A stretch of 39,541 bases of DNA from contig NZ_AHZV01000102.1 of the NCBI RefSeq assembly GCF_000250735.1, positions 1 through 39,541 on the forward strand, given 5' to 3'. Positions 1 to 39,541 of the stretch are shown piece after piece (positions within the stretch are counted from its first letter, which is position 1; each line of letters starts with the position of its first letter). A program made the translations under genes and the position numbers. The notes under the pieces were generated by a model, which saw only the letters and a program-made list of their open reading frames with translations, was not told where the DNA came from and made no database searches. This stretch comes from Anaerophaga thermohalophila str. Valhall. GTDB taxonomy: Bacteria > Bacteroidota > Bacteroidia > Bacteroidales > Marinilabiliaceae.

Positions 1-48
1 CAGGTTAGCTGAAATTCCTTCAAAACAGGAAAAATATAGACAAAAAAG

Positions 49-80
49 TTTGTTTATTTTTAGAAAAATGCCGTATTTTG
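49..80 (+). promoter_or_regulatory. Candidate promoter of the rpmB operon
   Basis: TTTG at 49-52 and TATTTTG at 74-80 are 21 bp apart. This resembles the Bacteroidota -33 TTTG / -7 TAnnTTTG promoter, although the -7 box is one base shorter than consensus. It lies about 40 bp before the rpmB start, where the operon promoter is expected. Confidence 0.45.
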
Positions 81-118
81 CGCTCTGTTTGAAAAACGTA
101 TCGAAAAACGGTTGAGCA

Positions 119-361
119 ATGTCAAAAGTTTGTGAAATAACAGGAAAAAGCTTTCAGGTAGGGAACAATGTATCCCACTCAAAAAGAAGGACAAAGAGAA
201 GGTTCAATCCCAATCTTTTTAAGAAGAAATTTTATTTACCCGAAGAGGACCGGTGGGTTAGCCTGAAGGTATCTGCCGCAGGGCTCAGGCTGATCAACAA
301 AGTGGGCGTGAAAGCTGCCCTCGAATCGGCCAGAAAAAATGGTTATATTTCAAAATATTAA
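119..361 (+). CDS. rpmB: 50S ribosomal protein L28
   Basis: Structural protein of the large ribosomal subunit. The 80-residue product has the L28 N-terminus (KVCEITGK at residues 3-10, then [14 protein letters not shown]) and a conserved C-terminal part ending in GYISKY. Length matches bacterial L28. There is a single cysteine near the N-terminus rather than CxxC pairs, so this is the zinc-independent form. It is the first gene of an operon with rpmG 17 bp downstream and the DUF4295 gene after that, the usual Bacteroidota arrangement. The ATG at 119 is supported by family length. Confidence 0.97.
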
Positions 362-378
362 AAAACGGAGGGTAAATC

Positions 379-567
379 ATGGCAAAGAAAGCTAAAGGAA
401 ATCGCATACAGGTTATTCTGGAATGCACTGAGCATAAAGACAGCGGAATGCCCGGGACTTCACGGTACATTACTATGAAAAACCGCAAAAACACTCCGGA
501 TCGTCTTGAATTGAAAAAGTATAACCCCATTCTGAAGCGTTATACTGTTCATCGTGAAATCAAATAA
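379..567 (+). CDS. rpmG: 50S ribosomal protein L33
   Basis: Large-subunit ribosomal protein, 62 residues. Recognised by the [12 protein letters not shown] segment, the [21 protein letters not shown]-type core and the C-terminus [16 protein letters not shown]. Only one cysteine is present and the second CxxC is missing, so it is the zinc-free type, matching the zinc-free L28 next to it. A GGAGGG sequence at 367-372, six bases before the ATG, is a clear Shine-Dalgarno, which is uncommon in this phylum and confirms the start. Second gene of the rpmB operon. Confidence 0.97.
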
Positions 568-578
568 AAAATTAAACC

Positions 579-731
579 ATGGCTAAGAAAGCAGTAGCAT
601 CGGTACAAAAAGGTGCAGGTAAAGGACATACCAAAGTGATTAAAATGGTTAAGTCCCCTAAAACCGGGTCTTACACTTTTCAGCAAGATGTGGTTCCCAA
701 CGATATGGTTAAAGAGTTCTTTAAAAAGTAA
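579..731 (+). CDS. DUF4295 family small basic protein
   Basis: A 50-residue, lysine-rich protein (begins MAKKAVASVQKG, ends MVKEFFKK) starting 11 bp after the rpmG stop. Size, composition and position match DUF4295, a Bacteroidota-restricted family encoded directly after L28 and L33. The function is not established; linkage and charge suggest a ribosome-associated or RNA-binding role, which is inference. In many relatives ftsY follows, but here a strong terminator ends the operon straight after this gene. Confidence 0.9.
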   Translation: MAKKAVASVQKGAGKGHTKVIKMVKSPKTGSYTFQQDVVPNDMVKEFFKK

Positions 732-769
732 TTTTCCTGTCCTCATTTAAATGAGACAAAAGATAGCAG

Positions 770-801
770 CCCTCTCCGGTTTCCCGGAGGGGGTTTTTTT
801 T
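770..801 (+). terminator. Rho-independent terminator of the rpmB-rpmG-DUF4295 operon
   Basis: A 10-bp stem (770-779 with 784-793, one U-G pair) and a 4-nt loop are followed by eight T at 794-801, 39 bp after the last stop codon of the operon. Confidence 0.93.
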
Positions 802-904
802 GAAATAATTATCGCAATTGACTTGAAAAAATCTCTCTTCATAAGTACATTCAATTCAAAATTGTAATAATATTACACGCGTATTTTCCCCATATCTGTA
901 TTTT

Positions 905-1609
905 ATGACAAACCGGCATTCAGTCAATATTCTTACGCAACCTGATGATACTACCTGCGGGCCAACAAGTCTGCACGCAGTTTATCGCTATTGGGGAATT
1001 GGTGTTTCCCTGGACGAGGTTTTACAATCGGTAGATTATCTTCACGACGGAGGAACCCTTGCTGTTATGCTCGGGATGGACGCGTTGAGAAGAGGCCTGA
1101 GAGCACGGATTTTTTCGTACAATCTGAAAATGTTTGATCCTACCTGGGAGCATTTTACAAACAAAGAACTTATTGACCATCTTGAACAACAGCTCCGCTA
1201 TAAACATGGAAAAAAGTTTGTTCAGGCCACCCGTGCTTACCAGAAATACCTTGAATTAGGAGGCGAAATCGTTTTTGAAGATTTGCATAAGGCCATTTTT
1301 GAACGTTACCTCTTGAACGGAATTCCTATTCTTACAGGTTTAAGTGCTACCTATTTGTACAATTCCAAACGAGAATATACCGACCACAAGGACAGATCGG
1401 TATATCATGATCTGAAGGGCGAACCCATGGGACATTTTGTTGTGCTGAGCGGAATGAGCGGGAACCGGGTTTTTATAGCAGACCCTTACAAGGAAAACCC
1501 CATCTCCGGAGACAATTACTATGAAGTCGGAATTAACCGTTTAATTAACTCCATAATGCTGGGTATTGTGACTTATGATGCCAATATGCTGATTGTGATG
1601 AAGGAATAG
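905..1609 (+). CDS. Papain/C39-like cysteine peptidase of an amidoligase cluster
   Basis: A 234-residue protein without signal peptide, so probably cytoplasmic. The N-terminal motif TQPDDTTCGPTSL gives Gln12 (oxyanion hole) and Cys18 (nucleophile). GHFVVLSG supplies His177 and IADPY supplies Asp193, completing the Cys-His-Asp arrangement of the papain-like/C39 fold. There is no ABC-transporter part, unlike bacteriocin-processing C39 enzymes. It is the first gene before a RimK-like ligase, a GCS2-type ligase and an N-formylglutamate amidohydrolase, 69 bp upstream of the second. Known families with this fold cleave or transfer peptide bonds. By context it may trim, hydrolyse or transpeptidate the product of the ligases; the substrate is unknown. 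Confidence 0.85.
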   Translation: MTNRHSVNILTQPDDTTCGPTSLHAVYRYWGIGVSLDEVLQSVDYLHDGGTLAVMLGMDALRRGLRARIFSYNLKMFDPTWEHFTNKELIDHLEQQLRYKHGKKFVQATRAYQKYLELGGEIVFEDLHKAIFERYLLNGIPILTGLSATYLYNSKREYTDHKDRSVYHDLKGEPMGHFVVLSGMSGNRVFIADPYKENPISGDNYYEVGINRLINSIMLGIVTYDANMLIVMKE

Positions 1610-1678
1610 TTTCTTAACTTTCTCAAAACAGACTTTAAATTACCTGTATTCGGACTCTGAATTGCTAATATAATAAAT

Positions 1679-3133
1679 GTGAAAAAGATTATCGTTATAA
1701 ATAAACCTTCGCACAGCGTGCTGGACGTTCCCGGCGTCGAAGTAATATCTCCCCGTCACTACCTGAGTGACGACAGTTATTCTAAACTAAAAAACATCAG
1801 GGTTTTCAATCTTTCCAATGACTATGCCTACCAAACCCGCGGTTATTATGTCTCTTTGCTGGCCGAAGCCCGGGGGCACAAGGTGGTGCCATCGGTGAAG
1901 AACATCCTCGATATGAAGGAGCGCGCATTGGTTAAAAGTGTCTCTGACGACGTGGATGACCTTGTTCAGAAGAGTTTGAAACGCATTCGTTCCAGGGAGT
2001 TTACTTTAAGCATCTATTTTGGCCAGAATGTTTCCAACCAGTATGCAAAATTAGCCAGAGAATTGCACAAACTGTTTCAGGCTCCTTTTCTCAGGGCACG
2101 TTTTGTTCATAATGGCAAAAAATGGGAAATATACTCTATCCGCACTATTCCTTTAAAGGAAGTGCCCGAGCACCATTTGCCTTATCTGCAAAGTTTTGCT
2201 GCCGAATATTTTGGTCGTAAACGCTATGATAATGCACGACAGGGAAAATACTTGTATGATCTGGCCATTCTTACCAATCCTGATGAGGCTTCGCCGCCTT
2301 CTAATAAAAAGGCTTTGACGGCATTTGCCGATGCTGCCGAAAAGCTTGGCTGTTATGTAGAGTTTATTACCAAAGATGATTATGACCGCATTGGTGAATT
2401 TGATGCTTTGTTCATACGCGAAACTACAGCTGTTAATCATCATACCTATCGCATTGCCAGGAGGGCCCAGAGTGAAGGCCTCGCCGTACTGGATTCTCCG
2501 GATTCTATTCTGAAATGTGCCAATAAGGTTTATCTGGCCGAGTTGTTGCGCGGGGCTCGCATCCCCACGCCACAAACTCTGGTATTATCATCCGATAATC
2601 CTAAAGATGCAGATTTGCTTGGATTTCCGTGTGTCCTCAAGCTGCCCGACTCTTCTTTTTCGCAGGGGGTGGTTAAAGTTAACGACAAGGAGGAGTTCAG
2701 GAGTAAAGTAAGAGAAATGCTTAAAGCCTCCGACCTGATTATTGCTCAGGAATATATGCCAACCGAATACGATTGGCGTGTGGGTGTACTCAACAATCAG
2801 GTGTTGTTTGTTTGCAGATACTACATGGCAGCAGGACATTGGCAGATATACAACTGGAACAGCAAAAAGAAGTCGGACGTTGAAGGTAATTTTGATATTC
2901 TTGAGCCGTCAGAGGCCCCGTCTGCCGTTATTGAAACAGCTTTAAGGGCAACCAGGCTTATTGGAAACGGGCTTTATGGCGTTGATATTAAGGAAATTGG
3001 AGGAAAGCCTTACATTATTGAGATTAATGATAATCCTAATATCGACGGCGGGGTGGAAGACCGCTTGTTAAAAGATGAACTTTACAGGAAAATTATTCTT
3101 TTTCTACTTGAACAGACAAATGTTGCCAAATGA
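1679..3133 (+). CDS. RimK-like ATP-grasp ligase with N-terminal RLAN domain
   Basis: A 484-residue protein. Residues 1 to about 180 match the RLAN domain that precedes RimK-like ATP-grasp domains (KKIIVINKP start, DVPGVEVISPRHYL). Residues about 280-475 are an ATP-grasp carboxylate-amine/thiol ligase with Lys321, the IAQEYMPTEYDWRVGVL segment, Asp436 in YGVDIKE, and Glu448/Asn450 in IEINDNPN for ATP-Mg binding. Such enzymes join an acyl-phosphate carboxylate to an amine, often adding glutamate. The start is GTG at 1679: the ATG two bases earlier is followed at once by TGA in its own frame. The stop overlaps the next start (ATGA), implying translational coupling. Substrates are unknown. Confidence 0.9.
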   Translation: MKKIIVINKPSHSVLDVPGVEVISPRHYLSDDSYSKLKNIRVFNLSNDYAYQTRGYYVSLLAEARGHKVVPSVKNILDMKERALVKSVSDDVDDLVQKSLKRIRSREFTLSIYFGQNVSNQYAKLARELHKLFQAPFLRARFVHNGKKWEIYSIRTIPLKEVPEHHLPYLQSFAAEYFGRKRYDNARQGKYLYDLAILTNPDEASPPSNKKALTAFADAAEKLGCYVEFITKDDYDRIGEFDALFIRETTAVNHHTYRIARRAQSEGLAVLDSPDSILKCANKVYLAELLRGARIPTPQTLVLSSDNPKDADLLGFPCVLKLPDSSFSQGVVKVNDKEEFRSKVREMLKASDLIIAQEYMPTEYDWRVGVLNNQVLFVCRYYMAAGHWQIYNWNSKKKSDVEGNFDILEPSEAPSAVIETALRATRLIGNGLYGVDIKEIGGKPYIIEINDNPNIDGGVEDRLLKDELYRKIILFLLEQTNVAK

Positions 3134-4374
3134 GCTCAGACCATTTTCATCTTTTCGATGTCACCGGCATTGAACTGGAATATATGATTGTCGACCGCAA
3201 GACCCTTAATGTTCTGCCGGTTTGTGATGAATTGCTCCGGCAGGTTACAGGTGAAATTACTGCCGATTTTGAAAATGGTTCTATTGCCTGGAGTAACGAG
3301 CTGGTTAACCACGTGGTGGAATTGAAAACCAACGGACCAGTCAAATCACGGTATGGCTTGCATCATGAGTTTCATAATAATGTATTACAAATCAATGAAA
3401 TCCTTGCAAAATTTGATGCATGCCTGTTGCCGGGCGGCGCACATCCCTGGATGAATCCTCGTAAAGAGACAAGTCTTTGGAAGCATGAATTCAATGAAAT
3501 TTACACCCTCTACGACCGTATTTTCGATTGCCGTGGACATGGATGGAGCAATCTGCAAAGTACACACATTAATTTACCGTTTAGCGGCGATGATGAATTC
3601 AAGCGCCTGCATGCTGCAGTACGGATGGTACTGCCAATTATTCCTGCCATTGCAGCATCTACTCCTTTTCTTGACGGACTTTATACCGGCTTCCACGATA
3701 GCAGAATGGAAACCTACAGGCACAATCAGGAAAAAATACCTTCAATTGCCGGCGTCATTATTCCCGAAGCAGTTTTTTCCAAACAGGAGTATCATCTTCG
3801 CATCTTTGATCCCATAGTCCATGATATTGCTCCATTCGACCACGACAAGGTACTGAATAAACACTTTTTGAATTCGCGAGGTGCCATTTCACGTTTCGAT
3901 CGTGGCGCCATTGAAATCCGTATTATTGATAATCAGGAGTCTCCATTGGCCGATATGGCCGTTGTGGATGCAGTCGTTGGCCTGATAAAACTGACTGCCG
4001 ACGGTTTTTTTTCCCCTTTGTCAGAACAGGTTAATTGGCATGAAAATACGCTGGCGGCCATTTTCCTTAAAACCATTCGTGAATCGGATATGGCTGTTAT
4101 TGAAAATTCATTGTACCTCGATTTCTGGGGTTGTCAGCAGCATCTAATGACGGCAGGAGACCTGTGGCGATATTTACTGCCTTCGCTGCAGGGGGTTATG
4201 GAACCTGTATACTTTGAAGTCTTCTCGAAGATTTTGAATGCCGGAACACTGGCAAGGCGATTATTAACCGTTATGGGAACCGATTTTTCGAGGGAACATT
4301 TTTACTATGTTTATGATAAATTGGCTCAGTGTCTTGCCGCTAACCGTCTGTTTGGGACAGATGCCGATGATTGA
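3130..4374 (+). CDS. GCS2-family carboxylate-amine ligase (glutamate-cysteine ligase-like)
   Basis: A 414-residue protein with the GIELEYMI motif at residues 13-20, typical of glutamate-cysteine ligase family 2 (glutamine-synthetase fold). Further family features are GGAHPWMNP, a Thr-His-Ile-Asn metal/substrate segment near residue 147, and an arginine-rich AIEIRIIDNQESPLADMA region. Members join the gamma-carboxyl of glutamate or a similar acid to an amine with ATP. Placement beside an RLAN-ATP-grasp ligase and a peptidase argues for a specialised metabolite or peptide rather than bulk glutathione synthesis; no glutathione synthetase (gshB) lies nearby. It overlaps both neighbours (4 bp upstream, 8 bp downstream). 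Confidence 0.88.
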   Translation: MSSDHFHLFDVTGIELEYMIVDRKTLNVLPVCDELLRQVTGEITADFENGSIAWSNELVNHVVELKTNGPVKSRYGLHHEFHNNVLQINEILAKFDACLLPGGAHPWMNPRKETSLWKHEFNEIYTLYDRIFDCRGHGWSNLQSTHINLPFSGDDEFKRLHAAVRMVLPIIPAIAASTPFLDGLYTGFHDSRMETYRHNQEKIPSIAGVIIPEAVFSKQEYHLRIFDPIVHDIAPFDHDKVLNKHFLNSRGAISRFDRGAIEIRIIDNQESPLADMAVVDAVVGLIKLTADGFFSPLSEQVNWHENTLAAIFLKTIRESDMAVIENSLYLDFWGCQQHLMTAGDLWRYLLPSLQGVMEPVYFEVFSKILNAGTLARRLLTVMGTDFSREHFYYVYDKLAQCLAANRLFGTDADD

Positions 4375-5083
4375 AACAAAACTGAAGATGGCAGTCGCGC
4401 TTTCGTGCGAACATGGCGGGAACTTTGTTCCGGATGCATTCCGGCCTCTCTTTTATGGGGATCCCAAAGTTCTTGAATCTCACCGTGGATGGGACCCCGG
4501 AGCCCTGGAACTGTTTCACGAGATGAGCAGAGCGGATGTTGATTATTCCTTGTTTGCCGAAACCACGCGGTTGCTGATAGACATTAACCGTTCACTCAAT
4601 AAAAGGACGCTTTTTTCTGAGTATACACATCCCTTGTCATCCGATGATAAGAAGCGAATTATTACTTTGTATTATACGCCTTTCAGGACGAATTTTCGTT
4701 CCCGGCTTGCAGAGTTGATTCATGAAAAAAGTTTCGTTCTCCATGTTTCTGTTCATTCATTTACACCCGTTTTTAAAGGTAAAGTGCGTAACGCAGACAT
4801 AGGTTTACTTTACGATCCGGGTTTTGGAATAGAAAAAGAACTGGCTGACAGGTGGAGAAAGTGCATTTCAGAAAAAATGCCCCGGTTGCGGATTAGGATG
4901 AACTATCCCTATTTGGGCAAAAATGACGGTCATGTTTTTGCACTGAGAAATTATTTTGGATCTTCGTTGTATGCAGGTATTGAACTTGAAGTGAATCAAA
5001 AGTACGCTTTCCGTAAAGATTTTAACAGAACTTTCTCTGATGCATTTAAGAATTTCCTGAATGACCTAAAAAGCAATGGATGA
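4367..5083 (+). CDS. N-formylglutamate amidohydrolase family protein
   Basis: A 238-residue protein with hallmarks of the N-formylglutamate deformylase/HutG2-like zinc hydrolase family: SCEHGGN (residues 13-19), HRGWDPGA (39-46), a DINRS segment (72-76) and HVSVHSF (126-132). The family hydrolyses amide bonds of N-acylated glutamate-like compounds. It is the last gene of the four-gene cluster, so it probably deprotects or degrades the cluster product; it is not beside histidine-utilisation genes. ATG 4367 was chosen because it gives family length and an 8-bp overlap with the previous gene. A start at 4307 would lie deep inside the upstream gene, and ATG 4388 is also possible. Confidence 0.87.
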   Translation: MIETKLKMAVALSCEHGGNFVPDAFRPLFYGDPKVLESHRGWDPGALELFHEMSRADVDYSLFAETTRLLIDINRSLNKRTLFSEYTHPLSSDDKKRIITLYYTPFRTNFRSRLAELIHEKSFVLHVSVHSFTPVFKGKVRNADIGLLYDPGFGIEKELADRWRKCISEKMPRLRIRMNYPYLGKNDGHVFALRNYFGSSLYAGIELEVNQKYAFRKDFNRTFSDAFKNFLNDLKSNG

Positions 5084-5234
5084 GTCTGTTCAAGGCCTGA
5101 GAAAATGACGTCATCGAACACCGTTTTTTGAACAAAGCAGGATAGTGTCGTGTCAGGCATAGAATGACGTTTAAGTTGAACCTGATTTTACTTATTTCAA
5201 AATGAGGAAAAGTGCGCATAACCATAGCTACTAA

Positions 5235-5393
5235 GTGTCTGTCCATAAAGTGCCATTTACTGTGTTACGCTCGTCCGAAAATTACTCATTTACGAGTAGT
5301 AAACTCCGTATTTTCGGCCTTCGCAAGCCTTGTAAATGACACTTTCTGAACAGACACACATATTGTGAAAATTTTTGCGAGTTTATAGACGCA
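5235..5393 (+). mobile_element. MITE-like element, copy A
   Basis: About 159 bp. The left end is GTGTCTGTCCATAAAG and the right end reads TTTATAGACGCA, a slightly shortened version of the right terminus of the other copies. Internally, GTGTCTGTcCAtAAAGTGcCATTTAC at 5235-5260 pairs with its near reverse complement (23 of 26 positions) at about 5332-5357. An inner CCGAAAAT/ATTTTCGG pair extends the fold into a long hairpin. No open reading frame is present. No clear target duplication is visible here (flanks TACTAA and ATAGTC), consistent with decay. Confidence 0.8.
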
Positions 5394-5684
5394 ATAGTCA
5401 GTTAAAAAAAGCCTAAACGCAGAGACGTAATGACGCAAAGTTTTTATTATGAGATAGTTGTGATTTGCCTTATTGATTGTGTAAACAATTAATTACCTCG
5501 TATTTGTTAACGAAGTATTCAGACGGACACTACTTAATTTTTTTATCATGAAAAAAATCAGTGATGCATTGGGCGATATTTTATGCTTGATTTGACACCA
5601 GCTCCGGGATTTTTTTCCGGATACTTCGCTTTTGCTATTATGCCTTTCTTTTCTCCGGGTGCAGAATAATAGTTCCCGATTCTT

Positions 5685-5692
5685 TACCTTTG
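5685..5692 (+). promoter_or_regulatory. Candidate -7 promoter element of the TonB receptor gene
   Basis: TACCTTTG matches the Bacteroidota -7 consensus TAnnTTTG exactly and lies 30 bp before the ATG at 5723. No good TTTG -33 box is seen at the usual spacing, so the call is moderate. No cobalamin riboswitch motif was recognised in the leader. Confidence 0.4.
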
Positions 5693-5722
5693 CCGCGTTT
5701 TTAATCTCAAAATTTTATCGTT

Positions 5723-7765
5723 ATGAACATTAAAAAGTATTTTTCCATTTCAGAGAAACTTGTATTTAAACGTTGGCAACATCGTGGCTATGCGGTATTT
5801 AATACATTGCACCGCGAAGTGAAAATAGGAACCCTTGCAGCCGCTTATTTTATCTGTCTGGGCTATTTGAATACCTTTGCTCAGACCGAAACCGACTCGA
5901 TAACCAACAAAATACGGCTCGCCGAAGTTGAAGTTGTCGCTCACAGGGCACCCTCGCTATACTCTGAGGCAGGTCGCCTGATTACCGTAATTCCCCGGAG
6001 TGACATAGAAACTCTGCCTGTTCAGAGTGTGCAGGGACTTCTTAAATATGTAATGAATGTGGATGTCCGCGAAAGAGGACCACTTGGTGTACAGGCCGAT
6101 TTGAGCCTAAGAGGCGGCTCTTTTGACCAGGTGATGATTTTGCTCAACGGAATAAACATTACCGATCCACAGACAGGTCATCATAACTTAAATCTCCCTG
6201 TTGATCTAAACAGCATCGAAAGAATTGAAATTATTGAAGGGCCAGCGTCAAGAGTTCACGGGCCAAATGCTTTTAGCGGAGCCGTTAACATTGTTACCGG
6301 CACATCCCGGCAAAACAGAGTTTCGGCTAGTGCAATGACCGGCGATAATGGATTATACAGAGCCGGAGCTACTCTGAATCACAACCTTGGTTCCATCACA
6401 TCTTATCTGTCTGCTAGCAAAGGAGCCAGCGACGGTTATATTGAAAATACCGATTTTGATATTCTTAACCTGTTTTATCAGTTGCGGTATCGAAAAGATA
6501 ATGAAGCTCTCAATTTTCAAACAGGTTATACCAATAAGGCTTTTGGTGCCAATTCGTTCTACACATCCGTATATCCCGACCAATTTGAAGAAACCCACAC
6601 ATTTTTCTCTTCTCTCGGGTTTGAAACCGGTAAAAAAATACTCCTCAAACCTTCTGTCTATTGGCGTCGCCATCACGATCGATTCGAACTGTTTCGTGAC
6701 AGTGACGATGCCCCCGACTGGTATTCAGGACACAATTATCACCTTACCGATGTTTTTGGTGCCGATGTAAATGTTACTATTCCCTGGCAATTTGGAAAAA
6801 CTTCGCTCGGCGGAGAAGTTCGTTCCGAAAATATATGGAGCAATAATATCGGAAATGATATGAACCAACCAATAGACGTTCCAGGCGAAGGAAACGTGGA
6901 GTTTACGAAAAGCTACAGCCGGAATAATACTTCTGTTTTCTTTGAACACAATTTTAAAAGCGGGAATCTTTCTGTTTCAGGTGGTATTATGGCCAATTTT
7001 AATTCGGGGTTGGATTATCGTTTAAACTGGTTTCCTGGCGTTGATGTAAGCTATTGGTTATCAACTAACTTGAAATGGCTTGCCAGCTATAACCGTTCTT
7101 TAAGAATGCCTACTTTCACCGACTTGTTTTACGAGGGACCAACAAATGAGGGAAATCCGGAACTTGAACCTGAAGAAGCGGCAACCGTTGAAGCAGGATT
7201 TAAATATGTTGGAAAAGCTTTTACCGGTCACCTGAACGGATTTTACAGAAAAGGAACCAATCTGATTGACTGGGGACGCAGAACAGGTGATGATAAGTAT
7301 ACTACATCCAATGTCAATGAAATAGACGCACGCGGCATAGAAATAAGTACCACCCTCTTTCCTCAGGAGTTTGGTCTTTCTGTTATTGAAATGGTGAGTG
7401 CCGGTTATTCATGGCTCGATCAGGACAAAAATCCTGAAGAAGGATATGAATCCGTATATGTATTGAACCACCTGATTCATAAGCTAAATCTTGGAATCAG
7501 GCACAAGATTTTCCGTGATCTGTCGGCAAGATGGAACTTTTTGTATCAGGACCGTGCCGGACATTTTTTGAGGTCGTCTGACAACGCTCAGGTAGAATAC
7601 AAGCCATTTTTACTTACCGATTTAAGAATTATCTGGCAAAAAGGAGGTTGGCAGGTTTTCGCGGAAGCTGCCAACTTGTTCGATCGCGAATATTATGACA
7701 TGGGCGAATTAGAGCGTCCCGGCAGGTGGATTAAAGGTGGTGTGAACTTTACCTTAAAGTATTAG
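5723..7765 (+). CDS. TonB-dependent outer-membrane receptor (BtuB-like size)
   Basis: A 680-residue outer-membrane receptor for energised uptake of an unidentified ligand. Residues 1-54 form an unusually long N-terminus: a basic, aromatic-rich lead (FKRWQHRGYAVFNTLHREVK) and then a hydrophobic signal segment ending near NTFAQ. The plug follows at about residues 65-195 (LAEVEVVAHRAPSLYSEAGR, LRGGSFDQVMILLNGI, IERIEIIEGPASRVHGPNAFSGAVNIVTG), then a 22-stranded barrel ending in the aromatic C-terminus NFTLKY. There is no carboxypeptidase-like N-terminal domain and no adjacent SusD, so it is not a Sus-type glycan receptor. Length, plug and N-terminus resemble vitamin B12/siderophore receptors; the ligand is inferred weakly. 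The gene stands alone between a promoter box and a terminator. Confidence 0.88.
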   Translation: MNIKKYFSISEKLVFKRWQHRGYAVFNTLHREVKIGTLAAAYFICLGYLNTFAQTETDSITNKIRLAEVEVVAHRAPSLYSEAGRLITVIPRSDIETLPVQSVQGLLKYVMNVDVRERGPLGVQADLSLRGGSFDQVMILLNGINITDPQTGHHNLNLPVDLNSIERIEIIEGPASRVHGPNAFSGAVNIVTGTSRQNRVSASAMTGDNGLYRAGATLNHNLGSITSYLSASKGASDGYIENTDFDILNLFYQLRYRKDNEALNFQTGYTNKAFGANSFYTSVYPDQFEETHTFFSSLGFETGKKILLKPSVYWRRHHDRFELFRDSDDAPDWYSGHNYHLTDVFGADVNVTIPWQFGKTSLGGEVRSENIWSNNIGNDMNQPIDVPGEGNVEFTKSYSRNNTSVFFEHNFKSGNLSVSGGIMANFNSGLDYRLNWFPGVDVSYWLSTNLKWLASYNRSLRMPTFTDLFYEGPTNEGNPELEPEEAATVEAGFKYVGKAFTGHLNGFYRKGTNLIDWGRRTGDDKYTTSNVNEIDARGIEISTTLFPQEFGLSVIEMVSAGYSWLDQDKNPEEGYESVYVLNHLIHKLNLGIRHKIFRDLSARWNFLYQDRAGHFLRSSDNAQVEYKPFLLTDLRIIWQKGGWQVFAEAANLFDREYYDMGELERPGRWIKGGVNFTLKY

Positions 7766-7820
7766 ATTACTGACAAAATTACTCCGGTCGCATGGCCCGA
7801 AGGCACAAACACCTTAGGCG

Positions 7821-7876
7821 CGGCGGATTCTGTGCTGAGCTAAGCAGTAGAGCTGTGCGGAATCCGCCGTTTTTTA
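7821..7876 (+). terminator. Terminator after the TonB receptor gene
   Basis: A perfect 10-bp stem, CGGCGGATTC at 7821-7830 with GAATCCGCCG at 7860-7869, encloses a 29-nt loop containing a minor AGCT/AGCT pairing. A T-run follows at 7870-7875. It lies 55 bp after the receptor stop. The long loop is unusual. Confidence 0.75.
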
Positions 7877-8027
7877 ATTACACGCTGAGAGCGCAAAATT
7901 AAAGGAACACTAAAATCTCAAAGAAAAGATTTTTTTTCTTCGGGATTTTGGGTAATTTTGAAACAATGTTAATTTTGTCCTTGAAATTTCCGTCTAATAG
8001 TCCGAATTTCGAGGTTGAATATAAATA

Positions 8028-8192
8028 GTGCGTGTCAATAAATTCGCAAAAGTTTTTACAATAAGTGTGTCTGTTCAGAAAGTGTCAGTTGCAAGGCTTG
8101 CGAAGTCCGAAAATACGGATTTTACTCATCATAAATGATTATTAATTTTCGGACGAGCGTAACACAGCAAATGGTACTATATGGACAGACAT
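8028..8192 (-). mobile_element. MITE-like element, copy B (inverted)
   Basis: A 165-bp copy in the opposite orientation to copies A, C and D. It begins GTGCGTGTCAATAAA (right terminus) and ends GGACAGACAT (left terminus). A 6-bp direct duplication TAAATA flanks it at 8022-8027 and 8193-8198, as expected for transposase-mediated insertion. Internal sequence is more diverged, with the TTTACTCATCATAAATGATTATTAA centre differing from the other copies. No coding potential. Confidence 0.82.
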
Positions 8193-8304
8193 TAAATAAT
8201 GAAGCTAAAGTGTCGTTAGAATTATTTTCTGACGATTATTGATATATAAGGGATTAAGAGTTTAGTTTTTGAGGAAATAATTAGGTTTTTCAATATAAAC
8301 AACA

Positions 8305-8598
8305 ATGGTTGATCCAAATACAGAATTGGTTGCTGAATTGGGAAATCGGATTGACCGACTGGCAGAATTGTATCAGAATGCGAGGCGTGAAAACGAACTG
8401 TTACGTAATGAAGTCGCGCAGCTTACCGGCCAGTTAAAAGAAGCGATTGCTTCAAAAGCAGAGGCGGAAGAGCAACTCGGGCATACCAAAATGGCCAAAG
8501 TGCTTGAGAGTGCTCCGGAGGATGTTCAGCAAACCAAAAGCAGGATTAGCCAAATTGTGCGGGAAATTGACAAGTGCATTGCACTTTTAAATCGTTAA
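8305..8598 (+). CDS. Small coiled-coil protein encoded upstream of zapA
   Basis: A 97-residue, charged protein. Residues about 5-65 have heptad-like spacing of leucines and alanines (LGNRIDRLAELYQNARREN, LLRNEVAQLTGQLKEAI), predicting a parallel coiled coil, followed by a second helix ending in KCIALLNR. No signal peptide or membrane segment. It sits 9 bp before zapA and is probably cotranscribed. Size, coiled-coil nature and position recall ZapB-like partners of ZapA in the division ring, but I see no diagnostic ZapB motif, so the division role is inference from context. Confidence 0.7.
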   Translation: MVDPNTELVAELGNRIDRLAELYQNARRENELLRNEVAQLTGQLKEAIASKAEAEEQLGHTKMAKVLESAPEDVQQTKSRISQIVREIDKCIALLNR

Positions 8599-8607
8599 GT
8601 ACATTAA

Positions 8608-8898
8608 ATGGATGACAAGCTTTCCATAAGAGTGAATGTAGCAGACCGGTATTATCCCCTGCGTATCGACAGGGATGATGAGGAAAAGATAAGGAAGGCT
8701 GCACGTCTTATTAATGAGAAGGTTTTACAGTATAAACAACGGTATCATGACAAAGATGTCCAGGATTTTCTGGCCATGGCTTCGTTACAATATGTTATTA
8801 AGATGTTGGAGCTCGAGAATAAACACGATCATTCACCAATAATTGATGCCGTTAAAGACTTAAACGATAAATTGGATGCAATTTTAGCGGAAGAATAA
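8608..8898 (+). CDS. zapA: Cell division protein ZapA
   Basis: A 96-residue protein that binds FtsZ and promotes bundling of Z-ring filaments in the cytoplasm. The N-terminal beta-rich part (KLSIRVNVADRYYPLRI) and the DDEEKIRKAARLINEKV helix are typical of ZapA; the C-terminal helix (MASLQYVIKMLELENK to the end) is the dimer/tetramer coiled coil. It follows the small coiled-coil gene by 9 bp and precedes a folded RNA element and rny, a common Bacteroidota order. Confidence 0.92.
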   Translation: MDDKLSIRVNVADRYYPLRIDRDDEEKIRKAARLINEKVLQYKQRYHDKDVQDFLAMASLQYVIKMLELENKHDHSPIIDAVKDLNDKLDAILAEE

Positions 8899-8924
8899 CC
8901 GTTTTTGCATAATATATTAGTTAC

Positions 8925-9000
8925 CCGCACTTTATCCTGAATGCACCGAATGTTTTATTCCGGTGCATGAAGTTTTTCAGGACAAAGTTGCGGTTTTTTT
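8925..9000 (+). ncRNA. Strongly folded RNA element between zapA and rny (terminator/attenuator or small RNA)
   Basis: Two stacked stems can be read directly. The outer stem pairs CCGCA/TGCGG (8925-8929 with 8989-8993), then CTTT/AAAG and TCCTGA/TCAGGA. The inner stem pairs ATGCACCG with CGGTGCAT, extended by AAT/ATT around a small T-rich loop. An asymmetric 3'-side bulge (GAAGTTTTT) separates the stems, and seven T follow at 8994-9000. It may simply terminate the zapA transcript 27 bp before rny. The long bulged stem, and the fact that many bacteria carry 6S RNA next to zapA, leave a small RNA possible, but at about 76 nt it is much shorter than 6S. Confidence 0.55.
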
Positions 9001-9026
9001 GTTTCATAAGTTAAAACAGAATTCTA

Positions 9027-10565
9027 ATGGGAATAACAGAAATAGTAATAGCAATTGTAGCTTTTGTTGCCGGTGGCGGCCTGACCTGGGTGCTGATATA
9101 CAAAGCATTGGGTGCCCGATCACGTAAGATTATCCGGGAGGCAGAGGCCGAAGCTGAAGTGATTAAGAAAGATAAAATACTTCAGGCCAAAGAAAAGTTC
9201 CTACAGCTTAAAGCTGAACATGAAAAAGAAATCAATGCCCGTAATTCAAAGATTATTGCTGCAGAGAACAAACTCAAACAAAAAGAGACTGCGTTCTCTC
9301 AAAAGATGGAAGAATTTCAGAGAAAAAAGAAAGAAAATGATGTCATACGGGAGAATCTTGATCAACAGCTGGAACTGGTAGAAAAGAAAAGTGAAGACCT
9401 GGAAAGAACGCATAAGCGTCAGGTAGAGCAATTAGAAGCCATTTCCGGAATGTCGGCCGAGGAAGCCAAAGAGATGCTTGTTGAATCGCTTAAAGCTGAG
9501 GCCAAAACCGAGGCGATGTCGTACATCAATGACATAATGGATGAGGCACGTATTAATGCAAATAAGGAGGCCAAACGAATTGTTCTTCAGACCATTCAGC
9601 GTACTGCCACCGAAACCGCTATCGAAAATTCGGTGACCATTTTCCATATCGATTCTGACGAGATAAAGGGACGAATTATTGGCCGTGAAGGACGAAATAT
9701 CAGGGCCCTGGAGGCTGCAACAGGTGTTGAGATCATAGTGGATGACACACCCGAGGCCATTGTACTCTCAGGATTCGATCCTATGCGTCGCGAAGTGGCA
9801 CGCCTTGCTCTTCATCAGTTGGTGACCGACGGGAGAATACACCCGGCACGCATCGAAGAGGTTGTCAATAAAGTGCGTAAACAGGTGGAAGAGGAGATGA
9901 TTGAGAATGGGAAACGCACAGCCATTGACCTGGGGGTTCACGGACTTCACCCCGAGCTTATTAAATTAATAGGTAAAATGAAGTATCGTTCCTCTTACGG
10001 TCAGAACCTTTTACAGCACAGCAGGGAGACTGCCAACCTGTGCGCCATTATGGCTTCTGAACTGGGCTTGAATACTAAAAAGGCAAAACGCGCCGGACTT
10101 CTCCACGATATTGGAAAAGTGAGTGATGAAGACCCTGATCTTCCGCACGCTATTCTTGGAATGAAACTGGCCGAAAAGTTTAAAGAGAAACCGGATATCT
10201 GCAACGCTATTGGTGCCCACCATGATGAGGTGGAAATGACAAGTATGATTTCACCTATTGTTCAGGTCTGCGATGCCATCTCGGGTGCAAGGCCGGGTGC
10301 CCGTCGAGAGGTTGTGGAAGCTTATATTAAGCGACTTAAAGACCTGGAAACCCTGGCTTTGTCATATCCGGGTGTGCTAAAAACTTATGCTATCCAGGCA
10401 GGACGTGAACTAAGAGTAATTGTGGGAAGTGAAAAAGTGAGTGATCATGAAGCAGACCAGCTTTCTGCCGAGATTGCACGAAAAATACAAACTGAAATGA
10501 CTTACCCGGGACAGGTAAAAATAACAGTCATCAGAGAGACCCGTGCAATTAGTTTTGCAAAATAA
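9027..10565 (+). CDS. rny: Ribonuclease Y
   Basis: A 512-residue membrane-anchored endoribonuclease that starts mRNA decay. Residues 4-26 form one transmembrane helix ([20 protein letters not shown]). Residues about 30-200 are a long charged coiled coil. A KH RNA-binding domain follows ([19 protein letters not shown] near residues 215-233), and then an HD metallohydrolase domain with HSRETANL and LLHDIGK (about 330-365) and the later HHDEVE. Length and order match RNase Y. The start ATG 9027 places the membrane helix at the extreme N-terminus. Bounded by the folded element upstream and a terminator downstream. Confidence 0.97.
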
Positions 10566-10601
10566 ACGGATAAATACATCCGATTTTATTACATCTTAAT
10601 C

Positions 10602-10630
10602 AAAAAAAAGCGGCGCCTGCCGCTTTTTTT
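10602..10630. terminator. Bidirectional-type terminator after rny
   Basis: AGCGGC at 10609-10614 pairs with GCCGCT at 10619-10624 around a GCCT loop, with an A-run before and a T-run after (10624-10630). It lies 37 bp after the rny stop. Confidence 0.9.
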
Positions 10631-10730
10631 GCAAATTTGCCGGAGTTAGTAAATTACTTGCACGGTTTACTAATAGTGAGTGACTGTTTTTCCAATAACC
10701 ATTAACCACCCTAATACCCTGCACCTATAT

Positions 10731-10823
10731 TAAGGTTAAGGTTGAGGCTGAGGTTAAGGCAGAGGTTAAGGCAGAGGCTAAGGCAGAGGTTGAGGTTGAG
10801 GTTGAGGTTGAGGTTGAGGTTAA
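10731..10823. repeat. Hexanucleotide tandem repeat (GGTTGA/GGTTAA/GGCAGA units)
   Basis: About fifteen 6-bp units with few variants (GGTTAA, GGTTGA, GGCTGA, GGCAGA), most uniform in the last third. It lies in the roughly 595-bp gene-free stretch between rny and the epimerase gene. That stretch also holds common intergenic filler and the nonamer array described next; nothing coding is seen. Confidence 0.9.
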
Positions 10824-11002
10824 ACCATATAAGACATATAAGAACATAAAAAATTAAGTTACATCATAGATAACACAGATTCCTTGCCAGCAAAGCGGCA
10901 GAGCCGGGCGAACACAGATTTTTCAATTACCAATTAACCAGCAACCAGCACCCCGTGCCCGTACTCCCTGACCCCCGAATGGAAGAACGGCCAGCCCGCA
11001 GT

Positions 11003-11155
11003 ACCCAACAACCCCAACAACCCCAACAACCCTAACAACCCTAACAACCCTAACAACCTTAACAACCTTAACAACCCTAACAACCCTAACAACCCTAACA
11101 ACCTTAGCAACGCTAACACCCCTAACAATTCTAATAATCTAACAATCTAACAATC
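11003..11155. repeat. Nonanucleotide tandem array (AACAACCCT-type) reaching the epimerase start codon
   Basis: About sixteen 9-bp units (CAACCCTAA with C/T variants) decay gradually into TCTAACAA units and end 5 bp before the ATG at 11161. The array replaces the expected promoter/leader region of the epimerase gene. The opposite strand gives a leucine/glycine-repeat reading frame, which is an artefact of the array. Confidence 0.92.
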
Positions 11156-11160
11156 CATAT

Positions 11161-12156
11161 ATGAGCATAATCACAGGGAAAAAAGTTCTGGTTACCGGAG
11201 GGGCCGGTTTTATCGGATCAAATTTGATTGAGAAGCTTCTAAAACAGGATAATCAGGTTCGATGTCTGGATAACTTTTCGACAGGAAAACGGGGAAATAT
11301 CACTTCTTTTCTTAAAAATTCAGCCTTTGAATTGATGGAAGGAGATATACGCAATCTGGAAATCTGCCGGCGTGCAGTTAAAGATACAGACATAGTACTT
11401 CATCAGGCAGCGCTAGGGTCGGTACCTCGCTCCATAAATGATCCGATAACCACAAACGATGTAAATATTGGCGGGTTTCTGAACATACTGGTGGCTGCCC
11501 GCGATGCCAGCGTTAAACGTGTGGTTTATGCTGCCAGCTCCTCAACTTATGGCGATAGCGAAGAAATGCCCAAGATAGAGGACAAAATCGGTAAACCGCT
11601 TTCTCCCTATGCTATAACAAAATATGTGGATGAGCTTTATGCCGACGTGTTTGCAAAATTGTATGACATGGAACTTGTCGGCCTGCGCTATTTTAATGTT
11701 TTCGGTCCCAGACAGGATCCCGACGGAGCCTATGCAGCCGTTATCCCAAAATTTGTGAGCGCACTAATCAACAAACAGTCACCGGTGGTTAACGGGGACG
11801 GAACTTTTTCGCGTGATTTTACATACGTGGCGAATGTGGTTCAGGCCAATGAACTGGCGGCAACCATTGATTCACCAGAAGCCATCAATACGGTTTATAA
11901 TGTTGCTTATGGTGAGCGAACTTCTTTAAATCAGTTGGTAGAATACCTGAAAGAGCTCCTTTCGGTATATGATGTCGAAATAGCCAATGTTAAAGTAGAA
12001 TACGGACCTGAGCGAAAAGGGGATGTCCCGCATTCGTTGGCATCTATCGACAGAGCAAAACAATTGTTGGGATATAATCCTGAGTATGATGTGGCTCGCG
12101 GACTTAAAGAAGCCATTCATTGGTACTGGGAGAATTTGTCAGATGATAAAATTTAA
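11161..12156 (+). CDS. NAD-dependent UDP-N-acetylhexosamine 4-epimerase, WbpP/TviC-like
   Basis: A 331-residue extended short-chain dehydrogenase/reductase. Residues 9-18 carry the Rossmann motif [20 protein letters not shown] holds the catalytic Ser/Thr and SPYAITKYV the Tyr-x3-Lys pair. [15 protein letters not shown] and [22 protein letters not shown] are characteristic of the WbpP/TviC group, which converts UDP-GlcNAc to UDP-GalNAc (or the uronic acid forms). It would supply precursor for capsule, O-antigen or other surface glycan. Substrate assignment is by motif resemblance. The start codon abuts a tandem repeat. The next gene is 229 bp away, so it may have its own transcript. Confidence 0.88.
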
Positions 12157-12250
12157 CCGCATCGGTTGTATCCGTGTAAGATTGTTTTAAGAAGAAAATG
12201 CTTTCAAAGGCTTGAGTTCATGCCCATTTATTGTAAATTTGCGATTATTG

Positions 12251-12294
12251 GTGCTCGTCAATAAACTCGTAAAAATTTGCACAACATGTGTGTG
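12251..12294 (-). mobile_element. Truncated MITE fragment (right end only)
   Basis: Forty-four bases beginning GTGCTCGTCAATAAACTCG and ending ACATGTGTGTG match the right terminus of copies B and C read outside-in. The homology stops where the internal TGTCTGTTCAG should follow. Only the end remains, so it is probably a deletion relic. Confidence 0.65.
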
Positions 12295-12385
12295 ATTTTT
12301 TTGAGTATGACAGCAGCTGTAAACATCACTACTGACTAACAACTATTGACTAATTTTATGAATAACAGTTAATTGATATTATACA

Positions 12386-13501
12386 ATGGCAAAAGTAGCT
12401 CTCATCACCGGTATAACCGGACAGGATGGCGCCTATCTTTCAGAATTTTTGTTGAAGAAAGGCTATATTGTTCACGGAATTAAACGACGCAGTTCTCTTT
12501 TTAATACCGAACGCATCGATCATCTTTATCAGGATCCGCATGTGGAACATCGCAATTTTTTCCTGCATTACGGCGACCTGACCGACTCCACCAACCTTAT
12601 TCGTATCATTCAGGAGGTTCAGCCCGACGAAATATACAACCTTGCAGCAATGTCACATGTTCAGGTGAGTTTTGATACACCTGAATACACAGCCAATGCC
12701 GATGGTGTAGGTACACTCCGTATCCTTGAGGCGATCAGGCTGTTGGGGATGACCAAAAAGACCAGGTTTTATCAGGCCTCAACAAGTGAACTTTACGGTT
12801 TGGTGCAGGAAGTTCCGCAAACCGAGAAAACACCGTTCTATCCGCGTTCTCCTTATGCTGTCGCCAAACTTTACGGTTACTGGATCACTGTCAACTATCG
12901 TGAAGCCTACGATATGTTTGCCTGTAACGGCATATTATTTAATCATGAGTCACCTATCCGGGGTGAAACATTTGTAACCAGGAAAATTACCCGTGCCGTT
13001 GCTCGTATCGCGCTGGGACTCCAAAGAAAGGTTTATCTCGGTAATTTGTCAGCAAAGCGTGACTGGGGGCATGCCAAAGATTATGTGAAGGCTATGTATT
13101 TGATGCTGCAGCAGGAGAAACCCGATGACTATGTGGTGGCTACAGGTGTAACAACATCGGTTCGGGATTTTGTTATCCGCGCATTTTCTGAAGCCGGTAT
13201 TGAAATTGAGTTTAAGGGTGATGGTGTTGAAGAAAAAGGTTATGTGACAAAATGTAATAATCCTGAATATCAGATTGAAAAAGGAAGTTGCGTTGTAGAA
13301 GTAGATCCACGATATTTCCGGCCCACGGAGGTCGATTTACTGATTGGAGACCCTTCAAAAGCTAAAAAGAATCTTGGATGGGAGCCTCAATATGACTTAA
13401 ACGGTTTGGTGAAAGATATGATGCAGTCGGACCTGAAATTGATGAAGCGTGACAAATTCCTGAATGATGGTGGCTACCATACATTAAATTATTACGAGTG
13501 A
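12386..13501 (+). CDS. gmd: GDP-mannose 4,6-dehydratase
   Basis: A 371-residue SDR enzyme making GDP-4-keto-6-deoxy-D-mannose from GDP-D-mannose, the first step to GDP-L-fucose and related sugars. Shown by the NADP-binding motif [12 protein letters not shown] (residues 7-18), [19 protein letters not shown], the STSELYG catalytic Thr/Glu segment, [12 protein letters not shown] (Tyr-x3-Lys) and [18 protein letters not shown]. Length is typical. The stop overlaps the next gene's start by one base (TGATG), so the two enzymes are translationally coupled. Confidence 0.97.
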
Positions 13502-14589
13502 TGGAGAAAAACAGTAAAATATATGTAGCAGGACACAGAGGGTTGGTGGGCTCGGCCATAACACGCGAATTGCAAAAACAGGGTTTTAATAACCTGATTC
13601 TGCGAACCCGGGAGCAACTCGATTTGCTGAATCAGAAGGCAGTTGAAGAATTTTTCATGCAGGAAAACCCGGAATATGTGTTTCTTGCTGCTGCACGTGT
13701 GGGTGGCATTCTGGCAAATAATACCTTCAGGGCCGAATTTATCTATCAAAACATTCAGATACAGAACAATATTATTCACTTTTCCAGGGAGTCGGGTGTG
13801 AAGAAACTTATGTTTTTAGGAAGTTCCTGTATTTACCCAAGGGATTGCCCTCAGCCCATGAAGGAAGAACATCTTTTGAACGGACCGCTGGAATATACCA
13901 ACGAACCCTACGCCATTGCTAAAATCGCGGGAATGAAAATGTGCGAATCCTATAACCTTCAATACGGGACTGATTTTATTTCCGTAATGCCTACAAATCT
14001 TTACGGGCCTAATGATAACTATAATCTCATGGGTTCGCATGTTTTGCCGGCCTTGATCCGCAAAATGCATCTGGCTCAGATGTTGAAAAAGAATGATTTG
14101 GAGGGCATACGAAACGATTTTCGCAAAAGACCCGTAGAAGGGGTAGATGCAGAACAAAGTGATGAGATGTTGATCCGAAAACTGGGCGATTTTGGTATCA
14201 TTATAAAAACCAATGGTGAAGTTGAACTCAAACTATGGGGAACTGGTCGTCCGCGCCGTGAGTTTTTGCATTCAGACGATCTGGCAAGGGCTTGTGTTTA
14301 TCTGATGAATGAAGTCAGCTTTCAGGATATTGTGAACGAACGCGGACTAAAGGAAGTGCGAAACACACATATTAACATAGGGGTAGGAGAAGACCTTTCG
14401 ATTGCCGAGCTGGCCGAATTGGTGAAAAATGTTACCGGCTACGAGGGAGAAATTAGCTGGGATGATTCCAAACCGGATGGCACTTCCAGAAAATTACTGG
14501 ATGTAAGCCGGCTTAACAGGCTCGGGTTTAATGCTTCTGTTCCGCTTAAGGAGGGAATCGAAGAAGCGTATGATAATTATTTGTCATAA
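13501..14589 (+). CDS. fcl: GDP-L-fucose synthase (GDP-4-keto-6-deoxymannose epimerase/reductase)
   Basis: A 362-residue SDR enzyme completing GDP-L-fucose synthesis. Seen: YVAGHRGLVGSAI (dinucleotide-binding), LFLGSSCIYPRDCPQPM with the catalytic Ser/Cys region, PYAIAKIAGMKMCESY (Tyr-x3-Lys), MPTNLYGPNDNYN, and GTGRPRREFLHSDDLA. It is about 40 residues longer than E. coli WcaG because of an insert near residues 195-240 (RKRPVEGVDAEQSD), a frequent Bacteroidota variant. ATG 13501 is preferred over the GTG one codon earlier because it gives the normal N-terminus. Confidence 0.96.
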   Translation: MEKNSKIYVAGHRGLVGSAITRELQKQGFNNLILRTREQLDLLNQKAVEEFFMQENPEYVFLAAARVGGILANNTFRAEFIYQNIQIQNNIIHFSRESGVKKLMFLGSSCIYPRDCPQPMKEEHLLNGPLEYTNEPYAIAKIAGMKMCESYNLQYGTDFISVMPTNLYGPNDNYNLMGSHVLPALIRKMHLAQMLKKNDLEGIRNDFRKRPVEGVDAEQSDEMLIRKLGDFGIIIKTNGEVELKLWGTGRPRREFLHSDDLARACVYLMNEVSFQDIVNERGLKEVRNTHINIGVGEDLSIAELAELVKNVTGYEGEISWDDSKPDGTSRKLLDVSRLNRLGFNASVPLKEGIEEAYDNYLS

Positions 14590-14759
14590 CTGATTTTTTC
14601 AATGAGTGCAATATAAAAAGCATATTTTTGTCAAAATCAAGGCGTTTTAAATTTTTGTACCGGAGTTAACTCATTGTTAATGAGGATGCAAAAAATTTAA
14701 AACAACACAGAGTTTGGCAATAAAGATGCTTTTTAGACCGGGCTCAAAATCTTTTTTTC

Positions 14760-15812
14760 ATGTACCGAGTCAGGAAATGGATATTTGGTGTCCTAATTGT
14801 ATTTCTTAGTGGCTGTGCATCTTATTCAACCATTGAACTGGATGTGCTAAAGCCTGCTGAAATAGAAATACCTGTTGAGATCGCTTCCGTTGTGGTTGTT
14901 GACAATGCAAGACCGTTTAACGGATCAGACAGTGCGGTTAATAAGATTATTCTGCCCGATCGTAAATATTCGGTTGACACAATCCGGGTTGAAGATTTCG
15001 GGAAAAGAGTCATTGAGTCCTTTTCCGCGACTTTGGAAAGCAAACAATTTTTTGATTCGGTACATGTTGCTAAAGGTTCCTTTAAGAATCCGGCATTGGA
15101 AAATCCTTTGTCTCCCTTGTCAGCCTTCGAAATTGACTCCCTGCTGCGACATTATAATGCACAGGCCGTGATATCCCTTGATTATTACGATTACGGAACA
15201 ACGCTTCGTATTACCGATACACCCGATTTTTATTATTCTACTCTGGATGCACGCAGCAATTCTTATTGGAGAATACATAATGGATTAAATGGAGAAATCA
15301 TGGATGTCCATTTTCAGCGGGATACTATTTTCTGGGAAGGAGCAGGCCTTTCTTTGATGGAGGCCGCAGAGGAGCTTCCATCCATCAGAAAAGCACTGGA
15401 GATGGCAGCTCAGCATGCAGGTGAAAAATATGCCGACTACGTTGCCCCGGGCTGGAATAGTGAAGTCAGACGCTACTATACCCATGGACATCCTTTGTTT
15501 TTCAGGGCATCGGAGTTGATTGCCGGGGGAAACTGGGAAGAGGCCAACAGAATCTGGTATCATGTTTACGAGAACGGGTCGGACAAACAAAGAGCCAGAG
15601 CGGCTTTTAACCTGGCCCTCGGGATGGAAGTGCTTGGTGAGTTTCGTGAAGCTGCTGCCTGGGCTTATCGTTCGATAGAAGCTTATAAGGAACTGGGAGC
15701 GTTGTCGGTTTCGCAAATGGAGAAAGATATTTCTACTCAGTATTACACCCACCTGGCAGTTCGCATACAGGAAAAGAAAAAGCTTGATGAACAATACGGA
15801 ATTGAAGAATAG
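14760..15812 (+). CDS. DUF6340-family lipoprotein with TPR-like C-terminus
   Basis: A 350-residue protein with a lipoprotein signal: basic start MYRVRKW, a hydrophobic run and the lipobox LSGC with Cys19. It is therefore probably lipid-anchored in the cell envelope. The N-terminal half (STIELDVLKPAEIEIPVEIASVVVVDNARP) matches the DUF6340 family of Bacteroidota; residues about 225-330 have the helix-turn-helix spacing of tetratricopeptide repeats (ASELIAGGNWEEANRIWYHVYENG, then ARAAFNLALGMEVLGEFREAAAWA). Function unknown. The end overlaps the DD-carboxypeptidase gene by 26 bp, suggesting shared expression and an envelope role. A TATTTTTG box at 14623-14630 could be its promoter. Confidence 0.82.
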   Translation: MYRVRKWIFGVLIVFLSGCASYSTIELDVLKPAEIEIPVEIASVVVVDNARPFNGSDSAVNKIILPDRKYSVDTIRVEDFGKRVIESFSATLESKQFFDSVHVAKGSFKNPALENPLSPLSAFEIDSLLRHYNAQAVISLDYYDYGTTLRITDTPDFYYSTLDARSNSYWRIHNGLNGEIMDVHFQRDTIFWEGAGLSLMEAAEELPSIRKALEMAAQHAGEKYADYVAPGWNSEVRRYYTHGHPLFFRASELIAGGNWEEANRIWYHVYENGSDKQRARAAFNLALGMEVLGEFREAAAWAYRSIEAYKELGALSVSQMEKDISTQYYTHLAVRIQEKKKLDEQYGIEE

Positions 15813-17220
15813 ACGGAGGGGATTACTTTTTGGTTTATTGATACTTCCCCTTTTCAGTTTGACATCCCGGTCGCAGGCATTGAAGGATGTCCCGGGGCAT
15901 GCCTCAGTTTCGGCCCTTGTTAAAGATTTAAATACCGGCAGAGTTGTCTTCGAACATAATCCGAACAAGAATCTTATAACTGCCAGCCTGATGAAACTGG
16001 TAACCACTGCCACTGCCCTCGATGTTCTGGGCAAAAACTATAAGTTCATAACTCACTTCCGGATTACGGGAGAAATTATCAATGGCACATTAAATGGCGA
16101 TTTGATTATAGAAGGAGGCGGTGATCCTACACTCGGGTCACATTATTTTCCTGGTCAGTCTCCCGGTTCTGTTCTTTCAAGTGTTGGTGAATTTCTGAAA
16201 AAGAAGGGGATAGAACGGATTAATGGCAGAATAGTTGTAGACGAAAGCTATTTAAAAGGTTCTCGATTTCCCTCACAACGGCTTTGGGAAGACATGGGAA
16301 ATTATTATGGTGCTCCGCCTGCTGCTTTGTCGTGGCGTGACAATTCTTTTACTTTGGTACTCCAATCACCCAAAAAAGTTGGCGAAACATGCCATGTAGT
16401 TTCTGTCGTACCTTATACTTCTGATCTGACATTCAGCTGCAGGGTATTATCGGCCTCGCACAACCGCGACAGCGCCTATATTTACGGCCTTCCGGGACTC
16501 GATGAGTGGGAGATACGTGGTTCAATTCCTGCCGGACGTGACTGGTTTGAGATCAAAGGTGCTTTGCCCGAACCCGGACTAACATTTGCTTCGGAGGTAG
16601 CCGGTCTCCTGCAGGGAAATAATGGAATTGGCTTTGTTAAATCCGGGAATAATGAGTGGAGGGATAGCGCGCATCTAATCGGTCAAATTGAGTCTCCTCC
16701 CTTGTCAGAAATAATCAGGGAAATCAATCGGCACAGTCTTAACCTGGCAGCCGATCATTTGTTGGTTGCATTGGGAAAATCTGAAAACAATAACAGGGAA
16801 TCCGAATGGGACAGAGGTATTCGCGTAATCAGGGATTATTGGAAAGATAAAGCCGGGGACTACTACATTGGCATCAATGACGGTAGCGGACTTGCACCGT
16901 TAAGCACTTTGTCGCCGGCTTTCCTGGTTGAGATGCTGACAAATATTTATGAAGAAGAAACGCTTTTTGAGACCTATAAAAATTCACTCTCCGTTAGTGG
17001 TCGCTCCGGAACATTGAAGTATATGTGGCGCAAACCTCCTTTGGCGGGAGTTGTTTACGGCAAAAGCGGTTCTATGAAAGATGTGTTGGGATATGCGGGT
17101 TATATTTTTAAGGATAACAAAAGTCCGCTGGTTTTCGCGGTGATGGTTAATCATCATGGAAAAGAGAATGGTGATATTCGTGATATAATTGAAAAATGGC
17201 TGGAGGGATTGTATCAATGA
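15787..17220 (+). CDS. dacB: D-alanyl-D-alanine carboxypeptidase/endopeptidase, PBP4 (S13) family
   Basis: A 477-residue periplasmic penicillin-binding protein that trims or cleaves peptidoglycan cross-links. Residues 1-30 form a signal peptide (RRRGLLFGLLILPLFSLTSRSQA). The three active-site motifs are present: Ser67-x-x-Lys70 in TASLMK, Ser-Leu-Asn in INRHSLNLAAD near residue 310, and Lys-Ser-Gly in VYGKSGSM near residue 424. The ISDGSGL-type signature appears as GINDGSGLAPL. Length suits class C low-molecular-mass PBPs with an inserted domain. ATG 15787 is used, with a TTG one codon earlier also possible. Overlaps the previous gene by 26 bp and the next by 4 bp (ATGA). Confidence 0.95.
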   Translation: MNNTELKNRRRGLLFGLLILPLFSLTSRSQALKDVPGHASVSALVKDLNTGRVVFEHNPNKNLITASLMKLVTTATALDVLGKNYKFITHFRITGEIINGTLNGDLIIEGGGDPTLGSHYFPGQSPGSVLSSVGEFLKKKGIERINGRIVVDESYLKGSRFPSQRLWEDMGNYYGAPPAALSWRDNSFTLVLQSPKKVGETCHVVSVVPYTSDLTFSCRVLSASHNRDSAYIYGLPGLDEWEIRGSIPAGRDWFEIKGALPEPGLTFASEVAGLLQGNNGIGFVKSGNNEWRDSAHLIGQIESPPLSEIIREINRHSLNLAADHLLVALGKSENNNRESEWDRGIRVIRDYWKDKAGDYYIGINDGSGLAPLSTLSPAFLVEMLTNIYEEETLFETYKNSLSVSGRSGTLKYMWRKPPLAGVVYGKSGSMKDVLGYAGYIFKDNKSPLVFAVMVNHHGKENGDIRDIIEKWLEGLYQ

Positions 17221-17993
17221 GAATTGCGCTTATAGAAACTGCTTTATACTGGGAAAACATCCGGCACAATCTTGATCACTTTCATTTTTTGTTTGATGAT
17301 GTTTCCCCGGATTGCAAAATGATTTTCCTGCCCGAAATGTTTTCGACGGGTTTTACCATGCATCCTGAAAAAGTGGAGGAGCAGGAACTGAAAAAAGTTC
17401 CGGGGTGGTTAAAAAATATGTCGGTAAAATATGGAATGGCCCTCGGCGGCAGTTCTGTAACCAGCGCCGGGAACGGGTTTTTTAATCGGTTCTATTTTGC
17501 CACCCCCGATGGCGGCATCGACTTTTACGACAAGCGCCATCTCTTCAGGATGGGAGAGGAACAATACCATTATTTACCCGGGAATGAGCGGAAAATATTT
17601 AACTATGCCGACTGGCGAATTCTTCCCCAGGTTTGTTACGATTTGCGCTTTCCTGTCTGGAGCCGAAACCGCAACGATTACGATTTGCTGGTCTACGTGG
17701 CCAATTGGCCGGCTGTCCGTCAGGATGCATGGGCAGCGCTACTGAAGGCACGCGCCATTGAGAACCAGTGTTATGTTGCAGGGGTCAACCGCAGTGGTGA
17801 AGACCCCCGGGTTTCCTATTCAGGCGGTTCGGTGGTTTTTTCTCCCAAAGGTGAGATCGTGAGCTATCCTTCAAAAGAAAATGAATCTGTTATTTATGCG
17901 GATATTGATTTGGCAAAGCTGCGGAAATTCAGAGAAAAATTTCCTGCCTGGATGGATGCTGATGATTTTGAGATAAATAAGGAACAACCATAA
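17217..17993 (+). CDS. Nitrilase-superfamily amidase, omega-amidase (YafV/NIT2) type
   Basis: A 258-residue cytoplasmic carbon-nitrogen hydrolase. The catalytic triad is visible: Glu40 in FLPEMFSTGF, Lys106 in YDKRHLFRMGEE and Cys140 in PQVCYDLRFPVWSR. FSTGFTM and KRHLFRMGEE are characteristic of the omega-amidase branch, which hydrolyses alpha-ketoglutaramate or alpha-ketosuccinamate; exact substrate is inferred. ATG 17217 overlaps the dacB stop as ATGA, so translation is coupled to dacB. A longer start at 17196 would only add residues read from inside dacB. Confidence 0.92.
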   Translation: MRIALIETALYWENIRHNLDHFHFLFDDVSPDCKMIFLPEMFSTGFTMHPEKVEEQELKKVPGWLKNMSVKYGMALGGSSVTSAGNGFFNRFYFATPDGGIDFYDKRHLFRMGEEQYHYLPGNERKIFNYADWRILPQVCYDLRFPVWSRNRNDYDLLVYVANWPAVRQDAWAALLKARAIENQCYVAGVNRSGEDPRVSYSGGSVVFSPKGEIVSYPSKENESVIYADIDLAKLRKFREKFPAWMDADDFEINKEQP

Positions 17994-18069
17994 CAAATTC
18001 CACCTTATCACCCTTCCACCACTTCCAGATTCAGCGACCACCGGAAGTGTTCAGCCACTTTCCCCAGGC

Positions 18070-18292
18070 CCCATGCTTTGATGAGCTGATGAGAGAATGA
18101 GCTGATGAGAGAATGAGCTGATGAGAGAATGAGCTGATGAGAGAATGAGCTGATGAGCTGATGAGCTGATGAGCTGATGAGGGAATGAGAGAATTATCAG
18201 AAACCATGCTCTCTGCCCCATGCTCCCTGCCCCATGCTCTCTGCCCCATGCTCCCTGCCCTTTGCTCCTTGCCCTTTGCTCCCTGCTCTCCA
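18070..18292 (-). repeat. Compound tandem repeat, copy 1
   Basis: Read on the minus strand it has three parts: GAGCATGGGGCAG-like units (18196-18290), a constant core ATGGTTTCTGATAATTC (about 18191-18207), and CTCATCAG/CTCATTCT units (18075-18190). The same order occurs at 36042-36174 on the plus strand. It fills most of the 501-bp gap between the amidase and the histidine kinase gene. Long apparent reading frames on the minus strand here are repeat artefacts. Confidence 0.88.
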
Positions 18293-18494
18293 CTTCTGCC
18301 TGCCGGTTACTTCCATCTAACCGAAGAGTACCCCCTTAATACGTGATGTTTATCTAATATTGCTAATAATATTGTTAATAATTGTTATCAATGAATTCAT
18401 TTCAAATCGTAACTAATTTAGTACACACCCGTATAATTTCACACTGTTTTTGCCGTTATTATTCACAGATATCAACAAGAAGGGAAAGGAAGGG

Positions 18495-20426
18495 ATGTCA
18501 CTTTACAAAGTCATTTTTGAAAAAAATCCGCAGCCTTGTATTCTGTTCAGAGCCAGGTTAAACACCGAAAGCCGGCCTTTGGTTTTCGAATGTGAAGAGT
18601 GCAATGCTGCCTACAGAAAAATGTTCGGAAAACCACCGCACGTTGTAAAAGAAGAAGATGAAGTGCCGTTTAACTGGTTTTCGTTTTTATCCGGTTTGTG
18701 GCATTCCGAAACCGAAGTAAAGGAAGAATATTATTTCAATGAAATCGGCACAAAGATGCTGATCACTGCCCGGAGAGTTGAAAACGACTTCGTGGTTTGC
18801 TGGTTTACAGAGGCCGCTTCATCTGCTTTTAACCAACCTTTTGTTGGCGTTAATGAAAATGTATTGTCTTACAGCAAGACCGAAGAAAATATCCGGAAAC
18901 TTTTGAGGGCAGTAGAACAAAGCCCGGTCTCCATTGTAATTACAGATACCAGAGGAACTGTCGAATATGTTAATCCCGCTTTTAGTGAGCTTACCGGTTT
19001 TAGCAGGGATGAAATAATCGGGAAGAACCCCAGTATTTTAAAATCGGGTCTTGTTCCCGAAGGAGATTATGAAGAGTTATGGAGCACGATAGAATCGGGA
19101 AATATTTGGCGGGGTGAATTCATCAATAAGAGAAAAGACGGCGAGTTTTATTTCGAATGGGCCATAATTGCACCCATCGTTAATCCCCGGGGAGAAATTA
19201 CCCACTATGTCGGGATAAAACAGGACATAACTGAAAAGAAAAAATTTGAGCAGGAAATAATTGATGCCCGTGAAAAGGCCCGTGAGAGTGAAATTCTGAA
19301 AGCTGCTTTTTTGCAAAACATGTCGCACGAAATAAGAACCCCGATGAATGCTATTCTTGGCTTTTCAGAATTGGCAAAAATGCCGGGGACAAGCGACGAA
19401 AAAAAGGAATATTACCTGTCCATAGTCATTGAATCTACCCACCGGTTGCTTGGTGTGGTCGACGATATTGTTGATATCAGTAAACTGGAAGCAGGTAACC
19501 TGACACTTAGAAGCAGTCCTGTCAGGCTGAAAGGGTTTCTGCTTGGACTTCATGAAACATTCAAAAACCAAACGGTTCCGCCGGTAAAGCTTGAGTTACC
19601 CGTTGTTGATGAGTCTCTTCAACAGGCCACCATATCGGTCGATTCGTCGCGCCTGAGGCAGGTACTCGAAAAGCTCCTTTCCAATGCTGTAAAATTCACC
19701 AAAGAGGGACATGTTAAATTCGGCTGTCACCAAATTGGAGGTGCTGTTCGCTTTTTTGTTGAAGATACCGGCATCGGAATACAGCCGGATATGTACAATC
19801 TTATTTTTCAACCGTTTTATCAGCTCGACATGGGGGCCACCAGATCTTTTGGCGGAAACGGACTTGGACTGACAATAGCCTCTCGCATCATAGAGAAGAT
19901 GGGAAGCCGGATTCACGTTGATTCTGAACCCGGCAAAGGTTCTGTATTCTATTTTGACCTCTGGCCCGACAGCAGCGATATTGATTCACTGGTAACCAGG
20001 GAAAACACTGCGCTGGTGGGGGAAAAGTTCAGAAACAAATTTTGCGTCCTCATTGCTGAGAGTGATGAGGTAAATTTTATGCTACTTCGCGAAATCCTCA
20101 TAAAAGGGTTTGGTGAAGAAATGATCAATGTTCTAAGAGCATCCACTGGAAATCAAGCCATTGAAACATGCCGCAACAAAAGTAAAATCGATCTTGTATT
20201 GATGAATCTGAAAATGCCGGATATGGATGGCTTTACAACTGCAAAACAAATTAAAAGCATATATCCCGATATTCCTATCCTGGCACAGGTTGCTTCCGAC
20301 ATTAATTTTGACCGTACTAAATTGTCCGAAACAAACTGTGATGATTTTGTGCCCAAGCCTGTTGACCGCCGGGTGTTGGTTGATAAAATATCCCGGTATA
20401 TTGGTGTGAAGCAGGCAGACCGGTGA
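18495..20426 (+). CDS. Hybrid sensor histidine kinase with PAS domain and degenerate receiver
   Basis: A 643-residue soluble signalling protein without membrane segments. Residues 1-115 look like a diverged PAS-type sensor; 133-250 are a canonical PAS/PAC domain (AVEQSPVSIVITDTRGTVEYVN); 265-335 are HisKA with His278 in NMSHEIRTPMNA; 380-490 are the HATPase with Asn397, DTGIGI and GGNGLGLTIA. Residues 515-637 are a receiver in which the phospho-acceptor Asp is replaced by Asn571 (VLMNLKMPDMDG) and the conserved Thr/Ser by Val599, while Lys621 remains. The receiver is thus probably not phosphorylated in the usual way. ATG 18495 follows an AAGGAAGGG ribosome-binding sequence; an upstream TTG at 18450 is less likely. 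Confidence 0.92.
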   Translation: MSLYKVIFEKNPQPCILFRARLNTESRPLVFECEECNAAYRKMFGKPPHVVKEEDEVPFNWFSFLSGLWHSETEVKEEYYFNEIGTKMLITARRVENDFVVCWFTEAASSAFNQPFVGVNENVLSYSKTEENIRKLLRAVEQSPVSIVITDTRGTVEYVNPAFSELTGFSRDEIIGKNPSILKSGLVPEGDYEELWSTIESGNIWRGEFINKRKDGEFYFEWAIIAPIVNPRGEITHYVGIKQDITEKKKFEQEIIDAREKARESEILKAAFLQNMSHEIRTPMNAILGFSELAKMPGTSDEKKEYYLSIVIESTHRLLGVVDDIVDISKLEAGNLTLRSSPVRLKGFLLGLHETFKNQTVPPVKLELPVVDESLQQATISVDSSRLRQVLEKLLSNAVKFTKEGHVKFGCHQIGGAVRFFVEDTGIGIQPDMYNLIFQPFYQLDMGATRSFGGNGLGLTIASRIIEKMGSRIHVDSEPGKGSVFYFDLWPDSSDIDSLVTRENTALVGEKFRNKFCVLIAESDEVNFMLLREILIKGFGEEMINVLRASTGNQAIETCRNKSKIDLVLMNLKMPDMDGFTTAKQIKSIYPDIPILAQVASDINFDRTKLSETNCDDFVPKPVDRRVLVDKISRYIGVKQADR

Positions 20427-20470
20427 TGTAAATCACCGATAATCGGACTGCTTTTTTACGTAATTCTTTC

Positions 20471-20514
20471 TATTTTTGTACAAAATATTTTGAGAAACAT
20501 AATATTATGTTTCT
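20471..20514 (+). promoter_or_regulatory. Promoter box plus 22-bp perfect palindrome before a receiver gene
   Basis: TATTTTTG at 20471-20478 matches the -7 consensus TAnnTTTG. Fifteen bases downstream, AGAAACATAAT at 20493-20503 is followed immediately by its exact reverse complement (20504-20514). The palindrome lies at about +9 to +30 relative to the expected start site, where a bound regulator would block transcription; it could instead fold as an mRNA hairpin. The receiver start is 54 bp further on. Confidence 0.55.
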
Positions 20515-20567
20515 TTTCACGAAGAAATGGTAGATTCCTTAATACCGATAAATCCAATTGAATTAAA

Positions 20568-20951
20568 ATGAAGACAGAACAAGAAGATTATATTCTGATA
20601 ATTGATGATTCTGAAACCAATAATATCCTTCTGGAGGCGCTTTTAGAAAAAGCAGGGTATAAAACTAAGAGTGCAAGGTCGGCAAATGAAGGGTGGAAAT
20701 TAATTCATCAGGAGCTACCAAAACTTATTCTCCTGGATTTGCTGATGCCCAAAATTTCCGGATTCCATATGTTAAGCAAATTGCAATCTAATGAAAAGTA
20801 TGGAAATATACCGGTAATTATTGTATCAGCACTGAATGAGCAGGATACCATTAATATGCTGCTGAAAAGCGGTGCTGTAGATTTCTTTTCTAAACCTATT
20901 GATATTCATGGAATAGTTGATCGTGTTAAAGAGATAGTTCCAATTGATTAA
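20568..20951 (+). CDS. Stand-alone response regulator receiver (CheY-like)
   Basis: A 127-residue single-domain receiver. Acidic pocket Asp13/Asp14 (IIDDSE), phospho-acceptor Asp57 (LILLDLLMP), Ser88 (IVSA) and Lys109 (FSKP) are all present, so it should be phosphorylatable. There is no output domain. It lies 141 bp after the hybrid kinase and is a plausible partner, particularly as that kinase's own receiver has lost its Asp. It clearly resembles the receiver at 23475-23849. Its 3' end converges on the Crp-type gene with an 8-bp gap. Confidence 0.93.
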   Translation: MKTEQEDYILIIDDSETNNILLEALLEKAGYKTKSARSANEGWKLIHQELPKLILLDLLMPKISGFHMLSKLQSNEKYGNIPVIIVSALNEQDTINMLLKSGAVDFFSKPIDIHGIVDRVKEIVPID

Positions 20952-20959
20952 GAGGGTAA

Positions 20960-21637
20960 TCATCCCAATCTTGCTAATGCTTCAATAATATCCATACTTT
21001 CTATTTTAACAGTTCTGTTATCTATAGATATTATTCTGTCGTTTTTTAGTTCACTCAATGTTCTGATGAAACTTTCTTTTGAAGTTCCCGCAAATCGAGC
21101 TAAGTCGGCACGACTTAAGAGCAACTTGAATGGGTTGACACATCCTTGAAGATTGTAAAAATAAAGTAATGTTTCCGCAACTTTTCCAGGTAGTTGTGAT
21201 TTCGTGAGTTTTAATAATCTTTTCTGAAAAAAATCTGACTCTTTGGCCATAGCTTTGTATATTTTAGTGGCCAAACAAGTATTATTGCTTATTGCAGCCA
21301 AAAAAGCTTTAATTTCAATAATAACTACATTGACTTCTGTTATTGCCGATAAATCATATTTATAGTATGGCACGTCGAAAAAAGATGTAATTCCTTGTAT
21401 TTCCCCTGGACCGGAAATCTTCAAAATGGTTTTTTCCTTTTCATAAAAAGATTGCACAAAGCCACTTTTTATGAAGTAGACATGAGTGGCTGGAGTATTT
21501 TGCTTGAAAATTATATTTTTGGGTTTATAGTTGGCATATAAGCAATTGTTCTCCAGGTGTTTAAATTCATTCTCTGTAAGCTCCTTAAAAAAATGTCTTA
21601 AAGGTATGTCATAATTGGTTTTTGCAATTGTATCCAT
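20960..21637 (-). CDS. Crp/Fnr-family transcriptional regulator
   Basis: A 225-residue regulator with an N-terminal cyclic-nucleotide-binding-type beta-barrel (residues about 15-125; IIFKQNTPATHVYFIKSGFVQSF, GPGEIQG) and a C-terminal winged helix (about 150-222; LSRADLARFAGTSKESFIRTLSELKND holds the HTH). No N-terminal cysteine cluster is present, so it is not a classical Fe-S Fnr. Effector unknown. It faces the receiver gene tail to tail. A Crp-type protein binds palindromes, and a 22-bp palindrome lies upstream of that receiver gene; a link is only a hypothesis. Confidence 0.9.
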   Translation of the reverse strand: MDTIAKTNYDIPLRHFFKELTENEFKHLENNCLYANYKPKNIIFKQNTPATHVYFIKSGFVQSFYEKEKTILKISGPGEIQGITSFFDVPYYKYDLSAITEVNVVIIEIKAFLAAISNNTCLATKIYKAMAKESDFFQKRLLKLTKSQLPGKVAETLLYFYNLQGCVNPFKLLLSRADLARFAGTSKESFIRTLSELKNDRIISIDNRTVKIESMDIIEALARLG

Positions 21638-22175
21638 TTGTGTATTTAGGTGATGAATCTTTATCGCTGTAAGAAACAGTGACTCTTTATGAAACGAAGC
21701 TTGACGAAGTCAATAATCCGGATTAATTTGATAATTGGAATGCTACAATTTTTTTTGTAGCTATGTAAAAAATTTTACTTGAAGAGTTTTGGACAGACTG
21801 AAAAAACAGAATTCGTAATTTTGAATATTGCTTTTTGTAATTCCTGTTCTCAAATTCTTATATAGTTTCATAGTTCGGTAATTATTTATTTTCATAGTAC
21901 ATCGTTTAAAAAGATGGATACGCTTTTTTAAACGTAATCATTCTGTCACATTTTCATTTTTTCTATAGAATTACCAGAAATTTCAAACTCGATAAACGAA
22001 AATTATTGTGAAAATATTCATTATATACGACGAATATATATGAAAGTTTTCATTTTATTGTTTCAATTCAGATTTTATTTTTGGAATTTTTTTTGCAAAA
22101 AGTAGAGCATTGATTAATATGAAAGATTTTATTGCAAAATGGGAAGATGTTTTTTAGGAAGATTATTGCCCTTCA
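21638..22175. other. AT-rich gene-free interval upstream of the Crp-type gene
   Basis: No gene recognised in 538 bp. One inverted repeat stands out: CGTTTAAAAA at 21903-21912 with TTTTTAAACG at 21925-21934, enclosing 12 nt. It may be a terminator or a regulator site. The rest is very AT-rich with no coding signal. Confidence 0.55.
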
Positions 22176-22592
22176 CTATTTGTACTTTTTAGAATTATCT
22201 TGTTTCTCCTGTTGCTTAGAGGCCTCAACTTGTTTGCCGATCTGTTGTTTTAAAGAACCAATTTTTTGATTTAATTCTTCTATTCTGGCGTCTTTTTCTT
22301 TAATGATTGTCAATAAGATTTTAATAGTTTCATTAATATTTTGCGACGAGTCATGGATGACCGGATTTTTTTTCCTGTATTTTTCACCTTTTCCTGTCAA
22401 AAGATACGATGGGTTGATGTCAGGAAAAGCGTTCAATATTTTTTCAATACTTTCAGAATGAAGTCCTCTTCTTGTTTTTCTTGCTTTGGCAACAAGACCG
22501 ACAGACAATCCTGCAATTTTCGTCAACTGATTGTTATTTAACTTCTTATCAGTCATGTATTCTTCCAGTCTGGAAATAATATTTGAATGCAT
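22176..22592 (-). CDS. XRE/CI-like HTH repressor with C-terminal coiled coil
   Basis: A 138-residue protein. Residues 5-65 form a Cro/CI-type helix-turn-helix (RLEEYMTDKKLNNNQLTKIAG, then SVGLVAKARKTRRGLHSESIEKIL) ending with the INPSYLLTGKGE segment seen in phage-like repressors of Bacteroidota. Residues about 85-130 are a coiled coil (IKEKDARIEELNQKIGSLKQQIGKQ), probably for oligomerisation, replacing a peptidase-type C-terminus. It is divergent from a small HTH gene with 87 bp between starts, the layout of a CI/Cro switch. Confidence 0.85.
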   Translation of the reverse strand: MHSNIISRLEEYMTDKKLNNNQLTKIAGLSVGLVAKARKTRRGLHSESIEKILNAFPDINPSYLLTGKGEKYRKKNPVIHDSSQNINETIKILLTIIKEKDARIEELNQKIGSLKQQIGKQVEASKQQEKQDNSKKYK

Positions 22593-22617
22593 AATGAAAA
22601 GTGTCTAAATAATGTTA

Positions 22618-22667
22618 TTTGTCCTATTGAAAAAAGTCATTATATTTGTCCGGTGTTTAAGACAAAA
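22618..22667 (+). promoter_or_regulatory. Promoter and possible operators in the divergent HTH interval
   Basis: TTTG at 22618-22621, a 19-bp spacer and TATATTTG at 22641-22648 form a full match to the Bacteroidota promoter for the rightward gene. TTTGTCC occurs twice (22618-22624 and 22645-22651), overlapping both boxes, and GACAAA at about 22661-22666 makes an inverted partner. A separate 14-bp near-palindrome AAATAATGTTATTT lies at 22607-22620. These are candidate operators for the repressor. Confidence 0.6.
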
Positions 22668-22679
22668 CTAACTCAGAAA

Positions 22680-22874
22680 ATGACTAAAAACGAAATTTTT
22701 AGGAATAAAAAGTTAGGAGATATTAAACAGGTTGCTGAAATTTTAGGTGTATCTCATGCAAATGCAGATAAAATTTTAAGACGCGTAAATAGTAAAAAGC
22801 ACGCTGAAGCTTTTAATATATTGAAAAAAATAGTTGAAAGCCGTGAAGCTCTTAAAAAGTCTTATAATAAATAA
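22680..22874 (+). CDS. Small HTH protein (Cro-like), divergent from the XRE repressor
   Basis: A 64-residue protein whose centre (LGDIKQVAEILGVSHANADKILRRVNSKKHAEAF) has the spacing of a DNA-binding helix-turn-helix. ATG 22680 is chosen because it lies about 25 bp after the predicted transcription start; a longer frame from 22587 would begin inside the divergent gene and upstream of the promoter. Size and placement suggest a Cro-type counterpart to the CI-like neighbour. No phage structural or integrase genes are nearby. Confidence 0.75.
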   Translation: MTKNEIFRNKKLGDIKQVAEILGVSHANADKILRRVNSKKHAEAFNILKKIVESREALKKSYNK

Positions 22875-23474
22875 GGATTTACGGCTCATAGATGAAGACA
22901 ATTGGGGAACAATCCGGATTGTTAAATTTTTTTGGTTCTCTCTTACAATACTCCGTTAAACTTTTACAATACACTGCAAACCAATTGTTTATGCTTCTTA
23001 ATATAGGTTTATTAAGATGCAGTTTATCAATATTTTACGGATTATCTTACATCTTGTATCTAAAAATCTAACGATCTATTGATATTGGACCTTTCCAAAA
23101 AAAACAGTACAACTCTCCTTTTGTTTGATAAATCATAACTCCATGCCTGTTTCAAATGGAACACGGGCCTTCATGCTTTTTCTAATCTGTAATCTCAGCA
23201 TTAAAATACTTTGCAGGCAGATTTCTGTAATAAGCTATTGCAACAGAATGCTGAGAAAATATTCTCAGTATTCCAGGCTGGTGATTTATCTCACCGCTCT
23301 GCGATGATTGATGTCACTGGAATTCTGTAATCCTTGGGTAGTAAAGTATCGTATTAAAGCTGTGATCAAATTTTCACTTACTGATTTATATGAAACGAGT
23401 CCCGATTACTCCCCGATAAATCGGGGCAGGCTGGAAAGAGTTCCATTTGACCTTAAAAAACAAATTTTATACGA
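22875..23474. other. Gene-free interval before the second receiver gene
   Basis: Six hundred bases without a convincing gene; a 60-codon plus-strand frame at 23125-23307 has no family resemblance. A tight palindrome CCCCGATAAATCGGGG lies at 23411-23426. Composition is AT-rich with no clear promoter box near 23475. Confidence 0.5.
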
Positions 23475-23849
23475 ATGAAACCATATATTTTAATTGTTGA
23501 TGACTCCAGAACAAATCGGTTTCTTTTTGAAGAGCTCTTAAGAAAAAGCGGGCTTAAAGCACATTCAGTTTCATCCGCTTCAGAAGCCTGGAGGTTTATC
23601 CGGGAACAAACACCTTGTTTGATATTACTTGATTTGATTATGCCGACTGTTTCGGGGTTTGAATTTTTTGATTCTCTGAAGTCCCATAAAAAGTTTTCAA
23701 CAATTCCGGTAATCGTAATCTCCTCTGCCGATTCTCCCAAAATTCGACAAAAAATCAAAAAGATGAGCATTGAGGAGTATTATGTTAAACCCGTGGATAT
23801 ATGGCAGTTGAGAAAAAAAGTTTTAGAATATTATCCTGGAGAAACATAG
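23475..23849 (+). CDS. Stand-alone response regulator receiver (CheY-like), second copy
   Basis: A 124-residue single-domain receiver with Asp9/Asp10 (IVDDSR), phospho-acceptor Asp53 (LILLDLIMP), Ser83/Ser84 and Lys105 (YVKP). It lacks an output domain and lies upstream of cheA, so it is a natural acceptor for CheA phosphate. It resembles the receiver at 20568-20951 across its length (IDDS/VDDS, TN, LILLDL.MP, SGF, IPVI), suggesting an old duplication now separated by the Crp and HTH genes. A 364-bp gap containing MITE copy C separates it from cheA. Confidence 0.93.
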   Translation: MKPYILIVDDSRTNRFLFEELLRKSGLKAHSVSSASEAWRFIREQTPCLILLDLIMPTVSGFEFFDSLKSHKKFSTIPVIVISSADSPKIRQKIKKMSIEEYYVKPVDIWQLRKKVLEYYPGET

Positions 23850-23982
23850 AATGAGCAGGTCTAATAATGAAGTGAGCATGAAAGGATTGTGTCGATAGAT
23901 GATGTGTATAATCTGTCATGTGAGTTTCATTCTGCCTGTTCCGAAAATCCTGAACCTTAACAATCAGATTTTATACGAAATA

Positions 23983-24144
23983 GTATCTGTCCATAAAGTG
24001 CCATTTACTGTGTTACGCTTGTCCGAAAATTACTCACTTACGAAGAGTAAACTCCGTATTTTCTGACTTCGCAAGCCTTGTAAATGACACTTCCTGAACA
24101 GACACACATATTGTAAAAATTTTTGCGGGTTTATAGACACGCAC
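23983..24144 (+). mobile_element. MITE-like element, copy C
   Basis: A 162-bp copy with left end GTATCTGTCCATAAAG and right end TTTATAGACACGCAC. A perfect 6-bp duplication GAAATA flanks it at 23977-23982 and 24145-24150, the clearest insertion signature in the window. It lies 69 bp before cheA, so it may carry or disturb the cheA promoter region. No coding potential. Confidence 0.87.
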
Positions 24145-24213
24145 GAAATAGGAAGCATAAAATTTAGTCTCAGTAGTAACTCTGAAGAAGTAATACTATA
24201 CGATTTTTCATTT

Positions 24214-26301
24214 ATGGATCTACCAAGTGAATTTAAAACAAAGTTTGTTAACGAGGCCCTCGACAATATCACCGAGATAGAGCAGATATTGTTGGAGCTG
24301 GAGCTGACGCCTGACAATAATAATCATATTGAAAGCATTTTCCGTGGATTGCACACTTTAAAAGGGGGTGGTTCCATGTTCGGGTTCAATAAATTAAGTG
24401 AGTTTACGCATCACATCGAAACAGTTTATGATCTGGTTCGATCCGGAGAAATAGTGCTTTCACAAAGAATCATTTCTTTGACATTTAATGCGGTAGACAT
24501 ATTTAAGAAATTATTAGTTACGGATGAGGATATTTTGCAAACAGTAAGCGAACAATGCAATGAAATTGTAGCCTCTTTCAGGGAGATTGTGGATTTGAAA
24601 AAGGAAGAAAGAAAATTGCAGCAAAAAGAAAATTCTGTACACGATTCATCTGAAGACAATTTAAAAGAGGCAACTGCAACTTACTATATACATTTTTATC
24701 CGGGGAAAAATATATTAAAAAACGGAACAAATCTCTTGTATTTGATAGATGACCTTTTGGAACTGGGTGAGGGGTTTGTTATCCCGGGTCTAGGTGAAGT
24801 TCCGGACTTCAATGAAATTAACCCAAAACAGAGCTATATATATTGGGATATTTTTTTAGCAACGAACAAAGAAGTGTCAGAAATATCTGATGTTTTCATT
24901 TTTGTTGAAAGTGAATCTACTTTAGAAATACATAAAGTAAGCAATACAAATTTATTTACATCAGAGCAATTCGTAAAAACACTAAATGAAATAGCCTCAC
25001 GGAATAATCCAATAAATCTTCCTTCTGTTAAGAAATTGGTTCACAAAAGCCAATCGGTAAACAAAACCGAATTTAAAAGTAAAACCAAGGGAAACAAAGG
25101 CAATAAAAAGTATGAGATTGACAGTTTTAATAACCATAATTCGAATAATTCAGTCAGGGTCTCTACAGAAAAAATTGATGTTTTAACGAGTTTGGTTAGT
25201 GAACTGGTTATTGTTCAGGAGCAGTTGAATCTGATTTCAGCAGCCAATCAGGTTCCCGGACTTCAGTCTGCTACAGATTCCCTTCAAAAACTTACGTCAC
25301 AACTTCGTGATGGTATTTTAAATATGAGCCTTATCCCGATTAATTCACTGGTTGTAAGATTTCAGAGATTAGTGAGAGATTTGAGTTCAAAACTAGGGAA
25401 AAAAGTGAAGCTCCAGATTGAGGGGGGTGATACTGAAATTGACAAATCAATGATTGATAATTTGTCTGATCCTTTGCTGCACATTATCAGAAATTGCATA
25501 GATCACGGCATTGAGAGCCCTCAGGTTCGCAACGCCAAAGGGAAACCGGAGACAGGACATATTCAATTAAAAGCATTTTACTCCGGTGCCAATGTCATAA
25601 TAAAAATTGAGGACGACGGTCAGGGAATTGATCTGTATAAGGTAAAAGAAAAAGCAATTGAAAGAAATCTGATAGACGCCAATTCCGATTTGTCGGATCA
25701 GGAAATTATGAACTTAATATTTACTTCCGGATTTTCAACCTCAGAAAATATTACACAGGTGTCAGGAAGAGGAGTGGGAATGGATGTGGTCAGGCAGAAT
25801 ATTAATGCAGTCAAGGGTACAGTCAAAATTGATTCGGAAAAAAATGTAGGGACGACCATAACAATAACTTTACCATTGGTGCTGTCTATAATAGATGGTT
25901 TGTTGATTAGAGTGTTTGATTCTCAGTATATTATTCCTTTATCAGTAGTTGAGCATATCTTTTTTAAAGAATCTCTTAGTTTGGATCAAAGTATTCAGGA
26001 AATAGTTGAATTTAAGGGTACTAAAATACCTTTTTTGAATTTACGAAAGGAGTTAAATGTTGATGCTCCGCCTCCTGAAATAATGCAGATGATAGTTATT
26101 AACCATCATGGCGATTTTTTTGCACTCGCAGTTGACAAAGTAATAGGAAAGATTCAAAGTGTGCTTAAACCTCTCGGAAAACTTTATGATGAAAATAAAT
26201 ATTTCTCAGCAGCTACTATAATGGGTGATGGTTCTATCGCTCTGTTATTAGATACCAATGCTCTTGTTTATGCCTTTGATAGTAAAATACTTGTTAATTA
26301 A
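24214..26301 (+). CDS. cheA: Chemotaxis histidine kinase CheA
   Basis: A 695-residue kinase of the chemosensory array. Residues 1-105 are the phosphotransfer domain with His47 in GLHTLKGGGSMFGF. Residues about 145-250 hold a non-classical P2-type region (YYIHFYPGKN, WDIFLAT, DVFIFVESES) of the kind seen in CheA proteins that lack canonical CheY-binding P2. Residues about 310-370 are the dimerisation helices; 375-555 are the HATPase (LLHIIRNCIDHGIESP, EDDGQGIDL, SGRGVGMDVVRQNI); the C-terminal 130 residues are the CheW-like regulatory domain. First gene of cheA-cheW-mcp, with cheW 13 bp downstream. Confidence 0.97.
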   Translation: MDLPSEFKTKFVNEALDNITEIEQILLELELTPDNNNHIESIFRGLHTLKGGGSMFGFNKLSEFTHHIETVYDLVRSGEIVLSQRIISLTFNAVDIFKKLLVTDEDILQTVSEQCNEIVASFREIVDLKKEERKLQQKENSVHDSSEDNLKEATATYYIHFYPGKNILKNGTNLLYLIDDLLELGEGFVIPGLGEVPDFNEINPKQSYIYWDIFLATNKEVSEISDVFIFVESESTLEIHKVSNTNLFTSEQFVKTLNEIASRNNPINLPSVKKLVHKSQSVNKTEFKSKTKGNKGNKKYEIDSFNNHNSNNSVRVSTEKIDVLTSLVSELVIVQEQLNLISAANQVPGLQSATDSLQKLTSQLRDGILNMSLIPINSLVVRFQRLVRDLSSKLGKKVKLQIEGGDTEIDKSMIDNLSDPLLHIIRNCIDHGIESPQVRNAKGKPETGHIQLKAFYSGANVIIKIEDDGQGIDLYKVKEKAIERNLIDANSDLSDQEIMNLIFTSGFSTSENITQVSGRGVGMDVVRQNINAVKGTVKIDSEKNVGTTITITLPLVLSIIDGLLIRVFDSQYIIPLSVVEHIFFKESLSLDQSIQEIVEFKGTKIPFLNLRKELNVDAPPPEIMQMIVINHHGDFFALAVDKVIGKIQSVLKPLGKLYDENKYFSAATIMGDGSIALLLDTNALVYAFDSKILVN

Positions 26302-26314
26302 AAAATAGATTATT

Positions 26315-26836
26315 ATGGATAAAGTTAAAAAACGAATTACAGATGCCTATCTGTCGTTTTGTTTGGCAGATGAAATTTTTGCCTTACATGTCAGTCAGGT
26401 CAGAAAAATACTTGAACTGGTTGATATTACAGAGGTACCAAGGACACCGGATTACATGAGAGGGGTTATTAATTTAAGGGGACATGTTCTGCCAGTCCTG
26501 GATTTAAACATCAAGTTTGGATTACCTCCTTTTCAAAGCACAAAAACCTCTTGCATACTGGTAATAGAAACTGAATTGGACAATGAAGCCATAATGCTGG
26601 GGATTTTAGTGGATTCTGTTCAGTCCGTTCTGAAAATCAAGGAAGAACAGATTTTACCTCCCCCGAGTATTGGAAAAAAATTCAAGACTGATTTTATCTC
26701 CGGAATGACCAGGGTTGAAGAGAAGTTTTACATGATCCTTGATATGAATTTAATCTTGAAGTCAAACGACGTTTTCAGCATAAAGGATATAAAAAAGGTT
26801 CGTGAGTCGGTAGAAAATGAAAATAACAATAGTTAA
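26315..26836 (+). CDS. cheW: Chemotaxis coupling protein CheW
   Basis: A 173-residue single-domain adaptor linking CheA to chemoreceptors. Typical motifs are YLSFCLADEIFALHVSQVRKILE, VPRTPDYMRGVINLRGHVLPVLDL and the late GILVDSVQSVLKI. The final 25 residues are a charged tail. It sits 13 bp after cheA and 54 bp before the receptor gene, so the three are probably one transcript. Confidence 0.96.
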   Translation: MDKVKKRITDAYLSFCLADEIFALHVSQVRKILELVDITEVPRTPDYMRGVINLRGHVLPVLDLNIKFGLPPFQSTKTSCILVIETELDNEAIMLGILVDSVQSVLKIKEEQILPPPSIGKKFKTDFISGMTRVEEKFYMILDMNLILKSNDVFSIKDIKKVRESVENENNNS

Positions 26837-26890
26837 TTTTTAATTTGTTATTATAGTCAAATTTTTGTTTAACAAAATAAAACAATTGGA

Positions 26891-28966
26891 ATGAAATTCA
26901 GCGATTTTAAAATTGGAAGCAAAATTGTTACCGGTTTTTCTTTAATTACCATAATTGCATTGGCAATTGGTATTACCGGAATGATAAGCCTGAACCGTAT
27001 TGGCAATTTACTAAATTCTGTATCAGACGTAAGATTGCCTGGTATTGAGCATCTTGGGACTGTTGAGGCTAATTTAGAAAGAGTGCAAAAGGGTTATTAT
27101 CAAATCTTGGACGCCGATGTCAGTCGGGAAGAAAGGGAACAAATAATGATAAATATTTCCAAGGCGAGGGAAACTTATCTGGATGCTCTGAGCCGATACG
27201 AAAAATTAGAAATGACCGAAGATGAAGAAAGTATTTATGTTAAATTTATTAAAGATTTAGGTGCCTGGCAAACCCACAATAAACAAAATGTTGAGAGGCT
27301 TGCTACCCGGTTTGTCGAAATGGGTCTTCTTGATCCTCAGGAATTGATTAAGCAAATTGAAAAATTTGTTACTGAACACTATATTCTTCAAAAAGAAGTT
27401 CTGGATGCTATTCATAACGGAACTGTTCTTGAAGGTGGAGGTATCGAAGAATGTGCGTTGCACAACTGGTCGGTTAATTTTAATACCGAGAATGCTGAAA
27501 TCATCTCTTATATTAATGATTTGCGTGAACCCCACCAGGAATTTCATTTGTCGGTTCAACAGATAAAAAATTTAATCAATCAGGGAAATATTCAGGAAGC
27601 AAATATTTACTTTCAGGAAGTAACAAAACCTGCTGCTGAGAAAATCGTTAATTATTTGGATTTGATTGCCCAGAAAGCGAACCAGGCTGAAAAAATCCTT
27701 CTCGAACTGAATGAAGCTGTTACTGTTGAATCAGCGGAGTTTCACAAAGGAGTTATGTCCGATATTGATGAACTTACAAGAATTAACAGAAAAAAGGCAA
27801 GCGATGAGAATAAGACGGGTGATGATATTTATCTGGCCAGTAATATCTTAATTATAACAGCAATTATAATTGGTTTGATTATCGCTTCTTTGTTGAGTTA
27901 CTTCATTACCAAATCAATAACGAAAGGTATTAACAAAGGGGTAGCATTCGCTGAGAAAATTGCAGATGGAGATCTCACCGTTGATGTGGAGGAGCAATAT
28001 CTTTCCCAAAAAGATGAAGTTGGTCAGTTATCCAGAGCTATGCAACGTATGTCTGACAAACTTCAGGAAATTATTGGAGATATCATGGCAGGGGCCGACA
28101 ACATTACAAGCGCCAGTCAGGAAATGAGCTCTACTTCGCAGCAAATGTCTCAGGGAGCAAATGAACAAGCCTCATCAGCTGAAGAGGTATCTTCCTCTAT
28201 GGAACAGATGGTTGCCAATATTCAGCAAAATACTGATAGCGCAATGCAAACAGAAAAAATTGCTAAACAGGCGGCTGAGGGCATTATCAAAGGTAGTGAG
28301 AGCTCTAATATTACAGCAAAATCAATGAAAGAAATTGCATCAAAAGTTTCGATCATTGGAGATATTGCTTATCAAACCAACATTCTTGCTTTGAATGCTG
28401 CAGTGGAGGCAGCAAGAGCCGGAGAACACGGTGAAGGTTTTGCTGTTGTGGCAGAAGAGGTTAGGAAGCTTGCGGAAAGAAGCCAGGTTGCAGCCGAAGA
28501 GATTAATGAATTATCTGCTGAAGGGGTTAATGTTGCGGTTGAAGCCGGCAAATTGCTCGAGACAATAGTCCCGGAAATGGAAAAAACGTCAAAACTAATT
28601 CAGGAAATTTCTGCCGCAAGTATGGAACAGAATTCAGGTGCGGACCAAATTAATACTGCTATACAGCAACTAAATCAGGTTGTTCAGCAAAATGCTGCTG
28701 CTTCGGAAGAAATGGCCTCGAGTTCAGAAGAATTGGCTGGTCAAGCTGAGCAGATGAGAGAAATTGTTTCTTATTTCAAGGTCGATCATAGAAATTTCAG
28801 AAAAAAGAAGAACAGTAATATTTTGAAAAAAGAGAAAACTGATTTAAAATCTACCGGAAATTCTTCTCATTCGACTTTATCGGATAAATCTAAAAACCAA
28901 TCAAAAGGGGTAGATTTAAATATCGACGAAACAGATAAAAACGATGAGGATTTTCAACGCTTCTGA
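26891..28966 (+). CDS. Methyl-accepting chemotaxis protein with CZB-like zinc-binding motif in the sensor region
   Basis: A 691-residue transmembrane receptor. TM1 is near residues 12-35 and TM2 near 316-339, leaving about 280 periplasmic residues that look helical (four-helix-bundle type). Within this part, His163, Cys188 in ECALHNW, and His215/His219 in REPHQEFH follow the H/C..W/H...H pattern of chemoreceptor zinc-binding (CZB) domains. A HAMP domain follows, and then the signalling hairpin with [25 protein letters not shown] linker of about 60 residues ends in DFQRF, resembling the CheR-docking pentapeptide (xWxxF). Encoded after cheW. Confidence 0.93.
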
Positions 28967-28978
28967 TAAGATAAGTCG

Positions 28979-29006
28979 TTGATTCTTTTTTGTAGTCTTA
29001 TATTTG
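28979..29006 (+). promoter_or_regulatory. Candidate promoter of cheR
   Basis: TTG at 28979-28981, a 17-bp spacer and TATATTTG at 28999-29006, an exact TAnnTTTG match. It lies about 107 bp before the cheR start and suggests that cheR is transcribed separately from cheA-cheW-mcp. Confidence 0.5.
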
Positions 29007-29021
29007 TAGGACTATTTTGCC

Positions 29022-29066
29022 AGTCTGGCGGTCTTGTTGCCTTCCATTAATATAGATCGCCAGACT
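29022..29066 (+). promoter_or_regulatory. Inverted repeat in the cheR leader
   Basis: AGTCTGGCG at 29022-29030 pairs perfectly with CGCCAGACT at 29058-29066 across 27 nt. It may be the terminator of the mcp transcript, although only a mixed T-rich tract follows, or a leader hairpin of cheR, since it is just downstream of the predicted start site. Confidence 0.5.
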
Positions 29067-29112
29067 TAGTTTATTTATTTGTGATGTTGTTCTCTGAAAA
29101 ACCTTTAAAAAT

Positions 29113-29964
29113 TTGATAAGCGAAATTTACAAAGCGGAGCTTTCCGACAAGGATTTTAATACCCTTTCAGTAATAATAAACCGCGAAACCGGTATAAAAA
29201 TGCCTCCGGCCAAAAAGGTTATGCTTCAGGCCCGGCTGAAAAAACGGCTTACCGCATTAAATTTTACAACTTTCGAAGATTATACGAGTCATGTTCTCAG
29301 TAAGGAAGGGTTCTCAACCGAGCTGATTCACATGATCGATGCTGTGAGTACTAACAAGACGGATTTTTTTCGTGAACCGGTACATTTTCAGATTATGACC
29401 GATGTTGTATTACCGGAATTTGTCCGTGCAAACAAAGGTCAACCATTCAGGGTATGGAGTGCGGGGTGTGCCAGTGGCGAAGAGCCATACAACATTGCTA
29501 TGGTAATTGACGATTTCATAAAACGGGGATACCGGTTTGATTTTTATGTAAGGGCAAGTGATATATCCACTGCTGTTTTGCAAAAAGGAATCAATGCCGT
29601 TTACACCGAACAAAGGGTGGCTCCGGTGCCAAAATATTTTCTTCACCGCTATTTTATGCGAAGCAAAGACAAAAGCAAAAATTTATACAAAGTCGTTCCT
29701 GAAATACGAAGCAAAGTACAGTTTAGCCGTATCAACTTTATGGATGAAACCTTTAAAGTTCCTGAACGGTTTGATGTCATATTTTGCCGGAATGTGTTGA
29801 TCTATTTTGACCGCCCTACCCAGGAATCGGTTATAAGGAAATTATTGAGGCATTTGAAAACCGGTGGATATTTGTTTATCGGGCATTCGGAGTCGCTTAT
29901 AGATATGCAATTGCCACTTGCTTCCGTAAGGCCAACGGTTTTTCGAAAAATATCTGATGATTAG
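29113..29964 (+). CDS. cheR: Chemotaxis protein methyltransferase CheR
   Basis: A 283-residue SAM-dependent enzyme that methylates glutamates of chemoreceptors. Residues 10-75 are the N-terminal helical domain (LSDKDFNTLSVIINRETGIKMPP). The catalytic domain has WSAGCASGEEPYNIAM (SAM binding), VRASDISTAVL, and DVIFCRNVLIYFD. The start is TTG at 29113: an in-frame TGA at 29095-29097 rules out a more distant start, and the next ATG would remove the N-terminal helix. Full length matches the family. The stop codon lies in the first unit of an 8-bp tandem repeat. Confidence 0.95.
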   Translation: MISEIYKAELSDKDFNTLSVIINRETGIKMPPAKKVMLQARLKKRLTALNFTTFEDYTSHVLSKEGFSTELIHMIDAVSTNKTDFFREPVHFQIMTDVVLPEFVRANKGQPFRVWSAGCASGEEPYNIAMVIDDFIKRGYRFDFYVRASDISTAVLQKGINAVYTEQRVAPVPKYFLHRYFMRSKDKSKNLYKVVPEIRSKVQFSRINFMDETFKVPERFDVIFCRNVLIYFDRPTQESVIRKLLRHLKTGGYLFIGHSESLIDMQLPLASVRPTVFRKISDD

Positions 29965-30021
29965 GTTAATAGGTCAATAGGTCAATAGGTCAATAGGTTA
30001 ATTTGTTAATTTGTTAATTGG
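29965..30021. repeat. 8-bp tandem repeat directly after cheR
   Basis: About seven units of AGGTCAAT, decaying to AGGTTAAT and TTGTTAAT, begin at the cheR stop codon. The 236-bp cheR-cheB interval is otherwise featureless, apart from a weak AT-rich AATATTTG box just before cheB. Confidence 0.88.
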
Positions 30022-30200
30022 TATGAAGGTCAAGGAGGTGATGTTGGTAGTATGTTGACGAAATATTTATAAATCAATGCCTTAAGTGCAAACATCTGAA
30101 TTTAATGTTCTGAAATACGGAAAGTTGTCCCCTTCAGCCTGTTGTTATTGAATTCCCGAATTCTTGAAGTTTTTTAACTTGCAATTTAAATATTTGTTGC

Positions 30201-31271
30201 ATGCCCAAAGTGAAAGTCCTTGTTGTTGACGACTCCGCCGTCGTAAGACAGACTTTGTCCGAAGTAATAAAAACGGATGGTCGCCTGGAGCTGATCGGAA
30301 TAGCTTCCGATCCTTATATAGCAGCCCGGAAAATGTTGAAGGAAGCCCCCGATGTAATCACCCTTGATGTAGAGATGCCCCGTATGGACGGACTCACGTT
30401 CTTAAAGCGGATTATGTCGCAACATCCTCTTCCGGTTGTTATTATTTCAAGTCTGACGGAAAAGGGTACTGAAACTGCCATGAAAGCTCTTGAATATGGT
30501 GCAGTAGAGATCATCACCAAACCGAAAATGGGGACCAAAGAGTTTTTTGAGGAATCCCGTATTCGGATATGCGATGCCATCTTTGCAGCAGCTCATACCC
30601 GGCCGAAAAAGAAATTTACATTACCCCCGGTTATCAAAGTTGAACCCCGTTATTCGGCCGATGTTGTAATACCTGGTAAGACCAGGCATGGAAGTATGCT
30701 AAAAACCACCGAAAAGGTAGTTGTTATTGGTGCTTCTACCGGGGGAACCGAAGCTTTGCTGCATGTTTTGCAAGGTTTACCTCACGACTGTCCCGGTATT
30801 GTAATTGTGCAGCACATGCCGGAAGAATTTACCCGTTCGTTTGCCAAAAGGCTTGACGATATTTGTGATATTTCTGTGAAAGAAGCACAGAACAACGATA
30901 CCGTTATCCGCGGAAGAGCCTTGATTGCTCCTGGCAACAAGCATACTTTGTTAAAGAGGAGTGGGGCACGTTATTACGTGGAAGTTACGGATGGACAACT
31001 GGTCAACCGGCATCGACCCAGTGTGGATGTGTTGTTTCGCTCAGCGGCTTATTGTGGGGGAGCCAATGTGGTAGGAATAATAATGACGGGAATGGGGAAT
31101 GATGGCGCACGCGGATTGTTGGAGATGAAAGAAGCCGGCGCTTATACCATTGCTCAGGATGAAAAATCGTGTGTTGTCTTTGGCATGCCGCACGAAGCAA
31201 TAAAACTTGGAGCGGTTGATAAGACCGTCTCACTTGAACATATCGCTGCATTGATCATGAAAAAGACATGA
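30201..31271 (+). CDS. cheB: Chemotaxis response regulator protein-glutamate methylesterase CheB
   Basis: A 356-residue enzyme removing methyl groups from chemoreceptors and deamidating glutamines. Residues 3-120 are a receiver with Asp10/Asp11, phospho-acceptor Asp56 ([12 protein letters not shown]) and Lys108 (TKPK). A linker follows, then the catalytic domain from about 170 with Ser179 in [10 protein letters not shown], His205 in VQHMPEEFT and Asp301 in GMGNDGARG. All key residues are intact. Together with CheR it gives the array a full adaptation system. No cheD or cheC is in the window. Confidence 0.97.
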
Positions 31272-31286
31272 GTTCTGTGAATGTTT

Positions 31287-31294
31287 TATCTTTG
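31287..31294 (+). promoter_or_regulatory. Candidate -7 box of the YhcC-like gene
   Basis: TATCTTTG matches TAnnTTTG exactly and lies 10 bp before ATG 31305, implying a very short leader. It favours that ATG over an in-frame ATG at 31281, which would lie upstream of the transcription start. Confidence 0.4.
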
Positions 31295-31304
31295 CAAAAA
31301 AAAC

Positions 31305-32252
31305 ATGCCCGAAAAAGCATTTCCCTGGGGACACGATAATCCAATCAACGATTACAGCAATTATATCCGGCGTAAATTTAACGGAAGAGTGCAAAAATTA
31401 TCACTCAATGCTGGGTTTACGTGCCCCAACCGTGACGGAACAAAAGGAAGAGGGGGGTGTACTTTTTGCAATAACGATACTTTCAATCCCGGATACTGTA
31501 AAGCGGGTCTGAGCATCACAGAACAACTTGATCAGGGGATTTCTTTTTTCGCTGAACGATATCCTGACCAATACTACCTTGCTTATTTTCAGGCTTATAC
31601 AAACACTTACGATACATTGGCAAGATTGAAAGTGCTTTATGAAGAAGCACTGTCACACCCGCAAATAAAAGGTATGGTCGTGGGCACTCGTCCCGACTGC
31701 GTTCCTGATGATCTGATTAAGTATTTCCAAAAACTTCAGGAGCAGTACTATATTGTTGTTGAATTGGGGATAGAGTCAACAAATGAGGAAACACTTAAAA
31801 GAGTCAACCGTGGTCATACTTTTCAGGAAACAAAGGAAACCATAGAGCGACTCTACAATGCCGGAATTCCTTTGGGGGGTCACCTTATTCTGGGGCTACC
31901 GGGTGAAACCAACGAGATGATACTGGAACATGCCGATATTTTGTCGCATTTGCCATTAAACTATTTGAAATTGCATCAGCTTCAATATGTCCGGGGCTCA
32001 GTTCTGGGATACCAATATCTTAAAAACCCCGAAAATTTCAGGGTTTTCCATGCCGATGAGTACATTGATCTGGTTATCGCCTTTTTGGAACGTTTAAATC
32101 CGGCAATTGTAATGGAACGACTGGCAAGTCAGGCGCCTTTCGATCTTTTGATAGCTCCCAAATGGGGACTGAAAAACTTTCAACTGGTTGAAATGGTTCG
32201 GAAAAGAATGAAACAAAGAAATACGTGGCAGGGACGTTTATTTGTCTCATGA
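31305..32252 (+). CDS. TIGR01212-family (YhcC-like) radical SAM protein
   Basis: A 315-residue radical SAM enzyme. Cys40, Cys52 and Cys55 (FTCPNRDG, then GRGGCTFCN) form the widened cluster motif typical of the YhcC/TIGR01212 family. Other family features are GTRPDCVPDD, VVELGIESTNEETLKRVNRGHT and GGHLILGLPGE. The reaction is not established. ATG 31305 gives the usual length, and an ATG eight codons earlier lies upstream of the likely promoter box. It converges with the DUF4197 gene, the two stops interlocking in the palindrome TCATGA. Confidence 0.92.
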   Translation: MPEKAFPWGHDNPINDYSNYIRRKFNGRVQKLSLNAGFTCPNRDGTKGRGGCTFCNNDTFNPGYCKAGLSITEQLDQGISFFAERYPDQYYLAYFQAYTNTYDTLARLKVLYEEALSHPQIKGMVVGTRPDCVPDDLIKYFQKLQEQYYIVVELGIESTNEETLKRVNRGHTFQETKETIERLYNAGIPLGGHLILGLPGETNEMILEHADILSHLPLNYLKLHQLQYVRGSVLGYQYLKNPENFRVFHADEYIDLVIAFLERLNPAIVMERLASQAPFDLLIAPKWGLKNFQLVEMVRKRMKQRNTWQGRLFVS

Positions 32253-32990
32253 ACCTCCGAAAACACGCTTCAGTAATTCAGTTACCCTTGCCGCCGGATC
32301 GGTTCGTATTTTTTCTTCTTCCAAAGCCAGTTTTAAGAACAGGCCATCGAGTGCTTTATTTGTCAGATACTTGTCAAGTTGGGTCTCAACGGTTTCCAAA
32401 TCCGCCATCTGACCGACAATTGAGTTTGCTACTCTGTTCCACTGGCCTGTGAGCGTTTCCCAGGACTCATTAGTAGAGAGTTCTCCGACTATTTTTTTAT
32501 CGAGGCTGGCTTTTATTTTGGGTTGATAGAGACAGAAAAGCTCGTTGTAAGTTTGAGACCTGAGATATTGCGTGGCAGCGTCTTTTCCACCGTTAAGAAT
32601 TTCAAATCCATCCTGAATGGTCATGTTCGAAATGGCTTTTGCAAAGATGGGAGCAGCTTCACTGGCAGCATCTTCTGCAGAACGGTTGATTCGTAATATC
32701 ACATCTTCTACCAGTTTGTCTCCCCCGGGTATTTTAGAAAGATTGTCGGTTACTACTTCAGCTTCGGGGGGCAGAGTGATTTTCACCAGGTCATCACCGT
32801 AGTAGCCATTTTTTCTTGAAAGTCGGCCGGATGCGGAATCGGCTCCAATTATAAGAGCCTGCCTCAGGCCGCGTATAACTTCTGTTTGCGTTAACGGTCG
32901 GTTGGTGTCGATTGTTTTAACAACTTGTGATAGTTCAGCACAACCTGCAATTAAAAGGATTGTGAAGACCGAGGCGAAGGATTTTTTCAT
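32247..32990 (-). CDS. DUF4197-family lipoprotein
   Basis: A 247-residue protein with a lipoprotein signal (MKKSFASVFTILLIAGC, Cys17), so likely anchored in the envelope. The body matches DUF4197: repeated short helices, GLRQALIIGADSAS, ISNMTIQDGFEILNGGKDAATQYL, and an extended alanine/leucine-rich C-terminus (NKALDGLFLKLALEEEKIR). Function unknown. Its stop shares six bases with the convergent radical SAM gene. Confidence 0.9.
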   Translation of the reverse strand: MKKSFASVFTILLIAGCAELSQVVKTIDTNRPLTQTEVIRGLRQALIIGADSASGRLSRKNGYYGDDLVKITLPPEAEVVTDNLSKIPGGDKLVEDVILRINRSAEDAASEAAPIFAKAISNMTIQDGFEILNGGKDAATQYLRSQTYNELFCLYQPKIKASLDKKIVGELSTNESWETLTGQWNRVANSIVGQMADLETVETQLDKYLTNKALDGLFLKLALEEEKIRTDPAARVTELLKRVFGGS

Positions 32991-33006
32991 CAGTATAAAA
33001 TTAGTC

Positions 33007-33185
33007 TAAGTTATTGGTCTGATGGAACTCGCATGATTGGAGTTTATACATGTTCTCTTGTGACAAACTTTGTCATGCTCGTTTCATTAGCATATAATTT
33101 ACTTAAGTTATTGGCCTAATGGAGCTTGCGACTTTTATACATATCCTTTTGTGGCGGATTTCTTTGTAAACAAAGCGCCATGCTC
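33007..33185. repeat. Two tandem copies of a hairpin-bearing intergenic repeat
   Basis: Unit 1 is 33007-33080 and unit 2 is 33104-33185. Both begin TAAGTTATTGG(C/T)CT(A/G)ATGGA, pass through a TTTATACAT segment and end in TGCTC. Each ends with a palindrome: TGACAAAcTTTGTCA in unit 1, and TGGCG...CGCCA enclosing CTTTGTaaACAAAG in unit 2. They lie between two minus-strand genes and could act as terminators for the YgiQ-like gene. A short stretch of the GAGCATGGGGCA-type satellite follows at 33179-33212. Confidence 0.75.
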
Positions 33186-33221
33186 TTTGCCCCATGCCCT
33201 CTGCCATCAAAAACCTGTCAA

Positions 33222-35093
33222 CTATTTTATTTTATTCCGTTTTGTTGTCTTCCTGGTATTGTTCCCAAACAGGGTATTGTACACGTCAGTCCATCCTGCT
33301 TTTTTTATTCGTGCCTTCAGTTGATCTCTTTTTTGGGGCTGATACCAGAAAAAGTATTGCCGTTGATTTTGTTTTTCTTCTTTTGAACGGGGCACATAAG
33401 TTTTCTTTAAACCATACGGATTGAGGCCACTGTAGTACATAACTGTTGCAAGCGTCATCGGGGTTGGGGTGAAATCCTGTACCTGTTCCAGTGTAAAATT
33501 AAGATTTTTGGTTTCTGCAGCAAGTTCGGCCATGTCTTTTTCTTCGCAACCGGGATGCCCCGATATGAAATACGGGATGAGTTGTTGGTGCAGACCGTGT
33601 TTTTTGTTTATCCGGTTAAAGATGTCGTTGAATCTCCGAAACAGCTTAAACGAAGGTTTTCGCATATTACGCAGGACACGCTCTGATGTATGTTCGGGCG
33701 CAACCTTTAAACGACCGGAAACATGACGGGTAATTATTTCTTCAATATATTTTTGGTGACTTCTTTTTGCTTCATCTCCTGCTTTTGGATGAAGCAGAAT
33801 ATCGTAACGGATTCCACTTCCGATGAATGATTTTTTGATACCTTCTGTTGTATCAACTTTATGATAGATTTCAATCAGCGGCTGATGCGATGTATTTAAA
33901 TTGGGGCAAACAGCCGGGAAAATACAGGAGGGACGTTTGCATTTTTCACAAACAGATAAATCGAACCCCTGCATTTTGTACATGTTGGCACTCGGCCCGC
34001 CCAGGTCGGAAAGATACCCTTTGAAATCGTTGACTTTCGTAATTTTTTCTACTTCGGCAAGAATTGATTTTTCGGAACGCGAGGCAATGAATTTCCCCTG
34101 ATGGGCCGAAATGGTACAAAAACTACATCCTCCGAAACAACCTCTGTGAAGATTTACCGAGTGTTTAATCATCTCAAAAGCCGGAATTTCTCCTTTGCTT
34201 TTATACCTTGGATGCGGAAGACGCGTGTAAGGAAGATCATAAGCATAATCGGTCTCCTTTTCAGATAACAGAGGAAGAGGCGGATTCACAACAATTCTTT
34301 GGTTTCCGGTAATCTGATGAATCCTGGCAGGGTACATTTTATTGGACTCTTCTTCGATGTGCATGAAATTCAAAGCATACTTTTCTTTGCTTTCCAGGCA
34401 TTCGTTGTGGGAGTGAAGCTCAAGGTCAGTCCATCTCTTGTTTTTGAGAAGTTTTTCATTTTTATCCAGCAATATTGCGGTTTGGGGAAGTGTTGTCAGA
34501 TTCCGGAAGGGGACACCTTTTTCAAGAAGGGTTATCAGATTTTTCAGCGGATGTTCGCCCATACCGTAGATCATCATATCGGCGCCCGACCATGATAAAA
34601 TGTTGGGTTTTAATTGATCGCTCCAGTAATCGTAATGGGTAAAACGACGCATGGAGGCCTCAATTCCACCCAGGATAACCGGAACGTCGGGATAGATTTC
34701 CTTCAATATTTTGGTATAGACCACTGAAGCATAGTCGGGTCGGAATCCTGCTTTACCTCCCGGGGTATAGGCATCGTTTGATCTTAGTCGTTTACCCGCC
34801 GTGTAATGGTTTACCATGGAGTCCATGTTGCCGGCAGTGACGCCAAAAAACAGATTGGGACTTCCCATTTTCCGGAAATCACGCAGATCGTCTCTCCAGT
34901 TGGGCTGCGGGACTATGGCCACCCGGAGTCCCATATCAAGCAACACCCTGCCGATCACAGCAGCACCAAATGAGGGATGATCTATGTAAGCATCTCCCGA
35001 AAACAGGATGACATCCAGTTGGTTCCAGCCATGCTCTTTAACTTCTTTGGCAGTAGTGGGCAACCAGTCGGTTATGTGATATTGGTCTGTCAA
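33222..35093 (-). CDS. YgiQ-family (UPF0313) radical SAM protein
   Basis: A 623-residue protein with the full YgiQ architecture: an N-terminal cobalamin-binding-like part (DVILFSGDAYIDHPSFGAAVIGR), then PVILGGIEASMRRFTHYDYW, and the radical SAM cluster cysteines Cys319, Cys323 and Cys326 (LHRGCFGGCSFC). A second cysteine cluster follows (CEKCKRPSCIFPAVC), then the C-terminal DUF3362-type region ending in a basic tail. The reaction is not known. Monocistronic; the start ATG at 35093 gives the family N-terminus MTDQYHITDWLPTT. Confidence 0.94.
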   Translation of the reverse strand: MTDQYHITDWLPTTAKEVKEHGWNQLDVILFSGDAYIDHPSFGAAVIGRVLLDMGLRVAIVPQPNWRDDLRDFRKMGSPNLFFGVTAGNMDSMVNHYTAGKRLRSNDAYTPGGKAGFRPDYASVVYTKILKEIYPDVPVILGGIEASMRRFTHYDYWSDQLKPNILSWSGADMMIYGMGEHPLKNLITLLEKGVPFRNLTTLPQTAILLDKNEKLLKNKRWTDLELHSHNECLESKEKYALNFMHIEEESNKMYPARIHQITGNQRIVVNPPLPLLSEKETDYAYDLPYTRLPHPRYKSKGEIPAFEMIKHSVNLHRGCFGGCSFCTISAHQGKFIASRSEKSILAEVEKITKVNDFKGYLSDLGGPSANMYKMQGFDLSVCEKCKRPSCIFPAVCPNLNTSHQPLIEIYHKVDTTEGIKKSFIGSGIRYDILLHPKAGDEAKRSHQKYIEEIITRHVSGRLKVAPEHTSERVLRNMRKPSFKLFRRFNDIFNRINKKHGLHQQLIPYFISGHPGCEEKDMAELAAETKNLNFTLEQVQDFTPTPMTLATVMYYSGLNPYGLKKTYVPRSKEEKQNQRQYFFWYQPQKRDQLKARIKKAGWTDVYNTLFGNNTRKTTKRNKIK

Positions 35094-35186
35094 ATTTTTT
35101 CTGCAAAGATAGGCTTTTTGATGCAGAAGGGAGAATGATTGAGATTTTACTCAACATTCGGACAAGTACGGTTGTTAATTAAAATA

Positions 35187-35350
35187 GTGTCTGTCCATAA
35201 AAGTGCCATTTACTGTGTTACGCTCGTCCGAAAATTACTCATTTACGATGAGTAAACTGCGTATTTTCGGACTTCGCAAGCCTTGCAACCGGTACTTTCT
35301 GAACAGATACATGATACGTAGAAAATTTTCCTACTTTAATAGACAGGCAC
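35187..35350 (+). mobile_element. MITE-like element, copy D, abutting msrA
   Basis: A 164-bp copy. The left end GTGTCTGTCCATAAAAG and the reverse complement of the right end GTGCCTGTCTATTAAAG match at 14 of 17 positions, the clearest terminal inverted repeats of the set. Flanks are AAAATA and TAATTA, matching at 4 of 6, so a target duplication is not proven. The right end lies 5 bp before the msrA ATG, so the msrA leader is derived from the element. Confidence 0.85.
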
Positions 35351-35355
35351 TAATT

Positions 35356-35967
35356 ATGAGACAGATTCGTGTTTTTCTTTTATCATTTTTAATTGTTTAT
35401 CCAGTTATGGCACAAACCGGGAAGTCTGATTTACAAAAGGTTGCTACACTCGGAGGCGGCTGTTTTTGGTGTATTGAAGCTGTTTTTGAAGAAGTAAGAG
35501 GTGTTGAAAAAGTTGAATCGGGGTATAGTGGCGGAAAAATTGCCAATCCTACTTACCGTGAAGTATGCTCCGAACTCACCGGTCATGCCGAAGCGGTGCG
35601 GATATTTTTCAATCCTGCAATTATTTCTTACGCAGAAATACTCACCATCTTTTTTTCTGTTCACGATCCCACTACCTTAAACCGGCAGGGGGCCGATGTA
35701 GGAACGCAATACCGTTCTGTTATTTTTTACCATGATGAAGAGCAGAAGAAAACGGCTGAACAGATAATTGGTGAGCTGGGAAAAAAGAAAGTTTTCAGCA
35801 GCCCCATTGTAACCGAACTGGCACCTGCCGGCCCTTTCTATATGGCTGAAGATTATCACCAGAATTATTTCGAAAACAATCCCTCACAACCTTATTGCCG
35901 GGTTGTTATTAATCCCAAAATGGACAAATTCAGAAAAGAATTTAGAGATAAACTTAAGCGACAATAG
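35356..35967 (+). CDS. msrA: Peptide methionine sulfoxide reductase MsrA, exported
   Basis: A 203-residue repair enzyme reducing methionine-S-sulfoxide. Residues 1-20 form a signal peptide ([20 protein letters not shown]), placing it in the envelope. The catalytic motif GGGCFWC supplies Cys36; [45 protein letters not shown] and AEDYHQNYF are classic MsrA blocks. ATG 35356 is chosen because it starts at the signal peptide. An in-frame extension to 35203 exists but is read from MITE copy D and is not real coding sequence. No MsrB domain is fused. Confidence 0.95.
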
Positions 35968-36041
35968 AATGGATTAGATGTTAGAGGTTAGATGATTTAA
36001 CCTGTTGAGATACTTTATGTTAACAGATAAAGGTGTCTGAC

Positions 36042-36174
36042 GGGCAGAGGGCATGGGGCAGAGGGCATGGGGCAGAGAGCAGAGAGCATGGTTCCTGATA
36101 ATTCGCTCATTCCCTCATCAGCTCATCAGTTCATCAGTTCATCAGCTCATTTTCTCATTCTCTCATTCTCTCTT
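36042..36174 (+). repeat. Compound tandem repeat, copy 2
   Basis: GGGCAGAGGGCAT-like units (36042-36090), then the core ATGGTTCCTGATAATTC (36088-36104), then CTCATCAG/TTCATCAG/CTCATTCT units to about 36174. Same order as copy 1 at 18070-18292. Its right end supplies the last two codons and the stop codon of the minus-strand gene at 36163. Confidence 0.88.
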
Positions 36175-36681
36175 GTTGAGTTTCTCGAGTAGTTTTCCTG
36201 CTTTTCCTTTTACCCCTTTGCTTTCGTCATGAACAGCTGATTCGAGACATATTTGGAATTCGTTTTTAAGCTCGGGATAAACGGGCAAGAGCTCGTGAAT
36301 ATATTGCATAGCGTGAGCTCTCACCGCGATGGGAACAGAAGGAGAACATGTCCAGTGAAAGCACCTGTCCAGCAATTCGCCGTCTTCGCTGTGCATATTG
36401 GGATGGCTAATCATTATTTTCAGCAATGACCTGCGCGCACCATTGTATGCTGTTTCCTTGAGAATCCTGAGCAGTTCGGGGAGATACGGACTGATTAATT
36501 CCGGATATTGTTGGTTGAAATGGTCTATGATCCAGGCAGCCCGCCATGCTGTTTTCTCTGGAGGCGACTCAATAATTTGGATAAGGCGGCTGACTTCTTC
36601 AGGGTTTGCTGCAAGTGCATTCAAAAGCTCTTCTTTTGAGAATTCTTCAAAAAGACGGTTAAGTTGGTATTTCCAATCCAT
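36163..36681 (-). CDS. HEAT/ARM-like helical repeat protein, unknown function
   Basis: A 172-residue protein that I do not assign to a named family. It is almost entirely helical, with HEAT-like paired helices (TAWRAAWIIDHFNQQYPELI, LPELLRILKETAYNGARRSL, VPIAVRAHAMQYIHELL), a fold used for protein binding. No signal peptide. It begins 2 bp after pcm in the same direction and is probably cotranscribed. The C-terminal residues KRE and the TGA come from the adjoining compound repeat, so its original end may have been altered. Confidence 0.75.
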   Translation of the reverse strand: MDWKYQLNRLFEEFSKEELLNALAANPEEVSRLIQIIESPPEKTAWRAAWIIDHFNQQYPELISPYLPELLRILKETAYNGARRSLLKIMISHPNMHSEDGELLDRCFHWTCSPSVPIAVRAHAMQYIHELLPVYPELKNEFQICLESAVHDESKGVKGKAGKLLEKLNKRE

Positions 36682-36683
36682 TT

Positions 36684-37337
36684 TTAGTGATACGATTTTA
36701 TCATGGGAACAAAACGGACAGGCAAAAGGGTGGTTTGCTTAATGCCTTTGGGTTTTTTGACCACTTTTTTCAGGGTTTGAATGCTGTGAACCGGTCCAAC
36801 CGGAAGAATCATTGTACCGTTGATTTTAAGTTGGTCAACCAGCGTTTGCGGAATGCTCTCCGGAGCTGCGGTGATAATTATAGCATCGAAAGGTGCCTCT
36901 TCGGGCCAGCCTTTATAGCCGTTTCCGCATCTCACTTTTACATTGTCATATCCGTTGTTTTTAAGATTTTCCTGAGCCATTTCGGCCAGTTTGGGTATGA
37001 TTTCAATAGTATATACTTCCAGTCCCATTTCAGCCAGAACTGCCGCCTGATAGCCCGATCCGGTCCCGATTTCAAGTACTTTATCGCCCGGTTTTGCTCC
37101 GAGCGCTTCGGTCATATAGGCAACAATGTATGGCTGCGAGATGGTCTGGTCGAAACCAATCGAAAGAGGGCGATCGGTATAAGCATATTCGCGCATATTG
37201 TAAGGGACAAATAAATGGCGTGGTACTTTTCTCATGGCTTCAAGAACAGCCTCTGAGTTTATACCCCTGGCTTTTATCTGCGAACGTACCATTGCCTCCC
37301 TTTCCTCTTTGAAAGATTGTGCTTCTGTATGTTGCAT
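36684..37337 (-). CDS. pcm: Protein-L-isoaspartate O-methyltransferase
   Basis: SAM-dependent repair methyltransferase for isoaspartyl residues; 217 residues from ATG 37337. Diagnostic segments are REAMVRSQIKARGI, VPRHLFVP, DQTISQPYIVAYM, VLEIGTGSGYQAAVLAEMG (SAM site) and LPVGPVHSIQ. The frame stays open to 37499 and encodes a hydrophobic FFLFFLFFLFSPHA stretch before ATG 37337 that could be a signal peptide, as many Bacteroidota Pcm proteins have. However, that stretch is the T-run of a strong terminator hairpin (37374-37409), and the only upstream ATG (37469) overlaps the preceding gene. The start is therefore uncertain: cytoplasmic from 37337, or exported from 37469. Confidence 0.88.
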   Translation of the reverse strand: MQHTEAQSFKEEREAMVRSQIKARGINSEAVLEAMRKVPRHLFVPYNMREYAYTDRPLSIGFDQTISQPYIVAYMTEALGAKPGDKVLEIGTGSGYQAAVLAEMGLEVYTIEIIPKLAEMAQENLKNNGYDNVKVRCGNGYKGWPEEAPFDAIIITAAPESIPQTLVDQLKINGTMILPVGPVHSIQTLKKVVKKPKGIKQTTLLPVRFVPMIKSYH

Positions 37338-37373
37338 AGCATGCGGAGAAAACAGAAAAAATAAAAAAAACAG

Positions 37374-37409
37374 AAAAAAGATGCCTGCATGAGAGCAGCA
37401 GGCATCTTT
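37374..37409 (-). terminator. Terminator of the eRF1-domain-like gene, overlapping the possible pcm 5' end
   Basis: On the minus strand AAAGATGCCTGC pairs with GCAGGCATCTTT (37398-37409 with 37377-37388; 12 bp, 9-nt loop), followed by a T-rich tract with runs of six and eight T. It lies 44 bp after the stop of the gene at 37453-37881. Confidence 0.8.
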
Positions 37410-37452
37410 GATACTGTTTGTTTTGATGCTTAATGGTTTTGAATTAAAAAGT

Positions 37453-37881
37453 TCAGCTTTTATGGCCATTGTTAGTGAAATGTTTTTTGATTTTTGCAAT
37501 CATTTGTGGCTGCGTCATTCTGTCGGCCGGTTCAATTTCGAGCTTCTTGGAACTGAATTGTGAATGTTTTTTCAGTTCCTTCTCGAAATGCTTTTTAGTG
37601 TTAGCCGGTCCGAATATAAATATTTCTCCTGTATCGGAGTTGATTGAATGCATTACTTTTTCAAAATAATCATGTAACTGATGGTTTTTGCGCTGGGTCA
37701 TCTTTTTGTCTAAATCCATAAGTACAGCGCCGGTTTTGGCCCCAGGTTTAGATTCTCTGGGGTTGTGGGCACGTGCTTCAACTTCAGATTCAATGGTTTG
37801 GACTTTTTCCTCTTTTCCATTCAGTAAACTCACTAACACCGCTTTATCGGTGTTCATCCAAATGCCAACTTGTCTTTTCAT
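37453..37881 (-). CDS. eRF1 domain 3-like small protein (host-attachment-like)
   Basis: A 142-residue cytoplasmic protein. The N-terminus KRQVGIWMNTDKAVLVSL, the central HQLHDYFEKVMHSI, then EIFIFGPANTKKHFEKEL and the closing IEPADRMTQPQMIAKIKKHF follow the pattern of small bacterial proteins resembling domain 3 of eRF1/Pelota. Function is unproven; related folds bind ribosomes or RNA. The middle is rich in Lys/Arg (RESKPGAKTGA). It precedes pcm in the same direction but a terminator lies between them. Confidence 0.6.
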   Translation of the reverse strand: MKRQVGIWMNTDKAVLVSLLNGKEEKVQTIESEVEARAHNPRESKPGAKTGAVLMDLDKKMTQRKNHQLHDYFEKVMHSINSDTGEIFIFGPANTKKHFEKELKKHSQFSSKKLEIEPADRMTQPQMIAKIKKHFTNNGHKS

Positions 37882-38022
37882 GGGCTTCTGTTTTTAGTTA
37901 AAAATTCATGTAAATCCTTATATAAACGGGCTCTCTTTAAATCTACCAAATAACATTTTAACAACCTCACAACTCTGACAATCCCAACACCCAATCATCT
38001 CTTCTATGTGAATACCCGATTT

Positions 38023-38472
38023 CTACAAACCCGGCGATTCCGGTGGATTAATTGGCACCGAAACATGACTCTGAACAATTCTCCAGCCTTCAGGCGATTT
38101 TATCAGCACCCCGGTATGCCGGAAACCTTCTATTCGTGTCAGTTCTCCTTTGGTTTCGTAACAGGTATCAATCAGTTGGGAATACCACGCCGTATTTCCG
38201 TCATCACTAATTCGAATACGGGTATCTTTTTCGTTGATATCATGTCCTTTCCGGGAATCTAAAACATTTTCAATCCAATGGAAGTAGCTTCGCCATGTAG
38301 TAAAAAATTCATCAATATCGGTTCCGATGTGTACGACATAATCGTTCTGAAGGAAGCAACCTGCAAAAGCTTCAATGTCGCCGTTCTCCTGCGATCTCAA
38401 GAGTTGTTCAAGAACCATAGCGACAGCTTCTACTGATTTTTTATTGTAGAAGGCGGGCTTTGTTTTTTCCAT
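38023..38472 (-). CDS. SnoaL-like/NTF2-fold protein
   Basis: A 149-residue protein with the NTF2-like cone fold pattern: an N-terminal helix (VEAVAMVLEQLLRSQENGDIEAFAGCF), then VVHIGTDIDEFFTTWRSYFHWIENVL, then strands TRIRISDDGNTAWYSQLIDTCYE, RHTGVLIKSPEGWRIVQSHVSVPI. This matches SnoaL_3/DUF4440-type proteins. Members range from enzymes to ligand-binding proteins; no substrate can be assigned. No signal peptide. It is divergent from truA. Confidence 0.8.
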   Translation of the reverse strand: MEKTKPAFYNKKSVEAVAMVLEQLLRSQENGDIEAFAGCFLQNDYVVHIGTDIDEFFTTWRSYFHWIENVLDSRKGHDINEKDTRIRISDDGNTAWYSQLIDTCYETKGELTRIEGFRHTGVLIKSPEGWRIVQSHVSVPINPPESPGL

Positions 38473-38646
38473 AATTCGTTGTGTTTTATGGTTTTGTAAG
38501 GCCCTTTGAGTTTTGTTTCCGAACTTTTAAGGTACAAAAAGTCGGGAAAACTGTCAATGAAAAAAATATTAATCATTGTAGAAATTCGGCCTGTTTTGAC
38601 AGAGAATCTGTTACTTTGTAGAAAATCAAAAAGCAATAAGTTTATT

Positions 38647-39417
38647 ATGCCCCGATATTTTCTGGAATTAGCCTACAACGGAAAAAACTTTCATGGTTGG
38701 CAGAAACAGCCCAATGCCATTACTGTTCAGGAAACTCTTGAGCAGACGCTTTCTACCGTTATACAGTCATCTGTTTTACTCACCGGTGCCGGAAGAACCG
38801 ATACCGGAGTTCATGCTTCTTATTTTGTGGCCCATTTTGATGTGGAAGATGCTCTTCCGTTTAAAGATGATGTTTTACTTCGTAAGTTGAACAGCATGCT
38901 TCCGTCTTCCATAGCCGTTTATTCGATGTCACAGGTGCCGGACGAGGCGCACAGCAGATTTAATGCCCTGTCGCGGTCGTATGAATACCATTTGATCTTG
39001 TATAAAGATCCTTTTTTGGAAGGGGTGACCCACCGGCCGTGGTTTATACCCGATTTTGATCTGATGAACCTGGCGGCGGAAAGACTGAAAGATTATACCG
39101 ATTTTACCAGTTTTGCACGGCTTCATGGGGGGAATAAAACGAATTTTTGTGAAATACGTGATGCGTTCTGGGAAAAGAGAGGGAATCGTTATGTATTTGT
39201 TATCAGTGCCGATCGTTTTCTGAGGAATATGGTTCGTGCCATTGTCGGGACTCTGCTCGATGTGGGGAGAAAAAAAATTTCGGTTAATGATTTTTGTGAA
39301 ATTATTGAAGCAGGAGACCGGTGCCTGGCTGGAACTTCGGCTCCTCCGCAGGGATTGTTCCTTACAGATATAAAGTATCCTGAAAAAATATTTTCCCGCA
39401 AATGGAGGGGAGAATAA
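38647..39417 (+). CDS. truA: tRNA pseudouridine(38-40) synthase TruA
   Basis: A 256-residue enzyme making pseudouridine at positions 38-40 of tRNA anticodon arms. Catalytic Asp52 is in GAGRTDTGVHA; other blocks are ELAYNGKNFHGWQKQPN, FNALSRSYEYHL, FTSFARLHG, RFLRNMVRAIVGTLLDVG and the ending APPQGLFLTDIKYP. ATG 38647 gives the standard N-terminus MPRYFLELAYNG. An in-frame extension to 38506 would add 47 atypical residues overlapping the divergent gene's leader. Confidence 0.96.
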   Translation: MPRYFLELAYNGKNFHGWQKQPNAITVQETLEQTLSTVIQSSVLLTGAGRTDTGVHASYFVAHFDVEDALPFKDDVLLRKLNSMLPSSIAVYSMSQVPDEAHSRFNALSRSYEYHLILYKDPFLEGVTHRPWFIPDFDLMNLAAERLKDYTDFTSFARLHGGNKTNFCEIRDAFWEKRGNRYVFVISADRFLRNMVRAIVGTLLDVGRKKISVNDFCEIIEAGDRCLAGTSAPPQGLFLTDIKYPEKIFSRKWRGE

Positions 39418-39439
39418 AAGTATTTGACAGGCAGAAGAT

Positions 39440-39541
39440 AGGGGAATGGGTCAGAGAGCAGAGAGCAGAGAGCAGAGAGCAGAGAGCATGGAGCAGAGAG
39501 CATGGAGCAGTAAAAATGGTTCCTGATAATGGAAAGTGATA
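39440..39541 (+). repeat. Compound tandem repeat, copy 3 (cut by window end)
   Basis: AGAGAGCAG and GAGCATGGAGCAG units run from 39440 to about 39510, then TAAAA and the shared core ATGGTTCCTGATAAT at 39516-39530. The following CTCATCAG block of the other copies is not seen before the window ends. Confidence 0.8.

Follow-up and report, generated by a model that had tools for sequence, protein, structure and literature searches.

A ligase pair with accessory hydrolases in Anaerophaga thermohalophila: a candidate pathway for a small capped peptide

Genes and features of the locus

The stretch of DNA analysed here, hereafter the window, comprises 39,541 nucleotides of Anaerophaga thermohalophila str. 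Valhall and carries four predicted genes in one row on the plus strand at 905-5083 (ORF list). The first (905..1609, 234 aa) encodes a C39-like, papain-like cysteine peptidase with a Peptidase_C39_2 match at E 2.4e-9 and, from hhalign (probability 95, E 2.6e-8), a relationship to DUF3335. It is followed after 69 bases by the gene for an RLAN-ATP-grasp ligase (1679..3133, 484 aa), in which Pfam recognises the RLAN domain PF14401 (1754..2185, E 2.6e-47) together with RimK and Dala_Dala_lig_C, and in which the ATP-grasp part was placed at 2255..3124 using an AlphaFold model, Foldseek and structural alignment. The row continues with a carboxylate-amine ligase of predicted GCS2 fold (3130..4374, 414 aa; Pfam GCS2 at E 2.6e-22, and model) and ends with an FGase-family amidohydrolase (4307..5083, 258 aa; Pfam FGase at E 1.8e-20, and alignment). 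All of these Pfam matches exceed the curated cut-offs, and the four families named in the original prediction are borne out as a row of genes.

The last three genes had been described as having overlapping ends. This holds for the RLAN and GCS2 genes, which share 4 bases, but the overlap of GCS2 with FGase depends on taking the first ATG (4307) as the FGase start. Both the alignment of relatives and the match to the profile set in at about Met28 (base 4388), past the GCS2 stop, so that the FGase gene probably starts near base 4388 and hence does not overlap its neighbour. Upstream of the row, a terminator-like hairpin with a T-run (about 770..802, plus strand; found by eye and unscored) sits between the cluster and the ribosomal-protein genes for L28 (Pfam) and L33 (by eye), and the four-gene row therefore seems to begin anew at 905.

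The residues expected of the four families are invariant in their alignments, as the claim of intact catalytic motifs had anticipated. These are Cys18, His177 and Asp193 in C39 (20 sequences), Lys321, Glu448 and Asn450 in the ATP-grasp part (31 sequences), Glu15, Glu17, His146 and Arg264 in GCS2 (36 sequences), and CEH 34-36, His59, His150 and Glu228 in FGase (21 sequences), all of which we take, by analogy, to have the catalytic roles of their counterparts.

Folds of the two ligases and relation to glutathione synthesis

Structural comparison of the AlphaFold model of the RLAN ligase (pLDDT 83; Foldseek, VIA-align) gave matches to LysX/ArgX (best Z 27.0) and RimK (best Z 25.4), all confined to residues 190-484. 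A fold assignment was not retained for the RLAN domain, since the structural matches listed cover the ATP-grasp part only. The model of the GCS2 protein (pLDDT 91) is nearest to YbdK (Z 38.4, rmsd 2.5, 347 aligned), followed by plant glutamate-cysteine ligase (GCL; Z 33.7) and, more distantly, by Dop and PafA (Z about 15-20). On this model, the window GCS2 shares the YbdK-type carboxylate-amine ligase fold; the placement came from the fold search, and a GCS2 profile search of PDB sequences gave no match at E 0.001. Both ligases fall under the cut-off of every NCBIfam model matched, for example rimK_fam for the RLAN ligase (69.1 bits, cut-off 143.4) and the YbdK-family model for GCS2 (50.9 bits, cut-off 176.4). 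Similarly, GCS2 does not score as GshA, reaching 37.4 bits against the best glutamate-cysteine ligase model, which has a cut-off of 409.

Both enzyme folds are as in glutathione synthesis, and the nearness of the GCS2 model to YbdK and plant GCL would also suit a glutathione-like thiol, with gamma-Glu-Cys or a related compound made by GCS2 and a third residue added by the ATP-grasp enzyme. This is nevertheless improbable, as the genome encodes at another site a glutamate-cysteine ligase of plant type (TIGR01436, scoring 542.9 bits over a cut-off of 463.15) next to a GshF-like ATP-grasp protein that most resembles the synthetase part of bifunctional GshA/GshB, a search of the genome for PF02955 (GshB) found nothing, the window GCS2 lies below all cut-offs, and a GNAT takes the place of GCS2 in other lineages. 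Ordinary glutathione synthesis is disfavoured by the first three of these points, and the window GCS2, judged by its sequence scores, is not this genome's ordinary glutamate-cysteine ligase. An ordinary gamma-glutamylcysteine synthetase paired with a distant gshB, against which the original prediction had set its reading, was not found here; the GCL of this genome sits elsewhere.

Distribution of the gene cluster

Profile searches detected RLAN in 44 of 395 Bacteroidota genomes (43 over cut-off) and in 72 of 398 Pseudomonadota genomes. The GCS2 subfamily of the window occurs in 30 of the 395 Bacteroidota genomes, all 30 of them among the 44 with RLAN, and has no match among the 351 RLAN-less ones; the association gives a Fisher p of 1.2e-34 over the 395 genomes, a statistic that ignores shared descent, and RLAN with GCS2 is seen in 19 genera of this sample. 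The closest named genome among the matches listed is that of A. thermohalophila DSM 12881 (96% in the ligase). Fourteen RLAN genomes are without GCS2, and nine of these were shown to have GNAT fused to RLAN (L022 and L191 from one genome, L028-L030, L190, L192-L195). In G089, G187 and G262 the frames match GNAT-RLAN fusions in length only, in G155 (locus L196) a GNAT-DUF3335 adjoins a split RLAN frame, and the RLAN match in G370 is a fragment below the cut-off.

Gene neighbourhoods were taken from set A, the best 80 of 203 loci by likeness to the window, which is rich in Pontibacter and Flavobacteriaceae, and from flanks of 40 of the 72 Pseudomonadota and 20 of the 44 Bacteroidota RLAN genomes, some of which may repeat set A species. 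Neighbours were counted by adjacency within 3 kb, and contig ends hide some of them. Among 92 GCS2 loci, both hydrolases, and thus all four genes, lie within this distance in 42, FGase only in 31, C39 only in 12 and neither in 7; by a hand count from the profile lists, all four genes are present in 18 of the 30 GCS2 genomes. Because all four genes lie together in 42 of the 92 loci, and RLAN with GCS2 in 19 genera, the grouping exceeds chance. The genes co-occur widely, and the rarity that would have told against the original prediction was not found.

Accessory status of the hydrolases

The C39 profile search covered 365 Bacteroidota genomes (395 for RLAN, GCS2 and FGase) and matched 25, all 25 with GCS2. 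C39 also occurs in the short loci L005 and L025 of two genomes that are probably not among the 365 (G372 and G384); with these included, it is present in 27 of the 30 GCS2 genomes. None of the 24 genomes with RLAN and without an adjacent C39 carries a match to the C39 profile elsewhere, and the window's own genome, searched alongside, was matched.

The FGase profile matched 24 of the 395 Bacteroidota genomes, namely 21 with GCS2 and three without RLAN (G081, G151, G364), and 9 of the 30 GCS2 genomes lack FGase. Furthermore, A. thermohalophila DSM 12881 has no counterpart of window bases 4387-5593 (1207 bases), the flanks of which match at 90-91%, and this gap takes in the whole FGase gene as counted from its probable start. 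This loss points to two close strains expected to differ in turnover. In three Fibrobacter loci FGase lies about 4.7 kb off, and L034 contains a possible FGase remnant (36 residues, 39%, E 0.001). The FGase protein has a solved relative in 2odf (E 8.3e-31) and no matching NCBIfam model; kinship to DUF2817 or M14 peptidases was unsupported (hhalign probability 1.5 and 0.6).

The RLAN ligase and GCS2 are the core of the cluster, with C39 and FGase as accessory members. The idea of an obligate four-gene set did not survive the analysis, given that C39 is found in 27 and FGase in 21 of the 30 GCS2 genomes and that FGase is missing in a sister species.

In G081, G151 and G364 the lone FGase adjoins aminotransferase-like, dehydrogenase-like and transporter-like genes (by eye). 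FGase on its own is as expected of a salvage enzyme, and the family is known for degradation. The genes could serve amine or amino-acid utilisation, with GCS2 glutamylating an amine for breakdown and the hydrolases recovering the glutamate, but this is quite unlikely, since such a route needs fewer than two ligases and the neighbourhood clusters, in which few neighbours are annotated, contain no lineage-shared neighbour family but DUF155.

Exchange of GNAT and GCS2

Sorted by partner, 141 RLAN loci comprise 92 with GCS2, 46 with GNAT (by a profile built from 6 loci that are themselves counted), none with both and three with neither (L048, L100, L152). One candidate amine-acylating partner, GNAT or GCS2, thus adjoins RLAN in 138 of the 141 loci, and in the window it is GCS2. 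In 30 short Bacteroidota loci, which partly overlap the 141, GCS2 is present in 26, a fused GNAT in 4 and both in none. GNAT accompanies RLAN in 39 of 40 Pseudomonadota loci, 29 of these having it fused to the papain-like DUF3335, and 6 of the 46 GNAT loci were scored as GNAT-RLAN fusions; L177 carries both a GNAT-DUF3335 and a fused GNAT. In the two proteins tested, the RLAN-associated GNAT comes closest to RimI (73.6 and 68.5 bits, under the cut-off of 86.4), and an acetyl-CoA-type motif is located where expected in five of six GNAT seeds.

The split between GNAT and GCS2 departs in part from phylum labels. Some GCS2-type loci are labelled Gammaproteobacteria (L094), Desulfobulbaceae (L041) and Algicola (L097), and others are labelled Fibrobacter, Spirochaetes and Melioribacter, several such loci being MAGs with labels as binned. 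In an RLAN tree of 88 proteins (quick method; L196 was too short and was left out), at least two GNAT/GCS2 changes are needed, one of them forced by starred branches. The exclusion is clean, yet rests on few events because the tree needs only two switches, and it may reflect a single replacement. Near RLAN-GCS2 in nine loci of Flavobacteriaceae and close relatives lies a GNAT-nitrilase fusion without detectable kinship to the RLAN-associated GNAT subfamily (hhalign probability 1); the latter subfamily shows no exception to GCS2 exclusion in the loci sampled.

Small genes and other neighbours

Small ORFs of 25-100 aa within 1.5 kb of the loci were clustered, and the 15 largest clusters were examined. 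A RiPP precursor or LysW-like carrier was rejected, as 13 of these clusters are from Pontibacter and 2 from Flavobacteriaceae and close loci, i.e. synteny; two of the 13 Pontibacter clusters include one Fibrobacter locus each. A link to arginine synthesis was likewise rejected, arg genes lying upstream in Pontibacter, one lineage, and the protein of L041 with the same cluster label as a Pontibacter arg gene is of aspartase/fumarase type (by eye).

The small-ORF clusters also bear on protein tagging, in which the ligases would add amino acids to a protein end, as RimK does on ribosomal protein S6, and the hydrolases would remove them. The nearness of the ATP-grasp part to RimK and of GNAT to RimI is consistent with this, as is the distant likeness of the GCS2 fold to the depupylase Dop and the Pup ligase PafA (Z about 15-20), and the RimB/RimK pair, as described in an excerpt of PMC12239564, shows that such write-erase pairs exist. 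However, tagging is unlikely, because YbdK fits the GCS2 model far better (Z 38.4) and the 15 largest clusters contain no small target or tag gene beyond the synteny of one lineage.

In the butirosin pathway, a gamma-glutamyl cap is added and later taken off. Comparable protecting-group chemistry within a larger pathway would agree with the adjoining cap and possible de-cap enzymes, and the papain-like BtrH_N family of butirosin synthesis is closely related to C39 according to an excerpt of PMC10318531. The absence of FGase from 9 of the 30 GCS2 genomes argues against such a role, as does the lack of any further lineage-shared biosynthetic gene or small carrier in the neighbourhood and 15 largest small-ORF clusters, and we regard it as having little probability.

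Proposed pathway

The reading that we prefer, tentatively and with rather less than even confidence, is a pathway that makes a small capped peptide and turns it over. In it, the RLAN-ATP-grasp ligase would activate a carboxylate for coupling to the amine of an amino acid, in the manner of LysX/ArgX and RimK and as its modelled fold would permit. Because a GNAT nearest to RimI, an N-terminal acetyltransferase, replaces GCS2 in other lineages, GCS2, with its YbdK-like predicted fold, may cap a free amine on the same molecule in an ATP-driven step, the carboxylate used being most simply glutamate, and we infer that GCS2 and GNAT perform the same chemical step, amine acylation. The C39/DUF3335-type cysteine enzyme would then cleave or transfer the peptide, and the FGase-type enzyme would remove an acylated amino acid. 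Since both hydrolases are absent in many genomes, they would serve turnover or salvage and be dispensable for synthesis of the product.

Judged from the N-acetylglutaminylglutamine amide (NAGGN) system and from glutathione, which serve as analogies, the simplest product would be a capped small peptide; a protein target is possible and would fit the same fold evidence. Counting against the capped-peptide reading are the three RLAN loci without either partner nearby (L048, L100, L152), the GNAT-nitrilase beside RLAN-GCS2 in nine loci, and the fact that the GNAT/GCS2 exclusion needs just two tree changes. The two-ligase pathway with hydrolases that was first proposed is upheld as the best reading, and the glutamate, amine or thiol specificity suggested for the ligases is unsupported by the results.

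It is a doubtful but conceivable extension that one ligase core works with an exchangeable cap module, the two branches making one molecule with different caps. If so, roughly one in ten Bacteroidota species and fewer than one in five Pseudomonadota species would make a peptide with an exchangeable cap, the cap being put on by GNAT in most lineages and by the ATP-driven GCS2 in the Bacteroidota-type branch. The occurrence of GCS2 in the place of GNAT would narrow the step to amine acylation, and the products of the paired systems could be compared by mass.

Earlier descriptions

Iyer et al. reportedly noted as early as 2009 that GNAT, a papain-like peptidase and GCS2 are encoded near RLAN, and the Pfam RLAN entry presumably names the same three families as neighbours. 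For this reason, the original prediction of an undescribed pathway goes too far where the gene association is concerned, but stands in that the open-access literature searched gave no product for the RLAN ligase system, which 44 of 395 Bacteroidota and 72 of 398 Pseudomonadota genomes encode. In that literature, judged by titles and abstracts, there was also no paper on this four-gene cluster, and neither the GNAT/GCS2 exclusion nor the accessory nature of the two hydrolases was found. Fusion to a GNAT domain is frequent among DUF3335 members, and these GNAT domains may be peptide ligases or acetylases (PMC10318531, in an excerpt citing Iyer et al., 2009); ATP-grasp ligases share operons with COOH-NH2 ligases or GNATs (excerpt of PMC4431377). 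General context is given in parts of PMC8939145 and PMC2922099.

Comparison with known systems

Glutathione synthesis (GshA/GshB, GshF) similarly combines a GCS2-type ligase with an ATP-grasp ligase, but the subfamilies here are different and the glutathione-type pair is located elsewhere in the genome. LysX/ArgX and RimK share the ATP-grasp fold of the window ligase (Z 27.0 and 25.4), which differs in its added RLAN domain, in scores below the NCBIfam cut-offs, and in having no lineage-shared small carrier among the 15 largest small-ORF clusters. N-formylglutamate amidohydrolase of the HutG type has the Pfam FGase domain in common with the window protein, which differs by its linkage to ligases and in matching no NCBIfam model.

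In the NAGGN system (TIGR03103 and partners), a GNAT and an ATP-grasp enzyme make a capped dipeptide, and the GNAT-RLAN fusions appear to be similarly laid out, although the window ligase has no TIGR03103 match at E 0.001. The RLAN / GNAT-DUF3335 neighbourhood (PF14401, PF11814) likewise pairs an RLAN-ATP-grasp ligase with a papain-like C39-type peptidase; in the window, GCS2 stands in the place of GNAT, C39 is a separate gene, and FGase lies downstream.

Absence and solitary occurrence of the FGase gene

Locus comparison showed that A. thermohalophila DSM 12881, the closest named relative among the matches listed, lacks the gene for the FGase-family hydrolase. With matching flanks on both sides, 1207 bases are gone near positions 10481-10485 of its locus (L031) relative to window positions 4387-5593, apparently a natural loss of this single gene. 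The genus g88 has three genomes with a solitary gene of the same FGase subfamily (L214 7476-8189, L215 7089-7802 and L216 1379-2092), and profile searches across 395 Bacteroidota genomes found neither RLAN nor GCS2 in these three.

Variation in and around the cluster

Some loci are missing C39 and carry, 5' of RLAN-GCS2-FGase, an M14 peptidase, a GNAT-nitrilase fusion or both (L089, L091, L092, L099, L109 and L110); the GNAT of this fusion is not detectably of the RLAN-partner subfamily. In L204, from a single-contig genome, the RLAN and GCS2 ligases are each split into two frames, reflecting either decay or sequencing errors.

A DUF155 (RMND1/Sif2-Sif3/Mrx10) gene lies close to RLAN in Bacteroidota and Pseudomonadota loci alike (L160, L164, L169, L184 and L186, together with L200, L202 and L203), with one further case among the best 80 of 203 RLAN loci by likeness to the window. 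Five Pseudomonadota loci have a DUF2817 gene adjoining that of the RLAN ligase: L160 (DUF2817 at 4990-6105), L164, L169 (at 4705-5811), L176 and L179. Genes resembling those of arginine synthesis, named by eye, sit just 5' of the cluster in Pontibacter loci (L055, L060, L061 and others), and this proximity is synteny of that lineage only.

Glutathione-type genes

Elsewhere in the window's genome, on contig C204, a plant-type glutamate-cysteine ligase (1198-2556 of locus L111, minus strand) adjoins a stand-alone GshF-like ATP-grasp (2766-3776, minus strand), and the two are probably a split glutathione pair.
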